64,000 nucleotides of DNA from Methanosarcina barkeri MS (GTDB lineage: Archaea; Halobacteriota; Methanosarcinia; Methanosarcinales; Methanosarcinaceae), in assembly GCF_000970025.1 (NCBI RefSeq), contig NZ_CP009528.1, positions 2,033,168-2,097,167 of the forward strand. Reading direction: 5' to 3'. The first letter of the stretch is position 1. Every line of letters begins with the position of its first letter. Made by a program: the position numbers and the translations under genes. Under the pieces are notes generated by a model, which ran no database searches, was not told the DNA's origin, and saw nothing but the letters and a program-made list of their open reading frames with translations. Of this stretch, positions 1 to 64,000 are shown in pieces.

Positions 1-88
1 TGATACCGTTTTTATGTGTCATTACACCATAGAGTCCTATTGAAAAGAGCAGGGCTGCAAGCCCGAGGTAAAAGATTAAAGGAATCAT
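1..88 (-). CDS. fpoK: F420H2 dehydrogenase subunit FpoK, partial (NuoK-like)
   Basis: Membrane subunit of the F420H2:methanophenazine oxidoreductase, homologous to NuoK of complex I, part of the proton-translocating arm. Only the N-terminal 29 codons are in the window; the gene runs off the left edge. The visible sequence starts [18 protein letters not shown] and continues into a hydrophobic helix, as NuoK proteins do. The start ATG (88-86) overlaps by four bases the stop of a 15-codon mini-ORF created by a 44-bp duplication. Family and position after fpoJ make the call firm. Confidence 0.88.
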
Positions 89-160
89 TGGTTGCTCTCC
101 CCTTTTGCCAGATAAAAGTTTAAAGGAATCATTGGTTTTCCTCCCCTTTTGCCAGGTAAA
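77..160. repeat. 44-bp-spaced tandem duplication at the fpoJ2/fpoK junction, creating a mini-ORF
   Basis: Two 40-base copies (77-116 and 121-160), nearly identical, lie 44 bases apart. Each carries the 3' end of fpoJ2 followed by the first bases of fpoK. Read on the minus strand, the second junction opens a mini-ORF at 132-85: [15 protein letters not shown] then stop. Its first residues copy the FpoK start and its last copy the FpoJ2 end (LAKGEENQ). Its ATG overlaps the fpoJ2 stop (ATGA) and its TGA overlaps the fpoK start (ATGA), so coupling through the operon is kept. Confidence 0.85.
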
Positions 161-380
161 TCGCTCCTATGAGGGAGGCGAGCAGGACAATTGAAAGGAC
201 CTCAAAAGGTGCTACGTAATGGGTAAAGATCAGCATGCCAATGCCCTCTATATTACTCTGGTCAGCCGGGTTTTGGGGGAGTTCGGAAACCGTGTTCCAG
301 GAAGTCCCAAAAGCCCCGATTACCACAATAGCTGTAAAGAGCAAGACTACGAGAAAGGCTAAGGGTCGGTTAGTCCTCAC
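129..380 (-). CDS. fpoJ2: F420H2 dehydrogenase subunit FpoJ, C-terminal part (NuoJ-like)
   Basis: Second half of the NuoJ-like membrane subunit, which Methanosarcina encodes as two genes. It has two hydrophobic segments (roughly residues 6-27 and 49-75 of this start). A longer frame begins at GTG 389, but the Shine-Dalgarno GGAGGTGA at 392-385 sits five bases before GTG 380, so 380 is preferred (83 residues). It overlaps fpoJ1 by 11 bases, which implies translational coupling. The final codons are duplicated downstream as described for the 77-160 repeat. Confidence 0.85.
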
Positions 381-660
381 CGGGTTCACCTCCGATCTCG
401 TGCTTTGTCAGCATAACTGCAAAGAGGATGAGCACCCCGATTGCTCCAATGTAAACCAGTACCTGAATGATTCCCAGGAACTGGGCATTCAAAAGGATGT
501 AGAGAGCTGCAATTCCAAACATGCACATGATCAGGGCAAGCCCGGCTCGGACAATATCCTTTGCAGTTACCACGAAAACTGCAAAGAATACTGTAGAGAT
601 GGCAAGAACCCAGAAGACAGCCATTTTCAGGGCTTCTCCGATTGTTTCGAGTCCGATCAT
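370..660 (-). CDS. fpoJ: F420H2 dehydrogenase subunit FpoJ, N-terminal part (NuoJ-like)
   Basis: Membrane subunit homologous to the N-terminal half of NuoJ, 96 residues with about three transmembrane helices (near 11-29, 34-55 and 63-82), including the glycine-rich segment [18 protein letters not shown] typical of NuoJ. The start ATG overlaps the stop of fpoI in ATGA. It belongs to the proton-translocating membrane domain of Fpo. Splitting of NuoJ into two reading frames is a known Methanosarcina trait, so this is not a frameshift artefact. Confidence 0.87.
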
Positions 661-1067
661 TTCTCGTCACCTTCCTCAAGATCGACTTCCCTTGCAAGTT
701 TTTCAGGAGTCATGAGCAGGTCTTTGTGCTTCCATTTAACGAGACCTTTAGCGTATTCCTTTCCGCTTGAAAGTGCACCTTTCGGGCACTGGTCGATACA
801 GAGCCCACAGAAAAGGCAGTGTCCGATGTCAATCTGAGGGAACCAGCGTTGTTTTGTGCTGCCTGGTGCAATCGGGGCTTTTACGATCTTGATTGCGGCA
901 TTGGGACAGGTATTGGCACAGATGCCACAGCCTATACATTTACTTTTATCAAGTATCTGAAGCCCCCTGAACCGACCGGAAAGCTCGCTTTGTTTTTCCG
1001 GGTACATCCTGGTTACGGGAGGCCTTGTGATGTTTCTAATTGCGTATTTAATGTTTTTGAGGACCAT
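657..1067 (-). CDS. fpoI: F420H2 dehydrogenase subunit FpoI (NuoI-like, two 4Fe-4S clusters)
   Basis: Peripheral-arm iron-sulfur subunit, 136 residues, homologous to NuoI. Two ferredoxin motifs are visible: C44-x2-C47-x2-C50-x3-C54-P and C84-x2-C87-x2-C90-x3-C94-P, which should bind the two tetranuclear clusters passing electrons from the FpoF input side toward FpoB. It starts four bases after fpoH and overlaps fpoJ by four bases. A Shine-Dalgarno-like GGGTG precedes the ATG. Length and motif spacing are normal. Confidence 0.95.
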   Translation of the reverse strand: MVLKNIKYAIRNITRPPVTRMYPEKQSELSGRFRGLQILDKSKCIGCGICANTCPNAAIKIVKAPIAPGSTKQRWFPQIDIGHCLFCGLCIDQCPKGALSSGKEYAKGLVKWKHKDLLMTPEKLAREVDLEEGDEK

Positions 1068-1071
1068 GATT

Positions 1072-2112
1072 TCACACCCCCAGGTAGAGTCCGAGCCCTA
1101 CAGCCCAGACAAGGTTTAAAAGAGCAAGAGGAAGCAATTTTTTCCAGCTCAGGTCAACAACCTGGTCAATCCTGAACCTCGGGACAGCCCATCTGAGCCC
1201 TATAATTACCATAAGTACAAAGACAACTTTTACAATCAAGAAGCCTGTTGGAACAATAATGCCAAAGAAAGAGTTATTTGCAATAAAGCCTGGTACGTTC
1301 CAGCCGCCAAGGAAGAGAAGGGCTACAAGGAAAGAACCAAGGATCATGTGGATGTATTCGGCAAAGAAACCTAGCCCGAAACGCATTCCACAGTATTCTG
1401 TAATCCACCCTGCTATCAATTCTTCTTCGGACTCGTTCTGGTCAAAGGGGAGTCTTCCCATATCAGCCATAAGTGATACAAAGAATACAAAACATCCCAG
1501 GGGCTGGAGGAAAATATTCCAGTGCAGGCCCTGCGCAGTCGAAATGTCTACTATATTAAGCGAACCTGTCATAGCAGCTACACTTATGACAGTTATTCCA
1601 AGAGGTACTTCATATCCTACCATTCGGGCAAAGTTTCGAAAAGCCCCTAGCAGGGAGTATTTGTTATTAGAGCCGTAAGCCACCATGAAAATCCCGAAAA
1701 TAGATAATGCGGACACCGCTTCAATGTAAAGCACGCTGATGTCCATCTGGGTAACCGCAAGCGGGTATTCGACCCCATTAATAAAGACCGCGCCCACAGG
1801 AAGGGCAACAAGCATAAGAAAAACCGAACCAAGCATGAAAATATTAGCATTATTAAAAAGTAAACTGTCAGCATTCAGCGGCTTTAAGTCTTCTTTTGTA
1901 AAAAGTTTGATTGCATCGGCTACAAGCTGCAGAAGCCCATATTTCCCTACGCGGCAGGGCCCCATCCTGGTCTGGATGTCAGCAGAAAGCTTCCGTTCAA
2001 GCCAGACAGCTCCCATTGCTCCCATGAAAATAACTCCAATCAGGACAAGGCCAAATATTCCGCGGACCCAGGGAATTAAAGGAGTTATATATTCAGGAAT
2101 TACTACTGTCAT
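1072..2112 (-). CDS. fpoH: F420H2 dehydrogenase subunit FpoH (NuoH-like)
   Basis: Membrane subunit of about eight helices, homologous to NuoH, which joins the membrane arm to the peripheral arm and forms the quinone/methanophenazine pocket. Family signatures are visible: ERKLSADIQTRMGPCRVG near the N-terminus and DQNESEEELIAG in the central loop. The frame opens at 2121 (GTG), but that GTG is part of the Shine-Dalgarno GGTGATTC; ATG 2112 is the likely start (346 residues). The upstream fpoD stop lies within this ribosome-binding region, only five bases before the start. Confidence 0.95.
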   Translation of the reverse strand: MTVVIPEYITPLIPWVRGIFGLVLIGVIFMGAMGAVWLERKLSADIQTRMGPCRVGKYGLLQLVADAIKLFTKEDLKPLNADSLLFNNANIFMLGSVFLMLVALPVGAVFINGVEYPLAVTQMDISVLYIEAVSALSIFGIFMVAYGSNNKYSLLGAFRNFARMVGYEVPLGITVISVAAMTGSLNIVDISTAQGLHWNIFLQPLGCFVFFVSLMADMGRLPFDQNESEEELIAGWITEYCGMRFGLGFFAEYIHMILGSFLVALLFLGGWNVPGFIANNSFFGIIVPTGFLIVKVVFVLMVIIGLRWAVPRFRIDQVVDLSWKKLLPLALLNLVWAVGLGLYLGV

Positions 2113-2117
2113 CAGAA

Positions 2118-3242
2118 TCACCTGTCTGCTTCACTGGTACACCCGTCCATGCTGCCCGAGATTGCTGCCACATCTGCAACAGTCGTACCTATTATAAGGG
2201 GAGGTAGAGCTTGCAGGGTAGGATAGTAAGGTCCTCTAATCTTTACTCTGTATGGCTTGTCCGAACCGTCGGAAATCATGTACATTCCCATTTCCCCTCG
2301 TGGGTCTTCCACCCTGTAGAATACCTCACCGGCAGGAACTCTCATTACAGGGGTTCTCCTGCCGTACAGTGAACCTTCAGGAAAGAGCGGGCCGCTTGGA
2401 ATCTGGTCGAAGCACTGTTCCAGGATATAGATACTTTCTCTGATCTCATCAAGCCTGACCTGTACTCTTGCAAAACAGTCTCCTGCGGTTTCAGTGCAGA
2501 CTTTGAAATCAAGGTCTTTATAGACCAGATAAGGCTCGTTTTTCCGGATGTCAAAAGGCACACCGGTTGCACGCAAAGGAGGCCCTGAGACCCCAAGGTT
2601 CTTTGCGACATCAGCAGTCAGGACACCAACTCCGACAGTCCTTTCCCTGTAGATCCTGTCAGTGTGGAACATTTCCTCAAAATCGTCAACTGATTTTTTA
2701 AGGTTGTTTAGGACAGGAATTGCTTTTTCTTTAAACCCCTCAGGAAGGTCGTCGCGTACTCCTCCGAACTTAAGATAACTATGAGTAATTCTGGCTCCTG
2801 TGATCATATCAATCAGGCTCAGGACTTCTTCTCTTTCCCTGATCGTGTACATGAACATGGAGACAAAACCAATGAATTCCCCAAACTCGCCCATACCCAG
2901 CAGGTGACTCTGAATTCTTGTAAGCTCGTCAAGAATAACCCTGATATATTGAGACCTTTCAGGCGGTTCGATGCCAAGTAATTTCTCGGTACAGCCTACA
3001 AAACATTCTTCATTTACAAGGGCCACAAGATAGCAGATCCTGTCCACGATTGTGATTCCCTGAAGGTAAGTCTTATTCTCCAGAATCTTTTCAATACCTT
3101 TATGAATGAAACCCAGTTCTATGTCAGCATCCACGACTGTTTCCCCTTTCAACCTCAGGTTTAGCCTGAAAGGGCCGGGCTGCATGGGATGCTGAGGTCC
3201 CAGGTGTACGATCATCTCATCTGGTTCAAGCTTTTCTTCCAT
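2118..3242 (-). CDS. fpoD: F420H2 dehydrogenase subunit FpoD (NuoD-like, 49-kDa type)
   Basis: Peripheral-arm subunit of 374 residues, homologous to NuoD and to large subunits of NiFe hydrogenases. Seen here: the N-terminal LGPQHPMQPGPFRL segment, ELGFIHKGIEKI, and the C-terminal GEMGMYMISDGSDKPYR block that is characteristic of the family. With FpoB and FpoH it shapes the methanophenazine reduction site. As expected for complex I relatives, the Ni-binding cysteines of hydrogenases are absent. It lies nine bases after fpoC. Confidence 0.95.
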   Translation of the reverse strand: MEEKLEPDEMIVHLGPQHPMQPGPFRLNLRLKGETVVDADIELGFIHKGIEKILENKTYLQGITIVDRICYLVALVNEECFVGCTEKLLGIEPPERSQYIRVILDELTRIQSHLLGMGEFGEFIGFVSMFMYTIREREEVLSLIDMITGARITHSYLKFGGVRDDLPEGFKEKAIPVLNNLKKSVDDFEEMFHTDRIYRERTVGVGVLTADVAKNLGVSGPPLRATGVPFDIRKNEPYLVYKDLDFKVCTETAGDCFARVQVRLDEIRESIYILEQCFDQIPSGPLFPEGSLYGRRTPVMRVPAGEVFYRVEDPRGEMGMYMISDGSDKPYRVKIRGPYYPTLQALPPLIIGTTVADVAAISGSMDGCTSEADR

Positions 3243-3251
3243 TTCTCACCC

Positions 3252-3728
3252 TCACACCAGATTTCTGGCCGTCTTATTCGGAAAGCCCTCGTAATCTTTC
3301 CTGAGGGGCCATTCCCCAAGCATATCTTCGGGAAGTACAAGTGGCTTCAGGTTCGGATGGTTTTTAAAAAGAATCCCGAAAAGCTCGTAAGTTTCTCTTT
3401 CGTACCAGTTTGCATTCCAGTACACCGATACAATGGATTCGATTTCCGGATTTTCCCTTGGAAGCCTGACCTTAAGCGTCAGAACCACAGGATGATTATA
3501 TGATGCTATATGATAGACTACCTCAAACTCATTCCTTTTTATGTAGTCCACTCCGCAAACTGAGCAGAGGTGGTCAAATTGAAGGGAACCCTTAAGGTAC
3601 TGGCATACTTTTTTCACCTTCTCCCTATCCACGTATGCCCTGGCACGGATTTCGGACTCAGCGGTTTTTTCGGAGATTGCCTCAGGAAATGCACCTGTTA
3701 ACGACTTGAGAATTTCTGCTACATCCAT
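3252..3728 (-). CDS. fpoC: F420H2 dehydrogenase subunit FpoC (NuoC-like, 30-kDa type)
   Basis: Peripheral-arm subunit of 158 residues, homologous to NuoC. The family signature is in the C-terminal half: YWNANWYERETYELFGI followed by HPNLKPLVLPEDMLGEWPLRKDYEGF. It is a structural scaffold holding FpoB and FpoD and carries no cofactor. A 47-base gap separates it from fpoB, the largest gap in the operon. Confidence 0.95.
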   Translation of the reverse strand: MDVAEILKSLTGAFPEAISEKTAESEIRARAYVDREKVKKVCQYLKGSLQFDHLCSVCGVDYIKRNEFEVVYHIASYNHPVVLTLKVRLPRENPEIESIVSVYWNANWYERETYELFGILFKNHPNLKPLVLPEDMLGEWPLRKDYEGFPNKTARNLV

Positions 3729-3775
3729 AATTTTCCCTCGAATAACTCTGAAAGTTCAGAAGAACCTCAGTAATC

Positions 3776-4330
3776 TTAATACTCCGTGCCCAGGTCTTTT
3801 TTGGCTTTGATTTTTTCCTGTAGTTCCACAAATCCCTGAAGCATTGCTTCTGGTCTTGGAGGGCATCCTGGAACGAAGACATCGATTGGAAATATTTCAT
3901 CAATATTCTGGACAGTGCTGTATGATTCATAAAATGGGCCGCCACTAATTGAACAATCTCCAAAGGCGATGACCCATTTCGGAGAAGGCATCTGTTCCCA
4001 GAGTCTTTTTAAAGCAGGCAGGTACTTCTTTGTCACGTAGCCGCTTATGAGCATGACATCAGCCTGCCTAGGAGAGTTTCTCGGAATGATTCCAAAGCGG
4101 TCCGTGTCATAATGAGCACAGCCCATTGCAATCATCTCGACTCCGCAACAACCCATTGGCTGGGTCATAAACCATAGCGAATTTTTCCTTCCCCAGTTGA
4201 TTATATCCTGAACCTTAGTTTTCTTGAGAAATTCACTGATCGCATTGCTTGTTGTTGTGATAACTCCAGGAATTTCTTCTTCCGAGGTCTCATAGGGTTT
4301 ACTCGTTTTTTTCTCCTTCACTTCACCCAT
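3776..4330 (-). CDS. fpoB: F420H2 dehydrogenase subunit FpoB (NuoB-like, N2 cluster)
   Basis: Iron-sulfur subunit of 184 residues homologous to NuoB, which ligates the terminal 4Fe-4S cluster N2 next to the methanophenazine site. The ligands are visible as adjacent C61-C62 (MGCCGVE), C126 (FGDCSISGG) and C156 (VPGCPPRPEA). The N-terminal ~40 residues are polar and likely flexible. The gene overlaps fpoA by 13 bases. Length and motifs are those of a functional subunit. Confidence 0.96.
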   Translation of the reverse strand: MGEVKEKKTSKPYETSEEEIPGVITTTSNAISEFLKKTKVQDIINWGRKNSLWFMTQPMGCCGVEMIAMGCAHYDTDRFGIIPRNSPRQADVMLISGYVTKKYLPALKRLWEQMPSPKWVIAFGDCSISGGPFYESYSTVQNIDEIFPIDVFVPGCPPRPEAMLQGFVELQEKIKAKKDLGTEY

Positions 4331-4692
4331 GTAAGGGCCCCCTTTTTCCAGAGATAAATGTATCCAAAGAGCAATATAAAAATAAAGGCCAACATCTCAA
4401 CCACTGCAAGAGAGGTGATCCCATGTCCCTTATAGACTGTAACCCATGGATAAAGGAAAAGCACCTCTATATCAAAGAGCACAAAAGCGATCGCATAAAG
4501 ATAATACTCAACATTGAACTGGATCCTTGCAGTTCCTGTGGGAACCGAACCCGACTCATATGTCGTGTATTTGCCGGCTGCCTTGCTCCTCGGGCTCAGT
4601 TGCTTTACCATAAACATTGTCATTGGAGGCATAATAAGTGCCACGACAAGGAATATTGCAACTGGTATGTAGCTATCAATTATTTCAGACAT
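4318..4692 (-). CDS. fpoA: F420H2 dehydrogenase subunit FpoA (NuoA-like)
   Basis: First gene of the operon: a three-helix membrane subunit of 124 residues homologous to NuoA. The conserved YESGSVPTG loop and the acidic helix LFDIEVLFLYPW are visible. The frame could begin at GTG 4701, but that codon lies inside the Shine-Dalgarno GGTGAT; ATG 4692, four bases after it, is the better start. The gene reads left away from the 1-kb intergenic region that must carry the fpo promoter. Confidence 0.93.
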   Translation of the reverse strand: MSEIIDSYIPVAIFLVVALIMPPMTMFMVKQLSPRSKAAGKYTTYESGSVPTGTARIQFNVEYYLYAIAFVLFDIEVLFLYPWVTVYKGHGITSLAVVEMLAFIFILLFGYIYLWKKGALTWVK

Positions 4693-5768
4693 TAATATCA
4701 CCTGTTAAAGTGTAGCAACCTGAAATTGCAGCATTACATGACACGAATTTTGGGTTTTTGGACAAAAAACTGCGTCCAAGCAATCGGGTTTTAGGAAAAT
4801 TGCTTTCGGTCCAGACACAGGTCCTTTTATAGATGCCTGAGTCCACAGAGATCTTTAATTTCGATAAAATGATCCCTTTTTACAGGCATTTACTTCTGGG
4901 CTTTGAAAATTTAGATTTCTTTTCCCGGAATTGTATGATAATTGCCAGAATTTCAGGAGAATTCCTGCTTCAGGCAGCACAGGTACAATTGAGTGAGATT
5001 AATATATTCAATAATTTAAATTGTTTGAAATTGTTTGAAATTGTTTGAAATTGTTTAAAATTGTTTGAAATTGTTTGAAATTATTTAAAATTGTTTGAAA
5101 TTACAGAACCCCATATTAATTGCTGCAAACGGATGTGTAGTTATTTATCGCTATTTGCTAGATAATTAATAATATATAAATATTAAGTTCAAATAATTAA
5201 AATCTGTTTTTCGAATATGGATATGTTTTAAAAATTGGAGTAAAGTACTGGTCGTTTGTGGAATTATATAAGTTATGCATATGTTATTCTTCTCCAGCTC
5301 CCCCAACATAAATAATATTATTTATGTTATATATAAGTAAGCGTCATATAAACACAATAAGTATATATATACTTTAATTATTTTAAATTGAATAAAACAT
5401 TCATATATAATAACATAAATAATCATGAGAAATTCCCAGAATAAAAGGTTTTTCATGCCTCGCAGAAAATAAAAATAATAAAGGATTAATAAAAATTAGG
5501 CCATCCTGCTGCAGAATTTGAGATGGAAGCCCACCTGTATATTTTGCGAGATATGAATAAAACCAATAGCAGAATCATCAGTGAAGCGGTATAAAATAGT
5601 TGGCAGAAAATAAATAAATTACACATTATCGAGTACAACAAATTGCTGCATTCACGATAAAGAGAATATTCACGATAAAGAGATATACTTTTTAGTATAG
5701 TCCCGAGAACACACTGTACCAATACATTATAATAAGTCTTTTCATGATAGAAAAACTGGTGGAATCGC
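4693..5768. promoter_or_regulatory. Divergent control region between fpo and the ferredoxin operon
   Basis: About 1.1 kb without a convincing gene, strongly AT-rich, between fpoA (minus) and a ferredoxin gene (plus). It must contain the promoter of the fpo operon and, at its right side, that of the ferredoxin/FAD operon. A ten-base tandem array lies at 5021-5100 and TATA-like AT runs are frequent around 5150-5420, so no single TATA box can be picked with confidence. Short frames here have no recognisable protein character. Confidence 0.55.
5021..5100. repeat. Eight tandem 10-bp repeats upstream of fpoA
   Basis: Eight consecutive copies of ttgtttgaaa, two of them with one or two substitutions (ttgtttaaaa, ttatttaaaa). 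The unit is close to one DNA helical turn, so the A/T tracts are in phase, as in intrinsically bent DNA. It lies about 330 bases upstream of the fpoA start. Whether it affects fpo transcription is not known from sequence. Confidence 0.9.
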
Positions 5769-5930
5769 ATGAAGATTAATGACAATTGTGTAGGGTGCGG
5801 CCAGTGTGCTTCGTTTTGCAAAAAGGGAGCAATCGAGGTAAGAGGAAAGGCACGAGCTACTGATGCCTGCATAGACTGCGGGATCTGCGTTCTCTACTGC
5901 CCTGTTAAGGCCATAGAGGTGGTAGCATGA
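5769..5930 (+). CDS. Small 2x[4Fe-4S] ferredoxin
   Basis: A 53-residue ferredoxin beginning ATG at 5769. Two cluster motifs are visible: C7-x2-C10-x2-C13-x3-C17 and C34-x2-C37-x2-C40-x3-C44-P. The first motif lacks the usual proline after its last cysteine (C17-K). The stop codon overlaps the ATG of the following FAD oxidoreductase (ATGA), so the two are very likely translated together and act as an electron donor and its enzyme. It is short and easily missed by gene callers. Confidence 0.93.
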   Translation: MKINDNCVGCGQCASFCKKGAIEVRGKARATDACIDCGICVLYCPVKAIEVVA

Positions 5931-7204
5931 AAGCGATTGTAATCGGTGCGGGACTTGGAGGACTCTTAAGTGCAGCCAGGCTCTCAAAGGCAGGATACCA
6001 GGTAGACGTTTTTGAAAGGCTTCCTATCACAGGAGGAAGGTTTACAAATCTCCCTTACAAAGGCTTCCAGCTTTCGAGCGGAGCTTTCCATATCCTTCCC
6101 CATGGACCTGCAGGCCCTCTAGCTAAGTTTCTCAAAGAAGTCGGAGCCGATGTAAAGATTGTGCGGTCCGATGATACAATTATACGCGTGCCCCAGAAAA
6201 AAGGCATCCAGGATTATGAAAAAGGATTCAAAGATATTTCGTTTACCGATTTTTCCACACTTCTCTCGCATAAAGAACGCCTGAAGATCGCTCTTCTCAT
6301 AGTGAGCACGCGAAAGAATCGACCGACAGGAAGCAGTTTGCAGGCATGGATCAGGTCCCAGTTTAAGGACGAATGGCTTGTGAGATTTGCCGATGCTTTC
6401 TGCGGCTGGGCATTGAGCCTTAAAAGTGACGAAGTTCCTGTGGAAGAAATTTTCGAGATAATTGAAAACATGTACAGATTCGGCGGCCCAGGAGTTCCTA
6501 TTGGCGGATGCAAAGGGATTATCGATGCTCTGGAAAGTGTGATTGCTGCACACGACGGAAAGATTCATACCGAGACCGAGGTTTCAAAAATCCTTGTGGA
6601 AAACGGGAAAGCCGCAGGTGTACTTGTTGGCGAAGAGGCTCATAAAGCAGACCTGGTCATCAGCAATTTAGGGCATGCTGCAACGGCATGTCTTTGCGCG
6701 GAGGCCCTGTCAGGTGAGAAAGCTTCAGAATACCTCCAAAGACTTGAAACCCTGAAGCCTTCTGCCGGCATAAAGATTTGCCTTGCTGCAGGCGAACCGC
6801 TTGTAGGGCATTCGGGTGTCCTTCTAACCCCATATGCAAAAAGAGTGAATGGGATAAACGAGGTTACGCAGGTCGATCCGAAACTTGCTCCGCCTGGCAA
6901 GCACCTTACAATGTCTCATCAGTACGTAGCCCCTGAGAACGTGAAAAATCTCGAAGCTGAAATTGAATTAGGGCTTAAAGATCTTAAAAACATCTTTCCC
7001 AATAAAAAATATGAAGTTCTGCTCATCCAGTCATACCATGACAGCTGGCCGGTAAACAGGGCAGCATCAGGTACGGATCCTGGTAACGAGACTCCTGTTC
7101 CCGGACTTTACGTTGTAGGGGATGGAGCTAAAGGCAAAGGTGGCATTGAAGTCGAAGGCGTAGCTCTCGGTGTAGCCGCTACAATGAAGAAAATCCTGGA
7201 ATGA
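5927..7204 (+). CDS. CrtI/phytoene desaturase-like FAD oxidoreductase
   Basis: Flavoprotein of 425 residues. The N-terminus has the Rossmann FAD motif VIGAGLGGLLSAARLSKAGY followed by a glutamate (VFE), and the C-terminus has the second FAD signature GLYVVGDGAKGKGGIEVEG, as in phytoene desaturase-like amine-oxidase-fold proteins. It overlaps a small ferredoxin gene by four bases, suggesting that the ferredoxin delivers electrons and that the enzyme works as an isoprenoid reductase or saturase. In Methanosarcina acetivorans a geranylgeranyl reductase is known to need a ferredoxin, which is an analogy only. The true substrate (lipid chain, methanophenazine side chain or carotenoid-like compound) cannot be read here. 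Confidence 0.85.
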   Translation: MKAIVIGAGLGGLLSAARLSKAGYQVDVFERLPITGGRFTNLPYKGFQLSSGAFHILPHGPAGPLAKFLKEVGADVKIVRSDDTIIRVPQKKGIQDYEKGFKDISFTDFSTLLSHKERLKIALLIVSTRKNRPTGSSLQAWIRSQFKDEWLVRFADAFCGWALSLKSDEVPVEEIFEIIENMYRFGGPGVPIGGCKGIIDALESVIAAHDGKIHTETEVSKILVENGKAAGVLVGEEAHKADLVISNLGHAATACLCAEALSGEKASEYLQRLETLKPSAGIKICLAAGEPLVGHSGVLLTPYAKRVNGINEVTQVDPKLAPPGKHLTMSHQYVAPENVKNLEAEIELGLKDLKNIFPNKKYEVLLIQSYHDSWPVNRAASGTDPGNETPVPGLYVVGDGAKGKGGIEVEGVALGVAATMKKILE

Positions 7205-7262
7205 AATTCCAGAAAACAAACTCATCAGGTGTTTTATTATTCCACCAAAAAATCCCAACTTT

Positions 7263-8240
7263 GTGACTTATTCGAAAAACGTTTTCGTTCCTGTGACCAA
7301 TATTTGCAGGAACCGCTGTGGTTACTGCGGTTTTCGGCGGGAGCCAGGACAACCAGGCGCCAGGCTCATGAAGCCTGGAGAAATTCTTTCTGTACTTGAA
7401 AACGGGGCAAAGGCAGGGTGTACCGAAGCCCTTTTCACCTTCGGAGAGTATCCCGAGGAGGTTTTGGAGTACAGGAAGTGGCTTAAAGAACTTGGTTATT
7501 CTTCCACGCTTGAATACCTTCTTTTTCTCTGTGAGGCTGCAATCGATATTGGAATCCTTCCTCATACGAATGCAGGAATTATGACGCGCTCGGAGATGAA
7601 GGCTTTAAAGCCTTTGAACGCGAGCATGGGACTGATGCTTGAGAGCACGGCAACCCTGGAAGCCCATAAGGACTGCCCCGGCAAACTTCCCGAACTCAGG
7701 CTTAATACCATTCGAGAAGCAGGAAAACTCCAGATTCCCTATACCACCGGCCTTCTTATAGGAATTGGGGAGAATAGGGAAGATAGAATAGAGTCTCTTG
7801 AAGCTATTGCGGATCTCCATAGGGAATACAGGCACATTCAGGAGGTTATTATTCAAAACTTTGCCCCAAAGCCCGGAACACCCATGGAAAATTTTCCTGC
7901 GCCTTCAATAGGAGAAATGATTGACACTATCTGCCTGGCCAGGCAGATTCTTACTTCTGACATAGCAGTACAGGTTGCCCCAAACCTTATAGACCCAAAA
8001 GCCCTTATCGCAAAAGGGGTGACTGACCTGGGAGGCATATCCCCACTGACAATTGATTGGATTAATCCTGAAGCCGAATGGCCGGATGTAAAGGACATGC
8101 AAAGGAAACTAAGTCCGACTTTGCTCAGAGAACGCCTGCCAATTTACCCTCAGTATGTAAGAAAAGAATGGTACTCTGACAGGATAGGCGGGCTTATAGA
8201 ACAACTCTCTGATGTCGACGGTTACAGGAAAAAGCCCTGA
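7263..8240 (+). CDS. cofG: CofG, 7,8-didemethyl-8-hydroxy-5-deazariboflavin (Fo) synthase subunit 1
   Basis: Radical SAM enzyme of 325 residues that, with CofH, makes the Fo chromophore of coenzyme F420. The cluster motif C15-x3-C19-x2-C22 sits at the N-terminus, preceded by NVFVPVTNI. It starts with GTG and has no strong Shine-Dalgarno; the frame is open upstream but without ATG. It is followed after 26 bases by cofH1. Placement beside the F420-dependent fpo operon fits the cofactor's use. Confidence 0.92.
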   Translation: MTYSKNVFVPVTNICRNRCGYCGFRREPGQPGARLMKPGEILSVLENGAKAGCTEALFTFGEYPEEVLEYRKWLKELGYSSTLEYLLFLCEAAIDIGILPHTNAGIMTRSEMKALKPLNASMGLMLESTATLEAHKDCPGKLPELRLNTIREAGKLQIPYTTGLLIGIGENREDRIESLEAIADLHREYRHIQEVIIQNFAPKPGTPMENFPAPSIGEMIDTICLARQILTSDIAVQVAPNLIDPKALIAKGVTDLGGISPLTIDWINPEAEWPDVKDMQRKLSPTLLRERLPIYPQYVRKEWYSDRIGGLIEQLSDVDGYRKKP

Positions 8241-8266
8241 AAGAGGGCATGCGGAGGAATTGAAAA

Positions 8267-9397
8267 ATGAACAACAGGATTCCCGAAGATCTCATAGAAC
8301 GCGCATACCAGGGGAAGAGTACAAAAGAAGATGGGCTCCTGCTCCTGGAGGGACCTCCTTTCGAACTATTCAGGTTTGCGGACGAACTTCGCTCCCTTAC
8401 GGTAGGTGATACGGTTACCTACGTAGTAAACCGAAATATAAACTTCACAAGTCGCTGTGTGGGTACCTGCGGGTTCTGTGCATTCAGGACAAACGATGGA
8501 AAAGTCCTCAGCATAGAAGAAATCATGGAAAAGGTTAGAGAAGCTGAAAAGGCAAAAGCTACCGAAGTCTGTATTCAGGGAGGACTTCTCCCGGATGTGG
8601 GCCTGGACTTTTACCAGGAAATTGTAGAAGCCATAAAAGCCGAATTTCCGGAAATGCATATTCACGCTTTTTCCCCGATGGAGGTTTATCATGCTTCTCG
8701 TGTCAGTGGTATAAAGGTAAGTGAAGCCCTTTCAAAGCTGAAACGAAGCGGGCTTGATACGATGCCTGGAACTGCAGCTGAAATTCTCTCTGACCGTGTC
8801 AGGAAAATTATCTGCCCTTCAAAACTCAGGACTGCGGAGTGGATTGAAGTGGTCACACAGGCACATGCTGCAGGAATTCCTACTACTGCAACCATGATGT
8901 ACGGACATGTCGAAACTCCTGAAGAAAGAATTGAGCACATCTTAACTATCAGAGAGATTCAGAAGGAGACTGGAGGAATTACTGAATTTGTGCCTCTTCC
9001 TTTTATGCCTTATAATAATCCTGTTGGAGAAAAAATGATCCGAGAGGGCAGGTACGCTACACCGGGTCTAGATGACCTGAAAATCTATGCTATCTCACGC
9101 ATCCTTCTTCACGGGCATGTAGATAATATTCAGGCAAGCTGGGTAAAACTGGGTAAGAAGCTTTCCCAGTTTGCTCTCCACTGCGGTGCAAATGACCTTG
9201 GAGGTACACTTATGGAAGAGAGTATTTCCAGATTGGCAGGAGCTCCTAATGGAGAAAATATTTCTGTTGAAGAACTGGAGTGGATGATCTACGGAGCCGG
9301 AAGAGTTCCAAAAGAGAGGACAACTCTTTACAAAGGAGTACGTGAACTGGCTTCCAGGAACCCTGGAAGGATTACAGGGTGTGGAGCCTCAGAATAA
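8267..9397 (+). CDS. cofH: CofH1, Fo synthase subunit 2 (aminofutalosine/Fo radical SAM family)
   Basis: Radical SAM enzyme of 376 residues condensing tyrosine-derived 4-hydroxybenzyl with a ribityl uracil precursor in Fo synthesis. The cluster motif is C64-x3-C68-x2-C71 (CVGTCGFC). An N-terminal ~60-residue segment (IPEDLIERAYQGKSTKEDG) precedes it as in CofH/MqnC relatives. GAGG lies about ten bases upstream of the ATG. A close paralogue (cofH2) follows at 9454; the two align along their full lengths. Confidence 0.92.
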   Translation: MNNRIPEDLIERAYQGKSTKEDGLLLLEGPPFELFRFADELRSLTVGDTVTYVVNRNINFTSRCVGTCGFCAFRTNDGKVLSIEEIMEKVREAEKAKATEVCIQGGLLPDVGLDFYQEIVEAIKAEFPEMHIHAFSPMEVYHASRVSGIKVSEALSKLKRSGLDTMPGTAAEILSDRVRKIICPSKLRTAEWIEVVTQAHAAGIPTTATMMYGHVETPEERIEHILTIREIQKETGGITEFVPLPFMPYNNPVGEKMIREGRYATPGLDDLKIYAISRILLHGHVDNIQASWVKLGKKLSQFALHCGANDLGGTLMEESISRLAGAPNGENISVEELEWMIYGAGRVPKERTTLYKGVRELASRNPGRITGCGASE

Positions 9398-9453
9398 GCT
9401 GGATAGTAAAATAACACTCAGGGAAATGATGGAATTTTAAAAAGGATGATCGG

Positions 9454-10608
9454 ATGTACACGAAAAAACCGACAATTCCAGAAGATGTAATTGAAAGGGC
9501 ATACAGGGGAAAATGTACTAAAGAGGATGCCCTCCTCCTGCTTGAAGGAAATCCTTTTGAGCTGTTTGAGCTCGCCAATGATCTGCGCGCTAGTACGGTC
9601 GGCGATACAGTCAGCTATGTGGTAAACAGGAATATCTATATCACAAACAAATGTATTGGAAACTGCGGGTTCTGTGCCTACAGGACAGAGAAAGGGTATA
9701 TCCTGAGCGTTGAAGAGATCCTGGAAAAAGCAGGAGACGCGAGAAAAGCCGGAGCTGTGGAGGTATGCATCCAGGGTGGATATATCCCGGAAGCCGATAT
9801 AGAGTTTTATCTTGAAATTATAGAATCAGTAAAAGACGAATTTCCTGACCTGTGTATTCATGCCCTATCCCCTATGGAAGTAAATTATGCAGCAGGAATC
9901 TCAGGCATGTCGGTTGAAGAAGCCCTGCGCAGACTTAAAAAAAGTGGGCTTGATTCCCTTACCGGGACTTCGGCTGAGATCCTTTCCGACAGGGTAAGAA
10001 AGATTATCTGCCCTGGAAAAATCAGTACCCAGCAGTGGATTGATACCATAACTGCAGCACATAAAGCAGGGATTTCCACCAATTCCACTATCATGTACGG
10101 ACATGTTGAAACTCTTGAAGAACGCCTGGACCATGTCTTTATTATCCGTGAAATCCAGAAAGAGACAGGCGGGTTTACGGAACTTATCCCGATGGCCTTT
10201 TTGCCTTACAATAATCCTATAGGGGAAAAGATGATTGCATCCGGAAAATTCTCGACTACAGGGCTTGAAGACCTTCAGCTCATAGCTATTTCTCGCGTAA
10301 TTTTACATACTTATGTAAAAAATATTCAGGCCACATGGGTAAAGTTAGGAAAGAAACTCGCTCAGGTAGCCTTGCAGTGCGGAGCAAACGACCTCGGAGG
10401 CACGCTTATGGAAGACCAGATCTCCACAGCATCAGGAGGCAGTAATGGAGAATATGTATCTCCTGCCGAGTTCGAATGGATGATAAAAGGAGCAGGAAGA
10501 ATTCCTATGCAGAGGGATACCCTGTATCGAAAAGTGGAGCCAGTTATTCCTAATAGAGTAGAACCCCTTCCAGGTTTAGGAAAGACAAAGATAGGTAGTA
10601 GAGATTAA
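9454..10608 (+). CDS. cofH: CofH2, second Fo synthase subunit 2 paralogue
   Basis: Paralogue of the preceding gene, 384 residues, same organisation with cluster motif C67-x3-C71-x2-C74 (CIGNCGFC). Identity to CofH1 by eye is well over half across the whole length, and both keep the conserved block GANDLGGTLME. Both copies look intact, so the duplication is old enough to diverge but selectively kept. Whether the two differ in substrate or pair differently with CofG is not visible. It ends with a 15-20 residue tail absent in CofH1. Confidence 0.9.
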   Translation: MYTKKPTIPEDVIERAYRGKCTKEDALLLLEGNPFELFELANDLRASTVGDTVSYVVNRNIYITNKCIGNCGFCAYRTEKGYILSVEEILEKAGDARKAGAVEVCIQGGYIPEADIEFYLEIIESVKDEFPDLCIHALSPMEVNYAAGISGMSVEEALRRLKKSGLDSLTGTSAEILSDRVRKIICPGKISTQQWIDTITAAHKAGISTNSTIMYGHVETLEERLDHVFIIREIQKETGGFTELIPMAFLPYNNPIGEKMIASGKFSTTGLEDLQLIAISRVILHTYVKNIQATWVKLGKKLAQVALQCGANDLGGTLMEDQISTASGGSNGEYVSPAEFEWMIKGAGRIPMQRDTLYRKVEPVIPNRVEPLPGLGKTKIGSRD

Positions 10609-10614
10609 ACTCCC

Positions 10615-10735
10615 AAGTTCCGTCACCCGAGTCCCGTCTCGGGAGGACGGCATGAATTCGGTTTAGATAACGTTTCAACTCCCGAGTTTTGACTCGGGAG
10701 CGATGTCCGTTTTGCTCACTTCGTTCGCTCAAGCG
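10615..10735. repeat. Palindromic repeat element, copy 1
   Basis: Directly after cofH2: a 30-base segment (10621-10650, cccgagtcccgtctcggga core), a second stem-loop (cccgag ttttga ctcggg, about 10680-10701) and a palindromic arm with cttcgttcgctc (about 10715-10730). The 30-base segment occurs exactly, in reverse complement, at 63253-63282, next to another copy of the arm. It could act as a terminator for the cof genes, but the second copy lies just before a gene, so a dispersed repeat is more likely. Confidence 0.8.
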
Positions 10736-10740
10736 GACTA

Positions 10741-10818
10741 ATTTAGAATGTAAATTTAGAATGTAGATTTAGAATGTAAATTTAGAATGTAAATTTAGAA
10801 TGTAAATTTAGAATCTAG
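10741..10818. repeat. Six tandem 13-bp repeats
   Basis: Six contiguous copies of atttagaatgtaa (13 bp), the last one diverged. No spacers, so this is not a CRISPR array. It follows the palindromic element downstream of cofH2. Confidence 0.92.
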
Positions 10819-11184
10819 AAAAATTGAGTTTTGCCTGAAAAGGTGAATTTTGCAAAGTTACTTCTTCCTTTGCGCCTTTCTCAGTGCGGTTAACGATTTA
10901 ATATAAGCCAGATCGGTTGAAATTGCTGCAAGCCGGAAGGAAAAGAAAAATGAGTTTATTTTTCCGGGTCGTGGTGGTTTTAATTAAGACCCAGTCACAG
11001 AATAACCTATGAATGTTCCCGATTGAGTATTTTGATTTTCACTATCAAGGTTGCCAATCAAAGGTACAATTAATTATAAGTTGCATAGGTTATTTCGTTG
11101 CGGACACTAATTATATAAATTTCAGTGAATTAAGGTTAATATTAATTTATATTTATTTCCGAACTTAGATTTTCAGGAGTCAAG
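10819..11184. promoter_or_regulatory. cofC upstream region
   Basis: About 365 bases without a gene, AT-rich towards cofC. The segment near 11101-11160 (ttatataaattt and following AT tracts) is the likely TATA region for cofC. The separation and repeats suggest that cofC is transcribed apart from cofG/H1/H2. Confidence 0.45.
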
Positions 11185-11811
11185 ATGAAAGCCGTAATCC
11201 CCTATAAAAAATCCAGTGCAAAATCCAGATTGTCCCCTGTCCTGACTCTGGAAGAGAGAGAAGAGTTTGTGGAACTGATGCTGAATCAGGTGATAAACAC
11301 CCTTAAGGAAGCCGGAGTGGGAACAATCGATATTCTCAGTCCTTCTATGTACGGACTTGAGGATATGACGAAAGCCAATGTGCTTCTGGACAAAAATGAC
11401 CTGAATGAAGCTCTTAACGGGTACCTTGAGCAGGCTGAGGAGCCGGTTATTATTGTTATGGCTGATCTTCCTCTTTTATCTCCAGATCATGTTAAAGGGA
11501 TAACTTCAACAAAAGCAGACGTTTGTATCGTCCCGGGAAAAGGTGGGGGTACAAATGCACTATTTATCAAAAACCCTTCCTGCTACAGGGTCAGGTACTA
11601 TGGTTCGAGTTTTCTGACGCACTGCTCGATTGCAGAAGAAACAGGACAGAGTGTTGAGGTATATGATTCTTTTTTTGCAGGTACTGATATTGATGAGCCC
11701 GAAGATCTGGTCGAACTGCTTATACACGGAAGCGGAGCTGCGAAAGAATATATCAGCAAAAAGTTCAGGCTTGAGATGAGCAGGGGAAGGGTCGGACTGA
11801 CTCCAATTTGA
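11185..11811 (+). CDS. cofC: CofC, 2-phospho-L-lactate guanylyltransferase
   Basis: Nucleotidyltransferase of 208 residues that activates 2-phospholactate with GTP to give LPPG in F420 synthesis. The N-terminal MKAVIPYKKSSAKSRLSPVL is the family's GTP-binding start, and VMADLPLLSP gives the metal-binding aspartate. CAGGAG lies eight bases before the ATG. It completes the local F420 set with cofG/cofH; cofD and cofE are not in the window. Confidence 0.92.
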   Translation: MKAVIPYKKSSAKSRLSPVLTLEEREEFVELMLNQVINTLKEAGVGTIDILSPSMYGLEDMTKANVLLDKNDLNEALNGYLEQAEEPVIIVMADLPLLSPDHVKGITSTKADVCIVPGKGGGTNALFIKNPSCYRVRYYGSSFLTHCSIAEETGQSVEVYDSFFAGTDIDEPEDLVELLIHGSGAAKEYISKKFRLEMSRGRVGLTPI

Positions 11812-12492
11812 ATCAGTAGTGCCATGGCAACTTAATTAAGATACGTTAATACATAGACAACTCCTCATCCGTAGTCCATTTCTTAATTTTAATGATTCAT
11901 AACTAAATTTCTTGGGCAGTAGGGTATAGTATCGTATCCTCTTCATTTTGAGTGGAAATCTCTCAATTTTCACTCACTGAGCTTTTTTCGGCGGTGTGCC
12001 AATTTTTCTGTAAAATCACAAATCTCAATAAGTTATTGGGTAGAAAATTCCATATCGGCAGATCAATTTTTTTTATACTATGCAAAAACTTGATCTCAAA
12101 TTTACAGCAAATTTAAGACATTGCCGATTTTTTAGTATCCTCTTCAAATTCAATGGAGAATTTTCCAATTTGAAAAATGTGCAACAATTTTATCATACAG
12201 TTTTAGAGTTGGATACATCGTTTGAAGTTGTTTCTCAAACTTAGTTAAATTTTTAAATTTTCAGCAAATACATAAAATTTACTTTTACCCATACAATTTG
12301 AAGAAGACACCTTTTTTCTTACTGATAGTTTAAGTCTATTTTCTTTGCTTTCTTTTTATAAAGGGCCGCCAGGCAAGCTGGCGGAGGCACCCTATAAATA
12401 AGATATTAAACACGGTTGCATCGGCCAGAATTTTTCGTTTTTTGCGATTATAAGGCATAGGTTCAGTTTTTTCTGCCTTTAATACCTTAAAA
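11812..12492. other. Intergenic region with dispersed repeat copy and GC-rich hairpin
   Basis: No gene seen. Positions 12017-12135 are, in reverse complement, a copy of a dispersed repeat also present at 59249-59362 and 62990-63085. A perfect 7-bp stem with 5-base loop (CCGCCAG gcaag CTGGCGG, 12366-12384) stands out as GC-rich in an AT-rich background and may be a structured RNA or a repeat end. Pieces around 11930 and 12140 share the phrase agtatcctcttca, suggesting further internal repetition. Confidence 0.6.
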
Positions 12493-12798
12493 TTACTTCT
12501 TTTCTACTTTTTCTTCTTTCAACACCATTTTTGCAACTATGAAGACCACGAATGCAATAATTATGAAATTTATCAGTTCTCCCAGAAAAGCCCCCCAACC
12601 CAGTACTATTGGCCCAATTTCAAAGGTTGCCGTTTTCCAGGCTCCCCCAGGCACAAAAGGTGTGATAATCGGCATTACGATATTGTCCACAAGCGATTTT
12701 ACAAGAGCCGTGGATACGATACCCATAATGAAGGCAATTGCAAGTGGAATTACCTTGTATTCATAAAGAAAATCCTTAAACTCACTTAGAAGCCCCAT
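12493..12798 (-). CDS. mscL: Large-conductance mechanosensitive channel MscL
   Basis: Small two-helix channel that opens on membrane tension to release solutes during osmotic downshock. The protein MGLLSEFKDFLYEYKVIPLA... has the family N-terminal amphipathic helix, TM1 (about 16-42), a short loop with PIITPFVPGG, and TM2 (about 68-92), ending in charged EEKVEKK. The frame extends to 12882, but the extra 28 residues do not resemble MscL and GTGGGG precedes ATG 12798, so that start is chosen (101 residues). Confidence 0.88.
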   Translation of the reverse strand: MGLLSEFKDFLYEYKVIPLAIAFIMGIVSTALVKSLVDNIVMPIITPFVPGGAWKTATFEIGPIVLGWGAFLGELINFIIIAFVVFIVAKMVLKEEKVEKK

Positions 12799-13324
12799 AT
12801 TACCCCACTCAAACAGCGAAATTACATACAAAGTAAAAATAATAATAAAATTATCACTGGTTAATCCATCTATTCTTTGCATCCTTTATTAATAAATCGT
12901 CCAGGGATGAATTTTATATTAGAGTTGCGGCTGAAAATCAGTTAAGAATTATTTGATTGCAAGTTTGAGACTTGAGACTTGAGACTTGAGACTTTGAGAC
13001 GCTGCCGAAGTTGGAAAGTCGGAGTAGAGGGGTAAATTAAAATCTATCACATAGAAAATTGCTTGGGTAGCTGAACTATCATCGAACAGCTATGCTTGGG
13101 GAGTAATAACTTCGGATAGACTGCATTGGGGCATGCAGTAAATGAGTTCAACTACTCTGGTTTCTTCTTACAGAACTATTTTTAAACTTTTTTTAAATTT
13201 TTATTAAATTCTTTTTAAACTCATTTTAAACTGTATCTAAACTATATTGAATTATTTGCAAAATATTTTTGTGAACTTTTATCGATTGGCATCGTTTATT
13301 GTGAAATTTTGTTATAAGTAAAAT
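12799..13324. other. Intergenic region with 7-bp tandem repeats
   Basis: About 525 bases with no supportable gene. Contains about five tandem copies of ttgagac at 12965-13000 and a run of ttttta/aaactt-type sequence near 13175-13260 before the xth stop. Confidence 0.6.
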
Positions 13325-14101
13325 TTAAAATTCAAGTTCAAGCCCTACAGGACAGTGGTCCGAACCCATTATTTCACTGTAAATCGGGGAGGATTTTACA
13401 TTGTCCCGCAGTTTTTCACTTACAAAAAAGTAGTCCAGACGCCATCCTACATTTCTTTTACGTGCTCCTGTTCTCATTGACCACCAGGAATAGTTTCCGC
13501 CTTCTGGATTGAATATACGGAAAGTGTCAAGATAGCCGGCAGCAAGGAATTTATCCATCCATGCCCGCTCTTCAGGAAGAAAACCGGATATCTTTTCGTT
13601 TTGTTTGGGACGGGCAAGGTCGATCTCTTTGTGGGCTGTATTTACGTCCCCGCAGATAACAAGCTTTTTGCCGTCTGCTTTGAGAGAGTTCGCATAGTCT
13701 AAAAAAGCCTCGTAGAAATTCATTTTATATTCCAGACGCTCCAGAGAGGCTTTGCCATTAGGGAAATAGATATTCATTAAGATAAAGTCCTCAAAATCGG
13801 CCCTCAGGAAGCGGCCTTCCCTATCAAATTTTTCGATTCCCATGCCGTTTTCGAGCTTCAGGGGCTTTTTCCTGGAGAAGAGTCCAACCCCGCTGTAGCC
13901 GTTCTTTTCTGCTGAGACAAAATAATTGTAGTAGCCCGGAATGTTCTTTGCTTCTCTCGGGAGTTTATCAGGAGAAACTTTAGTTTCCTGAATGCAGACA
14001 ATATCAAATTTCTGTTCCAGCAAAAGCTCAAGAAAGCCTTTTTTCATTGCAGCCCGAAGGCCGTTTACGTTCCAGGAAATGAGATTGTAGTGACCAGACA
14101 T
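13325..14101 (-). CDS. xth: Exodeoxyribonuclease III / AP endonuclease
   Basis: Base-excision repair nuclease of 258 residues that cleaves 5' of abasic sites. Family motifs are all visible: SWNVNGLRAA (N11), CIQETK (metal-binding E39), CGDVNTAH (Asp/Asn catalytic pair), NVGWRLDYFFVS and the C-terminal SDHCPVGLELEF with D248/H249. Length matches ExoIII-type enzymes. It appears monocistronic. Confidence 0.94.
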   Translation of the reverse strand: MSGHYNLISWNVNGLRAAMKKGFLELLLEQKFDIVCIQETKVSPDKLPREAKNIPGYYNYFVSAEKNGYSGVGLFSRKKPLKLENGMGIEKFDREGRFLRADFEDFILMNIYFPNGKASLERLEYKMNFYEAFLDYANSLKADGKKLVICGDVNTAHKEIDLARPKQNEKISGFLPEERAWMDKFLAAGYLDTFRIFNPEGGNYSWWSMRTGARKRNVGWRLDYFFVSEKLRDNVKSSPIYSEIMGSDHCPVGLELEF

Positions 14102-14459
14102 TTTCTATACCTAGCGATTTTTCGGAATTTCACATTACAAGAAAGGTACGAAGAAACAGGAGTTAAATTGTATAAACTGAATTGAGTAAACTGAAAATAA
14201 TTTAAAGTTCGAGTAAATAAATACTCCCTATTCTGCGCACAAAGCCCACTTTGAAGACCTCAACTTAGGTTTTAAGATCTCTAATCTAATTTTATCTAAT
14301 CTAGTCTGATACCTACTTTTGCAACCTATTTTTGCAACCTATTTTTTGCAACCGACTTTTGCAACCTATTTTTACATGCCATTGTCCGACTGACTGCACA
14401 TCAAACTTGCAGATGTGGGATAAACATCATAATATCAAACGGTGGGGGGTCGTGATGTT
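14102..14459. other. Intergenic region with gcaacctattttt repeats
   Basis: About 360 bases between divergent genes. Roughly four imperfect copies of tttgcaacctatttt lie at 14310-14375. The promoter of the downstream ThiN protein should be near its right end; no clear box was picked. Confidence 0.6.
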
Positions 14460-15059
14460 ATGGATCTTAACGAAAAGATAGACATGATAGGGCGTTTATA
14501 TCTTGGGCTTGAACAAATAGAAGACTGCAAGGAATTCTCAGCTTTGATTCCTAAAGTTCGAACAAATTTTGTTTATGCCTCAAAAGAATCAACCACTCCT
14601 GGAGATGTTCTTGCAGTCGATGGGAGAATTTCGGTAGTTGATGGTTTTCCGAAAGCTACAGGAAGAATAAAATTCGGAGCTTCTGGCTATATGGCACACC
14701 TTCTGCTGGAAATTAGGAAAAAAGATTCAGAGATAAGGTCTATTATAGATTTTGCAAATAACCCGGAGATTGCCGAGTTTTTAAAAGCCTACTGTAAAGG
14801 AAATGGATGGGATTTTTCAGTTGTAGACCGGCGCTTTGAGCCTGAGAATATGAAGGATGCAGAAGGGGAGGCCATCTCCTGGATGGTCGAAGAGGCTATT
14901 CGGGCTACAGGAGGAAAAATACCCAGGATCTTTTATGAGACAGGTGCACTTGGAAAAGAGCCGGTGAGTATTCTTACAGGAAAAGACCCGCTCGAGGTTG
15001 CAGAACAGATATGTAAGCTTGCCAGAAGCTACCACGAATCAGGACAAAGAACGAGATAA
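14460..15059 (+). CDS. Stand-alone ThiN-domain protein (thiamine-phosphate synthase-like)
   Basis: A 199-residue protein matching the ThiN domain from about residue 27 to 190: LIPKVRTNFVYA, DGRISVVDG, FGASGYMAH, DRRFEP and TGALGKEPVSILTGKDPLEVAE. ThiN makes thiamine phosphate in archaea, usually fused to ThiD; related domains in ThiR regulators sense thiamine phosphates. There is no ThiD part and no helix-turn-helix. In active ThiN I recall an Arg (here R56) and a His 21 residues later in an SSHIAR-like block; here that position is Tyr77 (SGYMAH), so catalysis is doubtful. GTG 14442 is an alternative start; ATG 14460 follows GGGGGG. Confidence 0.78.
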   Translation: MDLNEKIDMIGRLYLGLEQIEDCKEFSALIPKVRTNFVYASKESTTPGDVLAVDGRISVVDGFPKATGRIKFGASGYMAHLLLEIRKKDSEIRSIIDFANNPEIAEFLKAYCKGNGWDFSVVDRRFEPENMKDAEGEAISWMVEEAIRATGGKIPRIFYETGALGKEPVSILTGKDPLEVAEQICKLARSYHESGQRTR

Positions 15060-15595
15060 AAAGAAAAAGCTATGAGGTAAAAACAGGAAGTGGTAAAAAA
15101 GTGGGAAGGAGTGAGGAAAGGGTTGTAAAAGCTCTCTCCTTCCGTAGAGTAGCGAAGGAAACCGATTTTTCGGCTCTTTAATATAAACCGGCATCCTAAG
15201 GTTGGGATTGCAGGTTTTGCAGGTTTTGAAATCCATTTTGAGATGTGCAGTTTGTTCGCTTTTACACGATATTAAATAGAATTTTGGGGTATTTAAAACT
15301 ATGTGCTATGCTAGTATACTACATACTAGCAGACTACAATATAATTTTGGGATATCTAAGACTATGTACTATATTAGTCTACTATGTACTAACAGACCTA
15401 CATGTCAATACAATATTCTGAAAAGACCATCGGTTCTCGAGAAAGTATATATGTGCCATTTACAATAGCCCATATAAGCACTTTAAAAGCCAGATTGAAT
15501 TTATAAACTAAATATGAGCATAAAATGGAAAAGATGAGGATATAAGGCAATATTATTATGTGGAAAGCAAGAAAAAAGAAAAACGTTGACCCTTT
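15060..15595. other. Intergenic region with a ~65-bp imperfect duplication
   Basis: About 535 bases without a supportable gene. Segments 15283-15342 and 15345-15415 are imperfect direct repeats built around ctatgt[g/a]ctat..tagt.tact and ending in caatat. The lipoprotein gene ends at its right border, pointing left. Confidence 0.55.
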
Positions 15596-16063
15596 TCATA
15601 CCGGGTTTGATGAAACCTCTCCTGAGTTTCCAAACTCAAGCGTCCTTCCGGCTCCATCAATGATTGTCTTTTTTCCATCCAGGTCGATGAATCTTACTGA
15701 GATATTTCCATCCTTGTTGTACTTTGTCCAGACCGTGGTATTCTTATCTTCAGACCACATGTACTCAAATCTGGAAGTATTTCCTTCAGTACCTGTTTCT
15801 ACACAAGCCTTACAGAGAGTTTTGTTTTCAAATTTTTCGGTTCCGGTAATTGTCAAACTCAGGATTTTTCCGGTAGTCGGGTCTTTGACCTGAAGCTGAG
15901 AACCTACAGGGCACCAGCTGCTATTACCTGACTCAGGAAAACTGACGTTTATTTCAGTCTCATTATTTGAGACAGATAAATTCGTTCTTCCTTTGTTGGC
16001 GCAGCCAAAGCTGAGAAATACTGCAAGAATAAGCAGGACAACTAAAACTCGTTTTTTTGACAA
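15596..16063 (-). CDS. Small secreted lipoprotein of unknown function
   Basis: A 155-residue protein with an N-terminal signal (KKRVLVVLLILAVFL) and a lipobox-like LSFGC, so Cys20 is the predicted lipid-anchored residue. The mature part is rich in Asn, Thr and Ser with several NxT/NxS sites and three further cysteines (CPVG, CKAC). I do not recognise a catalytic domain. It is probably an extracytoplasmic membrane-attached protein of Methanosarcinales. No obvious operon partner. Confidence 0.75.
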   Translation of the reverse strand: MSKKRVLVVLLILAVFLSFGCANKGRTNLSVSNNETEINVSFPESGNSSWCPVGSQLQVKDPTTGKILSLTITGTEKFENKTLCKACVETGTEGNTSRFEYMWSEDKNTTVWTKYNKDGNISVRFIDLDGKKTIIDGAGRTLEFGNSGEVSSNPV

Positions 16064-16301
16064 AATCTACCACCTTAATTCACGAATTTCAATGAAAATA
16101 CTCAGGGCTTTCCACTCCTTTAAATATCTTTCATTTAAATTTCAGATTATACTTTAGAATACATTGAACAAATATTATCCGCTGTTTAATAAAGTCTCTG
16201 ATTTAAATTTTATATATATACTTTGGAATCTATTGAATAAATCTGGTTAATAATCATTTTTATACAGAGTTCTTGATCTCCTGCGCATGGTAACATATTC
16301 C

Positions 16302-16325
16302 ATATCAAGCGTTCCGGCTTGATAT
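16302..16325. terminator. Perfect 9-bp hairpin next to an IS256 remnant
   Basis: ATATCAAGC gttccg GCTTGATAT: nine paired bases around a six-base loop. It sits just outside the stop of the IS256-type transposase fragment and could be an element end or a terminator; no T-run follows directly on either strand. Confidence 0.5.
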
Positions 16326-16331
16326 TGCAGT

Positions 16332-16637
16332 TCAATATAACCCTCCTTTTTTAAGGTCTTCGAATAGCTTTTCCCAGAATAGAGAGTCTTCACTGTCTGC
16401 CAATCTTACTCCAAGAATCTCACGTAAACTGTTATCTCTAATTCCAGCAACTACAAAAAGAGCTTTATTTTCATAATGGAGTCCACCTCTTACTTTAAGA
16501 TCTCTTACTTTAAGATAAGTCGCATCAACAAAAAGGTAAGGAATTTCGTGTTCTATTGGCTTTGAGAGAGATTCTTCAACTTTCTCATCAAGTTCTTTAG
16601 GAATGCTTGAAACTGAAGTAAAAGGATATAGAGTCAA
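16332..16637 (-). pseudogene. IS256 (mutator)-family transposase fragment
   Basis: A 101-codon fragment matching the catalytic-core start of mutator-type transposases: KELDEKVEESLSKPIEHEIP, then YLFVDATYLKVR with the first catalytic Asp, then ALFVVAGIRDNSLREILG and FWEKLFEDLKKGG. The complete transposase is about 400 residues, so N- and C-terminal parts and the remaining catalytic residues are missing. The match ends abruptly at the stop beside the hairpin. A non-functional relic. Confidence 0.85.
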
Positions 16638-16832
16638 TCATAATTTACAGAACTTTCGCTACACTACCTTTTAGTTCTGTATACTTTAAAAAAATATTAA
16701 ATTTTAAAATGAGCTCTATAAATGGACAAGATTAAAAAACGGGCAGAAATCAGAAAACAAGCAAAAATCAGAAAAGGGCAAAAATAAAAAAGCAAGCAAA
16801 AATAGAAAAGGCGGCGCCATTGAGGGATATTT

Positions 16833-19148
16833 TCATGCGTCTTCAACTGTACAGTTACCCTTAACTGTGCTACTGCCCTCAGCTGTGCTGTTGCTTTCTA
16901 CTGTGACTGTGCCGTTGCATGAGATCTGCCAGTTTTTGACTCTCTTTACACTGGTCTTTATCGCTTTTGCAAGTTCTACAGGGTCGGCTTCTGCCAGAGC
17001 TTCTACGCTTGTAATACCGGCATCTTCCAGTTTTCCTGCGGTGGCTTTTCCCACACCTTCGAGATCCTGAATTGATTTGGGCTTTTCTTTTTTGGGCTGC
17101 TTGGCCTGTTCCTCCTGCTGGGTTTTCTGCCATTCTATGAAATTACACTGAGGACAGCCAAGGTCCCAGGGCCGTTTTCCAGAATTGATTATACGGATAT
17201 GGTGCAGGCCGTGAGCTTCACAGACCTTATCAGTAACTATGATCTGTCCGCTTCGGGGCAGAGGGAGAGAAAAGGTACAGTTCGGATAATTGTTACAGCC
17301 TATAAAACGGCCTCCCCTTTTCGAACGCCGGATTATAAGCTCATTTCCGCAGCTAGAGCAGGTTCCTATGATTTTATCTTCTCTGAGACCTGCCTGGAGA
17401 GATTCCACGATTTTTTCCCGGTTTTTATCGAGTTCCGAGAAGACCTGCTTTAATATCTCCCGCGACTCTTCAAGAACGGCAGACTCTTTGATCTTGCCCT
17501 CAGCAATCAGGTCCATGTTTTCTTCAAGCAGCTTTGTCATGTCCGGCTTTGTGATAGTAGGGGAATACGTCTCAAGAGTGTCCATTACTGCAAAAGAGGT
17601 ATTCGTAGGCTGCACAGGATTCCCGTGTATATAGGCCCTGGAATAAAGCTTGCTGATTATCTCGTGCCGCGTTGCTTTTGTTCCAAGCCCTAGCTCTTCC
17701 ATAATATTGATAAGTCTTCCCTGTCCGTAACGGCCAGGCGGCTGGGTTTCTTTATCCAGCATATCTTTTTTAATCACTTTCAGGGAATCGCCTTCATGAA
17801 GTTCAGGGAACAACCTGTCTTCAGGCGCATTGTAAGGATAGTACCATCTCCATCCCGGTTCCACAAGTCTTGCCCCGTTTGACCTGAACTCTTCCTCGTT
17901 GATGTCAAGTTTCAAGCGCATGGTTTCCCATTCGCTTGGCCCGGCAAAAGTCGCAAAAAAGCGTCTGACTACAAGTTCGTAGACCTTCCACTCATCTTCT
18001 TTTAAGTCGGACTCTTTTGCAAGGGAAGCCGGAAAAATAGGTGGGTGGTCGGTAGTTTCCTTTTTTCCTCGCGTAGGAATGAGTTCGGCTTTTTCAAGCA
18101 GAGCCTCTGCGTACTCTTTAAAGGGACCTTCTTTGAAAATCTCAATCTGAGCCTTCAGGTCAAGGGTCTCGGGATAAACCGTATTGTCAGTCCTGGGATA
18201 CGAAATATAACCATTAGTATAGAGCGCTTCAGCTATGCGCATTGCGTTTGCGGGACTGAGTCCGATTGAGTTTGCTGCGCTTATGAAACCTGTGGTATTA
18301 AAAGGAGTCGGGGGCTGATCGGTCTTTTTCCCTTTTTCGATTCCCTTTAATTCAGCCTTTTTCCCCAGTTTTTTGAAGACTTTTGTTGCCTCCTTTTTAT
18401 CCAGGAAACGGCGGGTTGAGTGCTGAGCTGAAAAGGTTTTTCCTTCTGTATTTTGAAGTTCGGCATAGATTTCCCAGTAAGGAGTTGGGACAAAAACATT
18501 CCTTTCTTTTTCCCTGTCAACAATAAGAGAAAGAGTTGGCGACTGTACCCTCCCTACGGAAAGAAACATCTTCCCGAGCCTGCCTGCAGCAAGAGAAATA
18601 TAACGGGTAAGGGCTGCACCCCAGACAAGGTCAATGACCTGCCTGGAATGGCCGGCGTCCGCGAGATTAAAATCAACATTTGTTGCATTTGAAAACGCGG
18701 CTTCTATTGCTTTTGGGGTTATCGCACTGTAGCGCACCCGGTCAAAAGAAACATCTGGATTTACCTGTTTTATGATATTGAGAGCCTCGACTCCGATCAG
18801 TTCTCCTTCCCGGTCATAGTCAGTGGCAATCGTAACCCTGCTCGCCTTTTTTCCCAGGCCTTTAAGTGCAGTTACAATCTTCCGGTTGATAGGAGTTGTT
18901 ATGATGTCGGCGTCGATAAGGGTTTTAGCTTCCACTTTCTGCCAGTTATTGTACTCCTTGGGAAAGTCGATCCCTACGATATGGCCCGACAGCCCTACAA
19001 CTACAGTCTCCTGCTTCTCTTCATCGGACACAATCTCATACCGGTACACGTCTACTCCGCTGACTCTATCTTTCTTCGGGTTTTTTGGAGCCAGAATCGC
19101 AGCTATCCTCCTTGCTGCTATATTTTTTTCCGTTACAATAAGGTGCAT
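16833..19148 (-). CDS. topA: DNA topoisomerase I (type IA)
   Basis: A 771-residue type IA topoisomerase relaxing negative supercoils. The N-terminal Toprim domain has the metal triad in ATDYDREGELIG (D110, D112, E114); the active-site tyrosine is Y317 in GYISYPRTD. After the catalytic core come zinc-finger segments (CSSCGNE...CNNYPNC near 600-635, then C-x-H and GCPQC near 655-690) and a helix-hairpin-helix module (DLEGVGKATAGKLEDAGI, about 700-745). The tail is a run of T/V/E/S/G-rich pseudo-repeats (TVTVESNSTAEGSSTVKG), unusual and probably disordered. Upstream spacing suggests a single-gene unit. Confidence 0.95.
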   Translation of the reverse strand: MHLIVTEKNIAARRIAAILAPKNPKKDRVSGVDVYRYEIVSDEEKQETVVVGLSGHIVGIDFPKEYNNWQKVEAKTLIDADIITTPINRKIVTALKGLGKKASRVTIATDYDREGELIGVEALNIIKQVNPDVSFDRVRYSAITPKAIEAAFSNATNVDFNLADAGHSRQVIDLVWGAALTRYISLAAGRLGKMFLSVGRVQSPTLSLIVDREKERNVFVPTPYWEIYAELQNTEGKTFSAQHSTRRFLDKKEATKVFKKLGKKAELKGIEKGKKTDQPPTPFNTTGFISAANSIGLSPANAMRIAEALYTNGYISYPRTDNTVYPETLDLKAQIEIFKEGPFKEYAEALLEKAELIPTRGKKETTDHPPIFPASLAKESDLKEDEWKVYELVVRRFFATFAGPSEWETMRLKLDINEEEFRSNGARLVEPGWRWYYPYNAPEDRLFPELHEGDSLKVIKKDMLDKETQPPGRYGQGRLINIMEELGLGTKATRHEIISKLYSRAYIHGNPVQPTNTSFAVMDTLETYSPTITKPDMTKLLEENMDLIAEGKIKESAVLEESREILKQVFSELDKNREKIVESLQAGLREDKIIGTCSSCGNELIIRRSKRGGRFIGCNNYPNCTFSLPLPRSGQIIVTDKVCEAHGLHHIRIINSGKRPWDLGCPQCNFIEWQKTQQEEQAKQPKKEKPKSIQDLEGVGKATAGKLEDAGITSVEALAEADPVELAKAIKTSVKRVKNWQISCNGTVTVESNSTAEGSSTVKGNCTVEDA

Positions 19149-19617
19149 CTAAAACTCCGGTATAATTTTTTAAATTCTCTGGAGGAATACTAACGTACCC
19201 CAAATCTCCTTCCAGTCTGAGACAAAGCCTGCCTCCTAATTCTTTGAAGTTTCCTTTTCCAATATATATTTTTGGATTGAATCATAAAATACGCTGTCAT
19301 CCGTAACTAAAATTAGGCTCAGAGCTCTCCATCTGCCTTTCTAGAGTCTTCATCCACCCGTTAAACTCTTCTACTTATCTGTCCTTATTTATCTCTTCAC
19401 AACTCTATGGGATACGGTTCTCTATGGGATATTTTCCCTGTTAATTCCTTTTAATATTTTAAGCCTTCTCAAATTTTTTCAGTTATTTTCAGTTGTTTTC
19501 ATATGTTTTAAACCGTATTTTAGTGTTTTTAGTATTTTTAGCTATTTTTTGCTGTTTTTAACTATTTTTAGCTATTTTCTAGTACTTTTCCTTAGTACTT
19601 TTCCTTAGTACTTTTCC
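19149..19617. other. Intergenic region, T-rich, ending in 13-bp repeats
   Basis: About 470 bases with no gene. The middle is a run of imperfect tttttagctatttt units. At 19581-19644 there are about five copies of agtacttttcctt (13 bp). Confidence 0.6.
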
Positions 19618-19644
19618 TTAGTACTTTTCCTTAGTACTTTCCCT
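19581..19644. repeat. 13-bp tandem repeats running into a gene's 3' end
   Basis: Five copies of agtacttttcctt (last one shortened). The stop codon and the last eight or so codons of the LOG-like gene (19618 onward) lie inside the array, so repeat changes could alter that protein's C-terminus. Confidence 0.9.
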
Positions 19645-20136
19645 AAAGGACTTTCCCTTATCTTCAGTCAGCCTGAAAGCAAGTTCTACAGCTTCTTCCG
19701 GACTTTTTGCTCTGTGAACGCCTTCAATTTTCCAGCCTGGTTCAACCACGACTACAGGTTTCCCCATTTTCAGACCCAAGGCTATCTCCGAAAGTGTTCC
19801 GTATTCCCCATTAACCGCAATCAATGCATCCGAAGACTGAGCTATAAGAGCATTTCTGGCATGTCCCATTCCACTAACAACCGCGATATCTATCCAGAGA
19901 TTTGCTTCTTCCCTCAGAGCTCCAGGCAAAATTCCCAGGGTTATTCCTCCTTCCTGCTTTGCTCCGTATGCAGCGGCTTCCATAACTCCGCCCAGACCTC
20001 CGCAAAGCAGAACCGCTCCTCTTTTTGCGATCTCTCTTCCCACCCTTTCTGCAAGAACTCTGACCTCACTGCCGCAAGCTCCTGCACCTATAACTCCTAT
20101 CTGTTTTCTGTTCTCTGCTTTCACCGGTACTTTCAT
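19618..20136 (-). CDS. LOG-family / TIGR00725-type Rossmann protein
   Basis: A 172-residue protein related to the 'possible lysine decarboxylase' (LOG) fold: IGVIGAGACGSEV at the start, LLCGGLGGVMEAAAYGAKQ and the nucleotide-binding variant VNGEYGTLSEIALGLKMGKPVVV. LOG relatives are phosphoribohydrolases acting on nucleoside monophosphates; this shorter TIGR00725-like branch has no established function. The tail GKSFRESTKEKY is encoded by a 13-bp repeat array and is unlikely to be conserved. Confidence 0.8.
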   Translation of the reverse strand: MKVPVKAENRKQIGVIGAGACGSEVRVLAERVGREIAKRGAVLLCGGLGGVMEAAAYGAKQEGGITLGILPGALREEANLWIDIAVVSGMGHARNALIAQSSDALIAVNGEYGTLSEIALGLKMGKPVVVVEPGWKIEGVHRAKSPEEAVELAFRLTEDKGKSFRESTKEKY

Positions 20137-20219
20137 TGCGCAAACATCCTTTTCTTCATTTCAGGTCTTTTACGAGTATTTTTCTTTAAATAAGCCCGAA
20201 TTTGCTGGCATTCAAAAAC

Positions 20220-20405
20220 AGTTAGAGACAATGGATAGTCAGAGATAATGGATGATGGATAATCAGAGATAATGAACAATAAATAGTTAGAAATAATGGA
20301 CAACGAGTATTCAGAGATAATGGACGATGGATATCAGAAATAATGGACAATGGGTATTCAGAGATAGTGGATGATGGATAGTCAGAAATAATGGGCAATA
20401 GGTAG
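20220..20405. repeat. Degenerate ~30-bp tandem repeats downstream of tsr3
   Basis: Six to seven degenerate copies of a unit like gataatggacaatggatagtcaga, running up to the stop codon of tsr3. Short frames across it translate to repetitive low-complexity peptides and are not genes. Confidence 0.8.
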
Positions 20406-20927
20406 TTAGAAGTAATGACTCTGAATTTCCACGATCTCAGTACTGTTCTTTGCGGTTGCATACTCTTCAAGTGGTTCCTTATTGAGTTCGAGAAAACTGT
20501 GCCCCCAATTAAACTTGGAAAGGACTTTTTCAGCCTGTTCTTTATGCCCCAGAATATAGAGAGCTGCTGCAAAGGCTTCTGCTGAATTAAGTTTGAAAGG
20601 CCTTCCGAAATTTACAGGATTGCCTGCAAGCAGATATGGAAGAGCCCTGTGCTCAAGGTTCAGCTTCGCAAGTTCGGGAAAAACCCTTTCCACTTCTTCC
20701 CATGAACAATCGAGTACGATTATCCCTTTTCTGTAATCGTCGGCAGGAGATAGGGCTTTTTCTGCAGTAGGGTCAAGAAGGATCGCTGACCTTGGCAATC
20801 TTGATATCCTGTCATAAAGACGGGCAAGGTCAAAGCGAGCCAATTTCCTTCCAGTGCATTTTTTCGGGTCACACTGCCCGGCATGATAGATATAAAGGGA
20901 AATATCCCGTTGATTTGTCGGATTCAT
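20406..20927 (-). CDS. tsr3: Tsr3, rRNA 3-amino-3-carboxypropyltransferase
   Basis: A 173-residue homologue of Tsr3 (DUF367/RLI-associated), which transfers the acp group from SAM to a pseudouridine of small-subunit rRNA in archaea and eukaryotes. The signature [19 protein letters not shown] is at the N-terminus, followed by [16 protein letters not shown] and [10 protein letters not shown], with [17 protein letters not shown] toward the end. Normal length; followed by tandem repeats. Confidence 0.9.
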
Positions 20928-21662
20928 TACTGATCCTCTGGATGATGAGATCCTATTTAAATAGCTTCCTTATTTACCTGTTTTTTCTTTTATCTGCTCG
21001 CCTGTGTAATTGTTATTTAACATTTATTAATGACTGGAAAATTTTTTAAAAACAAATAATAAAATAGCTTATATATAATGGTTAATATACAATTAGTTAT
21101 ACCACTGCTTCGTCTCTGGTAAAGATTGAAGATGAGTTAATATTGAAAATATTGAAAAATGATGTTTTATAGTATCCTATCTTTGTGATGTTGAGTGATA
21201 AATAAACATTTTACTTTAGCCTACGTCATACCGGTAATTCGTGATGGAAAAAGTGCATTCATTAAAAGTGTATTTAGTAAAAGTGTATTTAGTAAAAGTG
21301 TATTTAGTAAAAGTGCATTCAGTAAAAGTGTATTTAGTAAAAGTGCATTCAGTAAAAGTGCATTCAGTAAAAGTGCATTCAGTAAATGTTCTTTACCAGC
21401 AATGTTAGTGGTATTTATGGGGGAGATTGCACTATTATGGCTGGCTCCATCGATGAATTGAACCTGGAGAAGGAAACTATTCTTCTTTGAGAGGGAGAAG
21501 GATATATTCTCTTTGACTCTGGCTATTTCTAAGTGTAGATAAATCATCCAGAAGCATGAAGTCCCATATCGGGAAAAAGATACTCCTTTAACGGTGTTCA
21601 GGTATATATTTCCGCCTCGGGGAGTACTGGTTGAAGAACTAAATATTTGGGGAGTGGGCTAT
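20928..21662. other. Intergenic region with 15-bp repeat array
   Basis: About 735 bases. AT-rich promoter-like DNA near 21000-21100, a nine-copy 15-bp array at 21250-21384, then the leader of the HdeD-like gene. Because the repeat unit is five codons, frames remain open across it on both strands (SKSVF/SKSAF-type peptides), but these have no protein character. Confidence 0.65.
21250..21384. repeat. Nine tandem 15-bp repeats
   Basis: Nine contiguous copies of aaagtg[c/t]att[c/t]agta; C and T variants alternate in a pattern that looks like higher-order duplication. No spacers. Confidence 0.93.
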
Positions 21663-22232
21663 ATGGAACAACCAGCTGATGTTACGGAACAATCAATTGA
21701 ATCTGAATATGAAATTGGATATGAAATACTGCAGGTACCCTGGTGGGTGGTTCTTCTGGAAGGGATCATTGCCATCCTTGTAGGATTATTCCTCTTATAC
21801 AGACCTGCAGCAACCACTGTCTTTCTTGTACAGATTCTTGGTATTTTCTGGCTGGCAGAAGGGATTCTTTCTGTCATAGGAGCGCTGATATTTTCGGGTA
21901 ATAGGGTATGGAAATTGCTTTCGGGTATCCTGAGCATTATTGCAGGAGTTGTTATACTGACGTACCCAATCTACAGTCCTTTCATAGTCCTTACATTATT
22001 CATTATTTTCATAGGGGTATGGGCTATTATCAACGGGGTCGTAAAAATTGTCCTGGCTCTTAAAGGAGGAGGATGGGGAATAGGAATCATTGGTGTCCTC
22101 ACCATGATTCTCGGCCTGCTTCTTCTAACCAATTCTCTTGTAGGAGTCCTGTTCTTACCATGGATATTCGGTTTTTTCCTGATTCTCGGGGGAATCGGGT
22201 CACTTATCTGGGGATTAAAAATGAGAACCTGA
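21663..22232 (+). CDS. HdeD-family (DUF308) membrane protein
   Basis: A 189-residue protein with about six transmembrane helices in three pairs, typical of the HdeD/DUF308 family: VVLLEGIIAILVGLFLLY, ILGIFWLAEGILSVIGAL, LLSGILSIIAGVVILTYP and so on. The family is linked to acid stress in enterobacteria, but its role in archaea is unknown. The frame is open from 21594; GGAGTG before ATG 21663 and the polar MEQPADVTEQ start favour the shorter form. The next small membrane protein is 33 bases downstream and probably cotranscribed. Confidence 0.78.
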   Translation: MEQPADVTEQSIESEYEIGYEILQVPWWVVLLEGIIAILVGLFLLYRPAATTVFLVQILGIFWLAEGILSVIGALIFSGNRVWKLLSGILSIIAGVVILTYPIYSPFIVLTLFIIFIGVWAIINGVVKIVLALKGGGWGIGIIGVLTMILGLLLLTNSLVGVLFLPWIFGFFLILGGIGSLIWGLKMRT

Positions 22233-22265
22233 TGTAGGTTATTGCAGGACAGGGGGAGTTTGAGT

Positions 22266-22646
22266 ATGGAAAAACCTATTGGTGTCACAATACTGACTTT
22301 TGTAGCTGTTGTTCTGGCGTTTTTAAACGCTATTGTAATGCTTCGGTTCCTCGGCTTTTTTCCCTTTTTAGGGGTAATTGAGGGCCGTGTTTTCAGTCTC
22401 TGGTATGCACTGCTGTATGGCCTGCTCGCCTACATATGGGTGTGGCTGGCTCAGATGCTCTGGCAGGTGGACAAGCAAGCCTGGATGTTTCTGGCTGTTA
22501 TTACGATATTCAACTTGTGCATTGATTTTGTGTTACTAGTTACAGGAGGTTCATGGTATGATGTGAATTTATCAGTTCTCGCGAATACCCTAATTCTCAT
22601 CTATATCATGCTGCCGGGTGTAAGAGAAGCATTCAGAATGGCTTAA
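22266..22646 (+). CDS. Small membrane protein, four helices, unknown function
   Basis: A 126-residue hydrophobic protein with about four transmembrane segments (near 7-30, 46-64, 74-92 and 101-120). It starts MEKPIGVTILTFVAVV after a clear GGGGGAG Shine-Dalgarno. I do not recognise a functional family. It follows the HdeD-like gene closely, so the pair may act at the membrane together. Confidence 0.7.
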   Translation: MEKPIGVTILTFVAVVLAFLNAIVMLRFLGFFPFLGVIEGRVFSLWYALLYGLLAYIWVWLAQMLWQVDKQAWMFLAVITIFNLCIDFVLLVTGGSWYDVNLSVLANTLILIYIMLPGVREAFRMA

Positions 22647-22857
22647 CGAGCGAAGATGCAGGTGGCATAAATTAAGAGTCTTCAGTAATGAAAAAATTTA
22701 CGCCTTCCTGCTTATTCTTTAATTTCTCTGGGTCTACGGCTATAAACTCTACTGGCTGTAAACAGAATTATGTGAGCTTCTTCCTGCAGAGATTACGCCT
22801 TTATATTTTACTACAGGAGGTGTTGACATAGAAAGAAAGACTGTACTTGCTTCTCTC

Positions 22858-24435
22858 GTGCTTGCAATGTTTGTGCTTGTTATTGATACGACGATAATGA
22901 ATGTTTCTATCTCTACACTCATCAAAGATTTTGACACTAACGTTGCCACCGTCCAGGCTGCCATTACACTCTATTCTCTTGTAATGGCATCACTTATGAT
23001 CACCGGAGGAAAGCTTGGAGATATTATTGGTCGAAAAAGGGCATTCAGGACAGGACTGATCATCTATGGTAGTGGTTCGTTCCTGACTGCAATCAGCCCG
23101 ACAATGGCTGTGCTGTTTATAGGCTGGTCAATCCTTGAAGGATTAGGAGCTACCCTTGTAATGCCTGCCATTCAGACGCTCGTGACCTCAAACTACAGCG
23201 GAAAGGACCGTGCACTTTCTTACGGCATTTTAGGAGGAATCGTTGCAAGCGCGATTGCACTCGGGCCCATTATAGGAGGCTGGCTGACAACTGAGTACAC
23301 TTGGAGGCTTGCCTTTGGCGGGGAGGTAGTAATCGTGATTATTATCCTGTTGTTAAGCCGGTATATTCTGGATGCGCCCCTTGAGACTGAAGAGAAACCC
23401 AGGCTGGATATAGTCGGCTCGATAATCTCTGCGCTGGGAATGGGGCTTATTGTCTTTGGGATATTACTGGCAGGGACATATGGCTGGTGGGAAGCGCGTC
23501 ATCCCTTCTCAATAGGAGGAATTGAAATTTCTCCATTCGGGCTTTCCCCGACCCCAGTGTTTATTTTAGCAGGAAGCATTATCCTGTTGGGTTTTGCCCT
23601 CTGGGAATTTCATGTCATTACTCTGGGGAAGATGCCGCTCGTAAGACTTGACGTGCTCAGGGATCGCAGGGTTACTTCAGGTATTTTTGTCCAGATGGTT
23701 CAGACCGTTCTTATAGGAGGTTTTCTGTTCAGTATGGCTCTTTTCCTCCAGATTGCCATGGGTCTCAATGCTATGCAGACAGGATTTCTCTACCTTCCAC
23801 TTTCCATACCACTTTTAATTGCTTCGCTCACAGCATCTCGGTTATCTTCCCGCATAGCCCCAAAGCGCATTATTCAGGTAGGGCTACTTGTACTTATCGC
23901 AGGGCTGTTACTGGCTATTGCAACCATTAATGTGGAGGTCAGAGGGTTTGCCCTGCTGACCGGTTTTGCCTTAATAGGTATAGGCGCAGGAGTTATAGCA
24001 TCGCAGATAATGAACCTCATCCTCTCCCAGGTAGGTCCTGAAAGGACAAGCGAGACAGCTGCTCTTATGAGCACTTCCCAGAATTTGGGCATGGCTATTG
24101 GAACTGCCCTTATGGGCTCCATAGTTATTGTGGGCCTAGTCGGAGGAGCCACTAACCTTATCAATGACAGTACTGCTATTCCAGAGGAGCTCAAGCCTTC
24201 TGTGATATCGGCAGTAGAGGATAACGCCCGCTTTTTGAGCGATGAAGAACTGACAGCTATCCTGAAAGATGCTCCTCCTGACCTTTCACAGAAGGTCTTG
24301 AAAGTAAACGAAATTGCCCGCATTCACGGGATAAAAACTTCCCTCTGGGGACTGGTGGTTTTTGCGATACTTGGCATAATTGTCTCAATCTTTCTCCCGC
24401 CTGAGATCCTGGTTCCTTCGCAAACTGAGATATAA
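22858..24435 (+). CDS. MFS multidrug exporter, DHA2 (EmrB/QacA) 14-TM type
   Basis: Proton-coupled exporter of about 525 residues with 14 hydrophobic segments. Motifs: VIDTTIMNVSI in TM1 (motif D1-like), GGKLGDIIGRKRAF (motif A) and GGIVASAIALGPIIGGWL (motif C of exporters). The only canonical in-frame start is GTG 22858, which begins inside TM1. The frame is open upstream to 22762 with no ATG, GTG or TTG, yet a perfect AGGAGGTG lies at 22815-22822 and codons GTT GAC ATA GAA AGA AAG follow, encoding the expected polar N-terminus. Translation may therefore begin at a non-standard codon such as ATA 22828, or the original start was mutated. Confidence 0.85.
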   Translation: MLAMFVLVIDTTIMNVSISTLIKDFDTNVATVQAAITLYSLVMASLMITGGKLGDIIGRKRAFRTGLIIYGSGSFLTAISPTMAVLFIGWSILEGLGATLVMPAIQTLVTSNYSGKDRALSYGILGGIVASAIALGPIIGGWLTTEYTWRLAFGGEVVIVIIILLLSRYILDAPLETEEKPRLDIVGSIISALGMGLIVFGILLAGTYGWWEARHPFSIGGIEISPFGLSPTPVFILAGSIILLGFALWEFHVITLGKMPLVRLDVLRDRRVTSGIFVQMVQTVLIGGFLFSMALFLQIAMGLNAMQTGFLYLPLSIPLLIASLTASRLSSRIAPKRIIQVGLLVLIAGLLLAIATINVEVRGFALLTGFALIGIGAGVIASQIMNLILSQVGPERTSETAALMSTSQNLGMAIGTALMGSIVIVGLVGGATNLINDSTAIPEELKPSVISAVEDNARFLSDEELTAILKDAPPDLSQKVLKVNEIARIHGIKTSLWGLVVFAILGIIVSIFLPPEILVPSQTEI

Positions 24436-24837
24436 AAATAGTCGATAGTTCGAAAGAATATGTGAGAATTTTGGGTTGGGCGAGTCACTTTTGAAATATA
24501 TTGCAGGATGAACATGTTTTTTCTGTTTTATCCATTAAGTAGCGGGCATGAGTTATTGAAAAAAATATGCATAAGACTCTCTTTACATTTTTCTTAAATA
24601 AGATGGGCTTATTTGGTTTTTAGGAATTGATCAATAACTTAAGCATACAACCCTATTTTATTGAGAGTAAAAACATGTATATCCATTTTCATGGAGTTCT
24701 ATTTGAAAAACAGAACTTGAAAAACAGAACTTGAAAAACAGAACTTTTCTACTAAGCAAAATCCTAAAACTAATTTATTAAGGAATTTAAATTTAAGGAT
24801 GATAAAATATATATTTATCCTTTATAAAGTAAAAGTG
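24436..24837. promoter_or_regulatory. Promoter region of the truncated regulator
   Basis: About 400 bases, no gene. Three overlapping copies of gaaaaacagaactt lie at 24711-24747. AT-rich sequence at 24775-24815 (aatttaaatttaagg, aaaatatatattt) is a plausible TATA region for the winged-helix gene. Confidence 0.5.
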
Positions 24838-25113
24838 ATGAGATCTAACCTGATCACAATTCTTTTGTCTTCCGAAAAAAGGACCGACCTGCTTCTCCTC
24901 CTCAAAGAAAAGCCTCGAACCATTGAAGAGATCAATAATGAGCTTAATACGAACTCAGTCGCAATTCTGCCCCAGCTTAAAAAACTGAAGGAAAAAGGGC
25001 TCGTGATTCAGGAAGAAAAGATATATGAACTTTCCCTTATTGGGAAAATCATTGTTAGAAAAATGGAATCTCTTGTAAAAGCCTTCAGACAGCTTGAAAA
25101 CAATTACAAGTAA
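24838..25113 (+). CDS. Winged-helix regulator, apparently truncated (FilR1/Msr-like N-terminus)
   Basis: A 91-residue protein consisting of a winged helix: LSSEKRTDLLLLLKEKPRTI, INNELNTNSVAILPQLKKL (recognition helix region) and IYELSLIGKIIVRKM (wing). This closely resembles the first third of Methanosarcina methylotrophic regulators (Msr type, HTH plus FilR1/DUF1724, about 260 residues). The ligand-binding part is missing; the frame stops at LENNYK and nothing like that domain follows. It may be a degraded gene or a short DNA-binding form that could compete with full-length relatives. ATG 24799 is possible but adds only an AT-coded stretch. Confidence 0.72.
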   Translation: MRSNLITILLSSEKRTDLLLLLKEKPRTIEEINNELNTNSVAILPQLKKLKEKGLVIQEEKIYELSLIGKIIVRKMESLVKAFRQLENNYK

Positions 25114-25320
25114 GTGGGCTTTTGAGATATCTTCAAAAATCTGCAAAACCTTCTTCCTGAACTTGCTAATCCAGCAGCCTATTTAAAAAAACCTTTTTCC
25201 GAACTTACTACCGGCAGCTAATCGAGATTAAGGTAAAGACCCAGACGACATTTGCCTATCACCCTTAATCTCTGCTGCCAGCTAATGAAGAAATGCTGTC
25301 CTTATCCCTGATTTTCAAGC

Positions 25321-25410
25321 TTTTTATGAATTTGTCTCTGAAATTCAAACTTTTTAATAATTTGTCTCTGAAATTCAAACTTTTTAATAATTTGTCTCTG
25401 AAATCCAAAC
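25321..25410. repeat. Three tandem 30-bp repeats
   Basis: Three contiguous copies of a 30-base unit (tttttaataa tttgtctctg then aaattcaaac), preceded by a partial copy ending tttcaagc at 25320. They lie in the 339-base gap between the convergent truncated regulator and fumarase genes, which otherwise shows nothing. Confidence 0.92.
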
Positions 25411-25452
25411 CTTTTAACAATTTTTTTTCTGTATTATAAGCATTTCAAAAAC

Positions 25453-26028
25453 TTATCCTTGCTTTTCAAGCTGCTTTTGAGCTTTTTCCCTTACCTCGGC
25501 AAAAATATCCTTTCCTTTTACATCAATCCCTACAATAAGCGGCCCGAATTTTTCCACTCTGAGCACCCAGACAGCTTCAGGCATCCCAAGGTCAAGCCAG
25601 TAGACGGCTTTTACTTCTTTGATTAACTCTGCGGCAAGGGCTGCACATCCGCCTGTATAAGCCAGATAGACGGAGCCATTCTTCAAAGCATCAGCTACGC
25701 CTTTCATCCCGCCTTTTCCTATGATTGCCCGAACGTTATGGGCTTTCAGGAGAGGGGGAGTCATTTTTGACATCCTGCCGCTGGTTGTAGGACCGGCAGA
25801 CACTACTTTCCAGCCGTTTTCGGTTTGCTGCATCAGGGGGCCGCAGTGGTAGATTACAGCACCTTCCAGGGAAAAAGGAAGAGCTTCTTTGTTATCTCCC
25901 ATTTCAAGAATTCTGGCATGAGCTTCGTCCCTGGCTGTCAGGATTTCCCCTGAGATATAGACAATATCTCCGGCATTGAGTTTCTCGATATCTTCTTTCT
26001 TCAGCGGAGTTTTCAGGTTATATTCCAT
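25453..26028 (-). CDS. fumB: Class I fumarate hydratase, beta (C-terminal) subunit
   Basis: Second subunit of the two-component [4Fe-4S] fumarase interconverting fumarate and malate. 191 residues; recognisable blocks are [43 protein letters not shown] and [10 protein letters not shown]. Its start overlaps the end of the alpha-subunit gene by 11 bases, so the two are coupled. In methanogens the enzyme works in the partial TCA pathway. Length is normal for the split form. Confidence 0.92.
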
Positions 26029-26869
26029 TACTCATCCCCCCAAACACAACCGAAGCATGTCGATTCGCCCAGCACTGGATATTTACTGCAACCGGAAGGG
26101 AAGCAGTGTGGCAGTGAGCTTTTTTTACACGCACTGCAAGGGCAGTTGTGCTGCCTCCAAGCCCCATACATCCTATTCCAAGGGCGTTTACAGCTTCAAA
26201 GATTTCTCGTTCCAGTCCCTCTATCGGGGCGTCAAGAGGCTCAAGAAGGGATTCTTTTGCAAGCCTGGCTGCCGCATCAAAAGAACCCCCAATACCGATT
26301 CCTATGGTCAGGGGAGGGCAGGGCATTCCTCCGGCGTTTACTATGGTTTCTAACACGAAGTTTTTGATACTTCCGGTTTCTGTAGGATTAAACATACGCA
26401 GCGAACTCATATTTTCCGAACCTGCGCCTTTAGGTGCAGCTGTGATCTTTAACTGGTTTCCGGGTACAATTTTCCAGTGAATATCCGGAATTCCAACTCC
26501 TGTATTGTTTCCGCTGTTCTTTCGGGTCAGGGGATCGACTGCGTTCGGCCGGAGAGGAATTTCGGCTGTTGCAAGTATCACTGCTTCTCTGATTGCAGCC
26601 TCAAGGTCAAAACCTGGCTGAAACTCGCTCCCGATTTCCGCAAAAAAAATCATTATGCCTGTGTCCTGGCACATGGGAACCCTGTGTTTTTTTGCAATTT
26701 CAAGGTTCTTCAGGATTGCCCGAAGCTGAAATTTTGCAACCTGATTTTCTTCTGCGGCCTCAGCTTTCCTGATTGCGTTTACTACATCATCAGGAAGCTC
26801 GGTTTCCGTTTTTCTTAAAAGGTCTGCAATAGACCGAATAAAACTTTCACGGCTAATTTTTGTAGACAA
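26018..26869 (-). CDS. fumA: Class I fumarate hydratase, alpha (N-terminal) subunit
   Basis: Catalytic iron-sulfur subunit, 283 residues. The cluster cysteines are C67 (VPMCQDTG), C184 (GGMPCPP) and C234 (GIGCMGLGG). The frame is open to 27019, but the extra 50 residues do not resemble fumarase. TTG 26869 follows the consensus archaeal Shine-Dalgarno GGTGATC by a few bases and gives the expected [17 protein letters not shown] start, so TTG is chosen. It precedes and overlaps fumB. Confidence 0.92.
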
Positions 26870-27317
26870 AAGATCACCATTGTATAGGAGAAATGAACTC
26901 TTTAGAACAAAAGGCAGGCATGAATATATATCCTGCACCGGATACACAGTGAGCGCTTTATGAGATAAATTCCGGAACGCTTTTTTGTTTTTAACGTTTA
27001 AATATCGAGCGGCCCACATTCTGGAATTGTGCAGTCGGCTGGGATGAAGGAGTTAGATTAAAGGGCTCTGTAGAAATCCTCTGCAATAAAGGATTTTCAT
27101 TAATTTGAACTCAATAGCTATAGGTTTAGGAGAAGTTTAGATATTGCAAAATGTGGTCTGTTTCGTCAGTGACCTGCCACAACAATTGAAGAAAAAGAAG
27201 GAAAGAGAGCAGGATTTGAAGCATCACTTTCGAATCCCAAAAATACGTGGGTCTAATATTGCGCTTCTTATTCCCTCATTTGAAATGTTTAGTCATCAAG
27301 TTTTGCGTTCTTTTAGT
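26870..27317. other. Intergenic region upstream of fumA
   Basis: About 450 bases. The fumA promoter should lie near 26900-27010 on the minus strand. Nothing else supportable is seen; the right part borders the 3' end of a TPR protein gene. Confidence 0.45.
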
Positions 27318-27845
27318 TTACTGTTCTACGTTGCTGCCCTGATCCCTTTCAGAGGTCCTATTGCGAGCGGAACGAAGATGACGAGCACTACGATCCCTAT
27401 GATTTTTCTCCGGTTCGATTTCCATCGCTTTCTCAAATGCTTGCCGAGCTTCGTTGTACTTCTTAAGGATTCCTAGAATAATTCCTTTATTATGCCATGC
27501 CTGTGCATTCGAGGGTTCGAGTTCTGTCACTTTTTCAAATATTTGCAGGGCCTCGTCATATTTTTTAAAATTCCTTAGATTCACTCCTTTCTCAATCAAA
27601 GTTCCAATGTCATCTGACTTACTCTTAGATAATTCTAGATCATTGTCTTTAATCAATGTATCAGGATTCTCTTGTTCCATTTTGATCTTCTTAACGAAGA
27701 CCTTCACATCATATTGCGTTTTACCGTTTTTAGGGATGTAATCCCGTCCAACATAGCAATTACCAGTAACGCCTATTACCCTATTTGGAATCTCAATCCA
27801 AACATCGGCATCAAGGCAATGAAATTGGTTAGGAGGTTCGTACAT
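27318..27845 (-). CDS. TPR protein with a frameshifted C-terminal transmembrane anchor
   Basis: A 175-codon frame: an N-terminal beta-rich segment (about 1-55, FHCLDADVWIEIPNRVIGVTG), a linker, then two TPR units (about 80-147, NAQAWHNKGIILGILKKYNE and relatives). After EPEK the frame becomes Arg/Ser-rich nonsense (NHRDRSARHLRSARNRTSER). Removing one A from the A5 run at 27403-27407 gives EKIIGIVVLVIFVPLAIGPL and stop at 27326, a clean hydrophobic helix. The original protein was therefore probably tail-anchored, and this copy carries a +1 frameshift, real or a sequencing error. Confidence 0.75.
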   Translation of the reverse strand: MYEPPNQFHCLDADVWIEIPNRVIGVTGNCYVGRDYIPKNGKTQYDVKVFVKKIKMEQENPDTLIKDNDLELSKSKSDDIGTLIEKGVNLRNFKKYDEALQIFEKVTELEPSNAQAWHNKGIILGILKKYNEARQAFEKAMEIEPEKNHRDRSARHLRSARNRTSERDQGSNVEQ

Positions 27846-27977
27846 ATTTTTATATCTCCATATTACTATATGTTTTAAATGTATTTAAATGATTATATCG
27901 TTATATATAAAATATTAAAACAAAAAACAATCATGAAAAGTAGACATTCAGATTAACAGACGAAAAAATACAGAGCC

Positions 27978-28023
27978 GGTTAAAGCCATTTTTACATTCA
28001 GATATGAAGCAAGTAAAACAGGC
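27978..28023. repeat. 3'-flank repeat, copy 1
   Basis: A ~46-base sequence (aaagcc[a/g]tttttacat.. and gaagcaagtaaaacaggca) recurring at 29556-29600. Each copy lies just downstream of the stop of a minus-strand gene (28039 and 29638). Confidence 0.8.
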
Positions 28024-28038
28024 AGTTGTATTATGACC

Positions 28039-28275
28039 TTAGATAATTTCGAAGTATGCAATAAGTTGCGGATACAAAGACGTTTTCATTTTAATTCCAC
28101 TCAAGGTCTCAAACTGTTGTTTCACAGCCTCATCTCCTATGACTGATTTTACACCATTTGGCGCATCCATAACAAGAAATTCGTCGCTTTTAAGCCATCC
28201 TTTGGCTCGCACAATATCTCGCGGTATAATAAGCCAACCGCTTTCACTGATAGCTTTTTGTTGTAGTTTTGCCAT
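28039..28275 (-). CDS. AbrB/SpoVT-like swapped-hairpin DNA-binding protein
   Basis: A small protein of 78 residues (from ATG 28275) starting MAKLQQKAISESGWLIIPRD and continuing IVRAKGWLKSDEFLV, which fits the beta-hairpin/PxxI pattern of AbrB-type domains (residues 3-40). The C-terminal half (about 45-78) is not recognised. AbrB-like proteins act as transcription factors or antitoxins, but no toxin partner is seen nearby. The frame is open to 28347, and neither start has a strong Shine-Dalgarno. Confidence 0.6.
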   Translation of the reverse strand: MAKLQQKAISESGWLIIPRDIVRAKGWLKSDEFLVMDAPNGVKSVIGDEAVKQQFETLSGIKMKTSLYPQLIAYFEII

Positions 28276-28438
28276 AATTCCGAAGGGATTCTTTCGAGTA
28301 TATATTTCACTGGCTAGTTGGCTGGGTAGCCTATCAGTACTACTCAAATCTCTAAAAGATTACAGATTTACCTATTTTTCAAAACAAGTATATTTGCGAG
28401 CACATTACGCATGTACATATAGGTGATCCCAAAAGATA

Positions 28439-29053
28439 TTAAAACGTATCAGCTATTACCATGAAGAATAAACCAACGATAAAAACAGCTATTGAAGATA
28501 CAAAAAAAGAGTAATAGGCTACAGTACTTTCTCCCATCAAACCTACTATAAAGTGGATCATATTTGAAAATGCTGCAATGAGAGAAAGTGCAAAAGGCAA
28601 CATCAATTTTTTTCTTTTTTCTTCTGGGACAGAGAGGCAGAAAAGTGCAACGGCAACGGAAAAGAATATAGTAATGATGCTTATGGTAGTGGAATCAAAG
28701 GTGACAAAGTTGGAAAGGAATGGCTGACCATAAAAGAGGTTAACAGCGTTTGGGCTAAATGGAACCATAAACGTAAGATCCCTTACAAACGTATTAAGAA
28801 TAATTCCAACAAGAAATGGAACTCCCCAATACCACCTAGGTGATATTCTTCTCATATTTTTAATAAAAACTAAAATTCCAATTGCAGGAAGAACCAGTGA
28901 AAAGAGATATAGCGTCAGGAGATTAATAAGCTCTCTATAAGGCATATTCGGTGTAATATACTTACAAATAACGAATTCGATCCACATAGCTAAAAAAGTG
29001 AGTGATATTAGGAACAATGATACTCTTGTCTGACGTATTGATTCTTGCTTCAT
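28439..29053 (-). CDS. Six-helix membrane protein of unknown function
   Basis: A 204-residue integral membrane protein with about six hydrophobic segments (near 9-31, 38-62, 75-95, 113-138, 148-170 and 178-202). An Asn/Pro-rich loop (MVPFSPNAVNLFYG) lies in the middle. I do not recognise a family. It lies in the accessory island with the HEAT-repeat genes and is oriented the same way, but a 584-base gap separates it from them. Confidence 0.65.
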   Translation of the reverse strand: MKQESIRQTRVSLFLISLTFLAMWIEFVICKYITPNMPYRELINLLTLYLFSLVLPAIGILVFIKNMRRISPRWYWGVPFLVGIILNTFVRDLTFMVPFSPNAVNLFYGQPFLSNFVTFDSTTISIITIFFSVAVALFCLSVPEEKRKKLMLPFALSLIAAFSNMIHFIVGLMGESTVAYYSFFVSSIAVFIVGLFFMVIADTF

Positions 29054-29637
29054 AGCATAGCTCCAAAGTACAACGTCCGCATAATTTGTATTAACCGATG
29101 CTTGACTGTCAAAATAACTAATGATATAGTAGACAATATCTTAAGCTCTGTGTCGTTATCTTAACTATGTCGCAAAATTCTCAAAAGTTTGACGATTGGA
29201 TGGTCAATTTGTATCTGATTAGGGACCTTCAAAATTATTCGAAATAACCAGTTGTATAAACGCTTTATTCTTGGAAAAAATGATTAATTTTAATTTTCCC
29301 ATCAAAAATACACTTTAATCTGATCTAAAAACCAATTTTATCCAGTTAATAAGCGTTAAATTTATTGAGGAAGTCCTTTAATCCTCCTCTGGTGTTTGCT
29401 TATGAAACCTCTGTTTATCCCAATAAACGAAGATTACAAGTGAAAATTGCTTTCAGAGATATTAAACGTTTTTGATTTACGATCTATTATATCTATCTTT
29501 ATTAATTATAAAAAATGATTAAAACGCTTGGCTGATATTTAAGAAAAAAGCACCATAAAGCCGTTTTTACATCCATGTATAAAGCAAGTAAAACAGGCAA
29601 TAACATCTCGTTGACTGATCGCTAAAAATAACACACT
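29054..29637. other. Intergenic region between membrane protein and HEAT genes
   Basis: No gene seen. Includes the second 3'-flank repeat (29556-29600) just after the HEAT gene and AT-rich DNA otherwise. Confidence 0.55.
29556..29600. repeat. 3'-flank repeat, copy 2
   Basis: Second copy of the ~46-base sequence at 27978-28023, about 85 percent identical by eye, starting some 38 bases after the stop of the larger HEAT gene. Confidence 0.8.
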
Positions 29638-31692
29638 TCAAGTTAACTGCTCAACAATATCTTCTCTGTCTTTCATTAATAAATAACCTTTAATTTTGTT
29701 AGCTAATCTTTTTGGAAGCTCAGACAATTTGCTAATATTCTCTCCTTTTATCCTTTGCAAATCTTCTTTAAGTTCAGCATAAGAAATTTCTTGTAAAGGA
29801 ATCGTTGTTATTAGCGCTGCACCTGTTCCCAAAATCTCAATCCCTGAAGAAATTTCAATTTCTTGTGTTATGCCAGGGCTTAAGCTAATCCTTATCTCAT
29901 TAATTTCTTGAGAAAGACCATCTACTTTTGTTCCTAATTCTTGACCTACTTTGTTGATATTTTCTACTACAACATCTTCAGGAACTACTGTGATAGTAGG
30001 AATTTGCTCAATCACGAAAAGTAGGGCTTCATATTGTTTTATCAGATTTCTTTCGTATCTCATTGCTTCAATCTTATTCAAAACATACTCATTTTCGGAA
30101 ACGTATCCAATTTTCTTTTTTAAAACATATGCAATATCCTCTACCTTTTGTGTCATTTCTTCTGGACTACCCATTTCCCATTTTTGAACTTCCCTACAAA
30201 CAGAGTATGCAATTTTTTCTGTGACGGTTCCTTGAGATTGCTTGTATGTATTTTTTGCTTTCTCTTGAATCTCTTCTAGGATTCTTTTTATATTTCTATC
30301 CAGAATAGGTAGTCCTTTTCTCATAACTTCTGTCGCTAACGGTGCTGTTTCTTCAGTATCTTTCATTAGTTCTACTGCACGATCACAGTATTTTCTATAG
30401 AAATTAAGCTCGCCTTTCATCGCCTGTATGTCTAGAGTTTCCAAATTCTGGACTTCTTTTAATGCTTCTGCGAGGTTTTCAACAGCTTCAAAAAGCTGTT
30501 TCTTGCTTTCTGAGTCTTCAATTGCAGCTTCAGCTTCTTCCAGATATTTGTTCACTTCTTCTCTAGCTTCCTGTTTTTTGAAAATAATTGTATGGAATGA
30601 GCGATAAAAAGGGAGACAAAACTGAGCTGGATTAAAGCCAAATGCTTCCTTTGCTGCGATTTCGAAAAATTCTATTGCCTTTTCTAATTCTTTTTTGTAA
30701 TCTTCATATGTTTCTGCCAGGGAAGCCATGAATATCGAAACTCTTCCAAGAGAATGATTTGAGAAGGATCTCACCAGCGAATCTTCATCATTGGCCAGTC
30801 TATGTAAATCATTCCATGCCTGTTGTTTGTCTGGCACATGAGAAAATGCAGAACCAAGAGCCCAGGATGCATGAGACTTTACATTGCTGTTTTTATCATT
30901 GGTGAGTCTATGTAAATTATTCCATGCTTGTTGCTTATCTGGCACTTGAGAAAATGCAGAACCAAGAGCTGAGGTAGCACCAGACCTCACATAACTGTCT
31001 TCATCATTGGTGAGTCTATGTAAATCATTCCATGCCTGTTGTTTATCTACCACTTGAGAAAACACAAAACCAAGAACAGAGGAAGCATCAGATCTCACAT
31101 AACTGTCTTCATCATTGGTGAGTCTATGTAAATCATTCCATGCCTGTTGTTTATCTGGCACTTGAGAAAACGCAGAACCAAGAGCTGAGACAGCACCAGA
31201 CCTCACATAACTGTTTTCATTATTAGTCAGTCTATGTAAGTCATTCCATGCCTGTTGCTTATCTGGCACTTGAGAAAATACAGAACCAAGAGCGAAGACA
31301 GCACTATTGTTCACCTCATACCTGTCTTCATCATTGGTCAATCTAAATAAGTCATTCCATGCCTGTTGCTTATCCGGCACTTGAGAAAACGCAGACCTAA
31401 GAGCCCAGGCAACACAATATCTCACATCACTGTTTTCATCACTGGTCAGTCTATGTAAGTCATTCCATGCTTGTTGCTTATCTGGCACTTGAGAAAATAC
31501 AGAACCAAGAGCGAAGGCAGCACTATGCCTAACATCACTGTTTTCATCACTGGTCAGTCTATGTAAGTCATTCCATGCTTGTTGTTTATCCGGCATGTAT
31601 GAAAAATAAAATTTTAATTCCTCTAACGCATGTATACGCTCTTTTGGATCATCGCTTAGACATTGATTGTGAATTTTCTCTTGGTCGACCAA
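29638..31692 (-). CDS. HEAT-repeat protein with eight near-identical 36-residue repeats (larger paralogue)
   Basis: A 684-residue protein. A 33-residue cap (MVDQEKIHNQCLSDDPKERI...) is followed from residue 34 by seven complete repeats plus an eighth that merges into the next domain (about 34-320). Each repeat reads PDKQQAWNDLHRLTNDEDSY then VRSGA.SALGSAFSQV; the scaffold is almost invariant, while positions around 19-20 and 23-28 vary. Repeat 3 has one extra residue. A mostly helical region follows (about 320-590, KKQEAREEVNKYLEEAEAAI), shared with the neighbour, then a unique tail with coiled-coil character. Start is TTG with GGTG eight bases upstream. The repeats suggest a protein-binding sensor; function unknown. 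Confidence 0.85.
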   Translation of the reverse strand: MVDQEKIHNQCLSDDPKERIHALEELKFYFSYMPDKQQAWNDLHRLTSDENSDVRHSAAFALGSVFSQVPDKQQAWNDLHRLTSDENSDVRYCVAWALRSAFSQVPDKQQAWNDLFRLTNDEDRYEVNNSAVFALGSVFSQVPDKQQAWNDLHRLTNNENSYVRSGAVSALGSAFSQVPDKQQAWNDLHRLTNDEDSYVRSDASSVLGFVFSQVVDKQQAWNDLHRLTNDEDSYVRSGATSALGSAFSQVPDKQQAWNNLHRLTNDKNSNVKSHASWALGSAFSHVPDKQQAWNDLHRLANDEDSLVRSFSNHSLGRVSIFMASLAETYEDYKKELEKAIEFFEIAAKEAFGFNPAQFCLPFYRSFHTIIFKKQEAREEVNKYLEEAEAAIEDSESKKQLFEAVENLAEALKEVQNLETLDIQAMKGELNFYRKYCDRAVELMKDTEETAPLATEVMRKGLPILDRNIKRILEEIQEKAKNTYKQSQGTVTEKIAYSVCREVQKWEMGSPEEMTQKVEDIAYVLKKKIGYVSENEYVLNKIEAMRYERNLIKQYEALLFVIEQIPTITVVPEDVVVENINKVGQELGTKVDGLSQEINEIRISLSPGITQEIEISSGIEILGTGAALITTIPLQEISYAELKEDLQRIKGENISKLSELPKRLANKIKGYLLMKDREDIVEQLT
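30730..31593 (-). repeat. 108-bp tandem repeats coding for HEAT units (larger paralogue)
   Basis: Eight head-to-tail ~108-base units inside the larger HEAT gene, several almost identical at the DNA level (for example the shared phrases tcattccatgcctgttg and ttatctggcacttgagaaaa). Such uniformity implies recent copying or gene conversion between units. Confidence 0.9.
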
Positions 31693-31779
31693 CTGCCAAA
31701 CACCAGAAATTTGTATAATATTTGACGCTTAAAATGGTTTCGTTTTAGTTGTTGCTTAACTTGAGCGTATTTCTTTTTC

Positions 31780-33585
31780 TTAAGTTCTTTTTGTCATGCT
31801 ACTCAAGAGATTCAAAATCTGAGGAGGAATTGGAACTCCTAAAGTTGCCATTGACATTAACTGAAAAACAAGCTTTACAATTTCTTCAGCTGCATAAGTG
31901 ACAACAATCTCTTTTGTGACATCTTTTCCGAATGATTTTATAGGGTGTTTGACTTTATCGAACACCGATCTAATATTTAAAATACTACTTTTTGATTCTT
32001 CTTTTTCCTCTTGAGATGCTGAAGAGTTGTCTATCTCCTCAATTAGTATATTTTCTTTTTCGAGAACTTCTCTAAGAAAACTTTCAAGAGTCTCTTTATC
32101 ACATTTTTGTGTCAATTCAAGAATATTCTTAGAAAAGGTTTGGATAAGTTCTCCTTCTCTTCCACCTACTTCAGTAGAAAGCATATCTAGCTTTTCAAGA
32201 CCTGTATCTAGCGTTTTTTGAATCAAATCCAATTTGGTTTCAATGCTGATAGTTTTATCGTAAATGAGATCCAGCTTGAAGAATTTACGATCTAATTCTT
32301 TCTCTGTTATTACCTTCATAGTTGGGATTTGCGCAATTACAAAAAGTAGAATTCCATATTGTTTATTCAGATCTATTTCATTCCTCATTAACTCAATTTT
32401 GCTTATAATATATTCATTCTCAGGAACGTCTGCTACTTTATTTTTTAGGATATAAGCAAGGTCCTCTATATTTTGGACCATTTTTTTGGGATCACTTATT
32501 TCCCATTTCTGAACTTCTCTACTGACAGCGCATGCGATTTCTTGTGTAGCAGTTCCTTGCGATACCTGACACGCTGTCTTTGCTTTCTCTTGAATTTCTT
32601 CGAGAAGCTCTTTTAGATTTCTATCTAGAATGGGCAGCCCTTTTCTCAGAACTTTTGTCGCAAACGGTGCTTTTTCGTCAGTGCATTTCATTAGTTCTGC
32701 AGCATGATCACAGTATTTTCTATAGAAGTTAAGCTCATCTTTCATCGCCTGTAAATCTAGAGTTTCCAAATTCTGGACTTCTTTTAATGCTTCTGCGAGG
32801 TTTTGGACAGCTTCAAAAAGCTGTTTTTTGCTCTCTGAGCTTCCAATTACAGATTTAGCTTCTTCTAGATATTTGTTCACTTCTTCTTTAGCTTCCTGTT
32901 TTTTGAAAATAATTGTATGGAATGAGCGATAAAAAGGAAGGCAAAATTGAGCAGGATTATCCCAACCATATGATTCCTCTGCTGCAGTTTCGAAAAATTC
33001 TATTGCCTTTTCCAGCTCTTTTTTGTAATCTTCATCTGTTTCTGCCTGGGAAGCCATAAATATTAAAATTCTTCCAAGAGAATGATTTGAGAAGGTTCTT
33101 ACATCACCGTCTTCATCATTAGTCAGTCTATGTAAGTCATTCCATGCCTGTTGTTTATCTGGCAATTGAGGAAAAGCAGAACCAAGAGAAGAGGCGGCAC
33201 TAGACCTCACACCACTGTCTTCATCATTAGTCAGTCTATGTAAGTCATTCCATGCCTGTTGTTTATCTGGCAATTGAGAATATGCAGAGCCAAGAGCTTC
33301 GGCAGCAATATATCTTACACTACAGTCTTCATCATTGGTCAGTCTGTGTAAATCATCCCATGCCTGTTGTTTATCTGGCACTTGAGAAAACGCAGAACCA
33401 AGAGCAGAAGCAGCCCAATGACTCACATGACTGTCTTCATCCTTGGTCAATCTAAGTAAATCACTCCATGATTGTTGTTTATCTGGCATGAGAGAGAAGA
33501 ATTCCTCTAATTGCTCTAACGCATGTATACGCTCTTTTAGATCATCGCTTAGACATTGATTGTGAATTTTCTCCTGGTCGACCAA
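31780..33585 (-). CDS. HEAT-repeat protein with four 36-residue repeats (smaller paralogue)
   Basis: A 601-residue paralogue lying 87 bases upstream of the larger one. It shares the cap (MVDQEKIHNQCLSDD) and the same PDKQQ[A/S]W repeat but has only four copies (residues 34 to about 177). The following helical region (KKQEAKEEVNKYLEEAKSVI, KGLPILDRN) matches the neighbour up to about residue 430. The C-terminal ~170 residues are unrelated to the neighbour: a coiled-coil region, then VTYAAEEIVKLVFQLMSMAT and a hydrophobic end. Same TTG start with GGTG. The two proteins look like one recognition scaffold with different C-terminal outputs. Confidence 0.85.
   Translation of the reverse strand: MVDQEKIHNQCLSDDLKERIHALEQLEEFFSLMPDKQQSWSDLLRLTKDEDSHVSHWAASALGSAFSQVPDKQQAWDDLHRLTNDEDCSVRYIAAEALGSAYSQLPDKQQAWNDLHRLTNDEDSGVRSSAASSLGSAFPQLPDKQQAWNDLHRLTNDEDGDVRTFSNHSLGRILIFMASQAETDEDYKKELEKAIEFFETAAEESYGWDNPAQFCLPFYRSFHTIIFKKQEAKEEVNKYLEEAKSVIGSSESKKQLFEAVQNLAEALKEVQNLETLDLQAMKDELNFYRKYCDHAAELMKCTDEKAPFATKVLRKGLPILDRNLKELLEEIQEKAKTACQVSQGTATQEIACAVSREVQKWEISDPKKMVQNIEDLAYILKNKVADVPENEYIISKIELMRNEIDLNKQYGILLFVIAQIPTMKVITEKELDRKFFKLDLIYDKTISIETKLDLIQKTLDTGLEKLDMLSTEVGGREGELIQTFSKNILELTQKCDKETLESFLREVLEKENILIEEIDNSSASQEEKEESKSSILNIRSVFDKVKHPIKSFGKDVTKEIVVTYAAEEIVKLVFQLMSMATLGVPIPPQILNLLSSMTKRT
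33050..33486 (-). repeat. 108-bp tandem repeats coding for HEAT units (smaller paralogue)
   Basis: Four 108-base units, near-identical to each other and to those of the adjacent paralogue, so recombination between the two genes is possible. Confidence 0.9.
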
Positions 33586-33649
33586 CTGCCAAACACCGTA
33601 AAATCATATTAAGTAGGTGTTTAAAAATTTTTCTTTTTGGTTTTCGAGA

Positions 33650-34125
33650 ATGTGTTTTATCCCGAAATTATTTCGCTTTTTTAATTTATTTATTTCAATT
33701 ACATATCGAACTGACTTTCCGCAGATGTTCTCAAAAAAACAACAATTTTCCTGCTATCGGTTTTGGAGAATTTCTCAAAAATCTCTTGTATTATCTCAAC
33801 TGAAGCTTTGGGAAATCGAGTTGAAAGTTTTCATTGAAGGTAAAAATGCCGAAAATTGTAGGACATTTTAAAAATATATCTTTGAACATCACATGCAATT
33901 AGCAGAAAAAACGATAGCAGAAAAAATTGTGAAAATTGTAAGGACATCTGCGGAAAGAGATATCGTATACAGTTGACCCACTATTTTACTCCAACTTATA
34001 ACTTGTTTCATTTTACATGATTATTTCACAATACCAATATGAGATTGGAACTTACTCAATGTTTAACTTTTTGCGCCGTTTGCTGCTGTATCGTGTATTG
34101 AACTTTCAAACGGTTTTGGATATAT
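33650..34125 (+). repeat. Dispersed repeat B, copy interrupted by the MITE
   Basis: Sequence 33650-33708 continued at 33966-34125 matches 59355-59585 with only scattered differences (shared phrases: attacatatcgtatacag, actattttactccaac, cttgtttcattttacatg, gagattggaacttactca). It has no credible reading frame. The region 33586-34360 holds no gene. Confidence 0.88.
33709..33959. mobile_element. ~250-bp MITE-like insertion with terminal inverted repeats and 6-bp target duplication
   Basis: Inverted ends ctttccgcagatgt (33715-33728) and acatctgcggaaag (33944-33957) bracket a short non-coding core. It is flanked by atatcg on both sides (33703-33708 and 33960-33965). The surrounding sequence is a dispersed repeat whose other copy at 59.4 kb reads straight through acatatcgtatacag, so that copy is the empty site. 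The same end sequence occurs at 38746-38759 and, shortened, at 58207-58216. Confidence 0.85.
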
Positions 34126-34360
34126 CACAGTCTCCGAAAATAAATGAATCTCTTTAATTGAAACTCTTAAATCAAAAAATCAGTGAAAAACCGACAATCA
34201 GTTAAAAAGTCAAGGCTAAGGATAAATCGGAAGTAATTAATCAAATTTAAAAAGTGAACCTTTCTGATAAAGCAAATCCTTAGCTTTCCTGACGAATTTG
34301 AGAATTGAAAATCGTTATCAGGTATATTATTTAGCATGAAAGTACATGAGAAAATCTTCC

Positions 34361-34660
34361 TCACGTGCTCTCTTCATCTCCTTTTTCCGTTATTGCAAAT
34401 ATTTCACTAATTATTTTTATTCGTTCATCAACTGAGAATATCTCGGTCTCAACAATCTTCCTCTTTTGAATTTCTCCTTTTTTATATCCAATTTTATCTT
34501 CGTATATCTCATCGTTTACGATAAGATGCCATATTATCGTTGCAATTTTCCTTGCCAAGGCAATAATTGCCTTGGCATGTCCAATTGACTTCTTTTTTTT
34601 GTTAAAAAACTCTTTTAACCTGCTATTTTTCTTTCTTCTGTAAATTTTGCTATATACCCT
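34361..34660 (-). pseudogene. IS110-family transposase C-terminal fragment
   Basis: About 100 codons of the C-terminal part of an IS110/IS116/IS902 transposase: YRRKKNSRLKEFFNKKKKSI, GHAKAIIALARKIATIIWHL, then VNDEIYEDKIGYKKGEIQKR. The upstream frame is closed by TAA at 34663-34661, and the catalytic DEDD and most of the protein are missing. A relic at the right border of the accessory island. Confidence 0.85.
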
Positions 34661-34823
34661 TTAGTCTTCTCTTTTTCCTTTTTACGAATAAGCAGCAATA
34701 AACTAAACTGAAATTATCCTTTATACGAGTTCTATGGATCCGTTAATTCTGTTAATCTGTTAATTCTATTGATCTGTTAATTCTATCGAGATCTTTTTGA
34801 TTAGAACTCTTTTCATGAAGTAT

Positions 34824-35636
34824 CTACTTCTTGATGCTCCATAGCTTTCTGTTATCCTGTTTTGTGCTTTCAAGCTCACCCCTTTCCGTTAGATCGCTTA
34901 AAATTTTTAAAAGTTCAGTTTCCTTGAGATCCAGTTCATACCTGTGCTTAAACTCGGCTATAATTTGAGAGAGATCGAGGGTCCTATTCTGAATAATTTT
35001 TTCTGCAAACCCTGCCAGATCTTCATACCTGGCCCAGGGGTAAATGATCCAGCGCCATTTGAGAACCTTCTGGGCATAAAAATCAGGCGTGAAATTCGAG
35101 GAGATTTTATGCTGGAGCACTGCAGTCCTGACAGATGCAGGATTAAGGTTTAAAACGTAATCTACTGCAAGATTAAGTGTCTCGCCTGTATCGGTTACGT
35201 CATCGAGAATCAAGATTTTTTTTCCTGTTATATCCACAGGAATAGGGAATTTTATCCTTGCTTCTTCCCGCATGTCCGCAGCTCTTGAGTAGTGTTCAAT
35301 CTTCATTGAGGTAAGGTCATTGAAGAGTAAAAAATCGGAAACCAGCCTTCCAGGCACATAGCCTCCTCTCCCTATAGCAACAATCAGGTCAGGCATATAG
35401 CCAGAAGCTTTGACCTTTTGGGCAAGAATTCTGGAAAGCCGCAAGACTTCATTAAAGCTTATAAGCTCACACCTGAATGAGTCCTTTTCTGTCTGGCCTT
35501 GGGATTGTTGAGATTGAATTTTTCTTTCCTGCGTCAGATAAATCGCCTTCTTAATGCATGTTTTATAACCTGCTGGTAGCGAATTGACGGATACTTTATA
35601 AAGAGAAATAAGATCCTTTTCTAGCCAGTTTAACAA
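34824..35636 (-). CDS. Phosphoribosyltransferase (COG2236-like) with C-terminal winged-helix-like tail
   Basis: A 270-residue protein. The core (about 55-215) is a type I phosphoribosyltransferase: ISFNEVLRLSRILAQKVKAS, PDLIVAIGRGGYVPGR, and the PRPP motif ILILDDVTDTGETL (142-155). Related archaeal enzymes are annotated as purine/xanthine salvage transferases, but the base is not certain. The first ~50 residues are less conserved and a later start is possible. The C-terminal ~60 residues (LLKILSDLTERGELESTKQD) look like a small helical or winged-helix module. Confidence 0.8.
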   Translation of the reverse strand: MLNWLEKDLISLYKVSVNSLPAGYKTCIKKAIYLTQERKIQSQQSQGQTEKDSFRCELISFNEVLRLSRILAQKVKASGYMPDLIVAIGRGGYVPGRLVSDFLLFNDLTSMKIEHYSRAADMREEARIKFPIPVDITGKKILILDDVTDTGETLNLAVDYVLNLNPASVRTAVLQHKISSNFTPDFYAQKVLKWRWIIYPWARYEDLAGFAEKIIQNRTLDLSQIIAEFKHRYELDLKETELLKILSDLTERGELESTKQDNRKLWSIKK

Positions 35637-35874
35637 TTTTATCTAACGAGTTTATCAGTTTAATGACTTATTAATCCGTCTGAAAGCTCACTATTACCTG
35701 AAAATATTTGAATCCAGGAAAACATAAATAAAGAGTATCTGGAAAATAAGTGAGAAAAATAAAGTAGAGTAGGAATTGACAAAAATGAAATACTTTTTGA
35801 GAATAATATGTACTGAAACTCTTCTCGCAAGTCTTTTATGAGAAGGTCTAACCACTGTAAAGGAGTCTTATGCC

Positions 35875-36771
35875 ATGTTTTCAAAGAAAGAAGACAAAAT
35901 GGTAAACTTGGGTTTAAATTCCGTTAGAGAAAGGTTTGACGAAGGAGTAAACAAGGCTCTCAGTTGTCTGACCGAAATCGGCATAGGCTATGTGAACGAG
36001 AGAAAAGAGCCAGAAGCTGAAAAAACGGTAGTTTCCATAAAGGAAATAGGAAAGGCTGCTGCTCGCCAGGGAATGGAGAATGCCGCAGTCAATGCTATTC
36101 AAGCCCTTGAAAAGCTGCTACAATGCTCAATGGAGCAGAATATGCAGGAAATGGATGTCCGAGTTCTACTTTCATTTGGAGCTATAGGAAAAATAGCTGC
36201 CAAACAGCAGATGGAAATGGTAGCCAAGCTAGCGGCTTCAGTTCTCGGGAAAAGCGGGAATACGGCAGCTCTCCTTAATAAGGAAAGAGAAACTATAGCA
36301 GTTATAATAGGACTTGGAGAAATCGGAAAAGCGGTTGCAGGGGTGAAGGTTCCAGATTTTTCGGAAAATGCGGCAATATGTATCTCATGCCTTGGGGATA
36401 TTGGAAAACTTACGGCTCAGAAGAACCTTGAAGAAGCTGCAGTGGGAATAGAGCTTATGCTTCAGGAAATGGCTGCCGCAGCCATGAATGAAAATCTCCA
36501 GAATACGGTAATAAATATCGCAAGCTCTATTGAAGAAGTTGGAAAAAAAGCTGAGGATGAAAACATGGAAAGTGCGATTCTCCAGGCAGCCTCTGCCCTC
36601 CAGACCATTGTGAGCAATTCAGGAAACAGATATCTGAACGATGCTTCAATTGCAGCTAAGATAGCCCTTGAATCCTTCAATGAACTCGATATCATAAATG
36701 ATGAAGCTAATATAAAAAAGATAGAAGCAATAAGGGAAACGATGAGGGCGCTCTGGGTGGATTCAAAATAA
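35875..36771 (+). CDS. Alpha-helical repeat protein of unknown function
   Basis: A 298-residue, Ala/Glu/Ile-rich protein built of about six to seven loose ~38-residue helical repeats, each with a core like EIGKAA..xxMENAAVxAIxxL (IKEIGKAAARQGMENAAVNA; LGEIGKAVAGV; LGDIGKLTAQKNLEEAAVGI; IEEVGKKAEDENMESAILQA). No signal peptide, membrane segment or catalytic motif. It probably forms a solenoid scaffold. No functional assignment is possible. It stands alone, convergent with porB. Confidence 0.72.
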   Translation: MFSKKEDKMVNLGLNSVRERFDEGVNKALSCLTEIGIGYVNERKEPEAEKTVVSIKEIGKAAARQGMENAAVNAIQALEKLLQCSMEQNMQEMDVRVLLSFGAIGKIAAKQQMEMVAKLAASVLGKSGNTAALLNKERETIAVIIGLGEIGKAVAGVKVPDFSENAAICISCLGDIGKLTAQKNLEEAAVGIELMLQEMAAAAMNENLQNTVINIASSIEEVGKKAEDENMESAILQAASALQTIVSNSGNRYLNDASIAAKIALESFNELDIINDEANIKKIEAIRETMRALWVDSK

Positions 36772-36798
36772 AAATTCAGGATACTGGAACTTCATTCT

Positions 36799-37689
36799 TC
36801 ACTGAAGCCCGAAATGTTTTATATTCCAGTCTGCCATGGCCTGAATCTTCTTTATTTCGTCTTCACCGCCTACCATGGTGAACAGGTGTTTGAACCTTTT
36901 CTGGACTCTCAGATATTCTTCGACTGGCCTTGGGTTCTTAATTTTCCTGACCTGGGTAATTTCCCCGTTTTCCATCTCATACATGGGCCAGAGACAGGTT
37001 TCAACTGCAAGTTTAGCAATCTCCAGGGTCTTTGAGGTATCAAAGCCCCAGCCTGTTGTACACGGAGCATGGGCATGGATGTAGGTGGGACCCATGACTT
37101 CAGTTGCTTTCTTGACCTTACGAATCATGTCTCTTGGGAAACCTATGGAAGTCGTAGCCACATATGGAGAGCCATGAGCTGCCATAATGGCAGGCATATT
37201 CTTCTTAGGGCGCGGGTTTCCAAAGGAGAATTTCCCGGGTGGAGTGGTCGTTGTGCTTGCATCATAGGGCGTTCCACTGCTGCGCTGGACTCCAGTGTTC
37301 ATATACGCTTCGTTGTCCATACAGACGTAGGTAAAATCGTGGCCCCGCTCAAACGCACCTGAAATAGCTCCGAAGCCTATATCCATAGTAGCGCCATCGC
37401 CTGCAATAACTATAATCTTAGTATCTTTCTTTTTGCCAAGGGCTTTTAAGCCAGCTTCGATCCCTGAAGCTACTGCAGCCCCGTTTTCAAAGAGGGAGTG
37501 GATCCAGGGAACCTGCCATGAAGACAGCGGAAAAGGCGTACTTGTAACTTCCAGGCAGCCAGTAGGGTTAACAACAATGCTGTCAGGGCCTGCTCCCATA
37601 AGTGTAAATTTTGCAGCAAAAGCATCACAACAACCCGGACAGGCACTATGCCCGGATGTGATATACGTTTTCGGTGCAGTTCTACTCAT
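36799..37689 (-). CDS. porB: Pyruvate:ferredoxin oxidoreductase, beta subunit (PorB), standing alone
   Basis: TPP-binding subunit of 296 residues. Visible: [11 protein letters not shown] with cluster cysteines, NPTGCLEV, the TPP/Mg motif [20 protein letters not shown]...DNEAYMNTG, and HAPCTTGW near residue 210. It interconverts pyruvate and acetyl-CoA with ferredoxin, together with alpha, gamma and delta subunits. Those subunits are absent here: only a 22-codon tail likely from porA lies upstream, carrying the GGAGG that serves porB. The protein itself is intact. It may be a duplicate of a complete por operon elsewhere or the survivor of a deletion. Confidence 0.9.
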
Positions 37690-37691
37690 TA

Positions 37692-37757
37692 CTATGCCTC
37701 CTTAAGACCCAGGAGCCGGCTTTCAAGCGAAACTCGGAGCTTTGCATCCTGAATTCT
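37692..37757 (-). pseudogene. Probable 3' remnant of porA
   Basis: Twenty-two codons open on the minus strand: [21 protein letters not shown], stop (TAG), ending two bases before the porB ATG and containing its Shine-Dalgarno (AAGGAGGC). This is how the end of porA would sit in a porG-D-A-B operon, so I infer a deleted porA. A TGA (37760-37758) closes the frame upstream and non-coding repeats follow. The identity as PorA is an inference from position and character, not a search. Confidence 0.6.
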
Positions 37758-37837
37758 TCAATCCCCTTGCATATTTTCAATAACTTTGCAGTGCTATTCA
37801 TCGACTGCCCCAACCCCCAGACCTGCAACAGCCGGAC

Positions 37838-38004
37838 AACAATCAGTTAAGGGTACAACTTAACAACCAGTTAAGGGTACAACTTAACAACCAGTTAAGG
37901 GCACAACTTAACAACCAGTTAAGGGTACAACTTAACAACCAGTTAAGGGTACAACTTAACAACCAGTTAAGGGCACAACTTAACAACCAGCTAAGGGCAC
38001 AACA
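37838..38004. repeat. Seven tandem 24-bp repeats upstream of porB
   Basis: Seven contiguous copies of a 24-base unit (aaccagttaagggtacaact + taac), differing mainly at t/c in ggg[t/c]ac. They occupy the place where porA would be expected. The rest of 37758-38505 shows no supportable gene. Confidence 0.92.
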
Positions 38005-38505
38005 GATCTTAATGATAAACAAATCTTGATAGAATCTAAATGTTACAATGAGTCTTATGGTATCTTGGTAGTGTGTTAGTGATACGGGGAACTTCCGTCT
38101 TGTGAAAACGAAGGACTTTCATCGAAGGACTTTCATCAAAAGTATAACAAATCAAAAACAAATCAAAAGAACGGCAAGAAGAAGTCCAGAGGCGCTGAAT
38201 CCACTTACTGCATCCCCCAACACAGCCTCTCCGAAATATTATGCTCCCCCAAACATGTTTATTCGAAGAGAAGGATCAGCGGCCTCAGGATATTCTTTTA
38301 TTCGATGATACCCCATTTATCCCCTTATTCCAGAATATACGAGTAGCATAAATTATTTTAAATTAATTATACAAAAAATTGCTTTCAAGCAAATATTATT
38401 CCCGGACAAAAAATTATAAGCCAAAACAGTTTCAAAAAAATGCCCTGTAATATATCCGTCTGCAGGTCTCCAATCAAAAGTAGTATTTTTCACAATTTTT
38501 CCCCC

Positions 38506-38691
38506 TCAACCTATTATCTTATCCTTAACTTCATCCATGTTGGCAATTTTGGTTATCACCTTTGAATCAATTTCCACTTTTACTTCTGTAATTTCCCTCA
38601 TCAGCATTCCGATTTCAAGTTCATCGTAAATACCAGAAACGATTCCATGATGGTCAAGAGAACGTGTTGTAACAAGCATAATGAAAATCAA
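38506..38691 (-). pseudogene. N-terminal relic of an IS1634/DUF4277-type transposase
   Basis: Sixty-one codons starting MIFIMLVTTRSLDHHGIVSG then IYDELEIG, which resembles the DUF4277 N-terminus of IS1634-like transposases. After that, MLMREITEVKVEIDSKVITK does not match and the frame stops, suggesting an internal deletion joining two ends. The inverted-repeat end acatctgcggaaag lies 55 bases upstream (38746-38759), consistent with an element boundary. Moderate confidence. Confidence 0.6.
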
Positions 38692-39159
38692 AGTAATATA
38701 TAATGTTATTTTATATATTAATTAAAAAATAGATAAATTTGTCAGACATCTGCGGAAAGACAGGTAAAAAATATAGAGTGGGAAAACAAAATTATAATTG
38801 CTATTAATGATAAAGCATATTCTATCATTTCTCAAATATATTCTTTTATATATATAAATTTCTTATAATAGTAAATTTTAACTATTATTGTCTTTGCTAT
38901 TATTGTCTTTGTCTTGATTTTTGTCGACGCAGGCGAAAGCTTAGTACTTCTTAAAAACGTACAACTGTTAATCCTAATTCAATTGTTTTTCTGTCCCAGT
39001 ATTGTAATATAATTGTGTTTTTGTGATGAGTACGGGTTGAGGAAGATATTTCCAGATTAGCTTCCTTCAAAGGAATTACCAGAATAAGTGCAAATTATAT
39101 GGATGTCTGGAAACCGGAATGTTTCGATTTATTTAATTTGGAGAGTAGGTGAAAAAATA
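38692..39159. other. AT-rich intergenic region with a solo element end
   Basis: Contains acatctgcggaaag at 38746-38759 (same end sequence as the 33.7-kb MITE) and a tandem tattattgtctttg pair near 38881-38912. The promoter of the ABC operon is expected near 38960-39080. No gene seen. Confidence 0.55.
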
Positions 39160-40026
39160 ATGGAAATTGAAATTAAAGATCTTTCAAAAGCATACAGGCC
39201 GGAAAAACCCGTACTTTCAGGAATCAATCTCGAGTTTCGACCTCCTTCTATTGTTGGGCTAATAGGACCAAATGGGGCAGGGAAGACTACTTTTATGAAA
39301 ATCCTTGTCCGTCAGATCCTTGCATCGACCGGGTCAATAAAAATTGACGGGACGGACATAAGCAAAAGCGAGAACGACCTTAAGAATCATCTTGGGTACC
39401 TGCCCCAGGAATTTGGCCTTTATGAAGAACTGACCGTATACCAGTTCCTGGATTATATGGCGCTTTTAAAAGGTCTGGGTCTTGAAAAAGAAAAAAGGAT
39501 AAAAAATTGCATAGAAAAAACCGGGCTCTCCGAAAAGAAAAATTCCAGAATAAGGACTCTTTCAGGGGGGCAAAAGCAAAGAGTTGGAATTGCACAGGCG
39601 CTTTTGAATGATCCCGAACTTTTGATTGTTGACGAGCCTACTGTTGGGCTTGACCCGGCTGAAAGGGTAAGATTTCGAAACCTTCTGGCCGAAAATGCGA
39701 ACCACAGGCTTGTGCTTCTCTCAACTCACATTATTGAAGACGTGGAATCGATTTGCAACCGGCTAATTGTCCTGTACAGGGGTGAAATCCTTTTTGACGG
39801 AAACCCTGTAGAACTGATTAAAAAGGCTGCAGGGCATGTCGGTGTGCTCGACTCTGACTGTGAAGCTGGCCCTGATATTGAAACGGACTGTATAGTGACC
39901 TCAAGGCTTATCACAGAAACCGGAGCCCAGTATAGAATTGTAGGAGATAAGCTTCCTTCCGGCATAAAACCCGTAATCCCTTCGCTTGAAGATGCTTATA
40001 TGTATTTGATTACACAGAGCGGATGA
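39160..40026 (+). CDS. ABC transporter ATP-binding protein
   Basis: A 288-residue ATPase with Walker A GPNGAGKTTF, Q-loop LPQEFGLY, signature LSGGQKQRVG, Walker B LLIVDEPTVGLDP and H-loop LSTHI. The C-terminal ~80 residues are an extra domain typical of export ATPases. Start ATG 39160 follows GGTG; the frame is open from 39088 but that extension is not ABC-like. It overlaps or abuts the following membrane gene and forms an ABC-2 exporter with the next two genes. Confidence 0.93.
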   Translation: MEIEIKDLSKAYRPEKPVLSGINLEFRPPSIVGLIGPNGAGKTTFMKILVRQILASTGSIKIDGTDISKSENDLKNHLGYLPQEFGLYEELTVYQFLDYMALLKGLGLEKEKRIKNCIEKTGLSEKKNSRIRTLSGGQKQRVGIAQALLNDPELLIVDEPTVGLDPAERVRFRNLLAENANHRLVLLSTHIIEDVESICNRLIVLYRGEILFDGNPVELIKKAAGHVGVLDSDCEAGPDIETDCIVTSRLITETGAQYRIVGDKLPSGIKPVIPSLEDAYMYLITQSG

Positions 40027-40037
40027 GAGGGTGTAAA

Positions 40038-42314
40038 ATGGCAAATCGAATTCCTTTTTTGTCAGGCTTCTCCTTTCTTTTCAATGAAATCAGGCTGATT
40101 TCCAGATCAAAGCTGGCACTGATGTCCATATTCCTGACTGTCCTGGCTACAGTACTGGGGCTGAAAGCTATCGATTATACGAATGAGCGTAGTCTGGTGG
40201 GGCTTGCAAAAACCTCTTTTACCGTAGCTCTCGGACCTGCACAATACGCAGCAATAGCCGGTTCCCTGCTCTTTGCAGTGCTGACGCTTATGCTGCTGAG
40301 CAAGGACCACCGACATAACAGCACGAGCCTTTTGAACACATCCTGTAATTATTCTTAGCTGCTGGTATTCCGTACGGCAGCAATCCTCTCCATCGGGATT
40401 TTTACAGTAGTGCTGGGGGGAATTGCCTTATATGCAGTCCAGGTATTTGTCCTGAAAATTACCTTTGATCCTGTAGTTTCTCTGTCCAGTCTGCTAGTAA
40501 TTACGCTTGCAGGAATCTTTTTTACAGTCCTGATCTGCAGTGGACTTTACCTGATTACGGAAAACCTGGATATCTCTTTTCTTGCATACTGTATTCTTTT
40601 TTTCATGAGTATAGGTAGCTCAAATTACCTGTTAAAATGGGTTCAGACTTCGGCGGTGATGTATTCTGACTTCGGAGGAATCCTCCCGGTTTTTAAGTTT
40701 GTTCTCTACAACCGTCTTCTCTGGACTTTTGTTTCCACCGGGATTTTTACCGTCGGGCTGCTGTGCAGAAGACGATATGAATTAAATTTGAGTTTGTCTT
40801 TGAAGCTCAATGCAAAGCAGCTCTGGATTCCTGTTCTGGTCCTGCTGCTTCTGGGCGCTTCTCTTTTTGTCTATATCAATGAACCTTATATTAACCGAAA
40901 TGACAGTGTATTCAAAACCGAACTTAAGGCAAATGAAAATGTAAAACTAACTCATGTTTCCTCGAATGTTCAGTTCTTTCCTGTAAACCAGAGCCTTTCA
41001 GCCAGGGTACTCTATGAATTTGAAAAAGAATCGGGCACTGAATACATTGATTTTATCACAAATGCAGGAATTCATATAAAAAAACTTACTGTTGATGGAG
41101 TTGAGGCTCCCAATTCCTTAAAGAGGATAAAAGGAACGGACAGGGTACGTTTGGAAGTCCCTGCCGAATCAAGGAACGTTACCATAGATATTAGCTACGC
41201 AGGTAAACTCAAATATCCTTCTTCAATCGGCTTTCCCGGTTATATCTCAGAGGAGAGTATATACCTGCTGGAAAACTCACACTGGATTTTCGAACCTCTG
41301 ACCGGTTCACAAGATATGATAGAGATAAAGGGTTCTGTCACGGCTCCGAAGAACCTGGTAATGGTCGTTCCCGGGGAATTAACAGGAGTTCTGGAAGAAC
41401 ACGGCCGAAAAACCTGGGAATACAGTGCCCTTTCCAATGATTTTTCACCCGGAGTCTTTGCAGGGAACTATGAAGTAAAAAAGATGCTGGCTGGCAGTAC
41501 TGAGATCGAGTTATATTACAGTCCGAAACACAGGGCGTATATAGAAACCCTTGGGATTGAAAACTATTTAATAAATATTGTTTCCTATTATGAAAAAAAT
41601 ATAGGCAGCTATCCGTATCAGGAATACCCCTTAAAAATAGTAGAAAGTTCTATCTACAAGACCGGCGGACATTCAACCCTGAATATCGTAACGGTTTCAG
41701 AATATGTGTTTAACAGAGAACTGGACAGGGAAATTGGAGGAGATTCAGATAACTTTTCCTCTGATCTCACATCTCTTAAAGACATCACCTTTGTTGGGGA
41801 TATGGACCTGTTAGCCCATGAAATCGCTCATCAGTGGTGGGGAACAGGAGTTTTCGTGAAGGAAAATCCCCCCTGGTCTTCGGAAGGGCTTGCAGATTAC
41901 CTGGCCTACAAATACGTAACAGAAGAGTTTGGTTCCTATGCATCAGCATATATCCCTGCAATGTGGAAAGGCGGAGTAGATTCCATGGAAAACAGTTATT
42001 ACTATGCGAATCCGAAAATGCTGGAAAACCTGCCTGAGAAACAGAGACAAAAGTATGAAATGGAGACTCGAAAAATAGAACTTTATTCCCAGATGCCTAT
42101 GCTCTTGCTGAGAGCCGAAGAGCTGCTTGGGGAAGAGTCATTTTTTACGAAGTTATCGGATATTTATACGGATTACAGGTTTAAATCCCTTTCTTATGAG
42201 GAATTCATGCCTTCAATAGGGCTGAGCGAAGCCGAGCTTGATAAGGACCCGGTAAAGGGGAAAGAAACGGGGACGGAAGAAACAGCAGAAGGGGAGGCGG
42301 TTTTCGATGAATAA
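40038..42314 (+). CDS. ABC-2 permease / M1-family peptidase fusion with an in-frame TAG (pyrrolysine or nonsense)
   Basis: One continuous frame of 759 codons including stop, interrupted only by TAG at 40356-40358 (residue 107). Before it are two membrane helices; after it several more helices (to about residue 290), then an extracytoplasmic M1 metallopeptidase-like domain with HEIAH (594-598) and the third zinc ligand E616 in WSSEGLADY, exact M1 spacing. Bacterial permease/M1 fusions have this layout. In Methanosarcina UAG can encode pyrrolysine. The codon lies in NTSCNYS-X-LLVFRTAA between helices. A hairpin begins at the G of the TAG (40358-40381). No in-frame start with a Shine-Dalgarno follows; the first candidate is GTG 40410. 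Either UAG is read through or the protein is split and broken. GAGGGTG precedes ATG 40038; ATG 40023 is an alternative. Confidence 0.8.
40358..40381 (+). promoter_or_regulatory. Hairpin immediately 3' of the in-frame TAG
   Basis: GCTGC (40358-40362) pairs with GCAGC (40377-40381), followed by a T-G pair, a bulged G and GTA/TAC (40365-40367 with 40373-40375), closing a five-base loop. The position right after a UAG resembles the PYLIS-type structures proposed near pyrrolysine codons. Could be chance. Confidence 0.4.
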
Positions 42315-43080
42315 GCCCTCAACAAATAATTTCCCTAACAATAATTTCCCTAACCTGTTGAGAGTCTTGAAATATGAAGTTTTGAGGCTGGCATATAATA
42401 AAAAATATTTTTACATGGTCCTCATCGAGTCGCTATTTGCCTGTTACATCCTGATGAATTTTGTATTCGGGGGAAAAGACGGTACGGCTCCTTTCTCTAA
42501 ATGGACGTATTCGGAATTTCTCTCCCTTATAGGGCCACTTTTATCAGTCATCCTTGTTCTTTTCTGCATGTCCGTCTTTTCGGAAAAGGAAGTTGCGGTT
42601 CGAAATATCATATTTTCTACCCCGCTTTCCGAACCAAAATATTATCTGCTAAAAGCCTCGGCAATCACGGCTGTTTTCGTACTTGCTGCTTCTTTACCGA
42701 TTTTATTGAGCTTTGCGTATTATGCCCATTACTTTAATTTCTACGCTTATGCTGAGTTCACGCTTCCCTTACTGTTATTTCTGTTGCCTTCCCAGATCTT
42801 TGTACTGGGGCTTGCCCTGGCGGTCGGGAGATTCCATTCCAGACTGCTTTACCCTCTTTTGCCTCTTGTGCTGTTTCTGGGATTTTTTAATCCGAGGCTC
42901 CCTGCGTGGTTTGATCTTTTTGGGAATAATTTCCTTTCGTGGCCCCTACGCTGGTATTTGGGAGTCATGGAGGGTCCAATACCCTATATTCTGCCCGATG
43001 ATTTCCTCTACAGCAGATTGGTTTTCATATTTATGGGCGTCGTTATGTTTGCATTTGCCTGTAGAAGGTCTAAAACCTGA
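42307..43080 (+). CDS. ABC-2 type permease subunit
   Basis: A 257-residue membrane protein with six predicted helices (near 37-55, 70-90, 115-140, 148-170, 178-197 and 236-255). The cytoplasmic stretch SEKEVAVRNIIFSTPLSEPK between helices 2 and 3 is typical of ABC-2 exporters. It overlaps the preceding gene by eight bases. With the ATPase (39160) and the permease/peptidase fusion it forms one operon. The Asn-rich N-terminus (NNFPNNNFPN) comes from a small in-frame duplication. Confidence 0.85.
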   Translation: MNKPSTNNFPNNNFPNLLRVLKYEVLRLAYNKKYFYMVLIESLFACYILMNFVFGGKDGTAPFSKWTYSEFLSLIGPLLSVILVLFCMSVFSEKEVAVRNIIFSTPLSEPKYYLLKASAITAVFVLAASLPILLSFAYYAHYFNFYAYAEFTLPLLLFLLPSQIFVLGLALAVGRFHSRLLYPLLPLVLFLGFFNPRLPAWFDLFGNNFLSWPLRWYLGVMEGPIPYILPDDFLYSRLVFIFMGVVMFAFACRRSKT

Positions 43081-43217
43081 GTTTCGTCGTCTGTTCCTGC
43101 AGGCCTTGTCCTGGAATGCAGATGTGAATCTTATAATTATATTTTATACCTGATAGAAAATTTTTAATATTACTTAACCCAACAATACACCCCTTTTTTC
43201 ATTTATGGGGAGCAAAA

Positions 43218-43635
43218 ATGGAAATTTCCAGGCTTCTTGAAAAAATGGACCATTATTATCAAAAAAATTTAAAAGAATGTAAATTCTTAGAGGAATACAG
43301 AGATATTACCTGCAATGTCTTCCTCTATCTCAGGAAATTAATTCCATGGGCAATCCCATGATCTCTGAACTGGCAAAGACCATGGAGGTCAGCAAACCCT
43401 CTGCCAGCAACATGGTTTCTATAATGGCGGAAAAGGTCTGCTGAAAACAAAGGCTTCCATGAAAGATGGAAAGGTCTGCCTGTTTGAACTTGCCGATAAT
43501 GGAAAAAAGGTAGTTGAGATCGAATATTGGGCCGATATGAGGTTCTATGAAAAGATCCGGGAAATTCTGTATGAAGAAGAATTTGAGGTTATGGAGAGAC
43601 TCTTTGAGAATATAGCTAATGGCTTGATGAGGTAA
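43218..43635 (+). pseudogene. MarR-family regulator pseudogene (two frameshifts)
   Basis: Starts ATG 43218 after GGGGAGC: MEISRLLEKMDHYYQKNLKE, then reads into a stop at 43360. Shifting frame restores SMGNPMISELAKTMEVSKPS and ASNMVSIMAEK (winged-helix recognition region of MarR proteins), and a second shift near 43438 restores LLKTKASMKDGKVCLFELAD to the end at TAA 43635. Two single-base changes therefore broke the gene. It lies four bases before a MATE exporter, which it presumably once controlled. Confidence 0.82.
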
Positions 43636-43639
43636 AAGT

Positions 43640-44995
43640 ATGACAGATGAAAGTGAAATGAGGTCTGCAAGCTTAGGGAAGCTTTTCCTGAAATTCGTTT
43701 TCCCGGCAACCATCGGGTTGATTGTTGCTGGAATCCAGGGAGTTATTGACGGTTTCTTTATCGGAAACTCCGTGGGCAGCCAGGGGCTTGCAGGGGTGAC
43801 TCTTGCATTTCCCGCACTTCTAGCCATAATTGCTGTGGGACAGATGATCGGGATCGGGACTTCAAGCCTTGTGGCCCTGGCTCTTGGCAGAGCTAATCGG
43901 CAGGAAGCCCTCAGGCTTATAAATAATGCTTTTCCCATGCTTCTGTTCGTGGGAATAGGGCTCACCTCCATCGGGCTAGCTTTCTCGGAATCTTATCTCC
44001 ACCTCCTGGGAGCTTCTGGTCCAGTCTTTAGCATGGCAAATAGTTATCTTAGAGTCCTATTCTCAGGCTCGATACTCCTGATTCTGTCCATTGCTCTCGA
44101 ACCTCTTGTACGAAATGATGGGAAACCAAGACTTGCTATGACATGTGTGGTTGCGAGTGTTCTTGTAAACATGGTTCTTGACTACTTATTTGTCATGCGA
44201 ATGGAAATGGGGGTTACCGGGGCTGCAATAGCTACGGTTATTGCTTTCTCTCTTTCCGGAATTCTATTAGCTCTGTATTTTTTCAGCGGATGGGCTGGGC
44301 TGAAACTAAACCCCCGTTCCCTCTCTCTGGAGCCGAAAATAATTATCAGAATTATGAGAACAGGTTTTCCTTCCTTTGCAATGCAGTTTTCAACTTTTGT
44401 CCTGCTCTTTGCGAACGAGTATATGCTGCTCAGTTACGGCTCGGAACTCGCTGTTTCAGGCTATGGAATTATAGGTTACGTCTTCTCGATTTTCTCCTTG
44501 ATTTTTGAAGGAATAGCAGTCGGTACCCAGCCAATCATCGGTTTTAATTACGGGGCCCGTTGTTATTCCCGGGTTGCAGGGACCTTGAAGATAGCTGTTA
44601 TCTCTTGCCTTGTGGCCGGATTGATTGGTTTTATGCTTCTCTCTATGTATCCGGAACAGTTTATTCTCATCTTCAATCGCGACAGCCCCAAACTCCTGGA
44701 AATTACTCTTAATGGAATGGAGATTTTCGTGTTTGCCCTCCTTACTCACGGGACGGTTATGCTGGGTTCCGTATATTTCCAGTCAATAAACAAAATCAGA
44801 TATGCTCTTTTCATCCAGCTAGGAACAGTTTTTCTCTTCCTCCTTCCTCTACTCTGGATTTTACCTCCTTTACTTGACCTTAATGGGGTATGGCTTGCAA
44901 CCCCGGCTGCGGAATTTCTTATGTTCCTGGTCGTGCTGGGCTTGCTCTGGAAAGAGTTCGGTTTTCTCAAGAATGGAATAGCTGTAAGTGAGTAA
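43640..44995 (+). CDS. MATE-family multidrug efflux protein
   Basis: A 451-residue transporter with twelve predicted helices in two related halves, e.g. FVFPATIGLIVAGIQGVIDG and FIGNSVGSQGLAGVTLAFP in the first, TGFPSFAMQFSTFVLLFANE and GFNYGA in the second. The NorM/DinF type exports drugs using a Na+ or proton gradient. GAGGT precedes ATG 43640 and lies inside the end of the MarR pseudogene, so the two were coupled; loss of the regulator may leave it unregulated. Confidence 0.9.
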   Translation: MTDESEMRSASLGKLFLKFVFPATIGLIVAGIQGVIDGFFIGNSVGSQGLAGVTLAFPALLAIIAVGQMIGIGTSSLVALALGRANRQEALRLINNAFPMLLFVGIGLTSIGLAFSESYLHLLGASGPVFSMANSYLRVLFSGSILLILSIALEPLVRNDGKPRLAMTCVVASVLVNMVLDYLFVMRMEMGVTGAAIATVIAFSLSGILLALYFFSGWAGLKLNPRSLSLEPKIIIRIMRTGFPSFAMQFSTFVLLFANEYMLLSYGSELAVSGYGIIGYVFSIFSLIFEGIAVGTQPIIGFNYGARCYSRVAGTLKIAVISCLVAGLIGFMLLSMYPEQFILIFNRDSPKLLEITLNGMEIFVFALLTHGTVMLGSVYFQSINKIRYALFIQLGTVFLFLLPLLWILPPLLDLNGVWLATPAAEFLMFLVVLGLLWKEFGFLKNGIAVSE

Positions 44996-45249
44996 GGAAA
45001 CTTCCCTGTTTCTGAAATTGTATTAACTACCAACGAAGATTAAACTGGGTCTCTTTCCATATGCCTCCTATGAACACTACTGTCAGAATCTCCCTGAATA
45101 TGGAGTTTAAGACCATAGTATTGAAGGAGCAAAAAAATCGCTTTTTTTCAAAGCTAATCATAACTAATTACTTCTATTGTGAGCGTTACGGGCACAGGTC
45201 TGTAACACGAGGTTTTGGGACACAGGCGGCTGCCCTGTAAAAAGAGTAG

Positions 45250-45279
45250 AGAGCTGCCTTACTTAACAGCTCTTTTTTA
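45250..45279 (+). terminator. Hairpin plus T-run after the MATE gene
   Basis: AGAGCTG (45250-45256) pairs with CAGCTCT (45267-45273), followed by TTTTT. It lies in the 325-base gap between the convergent MATE and truD genes, so it may end transcription from the left. Nothing else supportable is seen in the gap. Confidence 0.55.
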
Positions 45280-45320
45280 CTTTAGCCTTATTTTTCTCCA
45301 ACCCGGCTTGTTTTGAGTTC

Positions 45321-46637
45321 TCAACTCATTTGCAGAGGATCTACCTTCATGTACTCCCGCAGCATGGTTGTTGCGTAACTTCCCTTTGGCAGCATGAACT
45401 CAAGCACAGCTTTTGACTTTCCGGGGTTTAGTTCGTCTTCAGCAACCTCAAACTTCGGCTCAACCTGAAGGAGGATTTCTCGCCTTATGCCTTTCGAGCT
45501 CATCTCAGGAGTTTCTTCTATATTGAAGCCTTGCAGAGGAACTTTGAGTTCCTCGAGAACTGCCTGTTCGATCTCTCCCGGAACGCCTGACGCAAATTCT
45601 GTACTATAGCCCGGAAGGGGAGCGGTTATAAAGGCCCGTTTTTTCTTAATCAGGCGGTTCATGGCATTTACGGTTTCTGCGGTGGCTTTTTCGGTTTTTG
45701 AAGAATCCGGCAGGCCATGCTCATTCTTGAAACAGACAACATCGCCTTCTACAGCCTCGTTTAAGGGAAGGCCTTTTTCGATCCTCCTGCACAGGATCGT
45801 GTTATATATGTAGGACTGGTAGCCATGCACAAACATCCTGTAAAGGTTTTTCGGGAGAACAAGAAAAGCTCCTGCAAAGTCATCCGGGTTTGCGATCAGA
45901 TGGTTCATCATTGCTCTTTCATGCCCAAGGTGTAGAGGATAGATTTTCAGGCCTTCTTTGAAATCGAGGGTCTCTTTAACAAACTGGCGGGCTTTCCGTG
46001 TCTCTTCCGGTTCATCAGGGAAGGGTTCGTCAATATAAAGCAGGGCAGCTTTTTCAAAATCTCCCTCAACAATGGCTTTTCCTACCAGATGCGTGACAGG
46101 ACGTACCGAGCCGAAGCGCTGGATCCCGAAGAAGTTAGGAACACCGTTCTGAGCCAAGATCTCGTTTGTGGTCTTTTCGAGCAGTTTGTGTGTCTCCTCA
46201 CTCGAATGGGTAATATTCCGGATGGTAATTCTGAAATTGTTTCCCCACAGGTCTCCGAGTTCAACGGATTTTCGGGAGTGGCCGAGGACTTTCAGCTCTA
46301 CATCTTTTAAATGGATCTTCTCAATTTCCTGGGCATCAATATCAAAAATACTGATTTTCTGAGTGGTAAGTGCACGTTTATCCTTTGTGCCTGCAACGCT
46401 GATTCGCTTCTGGCTTACCTTGAGGATTTTTGCGAGAGTCCGGGTCAGGTGATGTGTATCCCAGTCTCGCTTTACGAGCTCAAGAATAAGGTATTTCCCT
46501 TCCTGTCCTTCCTCTCGATTCGTAATTTCTTTAACAATAAAATCCTCCACTTCCTGCCGAAGTTGCCCTCCAAGGCCGTCAGTATCCGTGGAGTAAAGAT
46601 TTATTCCGATCTGTTTTTCAATTTCCGGCACTTGCAT
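45321..46637 (-). CDS. truD: tRNA pseudouridine synthase TruD
   Basis: A 438-residue enzyme modifying uridine-13 in tRNAs. The catalytic aspartate is D86 in AGTKDKRALTTQ. Other TruD blocks: QEVEDFIVKEI near the start, NFFGIQRFGSVRPVTHLVGK, and YQSYIYNTILCRRI in the TRUD domain. Normal archaeal length. It is followed downstream (toward lower coordinates) by a convergent MATE gene and preceded by a transglutaminase-like gene. Confidence 0.94.
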   Translation of the reverse strand: MQVPEIEKQIGINLYSTDTDGLGGQLRQEVEDFIVKEITNREEGQEGKYLILELVKRDWDTHHLTRTLAKILKVSQKRISVAGTKDKRALTTQKISIFDIDAQEIEKIHLKDVELKVLGHSRKSVELGDLWGNNFRITIRNITHSSEETHKLLEKTTNEILAQNGVPNFFGIQRFGSVRPVTHLVGKAIVEGDFEKAALLYIDEPFPDEPEETRKARQFVKETLDFKEGLKIYPLHLGHERAMMNHLIANPDDFAGAFLVLPKNLYRMFVHGYQSYIYNTILCRRIEKGLPLNEAVEGDVVCFKNEHGLPDSSKTEKATAETVNAMNRLIKKKRAFITAPLPGYSTEFASGVPGEIEQAVLEELKVPLQGFNIEETPEMSSKGIRREILLQVEPKFEVAEDELNPGKSKAVLEFMLPKGSYATTMLREYMKVDPLQMS

Positions 46638-46675
46638 GGGTTAAAAACACCCCTCTATTACGTGTGTTGTGAAAG

Positions 46676-47920
46676 TTATAAAGACCACCTGGGGTTGATA
46701 TCAATAGCTTTTACTTCATTCGTATCTACAAAGGTCCAGCTTCTATATGTTTCGTTTCCTTCAGCAGCTTTAACTTTCGCAGGGGCCGTTTTTCCGGGAA
46801 GCCCACCTGCATAAAGGCTTGAAGTCGGGTCGAGCATCAGCCAGGAACCGTATTCGTCTGTCAGGTAATTTACATCAACGTTTCCGTAATAGGCCCTTAC
46901 GCCTCTGACTGCAGCATCTGTCGCAGCGGTTCCATTGCCTATATATACCGCTGCAAAGGCATGAGTATTGGTCAGGTAGACCCGGGTTGTGCCTCCTACA
47001 GCCTCGAGCATGGATGAAAGGAGAATTGCTTGATCTTCACAATCCCCGGCTCCCATTCTAAGGGTAACGTTAGCTGGCTCCCAGATGTCATTACCTCTTG
47101 GGTCACTTACGTATTCGACTTTCTCTTTTACCACGTCAAAGAGGGCACAGACCTGATAGATATTATATGCTCCCGGATATGAGCGAGCCACCTGGACTGC
47201 CTTTTCCCTTATAGCAGGTTCGGCTGGCTCCACAAGTTTGTTTATGGTCTCAAAGTAAGGCGAAGGATTGTCTCGGTATACTGGATTTGATTTTTCTGGC
47301 ATTGGCTTCAGGTTTACAGTAAAGTTTTTCAGAGGATAAGATCCGTAGTCGTGCCATTTTCCTTCCGAGGTCGAGGCAAGCAGCCAGAGGACAATACTGA
47401 AATTTGCTTTTTTTTCTTCAGGGATCTGAATCGCGATTACTCCTAGATACTGCTCTTCACCGGGATTGACCAAAACTCCGCAGTCCTCTGAATAAATCCG
47501 GCTTTTGGAGGCATTAACCGAAACCCCGTACCTATCTATAAAAATAGGGTTTCGACCTTCGTTTTTAATGTTGATTCTGGCATAGCCCATTCTCCCCTGG
47601 TAAAAATCTGAAGTTTGGTAGTTGCTGTTTAGGGAGAAGCCAGGCTGCAACGGAGTTCTCAGGATGGGGGTGAGTTCGCTTTTCCTGATGGAGTATGTGG
47701 GTGTTGCCGGGAAAGTAAATAAAGCCGGTTGAGGTGTATAAACACTTTCCTGGCTTTCGGAATCCGGGCCTGAGGATATATAACCTGTTACTTCTTCTCT
47801 GAAACTCTCAATTGAATCCGAAGACAGTATTCCGGTGAGTGCAGCGAGTACAAAGCAGATGCATAAAACAGTAATTATTGAGGCTATCCCTCTTCTTCCT
47901 GAAGCCTTTGAATTCCTCAT
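46676..47920 (-). CDS. Membrane-anchored transglutaminase-like protein
   Basis: A 414-residue protein with one N-terminal membrane segment (IASIITVLCICFVLAALTGIL, as two halves), an extracytoplasmic middle, and a transglutaminase-like core: MGAGDCEDQAILLSSMLEAV (Cys), NTHAFAAVYIGNG (His) and WLMLDPTSS (Asp). In archaea such proteins are thought to act on cell-surface proteins, but the substrate is unknown. ATG 47920 follows GGGAGG and is preferred over 47938. The gene sits between truD and pth2, in the same orientation. Confidence 0.85.
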   Translation of the reverse strand: MRNSKASGRRGIASIITVLCICFVLAALTGILSSDSIESFREEVTGYISSGPDSESQESVYTPQPALFTFPATPTYSIRKSELTPILRTPLQPGFSLNSNYQTSDFYQGRMGYARINIKNEGRNPIFIDRYGVSVNASKSRIYSEDCGVLVNPGEEQYLGVIAIQIPEEKKANFSIVLWLLASTSEGKWHDYGSYPLKNFTVNLKPMPEKSNPVYRDNPSPYFETINKLVEPAEPAIREKAVQVARSYPGAYNIYQVCALFDVVKEKVEYVSDPRGNDIWEPANVTLRMGAGDCEDQAILLSSMLEAVGGTTRVYLTNTHAFAAVYIGNGTAATDAAVRGVRAYYGNVDVNYLTDEYGSWLMLDPTSSLYAGGLPGKTAPAKVKAAEGNETYRSWTFVDTNEVKAIDINPRWSL

Positions 47921-48046
47921 GGTTTCCTCCCTAATCAAACACAGGCGGAACCTCTTTCCTGATCGGAAGAGCTATTGCATCCATAGCTCCGGCTCGGTTT
48001 GATTCTAGTCCAATTTTCCCAAACCTAACTTTCAGGCTCTTGAGAC

Positions 48047-48394
48047 TTAAACAAGTTTAAGGTCCCGCGTAACTTTATCTATAAGCTCTTCTTTTGCCGG
48101 CCCTATTCCGAGGACTGTAACGGTTCCCGGTGGAATTTCTGTAAGTCCTGCGTCCTGTATAAGAGCAGTAGGTAGCCCTTCCCTTCTTGCTTTTTCCTTG
48201 AGTTCATACAGGTCATTAAGGGTAGGGACTTTAAGAACAATTTTTTTCTGCCCGCCTTCCTTCCATTTTTCAAGATCACTTTTGCTTGCCCATTCAGAAG
48301 CAGAAATAGCAGCGTGAGCTACCTGTACTGCAAACTTGCCTTTGGAAAGCTTCAGGTCTTCCCGGGAAACTATACACTGTTTATATTCACTCAT
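48047..48394 (-). CDS. pth2: Peptidyl-tRNA hydrolase Pth2
   Basis: The 115-residue archaeal/eukaryotic type of peptidyl-tRNA hydrolase, which recycles tRNA from stalled peptidyl-tRNA. Family blocks: [20 protein letters not shown] with [20 protein letters not shown], and [19 protein letters not shown]. Complete and normal in length. Confidence 0.95.
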
Positions 48395-48608
48395 CTTTTG
48401 CCTCGGGTTTATTGAAGGTCCGTCTGTTTCTTAAATGTTTTCGATGAAGGTATCCGGATCGACTTTATATCCCGGTTTTCATGTTCATTTTTGATCATCT
48501 ATCTTGTGATCGATCCGGGCCTGAAGTATTAAATTAAACAATTTTTAGAAATCCATGAAATTCGAATCGGTTTATTTGATATTATGGGCAGCATCATTTA
48601 TAATTATT

Positions 48609-49652
48609 TCATAAAGTTTTTTCGATGTATTCTATAATATACTCTGCCGTATTTATTCCCCATGCATCAAAAATACCTTTTCCTGATGGTGTTCCATTGA
48701 CTTCAAGAATTTTAGGGTTTCCCTCAGTTTGGCCGTAATGAATCTTAGTTTCTTCGCAAAGATTATTATCAGTTATTACTTCGTTAAGATTATCATCAGT
48801 TAGTCCTTTGCTAAGATTATCATCAGTCAGCCCTTCTATAATATCAACACCGGCAAAAGTCGTGTTCACTGCCAGGGCAGCCTTCTCAGCAATTTCTTTT
48901 TGTTCTTCTGTGAGCACACACCGGTCTGCACTTCCTCCCTGACTCAGGTTATTGACCCAGGAGCCAGATGCTGCTTTACGGTAAATTGCTCCAATAGCCC
49001 TACCGTCAACAACAAAGGCCCTGATATCTCTTCCCGGATTCTCTATGAACTCCTGGATATACAGCATACCTCTCTCTTCAAGCAGCTGATTGAGAATTGC
49101 TTCCAGGGATGAAGATTCTATTTTTCGATCCGAAAACCGGACTTCGCCGTTCCTTACTCTTGCAATATCCTTTCCTTTATATCCAAAAACAGGCTTAATG
49201 ACGGCGTCTCCAAATCTTGATATTACCTTCAGGGCTGCTTCCATATCCTGTACGGCTACGGTTCTGGGTACGGGCAGTCCGGCTTTTGCCAGAAGATAAG
49301 AAGCATGGTATTTATTTGCGGCATTACGGATAGCTTCTGGGGAATTGACAACAGGGATTCCTTCGTCTTCCAGTTCACGCAGGATATCAAACCTGAAAGA
49401 CACACCTTCGAAAGCTCCTGCACCCACATCTCTTACAATTATCGCGTCAAGGTCAGAGAGTTTTATATCTCCCACTTTGAAGACCACGTTTGATTCTTCA
49501 GCTTTCGATTCCCAAGCTGTAGAATTCATGCTGACATCTGCATCCCTAAGGTCCAGAACAAAAGGAGAAAAACCTTTTTTTCTCGCTGCGTCAGTAAGTG
49601 CTCTGGCTGTCCAGTCTTCCGGGTCAGTGATGACAATCCCTATTTTTTTCAT
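48609..49652 (-). CDS. mptN: ATP-grasp ligase, probable tetrahydromethanopterin:alpha-L-glutamate ligase (MptN-like)
   Basis: A 347-residue RimK-type ATP-grasp enzyme. Visible: [19 protein letters not shown], the ATP-binding [33 protein letters not shown] (metal Asp270) and [12 protein letters not shown] (Glu317, Asn319). In methanogens MptN adds glutamate to tetrahydromethanopterin, giving tetrahydrosarcinapterin, the C1 carrier of Methanosarcina; the specific substrate is inferred. Between Asp270 and Glu317 there is an unusual insert (about 273-311) with three 9-residue repeats, [18 protein letters not shown] and VITDNNLCE. Confidence 0.78.
48753..48833 (-). repeat. In-frame 27-bp tandem repeats inside the mptN-like gene
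   Basis: Three 27-base units (minus strand) encoding 9-residue repeats in the loop between two metal-binding residues of the ATP-grasp fold. The unit is a multiple of three, so the frame is kept. Confidence 0.88.
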
Positions 49653-49798
49653 AGCTCATCATCGGGAGAATACAAGATCAAGTTTACGATCTGGAAGTAT
49701 ATCGTATCTAAAATATCTGATATCTGAAATACATAAGATCTGAAATATACGAGATTTGAAATACATGAGATCTGAACTTGTTTTTTCTTTCCCTTCTA

Positions 49799-50188
49799 TC
49801 AGGTCTGCTCAGAAAGGTTCTCAAGCCCATGTTTTCTTCGATATTCATTTATTGCACTGTGGATTGCTTCCCTGGAAATAACTGAACATTCCAGCTTGCC
49901 TGGCGGCAGTCCTTCGAGAGCCTCGGCAACGGCCTCGTTTGTAAGTTCCCAGGCTTCCGCAAGGGTTTTGCCTTTTATCAGTTCGGTTGCCATGCTACTG
50001 GACGCAATTGCTGCTGCACACCCGAAAGTCTTAAACTTCGCATCTTCAACTCGGTCATCCCGAATTTTCAGGAAAATCTTCATATGGTCCCCATGTGGAT
50101 TTCCAGCTTCTCCAACCCCGTCAGCATCCTTAATTTCCCCTACATTTCTTGGGTTCATGAAATGATCCATGACCTTTTTATTGTACAC
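49799..50188 (-). CDS. iscU: IscU/NifU-type iron-sulfur scaffold with His replacing the first cluster Cys
   Basis: A 129-residue scaffold protein encoded 39 bases after a cysteine desulfurase. Blocks: MDHFMNPRNVGEIKDADGVG, FKTFGCAAAIASSSM (C57) and GKLECSVISREAIHSAI (C101). Canonical IscU has GNPxCGD; here it is GNPHGDHM, so the first ligand cysteine is replaced by H32. The remaining sequence is well conserved and the operon context is intact. It could use a His/Cys-ligated cluster or rely on another ligand. Confidence 0.9.
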   Translation of the reverse strand: MYNKKVMDHFMNPRNVGEIKDADGVGEAGNPHGDHMKIFLKIRDDRVEDAKFKTFGCAAAIASSSMATELIKGKTLAEAWELTNEAVAEALEGLPPGKLECSVISREAIHSAINEYRRKHGLENLSEQT

Positions 50189-50227
50189 AAAACTCCCCCT
50201 GTTTTCATATTCCTGTGCACTTACGAT

Positions 50228-51418
50228 TTATTTTTTACACGCGTTTTCAGGTTTATAGAAAGGAGACATAGCTCTGAGCTTTTCGACGGTTTCAGGCAAG
50301 ACCTCAAGTACATAATCAATGTCTTCTTCGGAATTATCATCTCCAAGGGTCAGACGAAGGGAACCCTGAGCTATTTCCGGAGGCAGCCCTATTGCCCTGA
50401 GCACATGCGAGGGCTCAGGCGAACCTGAGGAACAGGCACTCCCTGTGGAACTGCAGATCCCCATCTCGTCAAGCATGAGAAGCAGAGACTCGCCTTCGAT
50501 GTATTCAAAACTGAAATTCAGGTTGTTCGAAAGGCATTTTTCCGGGTGTCCGTTAAGCCTGCAGTCAGGAATTTTCATGACTTCTTCAAGGAGGCGGTCT
50601 CTCAGTCTTTTCATTTTTTCATTATACTTTTCAAGATTTCCTGTTGCAAGTTCTATTGCTTTTCCCAATCCTACAATACCTGCCACATTCTCGGTTCCTG
50701 CTCGCTTTTTGCGCTCCTGGCCTCCTCCGTGCATATAGTTGTCGATTTCTGTCCCTTCCCGCAGATAGAGCGCTCCTATTCCTTTGGGCCCATAGAACTT
50801 ATGAGAAGAAAGGGAAAGCATGTCAACATTCTTTTCTTTCTTTTTCATCTCAAGAGGGATTTTACCAATTACCTGAACGGCATCAGTATGAAAAGGAATC
50901 TCATATTCTCTTGCGATCTCGCCTATCTCATGAATAGGCTCTATTGTCCCGATTTCATTATTCGCATACATCACCGAGATCAGGATAGTATCATCTCTAA
51001 TTGCAGCTTCAACTTCTGCAGGGTCTATAAGCCCATAACTATCTACAGGCAGGTAAGTCACATCAAAACCCTGAGTCTCCAGGTACTTACAAGGGTAAAG
51101 CACTGCATGATGTTCAATTGGTGTGGTAATGATATGTTTTCCTTTCTTTCTTCTGGCAAAAGCCGTTCCCTTAATAGCCCAGTTATCGGACTCGGTTCCT
51201 CCAGAGGTGAAATATATTTCCTCAGGACTAGCTCCCAGAGCCTTTGCAAGCTGCTCACGGGCGGTCTCTATTGCCTCTTTACCTTCTCTCCCTATTGAAT
51301 ACAGGGAAGAAGGGTTTCCGAAATGTTCTTTCAAAAAAGGCAGCATAGCTTCAAACACTTCAGGTTTTGTGAAAGTGGTGGCTGCGTGGTCCATGTAAAC
51401 AAAGCGCTTTTCTCTCAT
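50228..51418 (-). CDS. iscS: Cysteine desulfurase IscS/NifS
   Basis: PLP enzyme of 396 residues that supplies sulfur for Fe-S clusters. Seen: YMDHAATT at the start, SGGTESDNWAIKG, HTDAVQ, PLP-lysine K207 in SSHKFYGPKG, and catalytic C329 in GSACSSGSPEPSHVL. The active-site loop is IscS-like in length. It precedes iscU in the same operon, with a structured leader upstream. Confidence 0.95.
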   Translation of the reverse strand: MREKRFVYMDHAATTFTKPEVFEAMLPFLKEHFGNPSSLYSIGREGKEAIETAREQLAKALGASPEEIYFTSGGTESDNWAIKGTAFARRKKGKHIITTPIEHHAVLYPCKYLETQGFDVTYLPVDSYGLIDPAEVEAAIRDDTILISVMYANNEIGTIEPIHEIGEIAREYEIPFHTDAVQVIGKIPLEMKKKEKNVDMLSLSSHKFYGPKGIGALYLREGTEIDNYMHGGGQERKKRAGTENVAGIVGLGKAIELATGNLEKYNEKMKRLRDRLLEEVMKIPDCRLNGHPEKCLSNNLNFSFEYIEGESLLLMLDEMGICSSTGSACSSGSPEPSHVLRAIGLPPEIAQGSLRLTLGDDNSEEDIDYVLEVLPETVEKLRAMSPFYKPENACKK

Positions 51419-51425
51419 CAGAACC

Positions 51426-51468
51426 CCCCTCTATGAAAATAGGGGTTTACGCAATATGAATTTATTGC
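51426..51468 (-). promoter_or_regulatory. Two hairpins in the iscS leader, one covering the Shine-Dalgarno
   Basis: On the transcribed (minus) strand, GCAATA/TATTGC (51451-51468) forms a perfect 6-bp stem. Next to it, CCCC-TAT/ATA-GA-GGGG (51426-51445) pairs the run of G that precedes the iscS ATG. A TATA-like ttttataa lies near 51512-51522 on the minus strand. This could make iscS translation depend on RNA structure or a bound factor. Confidence 0.45.
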
Positions 51469-52193
51469 ATAGTCCTATTTTTGGATTTTTTCCGGCAAAG
51501 TTTTTAAAACGATCGTCTTATAAAAGAGCATCTGAATGATGTAGCTGATTGCTGATTCTAATTTACTGTTCGACGATCAGTCAGACCTGTATTTATATGA
51601 TGAAGAATAAAACCACATGTGCCTTTAGCTCAGGGAATATAAGCGTCAACTTACTTACGTTCGCCTGTTATTGATTTTATAACCTTACTTATATTATTAA
51701 CATAAATATGTTTATAGATACTGACACCGCAACCCAAAATACGAAAACCAAGTTGAGGGAGTTGGAGAACAGGATATCTCTCATACCTGAAGGGATCGGG
51801 AACGTTAAGCCGGAAAAAACCGGAAGTCGAAAGACATCTCAAGTATAATCTCATGCTCATATTCTATTTCACCTTTGGAACTCGGGGCTAGAGCCTGTAT
51901 GACTCGTTAACATTGGTTGGGAGGATGACTCAGGAAGCCCCTAAGTCTTTAGCTTATGGTGTAGTTCACGAGTAAGGTAACTGCAATTAACAGGCTTGCC
52001 AGTAACCTTGTTTTTCTAGTAACCCTGTTTTCGCTATATTTCCTCCGTTTTCTGAGTAATAGATGAACTCATTTTTGTTAAAGGAAGAAAATACAAGATT
52101 TTATGGAAGACGGAAAACACAATATTTTTTAGACAAAAATATTATATATAGGAATTTTGTAGTCCTATTTCGATCAGGGAGGGAAAAACGACC
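51469..52193. other. Intergenic region between iscS and lrgA
   Basis: About 725 bases. Carries the iscS promoter at its left and the lrgA promoter at its right (AT-rich near 52120-52150, attatatatagg). A tRNA-like phrase at about 51618 is not a complete tRNA. No gene is supported. Confidence 0.5.
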
Positions 52194-52655
52194 TTGCTAA
52201 AACAATTCTCAATTATTCTTATCATTTATTTCCTTGGTGACCTGATGCAGAAAGCTTTAGGGTTGCCAATTCCAGGCAATGTCCTGGGAATGCTCATTCT
52301 TTTCTTTAGTCTGTATACAGGCATAGTTAAACTCAATATGATAGACAAAGTAAGTGATTTTTTACTTGAAAACATGGCTTTCTTCTTTCTTCCTGCAGGG
52401 GCCAGTCTTATAACCTGTTTTGCCCTGCTTGAAGGAAAATTGACTGCTATTCTTGCAGTTTCCCTTATTTCTACCTTTGTAATACTGGCTGTAACAGGGC
52501 TCACTGTGGAACTTGTTCAAAAGTTCTTCAGGAAAAAGCCGGTAAAAATAGCCAGCCATATAGAAAATATAGGCAATAAAGGTAATAATAACGAATCTGG
52601 AAGGAATACAAAAAATGTGCATGCCCGTGAGAATCGAAGAGAAGAGGTGATCTGA
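52194..52655 (+). CDS. lrgA: LrgA/CidA-family holin-like membrane protein
   Basis: A 153-residue protein with four helices in the first ~115 residues, e.g. IILIIYFLGDLMQKALGLP, IPGNVLGMLILFFSLYTGIV and PAGASLITCFALLEGKLTAI. LrgA/CidA with LrgB/CidB are linked to murein hydrolase control or metabolite export in bacteria; in an archaeon a transport role is more likely. Starts TTG after GGGAGGG. The Asn/Arg-rich polar tail (about 118-153) is unusual. lrgB follows two bases later. Confidence 0.85.
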   Translation: MLKQFSIILIIYFLGDLMQKALGLPIPGNVLGMLILFFSLYTGIVKLNMIDKVSDFLLENMAFFFLPAGASLITCFALLEGKLTAILAVSLISTFVILAVTGLTVELVQKFFRKKPVKIASHIENIGNKGNNNESGRNTKNVHARENRREEVI

Positions 52656-52657
52656 AG

Positions 52658-53374
52658 TTGCAGACCGATTTTTTGAATGGGTTTGTCAATATGCCCCTAT
52701 TTGGGATCTTACTCTCTTTAGTAGCTTTCCAGATAGGCACGCTATTATATAAGAAGACCCAGCTTTCGATTCTTAACCCTCTGCTCGTGGCTTCTGTACT
52801 TGTAATGGTTTTCCTTCTATTCTTTGGAATCAATTATGAGACTTACAACCTTGGAGGAAATTATATTTCTTTCTTCCTCGGACCTGCAACTGTGGTTCTT
52901 GCAGTGCCTCTCTATAAAAAGATTCAGCTCTTGAAAAGCAATGCTCTTCCTATCCTTGCAGGAATAATGGCAGGCTGCATAGCTGGAATCTCAAGTATTC
53001 TTGTTCTTTCCAGCCTGTTAGGGCTTGATGATACCATAAGCAGATCTCTCGCCCCCAAGTCCGTAACTACTCCTATAGGAATTGAAATCTCAAAACAGAT
53101 AGGCGGCCTGCCTGCAATAACAGTAGCTGCAATCGTATTTACCGGTATTATAGGTGCTATTTTGGGCCCTTTTATCTGCCGCTGCTTCCGAATAAAAGAT
53201 AAAGTTGCAGTCGGTGTCGCAATCGGCACATCATCACATGCTCTTGGAACAACAAGGGCAATAGAACTTGGAGAAACCGAAGGGGCAATGAGCGGACTTG
53301 CAATAGGGATCGCAGGCTTAATAACGGTTTTTCTGGTTCCCATGCTGCTTTATGTCTTCGGGCTTATAATTTGA
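52658..53374 (+). CDS. lrgB: LrgB/CidB-family membrane protein
   Basis: A 238-residue protein with about seven helices. Family signature LAPKSVTTPIGIEISKQIGG and the conserved IGTSSHALGTTRAIELGETE are present. Start TTG 52658 follows GAGGTGATC. With lrgA it forms a two-gene operon; LrgAB-type complexes have been tied to pyruvate or glycolate transport in some organisms. Substrate here unknown. Confidence 0.9.
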   Translation: MQTDFLNGFVNMPLFGILLSLVAFQIGTLLYKKTQLSILNPLLVASVLVMVFLLFFGINYETYNLGGNYISFFLGPATVVLAVPLYKKIQLLKSNALPILAGIMAGCIAGISSILVLSSLLGLDDTISRSLAPKSVTTPIGIEISKQIGGLPAITVAAIVFTGIIGAILGPFICRCFRIKDKVAVGVAIGTSSHALGTTRAIELGETEGAMSGLAIGIAGLITVFLVPMLLYVFGLII

Positions 53375-53546
53375 ATGGCAAATAGATGATCTTAAATAAG
53401 TAAAAATCAGATTTTGGATGCAAATATTGGCTCTTCGTTGTTTTGTGTGAATATCCTCATACCAGTGTGGTCTTGAGTCGAAAATCATATTATTAATAGG
53501 GAATGACGAAGAGCTCAAATATTAAGTAAAAATTCCGGTTTCAGGA

Positions 53547-53591
53547 CAAAATATTACACTACAAAATATTGCACTACAAAATATTACACTA
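53547..53591. repeat. Three tandem 15-bp repeats
   Basis: Three copies of caaaatatt[a/g]cacta in the gap between lrgB and the convergent fxsA. Confidence 0.92.
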
Positions 53592-53631
53592 CAAATAAAC
53601 TTTACCCGGTGTTTTAATGGGGTTTTCCGGG

Positions 53632-54045
53632 TTATCGGAAATCCGTGTACATTCTCATCTGCCACTGACCGTTCTGTATCTTTTTCCTTATAACCCCTTT
53701 TGCCATTTCCACATAGATTTCTCTTATCTGTGGTATGAGCATAGAGAGCCCTATTATATCGGTTAGAAAACCCGGAGTTATAAGGGCAAAGCTTCCAACT
53801 AACACAAAGAATCCGTGCAGGAGCTCGTTTCCGGGCATATATCCCCTGCTTGTTGCATCCTGGATCTCGCGAAGCACGCGCAGACCCTGGGATTTTGCAA
53901 GGTAAGCACCCAGACTTGCAGTTATAAGGATAATAAGCACGGTGTTTAAGGCTCCGATCACTCCACCTATTTTGATGAGCAGATAAAGCTCAATAACGGG
54001 GATAATGAGGAAAATCGAGAAGAGTTTTAAAAACATACTAATCAT
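53632..54045 (-). CDS. fxsA: FxsA-family membrane protein
   Basis: A 137-residue cytoplasmic-membrane protein of the FxsA family, named for suppression of F-plasmid exclusion of phage T7. Visible: IIPVIELYLLIKIGGVIGA, LNTVLIILITASLGAYLAKSQG, and the family block PGFLTDIIGLSMLIPQIRE. Three to four helices with a basic tail. ATG 54036 (MFLKLFS) is an alternative start. Role in archaea unknown. Confidence 0.88.
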   Translation of the reverse strand: MISMFLKLFSIFLIIPVIELYLLIKIGGVIGALNTVLIILITASLGAYLAKSQGLRVLREIQDATSRGYMPGNELLHGFFVLVGSFALITPGFLTDIIGLSMLIPQIREIYVEMAKGVIRKKIQNGQWQMRMYTDFR

Positions 54046-54939
54046 TTTTAAGATTTTATATTTATGTTATCTTTATTAGTACTGATATTTTTATTAGTAC
54101 TGATAAGTACTTTTTAACAGTTCCTATGCATTAATTATAGTTAAAACATGCTTTTAAAGCTTACAGTCAAAAGCTACCATAATTATATATCTTTTGTTAA
54201 ACCTCGATACAAACGGTACCACTAAATCTGGAGAGTCAGCAGGAAAAGGTAAAAAAGGCAAAAAACCAAATGGAAAAAAGGCATGAAATATACAAAAGAT
54301 ATGAAAAAATGTAGTGAGATGATAAATGCAGTGGGCGTGAAAAACGGTCAATCTCCTAAAAAGCGAACGACGCTGGAAATCGGAGTTAGCGCAGCCCTGG
54401 AAATTCTCTTTGAAAATTTCATTTTTGGTCTCAAGGTGGATTTTCAGACCACGGGTCTGCTCTATTGATATTACATTTTCCTGCTTTTTCCTAGTTAAGA
54501 TTCTATTTTCCTGATTCCTGAATTTTTCTTCTCTAAGGCTGATTTACTTCTATTCCCTTTCAGTTTTTCTGCCGTAGCTTTCTTTTCAGTTTGAGACTAT
54601 AATCACTAGATTTTTATAAATACTACTCCATTCTTTCTGCTTTCCCTGCCTCAACAGGTCTATTTCTATCCTGCAAAGTTTTCTTTGTCGGGAAAATACT
54701 GTTGCTTTAAGAGAGCAGTTATTTTATGTAGCGATAAAAAGGGATAGTCTGTTATATGATTGCTATAATATTACGTTCGTGATCTAACGCACAGTTGAAT
54801 GAAATAATATTATACTAAAGATTATACGCAATACTAGCACACTAATATATTCTATAAAACGTAAAATATACTCTGGATGTTACAAAGATAGTTTTACCTA
54901 TCCCCAAAAAAGGGTTTGTGTTTCTGAGGTGCCGGATGT
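54046..54939. other. Long intergenic region before the TPR gene
   Basis: About 890 bases, AT-rich. A 61-codon frame at 54283-54468 (plus) has no Shine-Dalgarno and no recognisable character. Nothing else is supported; the TPR promoter probably lies near 54830-54890. Confidence 0.5.
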
Positions 54940-56127
54940 ATGGACTTTGATAAAATTGAAGACTTTGTATATAAAGTTATTGGGACTATAGGATCCGATC
55001 AGAATAATTTGTGTTCTGCGATCGATTTTGCCCTGGATCTTGCGGATGAAAAATCGTTTTCCCCCAATGATTTGCTTGACCTTTCGAATGCCTGTAAGCA
55101 GCAGAAAATGTTTATGGAAGAATATGTTTTCGCAAAAGCCTGTTTCATAAGAGCTTCAGGAAAACTCCGTGAAGAAGCCTGTTTTGCGCTTGGTACTGCA
55201 GCTTATATTCTGGGCTTTTCCCTTGAAGCTGAAGCAAGCTATCTGGAAGCTCTAACAGAAAATCCAGAAAATGGAGATGTAAGGTGTGCCTATGCCGAAC
55301 TCCTTTTAGACCTTGGAAGGACAGAGGCTGCTGATAAGGAATATAAAAAGGTACTTGAAGCTTCTCCAGATCATGTAAAAGCGAATACAGGATATGCTTC
55401 CCTCTTGACCGAGTACGGATGCGTAAGGGAAGCCGAAGAGCGTTACTCAAAGGCACTTACGGCAGATCCTGACTATGTCCCTGCCAGAGGTGGATACGCA
55501 AACCTGCTCTTTGAGTTGGGAAGGCTCAGAGACGCGGAAAAGGAATACAGGATTGCAATAAAACTGGATCCTGAAGACCCAAGTCTCCATCACAACTGCG
55601 GAGTTTTACTTTCTTTCCTGGGGCGCTCTTCAGAAGCCGAAGGTGAGTACAGAAAAGCTCTTTCTCTTAACCCGAGACACAGGCGGACTCTTTTTAACTA
55701 CGGAAATCTCCTTGCAAGAGAAGGCAGAGCTTCAGAAGCCGAAGAACAATACACGGAAGCCCTTGCCATTGATCAGAACGATGCAAAAGTTCATTCCAAT
55801 TATGCAAATCTTCTGGCTCGCTTTGGAAGGAGATATGAAGCTGAAATGGAATACAAGAAAGCGCTCAGTCTGGACCCAGATAGTGCTGAAGGACATTACA
55901 GTTACGGAAACCTTCTTTCGGAGATAGGGCGCTTTGATGAAGCCCAAAATCAGTATGAGAAGGCTCTTGTCCTGAATCCTTATTATCCCCCTATTCACTA
56001 TAGATACGGTCTTCTTATGAGAAAGATGGGGCACTTTGGCGAAGCCAAAAAGGAATACACGAAAGCTATGCAGCTCGATCCGGATATCGGAAGCAAAATG
56101 ACCGAAACCTGGATTATTCTGGACTAA
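54940..56127 (+). CDS. Tetratricopeptide-repeat protein
   Basis: A 395-residue protein with about nine 34-residue TPR units from about residue 80 to the end, each like GRxxEAExEYxKALxLxPxx (GRSSEAEGEYRKALSLNPRH; GRRYEAEMEYKKALSLDPDS). The first ~80 residues form a helical cap. No membrane segment. It should be a soluble scaffold for protein interactions; partners unknown. GAGGTG eight bases before ATG 54940 supports the start. TPR genes of this type are numerous in Methanosarcina. Confidence 0.88.
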   Translation: MDFDKIEDFVYKVIGTIGSDQNNLCSAIDFALDLADEKSFSPNDLLDLSNACKQQKMFMEEYVFAKACFIRASGKLREEACFALGTAAYILGFSLEAEASYLEALTENPENGDVRCAYAELLLDLGRTEAADKEYKKVLEASPDHVKANTGYASLLTEYGCVREAEERYSKALTADPDYVPARGGYANLLFELGRLRDAEKEYRIAIKLDPEDPSLHHNCGVLLSFLGRSSEAEGEYRKALSLNPRHRRTLFNYGNLLAREGRASEAEEQYTEALAIDQNDAKVHSNYANLLARFGRRYEAEMEYKKALSLDPDSAEGHYSYGNLLSEIGRFDEAQNQYEKALVLNPYYPPIHYRYGLLMRKMGHFGEAKKEYTKAMQLDPDIGSKMTETWIILD

Positions 56128-56220
56128 AAGAAATGTCTGGAATTTTATCTGATCTTTCCCTAACTTATTCTGATCAAAATAACATCCAACCCGGCATTTT
56201 CTTTTTCACTTTTTATTGAT

Positions 56221-56295
56221 TTTCTTCTTACATATTTTCTTCTTACATATTTTCTTCTTACATATTTTCTTCTTACATATTTTCTTCTTACAGAT
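56221..56295. repeat. Five tandem 15-bp repeats
   Basis: Five copies of tttcttcttacatat, the last with one change, downstream of the TPR gene. Confidence 0.94.
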
Positions 56296-56399
56296 TGATA
56301 TATTCGGACAATCTAATGTAGACTTTTTGGGAGAAGTAACGGTTTAATAGGAGTAGTAAGCTTTCTCTACAGTTTGTTTTCCTTCGGGTTAGTTTTCTT

Positions 56400-57212
56400 T
56401 TATTCCTGCTGCTTTCCGAAGACGAACAGTTTTATCTCTTCTTTTTCAAATAGCGCAAAAGCAGCCGCATTTCCTAGTCCAACATAGTCAGGGCAGGAAA
56501 ACAGAGAGAGTAATTTTCCATCAAACCACCATCTATACCCATTTTCAAGGGCTGTATGACCTCTTATGATTTTTTTCAGGTTATTTGTCTGTAAAAAGCC
56601 GTCTACAATATCTGGCCCGAACTCTTTTACAGTCGAGCCTCGGGTTGAAGCGGTGAGTCCAGGACGTTTCGAAGGATCATTCCAGAGATAAGGAAAAGCA
56701 AAGGCTTCTTCCTTCCTGATGCCATCAATGCTGCCGGTTCCGTTAATTCCGCCGTGTACGCAAAATATATGCCTCGAAAGTACAGCTGCTATTGGCATTT
56801 TATCATATGTCCGGCTGGCCTTTAGAAGAAAACCCTGATCGAAACCGATTTCCTCAAAAAAGCCGTAGTAGAGGTTCATATCCACAGTTTCGTGATTTCC
56901 CCTGAGTAAGAATATGTGCTCAGGCTCTTCAAGCTTCAGTCGAAAAACCCTTGTAAGTACTTCGGCACCTTGAGGTCCTCTGTCCACGTAATCTCCGAGA
57001 AAAAGAATATTCTTACAGTTCATTTCTTGTCTTTTTTCTATTATGAATTCAAGAGCCTGAAGGTCCCCGTGAATATCCCCAATAACCATTATAGGCTCAG
57101 CGTCAATTCGAAGCACTGCAGGTTCTAACTCCAAAATTCGGTCTATTTTCGGGAGAAGAAGAAGCAGTTCTTCCTTTGCGGCAATTTTCCTGGAGACCTT
57201 TCCTGATACCAT
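56400..57212 (-). CDS. PPP-family serine/threonine protein phosphatase
   Basis: A 270-residue metallophosphatase with the three PPP signatures GDIHGD (45-50), GDYVDRG (73-79) and RGNHE (104-108), then FCVHGGING and GHTA further on, covering all metal ligands. It resembles PP1/PP2A-type archaeal phosphatases and would remove phosphate from Ser/Thr proteins. The frame is open to 57362, but AGAGGTGAG right before ATG 57212 identifies that start; the 50 extra residues are not conserved in character. Confidence 0.9.
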   Translation of the reverse strand: MVSGKVSRKIAAKEELLLLLPKIDRILELEPAVLRIDAEPIMVIGDIHGDLQALEFIIEKRQEMNCKNILFLGDYVDRGPQGAEVLTRVFRLKLEEPEHIFLLRGNHETVDMNLYYGFFEEIGFDQGFLLKASRTYDKMPIAAVLSRHIFCVHGGINGTGSIDGIRKEEAFAFPYLWNDPSKRPGLTASTRGSTVKEFGPDIVDGFLQTNNLKKIIRGHTALENGYRWWFDGKLLSLFSCPDYVGLGNAAAFALFEKEEIKLFVFGKQQE

Positions 57213-57578
57213 GGACTCACCTCTGTTCAAATTCCTCTTAGAGAGTCGATCTGAAATTCTTATGGGCTCTCTTAAGGAAGCTGATCTAAAAGCGTTCTTT
57301 AGATACAGGGAATTTTTATGCGATAAATATTTCCAGGCTTCAAGAAGAAATCCTTCCAGCATCCTTATGCCATCAAATTCTTAATTTTTGTTTGTGAAGG
57401 CAGGCTTATAGTGTCAAAGTCTAAAATCAAGTATGTAAACTTAAAAGGTCAAGCAATTAAAAGTTCAGGCAACTGGGTGAACAACAAGAAGTTCAGACTA
57501 CAAGGCGTTCAGACAATTAAAAATCCATAAATTACATCTATTTATAAAACTTTATTCAGCATATACGGAGACAAATTT
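57213..57578. other. Divergent promoter region
   Basis: About 365 bases between the phosphatase (minus) and a hypothetical gene (plus). Loosely repeated aaaagttcagnnaa motifs occur near 57445-57520. No gene supported. Confidence 0.45.
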
Positions 57579-57968
57579 ATGGAACTTGATATCAATGAGC
57601 AGGATCCTGAAGATATGGATCTTACAGATGTTGTGCTTGAATACGATGATATTGTCTCTGCAATCTCAGTTCTGGAAAAGCGCAGAGAGGAATTAAGAAC
57701 TCATATCCTAAACACCTTCACAGAAAAAGAGATCAATATATTGAGAGTTGGGGATGTGGAACTCAGGCGGCAGAAGGTTGAATGGAAACTCTGGCGCATC
57801 AATAAGTTAAAACCCTATCTTATGAAGAAAGATCTCTGGGATATAGTTGAATCAGTTGACAGGAAAAATCTCAGCAGACTGATAGAAAAAGGAATCCTGA
57901 ATGAAGAAGAACTTCAAGGTACATATGATGTAGAAACTCGGTACAATTTACGTGTAAAAAGGATCTAA
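57579..57968 (+). CDS. Small acidic/coiled-coil protein of unknown function
   Basis: A 129-residue soluble protein: an acidic start (ELDINEQDPEDMDLTDVVLE), a predicted coiled coil (about 25-50, DIVSAISVLEKRREELRTHI), then a basic/aromatic segment (RRQKVEWKLWRINKLKPYLM). I do not recognise a family; the layout of acidic helix, coil and basic region resembles some phage-type proteins, which is only an impression. GGAG precedes the ATG. Confidence 0.65.
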   Translation: MELDINEQDPEDMDLTDVVLEYDDIVSAISVLEKRREELRTHILNTFTEKEINILRVGDVELRRQKVEWKLWRINKLKPYLMKKDLWDIVESVDRKNLSRLIEKGILNEEELQGTYDVETRYNLRVKRI

Positions 57969-58375
57969 ACGGATTGGAATAAATAGTCTGAAGGAGCAGG
58001 AAAAGTTTTCAGGTGAATGACCGGGATACTATACAGTTTACACGTAGACAGGTCCCGAATGAAATGAAGTAGAATCAAAACGAATAGAGAATCCTTCAGG
58101 TGAAACTTCGAGAAGAGTAATCTTTTTCATTCTCTCTTATTCTGGATTTCGAGTAAGGATACTTTTCCAATATTTTGTAAAAGGATCTTTTTAATATTTT
58201 ATCCGACTTTCCGCAGTAACTTTTCGTAAATTCATATTTTTACCGCTATCGATTTTTAATCAAACGTGGATTTATTGTACTTTTATGCAGTATGTAAAAG
58301 CAACTATGCATTGGTCATCGGTTAAGGATTTATTTCCTTCTTCTGTTACTTTTTTTGAATCCAATTTTTCATTTA
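57969..58375. other. Intergenic region with left end of the IS4-type element
   Basis: About 400 bases. gactttccgcag at 58205-58216 is the same end motif as the 33.7-kb MITE. It lies about 160 bases beyond the transposase stop and may mark the element's left end. No gene seen. Confidence 0.5.
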
Positions 58376-59155
58376 TTACTCCAACCATTCATCTCTAAAC
58401 TCTTCTCTGTTTACATGAGGATCTAATGCTTGACTTTCATATACGCTCATTATCGTTTCAAAAGTTCTTTGAATTCCACATCTATGCAAAATTACTGTCA
58501 ACAAATCTGATGCATTCTCTGCAAATATTGTACTCCAACGTAACTGTGTATATCTAGCCATTTTTTCAGAGTACAGAGCAACGGTTCTAGGTCCATTAGC
58601 AACTGCACTTACCATAACTCCAACTTTTACTCCTGCAGCTACTGTTCTTGATCTTGCTGCAGGAAACTTGTCTGCTAACGAGGAATGGAGACGAACAATT
58701 ATGCTGTCCTGAATGACAACATCCTGGAAGGTTTCGAGTTTCTTGCTAAGTTTCCTACCAGGTTCTTTTGCAAGCTCTTCCATGCCATGAATTACACACT
58801 GGTGAAGAAACTCAACAAGTTCTGGAGTAAAACGATAGTACCAGCTGCTATCACTTATGGTTTTTTGTGACTCAGTTTCATATTCTCGTTTTAAACTGGC
58901 AAGTGTACGCTGCAAGCGGGCACCAAAACCGAGAGTTAAAACCCAAAAGATAATGACAGGGTCAATTTTACGTTCACGTACTATAAGACCAGTTTCTTTG
59001 GCAGTTTGCCTTAACCACTCTTCGGGAAACATTTCCCGAAGAGAGTCTTCAAGAGTAGGTGGGGGACGAGGAGACATAGATACAGAGATATTTAGATTAC
59101 TAATACAAAAAAACACATACAAGAGAGGGAATTTAATGCTTAACCGATGACGCAT
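58376..59155 (-). pseudogene. IS4-family transposase with internal deletion
   Basis: A 259-codon frame. Residues ~30-200 match an IS4-type DDE transposase: PTLEDSLREMFPEEWLRQTA, DSSWYYRFTPELVEFLHQCV, VVIQDSIIVRLHSSLADKFP (first catalytic Asp) and AAGVKVGVMVSAVANGP. Right after VALYSEKMA the frame jumps to a C-terminal-type segment (RWSTIFAENASDLLTVILHR), so about 180 residues with the other catalytic positions are missing. The frame remains open, so this is a clean in-frame deletion; not catalytically active. A non-autonomous derivative. Confidence 0.8.
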
Positions 59156-59248
59156 GGAAGAATTTCATGTTTTTTCCCTGCATTTGACACAGTTCCCGGC
59201 CCAGTTCCAGCCAAAAGATTCAAAATATCATAGAGTTAAAGATATGGA

Positions 59249-59362
59249 ATGGGCAGTGTCTCGAATTTGCTGTAAATTTGAAGTCAAGTTCTTGCATACC
59301 GTGAAGAAAATTCATCTCACGATACGGAATTTTCTACCCAGCAACTTCCTGGAGATTTGTGT
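59249..59362 (+). repeat. Dispersed repeat A, copy 2
   Basis: Contains aatttgctgtaaatttgaag, ggaattttctacccag and ggagatttgtg. Matches the reverse complement of 12017-12135 and, more diverged, 62990-63085. It joins repeat B directly at its right side. Confidence 0.85.
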
Positions 59363-59585
59363 TTTATCCCAATATTATTTTGCTTTTTTAATTTTTGTAT
59401 TTCAATTACATATCGTATACAGTTGGCCTACTATTTTACTCCAACTTTGAACTTGTTTCATTTTACATGATCATTCTGCAATGCCAAAATGAGATTGGAA
59501 CTTACTCAACATTTAACTCTTTGCAACATTTAACTTTTTGCGCTGCTTGCTATTGTATCGTGTATTGAACTTTCAAATGGTTTGA
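59355..59585 (+). repeat. Dispersed repeat B, uninterrupted copy
   Basis: Matches the 33.65-34.13 kb copy but lacks the MITE, reading acatatcgtatacagttgg without a break. It has its own small internal duplication (caacatttaactctttg / caacatttaactttttg). No gene; probably with repeat A part of one larger element. The region 59156-59851 otherwise shows a palindrome GCTTGC ag GCAAGC at 59772-59785. Confidence 0.85.
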
Positions 59586-59851
59586 ATTTGCGAGATTATT
59601 TCAGGATAAAACAGCCGAAATTGTTGAGACGGTTAATCCGGTCGATTAAGACGTTTTGCTGGGTTTTCGATCAATTTTTTTTTTGAAAAGGGTTTTGGAA
59701 CAGCCGTTGCGCTGTTTGATCGCGCAGACTATGTTGTTACTGGAGTTTTCGCTCAAGCTTTTTTTGAAAAGGCTTGCAGGCAAGCAGTTTTTTGAAAAAG
59801 CTTGTGGGGAAAACTATTAACAATCAGGGAATCAACTAAGACAGAGGGTTA

Positions 59852-61076
59852 ATGAAAATGTTGTACCGAAAAGTACCACAGAATGGAGATGAACTTTCAA
59901 TACTGGGATTCGGATGCATGCGCCTCCCTGTGAAAGAAGATGGGACAATAGACGAGGAAAGGGCTACCCGGCAAGTTAGATACGCGATAGATCACGGAGT
60001 AAACTATGTCGACACGGCCTGTCCTTATCACAGGGAGAAAGCGAGTCTTTCCTTGGGCGAGCCATTGCAGATGGATATCGAGAAAAGGTCAGACTTGCTA
60101 CGAAACTTCCCTCCTGGCTTGTGGAAAATCGGGAAGATATGGATAGATTATTGAATACCCAGTTAAAGAGACTCAATAAGGACTATATAGATTATTATCT
60201 GCTCCATGGTTTGGCAGGAGAAGTATGGGATAAACTTGAGCTTCTTGGTGTGATTGATTTTCTTAATAAGGCAAAGGACGACGGACGAATTATCAACGTA
60301 GTTTTTTCTTTTCATGGACCAATTGGGGACTTTAAGCGGATTGTTGACACTTATCCCTGGACTTTCTGTCAGATCCAGTATAACTTTATGGATGAGAAGC
60401 ACCAGGCAGGAACGGAAGGACTTGAGTATGCAGCCTCGAAAGGACTGGGTGTAATTGTTATAGAACCTCTTCTAGGAGGCAATCTGGCTAGCCCGGTACC
60501 TGCTGAAGTGAAAGATATCTGGGATGAAGCCAAAACGAAACGTACACCTGCAGAGTGGGCTTTTCGCTGGATATGGAACCATCCAGAAGTTACGGTTGTA
60601 CTCTCAGGCATGAATGAGGAATCCCATATAGAAAAAAACCTGAAAATCGCATCTGAGGCTTATCCAAATTCCTGACTGAAGCCGAAATACAGCTTGTTAA
60701 TAAAGTTGAGCAAAAGTACCGTCAACTCATGAAAATTGGCTGTACTGGCTGTCGGTACTGCATGCCCTGCCCTTCAGGAGTAAATATACCTCAGGAGTAA
60801 ATATACCTGAATGTTTTGAAATTTACAATAACCTTCATATGTTCGGTGATGTAGAAGGTGCCAGGTTTACTTATGCAGTCAGGATGAGCGGCGTATTTAC
60901 AAACACTGAGCCTGGAGGATTTGCTTCCCAGTGCATTGAGTGTGGTAAATGTATGGAAAAAATGCCTCCAAAGTCTAAAAATACCTGATCTGCTCAAAGC
61001 TGTAGCAAAAGAACTGGAAGGAACTGACCCGGAGCAAAGAATGGCTATGGCTAAAAAACTCTTTAAGAAAGAGTAA
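59852..61076 (+). pseudogene. Aldo/keto reductase with C-terminal ferredoxin domain, frameshifted (COG1453-like)
   Basis: Nearly full-length copy of the gene beginning at 63347. Starts MKMLYRKVPQNGDELSILGF. Four lesions are visible: a one-base deletion near 60030, another near 60673 (tcctgactgaa), a 17-base tandem duplication at 60774-60807 (tcaggagtaaatatacc twice), and an inserted A near 60960. The C-terminal domain keeps [10 protein letters not shown] and CIECGKC cluster motifs. Substitutions also hit the AKR active site (YHREKA). Not expected to make an active enzyme. Confidence 0.88.
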
Positions 61077-61180
61077 TTAAAAAATAATTCACAAACTAGT
61101 TAATATACAATTAACTCGATTAATAAGGTTCGATTAAAGGCAGAGAGAAAAGCGGTAAAGGAGAGTAAAGGGGAAAGTGT

Positions 61181-61325
61181 ATACTTTCAGAAGAGTTCCA
61201 GAGAACGAGAACGAACTTTTAATACTGAATTAGAGTGAATGCGTTTTTCCTGTTAAATATGAAAAGATTGATAGGGAGAAGGAAAAGCACCAGATTCTTT
61301 ATGCAATTACCACGGAGTCAATTGC
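61181..61325 (+). pseudogene. Remnant of a third aldo/keto reductase copy
   Basis: Short degenerate stretch: TFRRVPENENELLILN, stop, SECVFPVKYEKIDREKEKHQ, ILYAITTES. It lines up with MLYRKVPKNGDELSILGFGC and the following MRLAVRDEKIDEERATRQVR. The TAG inside replaces codons for Gly-Phe, so it is decay, not a pyrrolysine site. The 61077-61393 gap contains nothing else. Confidence 0.75.
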
Positions 61326-61393
61326 ATAGGAGTCAATTGTATAAGTTAATTACACAGATACGACCTTCTCCATTTAATCTCTCAATAGGTATA

Positions 61394-62854
61394 TTAAGTA
61401 TATCCGGTACCATTGCAAGGAGAGTTTGGTTTCAAACGATAATCGTGTATACTCTGGTTTATAAAAAGAGGATCTACATAGATGTCTGTATTTGATGTGC
61501 AGTTCTGGTAGTTACCTGCAGAGTTATTGTACAAACAGTTATTTTCCAGCACAAAAGCGTACGTTTCAGGAAGATAATTGATTACTGCATATCCCGTCCC
61601 CTCAGGGTCTTCTTTGCGCTTTTGGGTATTTACGATTATGTTGTTACGAACAATTGTTGTGTGTCCCGTGCCTGTGGGTGAAAGACTGGTACGAACTTCG
61701 GCCGGATAGATAGGGATCTCTGTAGGAAGCATGTGAATAATTGCCGCATGATATACGCCGTCAAAGGTATTGTTTTCAATTAGAGTATCGTAAAACCCAC
61801 TTGTTATTATGCTTCCTACCAGGTCAATATTTGGGTTTGTGCCAGTATTATAAAAGACATTGTCAAAAATGTGGACATTCTGGGCTTCTTCCTTAGGATA
61901 AGAATCTAACCAACCTATTAACCAGATTCCAGGCCCATAAGTGTCATGGATAGTATTGTTATATATTTCTACATCGTTAACGACCCCTGTTGTTTTCTCA
62001 ATCAGAATGCCAGAACCGCCTGCACTCCAGTGATGAAAGGAGTCGATTACATTATCATGAAACTTTACATGATTTGAATTTAAAACTCTAAGACCGCAAT
62101 CAGTCCTGATGGTTATGTTATTGTTCCAGACCTCTAAATTCTGACAACCTTCTGCAAAAAGAGCATTATGACCAGTTTTATATATAGTGTTGTTGTAAAA
62201 TTGAACATTGTAACTGCGCTCTACTTTCAATCCTTCTCCATGTCCATCATGCATGTACATATCATGAACTTGGATGTCTGTGGAATTGCAGAAATGGATC
62301 ATATTGTAAAATCCGTACCCATTCTCTTTATCTCGATTATTGTCATGGTTTCCGTTGATTTCAAATCCTTTTATAGTTACTCCATTTATTTCATTACTGT
62401 CCATCTGCGTTATAAGTGGCTTATCAACTGGCCAGCTAGCCTTATCTATAAGTTTAATTACGGCTGTAGGATCGCCTTCCACGGTCGTGTTATTTCCAAT
62501 AAAAATACTATCTGAGATAACGTATGTATATGGGCCTTTTAAATGAACAGTTGTAAACTGCGGATTTTCCGCAACATATTTAAGAGCTTGATTTATCTCT
62601 ACCTGATCATTACTTCCATTACAGTTGAAATCTCCACTTCCATCTCCAGCTACATACACCGTCTTATTCTGTATGAGGTTACTATAGCATAGATTATCTA
62701 AATATAATGGATTGTACGTAGTATTATTTTCCGCCATTATAGCCGTACTATTTTGTTCGGTAACTGCAGATGTCGTAGATGAAAAGACAATTAGGAATAA
62801 AATCAGAATTGATGACATTAAGCTTACTGAAAAATACTTATCCACTCGTTTCAT
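61394..62854 (-). CDS. Secreted right-handed beta-helix protein (NosD/disaggregatase-related)
   Basis: A 486-residue protein with a signal peptide (FSVSLMSSILILFLIVFSST, cleavage after TSA) and a long Asn-rich parallel beta-helix from about residue 90 on, with many repeats like VQFYNNTIYKTGHNALFAEG and VEIYNNTIHDTYGPGIWLIG. Such proteins bind or cleave polysaccharide; in Methanosarcina related domains are found in disaggregatase and surface proteins. It has many NxT/NxS sites. The end (LKPNSPCNGTGYT) stops where relatives usually continue, so it may be shortened. Confidence 0.82.
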   Translation of the reverse strand: MKRVDKYFSVSLMSSILILFLIVFSSTTSAVTEQNSTAIMAENNTTYNPLYLDNLCYSNLIQNKTVYVAGDGSGDFNCNGSNDQVEINQALKYVAENPQFTTVHLKGPYTYVISDSIFIGNNTTVEGDPTAVIKLIDKASWPVDKPLITQMDSNEINGVTIKGFEINGNHDNNRDKENGYGFYNMIHFCNSTDIQVHDMYMHDGHGEGLKVERSYNVQFYNNTIYKTGHNALFAEGCQNLEVWNNNITIRTDCGLRVLNSNHVKFHDNVIDSFHHWSAGGSGILIEKTTGVVNDVEIYNNTIHDTYGPGIWLIGWLDSYPKEEAQNVHIFDNVFYNTGTNPNIDLVGSIITSGFYDTLIENNTFDGVYHAAIIHMLPTEIPIYPAEVRTSLSPTGTGHTTIVRNNIIVNTQKRKEDPEGTGYAVINYLPETYAFVLENNCLYNNSAGNYQNCTSNTDIYVDPLFINQSIHDYRLKPNSPCNGTGYT

Positions 62855-63346
62855 TATAATATGCCCTTATCATTTATTATTTATTAAAGAATGTTAATAT
62901 TATCTTGGAAAATTATATAGTTAAACTTTTCCATTAAAGCACAATATTTTAAAATTAATATAATTTAAGAGAATTTATAGTATTGTTTTAAATTTGCTGT
63001 AAATTAGAAGCCAACTTTTTGTATGCCGAAGGATAAACAGGTCTTTTGATATTGAATTTTCCAAACAATAACTTTTGAGATTTCTAATTTTCTAGAAAAT
63101 CCGGCACATTATGAAATGGCACACTACCGAATTCTTTATGGCAAAAAGCCCTGTCCTCCTAAAGTGCAACTATGGCTGTTCTCCCGAAGCTAAATTAGTG
63201 TCTTTATCTAAAAATTACCTCTCTTGAGCGAACGAAGTGAACGAAAAGAGCCCCGTCCTCCCGAGACGGGACTCGGGTGACGAAGCGCAATTTGGAGGTA
63301 GAACCCTTAAAATAATGTAAACGCTTAAAATAGAAGGGTAATAAAA
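62855..63346. other. Intergenic region with repeat A copy 3 and palindromic element copy 2
   Basis: About 490 bases between the beta-helix gene (minus) and the aldo/keto reductase (plus). Dispersed repeat A lies at 62990-63085 (more diverged). The palindromic element is at about 63224-63285. The AKR promoter should be just before 63300; no gene is seen. Confidence 0.6.
63224..63285. repeat. Palindromic repeat element, copy 2
   Basis: cttgagcgaacgaagtga followed by the exact reverse complement (63253-63282) of 10621-10650. The middle stem-loop of copy 1 is absent here, so the two copies differ by one internal module. Confidence 0.85.
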
Positions 63347-64000
63347 ATGCTGTACCGAAAAGTGCCAAAGAACGGAGATGAACTTTCAATACTGGGATTC
63401 GGATGCATGCGCCTTGCAGTCAGGGACGAAAAGATAGATGAAGAAAGAGCTACCCGGCAAGTTAGATATGCAATCGATCACGGAGTAAACTATATCGACA
63501 CGGCCTGGCCGTATCATATGGGAGAAAGCGAGCCTTTCCTTGGCCGGGCCCTTGCAGATGAATATCGAGAAAAAATCAAACTTGCTACAAAACTTCCTTC
63601 TTGGACAATAAAGAGGAAGGAGGATATGGACAGGATCCTGAATTCCCAGCTTGAAAGGCTGAAGACTGACCATATTGATTATTACCTTGTGCACGGGCTT
63701 GTAGGGCTTTTATGGGACAAAATGGAAAAGCTTGAAGTGCTGGATTTTCTTGACAGGGCAAAATCTGACGGCCGAATTATAAATGCAGGTTTCTCCTTCC
63801 ACGGATCGTCAGAGGATTTCAAACGGATTGTGGATGCATACCCCTGGACTTTCTGCCAGATTCAATATAATTTCCTTGATGAAGAGAACCAGGCAGGAAC
63901 GGAAGGGCTTGAGTATGCTGCTTCAAAAAACCTGGGTATTATTATCATGGAACCCCTGCGCGGAGGAAAGCTGACAAATCCCGTACCTCCTGAAGTTCAG
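63347..64000 (+). CDS. Aldo/keto reductase (ferredoxin-fused type), 5' part, runs off the window
   Basis: Open frame of 218 codons to the right edge. Active-site residues of the family are visible: D51 (YIDTA), Y56 (WPYHMGE), K82 (LATKLP) and H116 (YYLVHG). By comparison with the broken copy at 59852, the missing part should add a C-terminal two-cluster ferredoxin domain (COG1453-like). Substrate unknown. This is the only open copy of three in the last 4 kb. ATG 63347 follows agaagggta, a weak Shine-Dalgarno. Confidence 0.85.
   Translation, partial: MLYRKVPKNGDELSILGFGCMRLAVRDEKIDEERATRQVRYAIDHGVNYIDTAWPYHMGESEPFLGRALADEYREKIKLATKLPSWTIKRKEDMDRILNSQLERLKTDHIDYYLVHGLVGLLWDKMEKLEVLDFLDRAKSDGRIINAGFSFHGSSEDFKRIVDAYPWTFCQIQYNFLDEENQAGTEGLEYAASKNLGIIIMEPLRGGKLTNPVPPEVQ

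Follow-up and report, generated by a model that had tools for sequence, protein, structure and literature searches.

An in-frame TAG in an ABC permease/M1 peptidase gene of Methanosarcina barkeri MS: probably a recent, leaky amber mutation rather than a dedicated pyrrolysine site

Introduction

UAG is both a stop and a sense codon in Methanosarcina (PMC2933860; PMC3639795). What, then, does a single in-frame TAG mean when it is found in an otherwise open gene of such an organism: a pyrrolysine protein, or a gene hit by a nonsense mutation? The question is raised by an ABC permease/M1 peptidase gene in the window, by which we mean the whole 64,000-nucleotide stretch of Methanosarcina barkeri MS analysed here. 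The original prediction, made from the letters of this stretch, proposed a candidate pyrrolysine (Pyl) site and named a recent nonsense mutation as the main alternative.

Results

An intact gene apart from one TAG

Translation of the region from 40038 to 42314 yielded 758 codons plus the stop, with the TAG at codon 107 as the single internal stop, which agrees with the frame as it had been described. The eight-base overlap claimed for the gene and its downstream neighbour was also found, between its terminal TAA and the ATG at 42307. The features of the locus are the following.

39160 to 40026, plus strand: partner ABC ATPase gene, probable ATG at 39160, 3´ end 11 bases upstream of the permease ATG
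40027 to 40033, plus strand: Shine-Dalgarno-like GAGGGTG of the full-length gene, read from the sequence, serving the ATG at 40038
40038 to 42314, plus strand: ABC-2-type permease/M1 metallopeptidase fusion gene with one TAG interruption (Peptidase_M1, PF01433, E 1.5e-8)
40356 to 40358, plus strand: TAG, codon 107; both near orthologues have CAG (Gln), thus a C-to-T transition
40358 to 40381, plus strand: predicted 7-bp hairpin whose first base is the G of the TAG; also predicted for the CAG relative G004
40410 to 42314, plus strand: possible re-initiation ORF from a GTG, 634 aa, without a convincing Shine-Dalgarno sequence
41817 to 41831, plus strand: HEIAH zinc-binding motif, residues 594-598 (sequence motif)
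41883 to 41885, plus strand: third zinc ligand, Glu616, spacing X17 (sequence motif)
42307 to 43080, plus strand: second permease gene, intact, with a private in-frame 15-bp tandem duplication (42325-42339 / 42340-42354)

The gene has the hallmarks of the M1 family, an HEXXH motif, a distal Glu and the match to PF01433 (E 1.5e-8), and the best profile and fold matches of its C-terminal half are Tricorn F3 and ERAP-type enzymes. The zinc ligands HEIAH and E616 are present as proposed; their spacing had been called exactly that of M1 and is slightly off, since the canonical spacing is HEXXH-X18-E and here it is X17, in a family in which the spacing varies. In the predicted model (pLDDT 80), the N-terminal half forms a multi-helix permease module; the model places residue 107 at the start of the third long helix, right behind a short cytoplasmic helix/coupling loop. 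In layout the gene resembles the ABC transporter permease/M1 family aminopeptidases, in which a multi-helix permease is followed by an M1 domain and the gene lies beside an ABC ATPase and a second permease; it differs from them in having HEXXH-X17-E instead of X18. The full-length protein had no match to any curated full-length family.

Over 2.3 kb no further lesion was found in the gene or its neighbours: there were no frameshifts, extra stops or lost catalytic residues as expected of a pseudogene, and HEIAH and E616 are kept.

Downstream of the TAG, the GTG at 40410 lies 17 codons past the stop and opens 634 codons, and the gene might thus be expressed in two pieces, with a stub made from the ATG at 40038 and re-initiation at this GTG yielding a shortened permease/peptidase. 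We consider this extremely improbable, since no Shine-Dalgarno sequence precedes the GTG, no relative is split, and the product would lack two helices and the coupling loop according to the predicted model. The missing Shine-Dalgarno sequence and the loss of two helices had been anticipated, and both were borne out by the sequence and the model, respectively.

Origin of the TAG

The permease/M1 gene was present in three of 31 Methanosarcina genomes, this one included. The two other orthologues (in G004 and G010) are 96% and 92% identical and unbroken, and both have CAG (Gln) at codon 107. Farther out, the codon is CGG in the copies of G151 and in locus L006, CAG in a Halothermothrix MAG and AAG in Clostridium; residue 107 is Gln, Arg or Lys among the closer homologues. 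A TAG at codon 107 was found in none of the orthologues from Pyl-decoding relatives (G004 and G010). CAG in both genus orthologues together with the outgroup codons shows that Gln/CAG is ancestral within the genus and that one C-to-T change gave the TAG. Judged from this alignment, the TAG is a private single C-to-T transition on the lineage to this strain, and it looks recent as measured against species-level relatives only. Aligning close homologues, the check proposed for the pyrrolysine site, thus returned a sense codon in both near orthologues, and the nonsense mutation named as its alternative is recorded in the DNA as CAG to TAG. Of the observations that were to speak against the site, the sense codon in orthologues was made; other inactivating changes and an absence of pyl genes were not. 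The orthologues without the stop make clear that the frame is coding on both sides of the TAG, and a single in-frame TAG flanked by conserved coding sequence is the pattern expected of a Pyl gene.

Synteny with G004 extends over 46 of 400 kb that are collinear. The 15-bp duplication (42325-42354), placed where the second permease gene begins, repeats NNFPN and is missing in G004 and G010. In a genome of a different Methanosarcinales family (L133 1423-1749, G133:C5), the permease gene survives only as a remnant: homology runs to about residue 105, and the rest is lost. L006 (MAXL01000180.1), a contig assigned to a Desulfobacterales bin, contains the permease/M1 gene with its flanks, and over 3.6 kb its DNA is 78% identical to the window; its closeness to the archaeal copies in G151 points to mis-binning or recent transfer.

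As the difference is a single base, it could be an error of sequencing or assembly, or the mutation could have become fixed in the sequenced culture alone. The genome looks finished, however (4.57 Mb in two contigs, 99.9% complete), and the flanking private substitutions are ordinary. Substitution errors are less common than indel errors, and the TAG is a substitution. We regard this explanation as very improbable.

Selection on the part of the gene downstream of the TAG was estimated from branch counts over codons 108-758, with G010 as outgroup and the window branch compared with the G004 branch. The counts are small, with 19 nonsynonymous and 19 synonymous changes on the window branch and 14 and 21 on the G004 branch. 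Omega on the window branch, again from small counts, is about 0.36-0.47 and below 1 (p 0.002-0.016, depending on the transition bias); at about 0.4 versus 0.28 on the sister branch, there is no significant difference (Fisher p 0.48). By these counts, the gene has been constrained for most of the window branch, and this fits a young TAG as well as a tolerated TAG with its product in use.

Pyrrolysine decoding and recoding signals

The genome encodes a tRNA-Pyl with a CUA anticodon, a PylS match of 408 bits and PylB/C/D-like frames (assigned by position and content), and each of its two mtmB genes contains one in-frame TAG. Together these genes show that UAG can be read as pyrrolysine in this host. 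A search for pyl genes had been suggested and was thus successful, and the general claim that Methanosarcina decodes UAG as pyrrolysine is in line with this decoding kit and with the documented generic read-through of UAG (PMC2933860). In M. acetivorans, an amber reporter gave 20-30% full-length product with Pyl (PMC2933860), a figure that stems from another species and other genes and varies with context. The pylB gene of this strain seems to end in TAG just 5´ of pylC (L089, about 12844-12848), whereas TAA is given for M. barkeri pylB in PMC2933860. Over 82% of the query, the plasmid of this strain matches that of M. barkeri 227 with 100% identity.

A PYLIS element was not detected at the permease TAG by Rfam matching, while the positive control, mtmB of the same genome, scored 109 bits. 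PYLIS is not essential to Pyl insertion (PMC2933860), and its absence is therefore not decisive, yet the structural argument for the site falls. The hairpin said to start at the G of the TAG is indeed predicted; it is weak (z -1.2 for a 100-nt fold against shuffles, compared with -1.65 in G004) and independent of the TAG. Since the CAG relative G004 has an identical hairpin, it is not specific to recoding. With no PYLIS match and a hairpin predicted equally with CAG, we rejected the idea that pyrrolysine is backed here by a recoding signal.

Nonsense codons elsewhere in the genome

Interrupted genes were surveyed in 1.2 of the 4.57 Mb by rough by-eye curation, and four cases were checked against relatives. 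In this 1.2 Mb, TAG terminates 3.6% of the long ORFs (20/559). Frames in which a single stop is flanked by coding sequence on either side turned out to be the known Pyl genes MtbB and MttB, ordinary adjacent genes sharing a frame (FpoM/FpoN-like and NifS/NifU-like, among others) or genuine interruptions. Counted by hand and with the methylamine methyltransferases left out, there were about four TAG and about six TAA/TGA interruptions, the TAG cases being the permease, a protein-L-isoaspartate O-methyltransferase (PCMT), an IS66-type transposase and a SerRS2 pseudogene. For the codons of the permease/M1 gene, one-step mutation is expected to give 40% TAG at a transition bias near 4 (the bias taken from the branch counts). 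The observed ratio, roughly curated as it is, matches this expectation, and an excess of TAG as a sign of tolerance was thus rejected.

A fasciclin-domain lipoprotein-like gene (G000:C2:2117180-2117935, minus strand; L182) is otherwise open and has a private GAA-to-TAA change inside the Pfam domain; the codon is GAA in relatives, and TAA cannot be rescued by pyrrolysine. A Mutator-type transposase has a real TAA/TGA interruption as well. In the methanogen-type SerRS (SerRS2) gene (G000:C2:3135920-3136216, minus strand; L206), a CAG-to-TAG change at codon 44 is accompanied by frameshifts, and four of four relatives checked have CAG in an open frame. As private TAA/TGA stops occur in otherwise open genes of the same genome, one internal TAG lies within the background: private nonsense codons are part of this genome, with TAG at about its mutational share.

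Two further interrupted frames were seen. In the IS66-like transposase (G000:C2:344470, minus strand; L143), one TAG lies in frame; conserved in-frame amber codons have been reported for transposases of M. acetivorans and M. mazei (PMC2933860). A secreted-looking frame of 499 codons (G000:C2:2227114, plus strand; L109) without a Pfam match has a TGA at codon 42, probably a nonsense mutation.

Against this background, the permease TAG might simply have ended translation with negligible read-through, so that the 3´ part is by now a very young pseudogene. This would fit a private TAG without a stimulating element in a gene that is dispensable in the genus (three of 31 genomes), the comparable TAA/TGA interruptions nearby, and the slightly higher, not significantly different, number of amino-acid changes on the window branch than on its sister. 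However, the host generally reads UAG as Pyl (PMC2933860), no second lesion is found within 2.3 kb and the whole branch is still constrained. We therefore consider a dead gene unlikely, if worth keeping in mind.

A conserved TAG in the same genome

The PCMT gene (G000:C2:550995-551735, plus strand; L176) lies outside the window and has an in-frame TAG at codon 170. Counting this one, 11 Methanosarcina species share the TAG at exactly this position; in others the codon specifies Lys, Arg, Ser, Glu, Gly or Tyr. Past codon 170, dN is far below dS (for example 0.054 versus 0.73 for G000 versus G012), indicating purifying selection. PCMT of M. barkeri was predicted as a Pyl protein in 2005 (PMC1242214, Table 2), and from these comparisons it is a strong candidate for a genuine pyrrolysine-containing protein that does not belong to methylamine metabolism. 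Its pattern is, as far as alignments can tell, what a long-kept, translated TAG looks like. Like the permease gene, PCMT is a non-methylamine gene with one in-frame TAG and otherwise intact; it differs in that its TAG is common to 11 species and followed by purifying selection, whereas the permease TAG is private.

PCMT shows that a TAG can be kept for a long time in an ordinary enzyme. A selected site in the permease would mean that Pyl107 came to serve function or regulation, for instance by limiting the full-length transporter to times when Pyl is plentiful, as in methylamine growth; the complete Pyl machinery would agree with it, and so would a position that is compatible with Gln, Arg or Lys and forms the cytoplasmic end of its membrane helix. 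Yet no relative has the TAG, PYLIS is missing, the hairpin is common to a CAG relative and TAG is not clearly in excess over other nonsense codons in the 1.2 Mb surveyed. A dedicated site is thus improbable.

Discussion

The explanation we favour, and consider probable, is a recent, strain-private CAG-to-TAG mutation (Gln107 to amber) that is leaky via pyrrolysine and is not a dedicated Pyl site. The mutation and its direction, the intact remainder of the gene and the Pyl machinery of the host are observed; for the extent of read-through we draw an analogy with other genes in another species, and the tolerance of Pyl and the near-neutral effect are inferred. The change would have struck a working ABC permease/M1 peptidase gene in this M. 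barkeri strain. Most ribosomes would stop and release a stub of 106 residues with two membrane helices, and a minority would insert pyrrolysine and complete a protein of 758 residues with Pyl107. The stop may be leaky because the cell makes Pyl-tRNA(CUA), and Pyl107 is likely tolerated because the position is Gln, Arg or Lys in relatives and lies at the start of the third helix, behind the cytoplasmic coupling loop. The allele would be neutral or slightly harmful, its effect softened by general amber suppression.

This is similar to the situation of Thg1 in M. acetivorans, which gained its Pyl codon neutrally according to Heinemann et al. 2009, as cited in PMC2933860 and PMC3639795. There, too, an ordinary gene has an in-frame amber codon in one species, relatives have a sense codon and Pyl is not needed; Pyl insertion into Thg1 was reported from experiments, whereas insertion at codon 107 of the permease is predicted. 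The methylamine methyltransferase genes (MtmB/MtbB/MttB) of the same genome likewise have an in-frame TAG in an otherwise open frame. In them, however, isozymes and species alike retain the TAG, Pyl has a catalytic role and, in mtmB, a PYLIS is present; none of this applies to the permease. Of the case made for a Pyl site, the decoding kit, the intact gene and the Gln/Arg/Lys position thus stand, and TAG conservation, PYLIS and a TAG-dependent hairpin do not.

It might be that Pyl107 is made in real amounts, so that the transporter-peptidase would depend on the Pyl supply and an ABC exporter/peptidase would be linked to methylamine growth; we think this distinctly unlikely. If true, a membrane protein would here be seen at the first step of newly acquiring, in nature, a codon for the 22nd amino acid. 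The locus also provides a clean test case for the fate of nonsense mutations where UAG is half-read as an amino acid. One genome contains a permease TAG that is CAG in close relatives, a TAA-interrupted gene, a decayed TAG gene and a PCMT TAG found in 11 species. Where a genome decodes Pyl, a TAG in frame is thus not enough to indicate a pyrrolysine protein; the useful filter is conservation across species.
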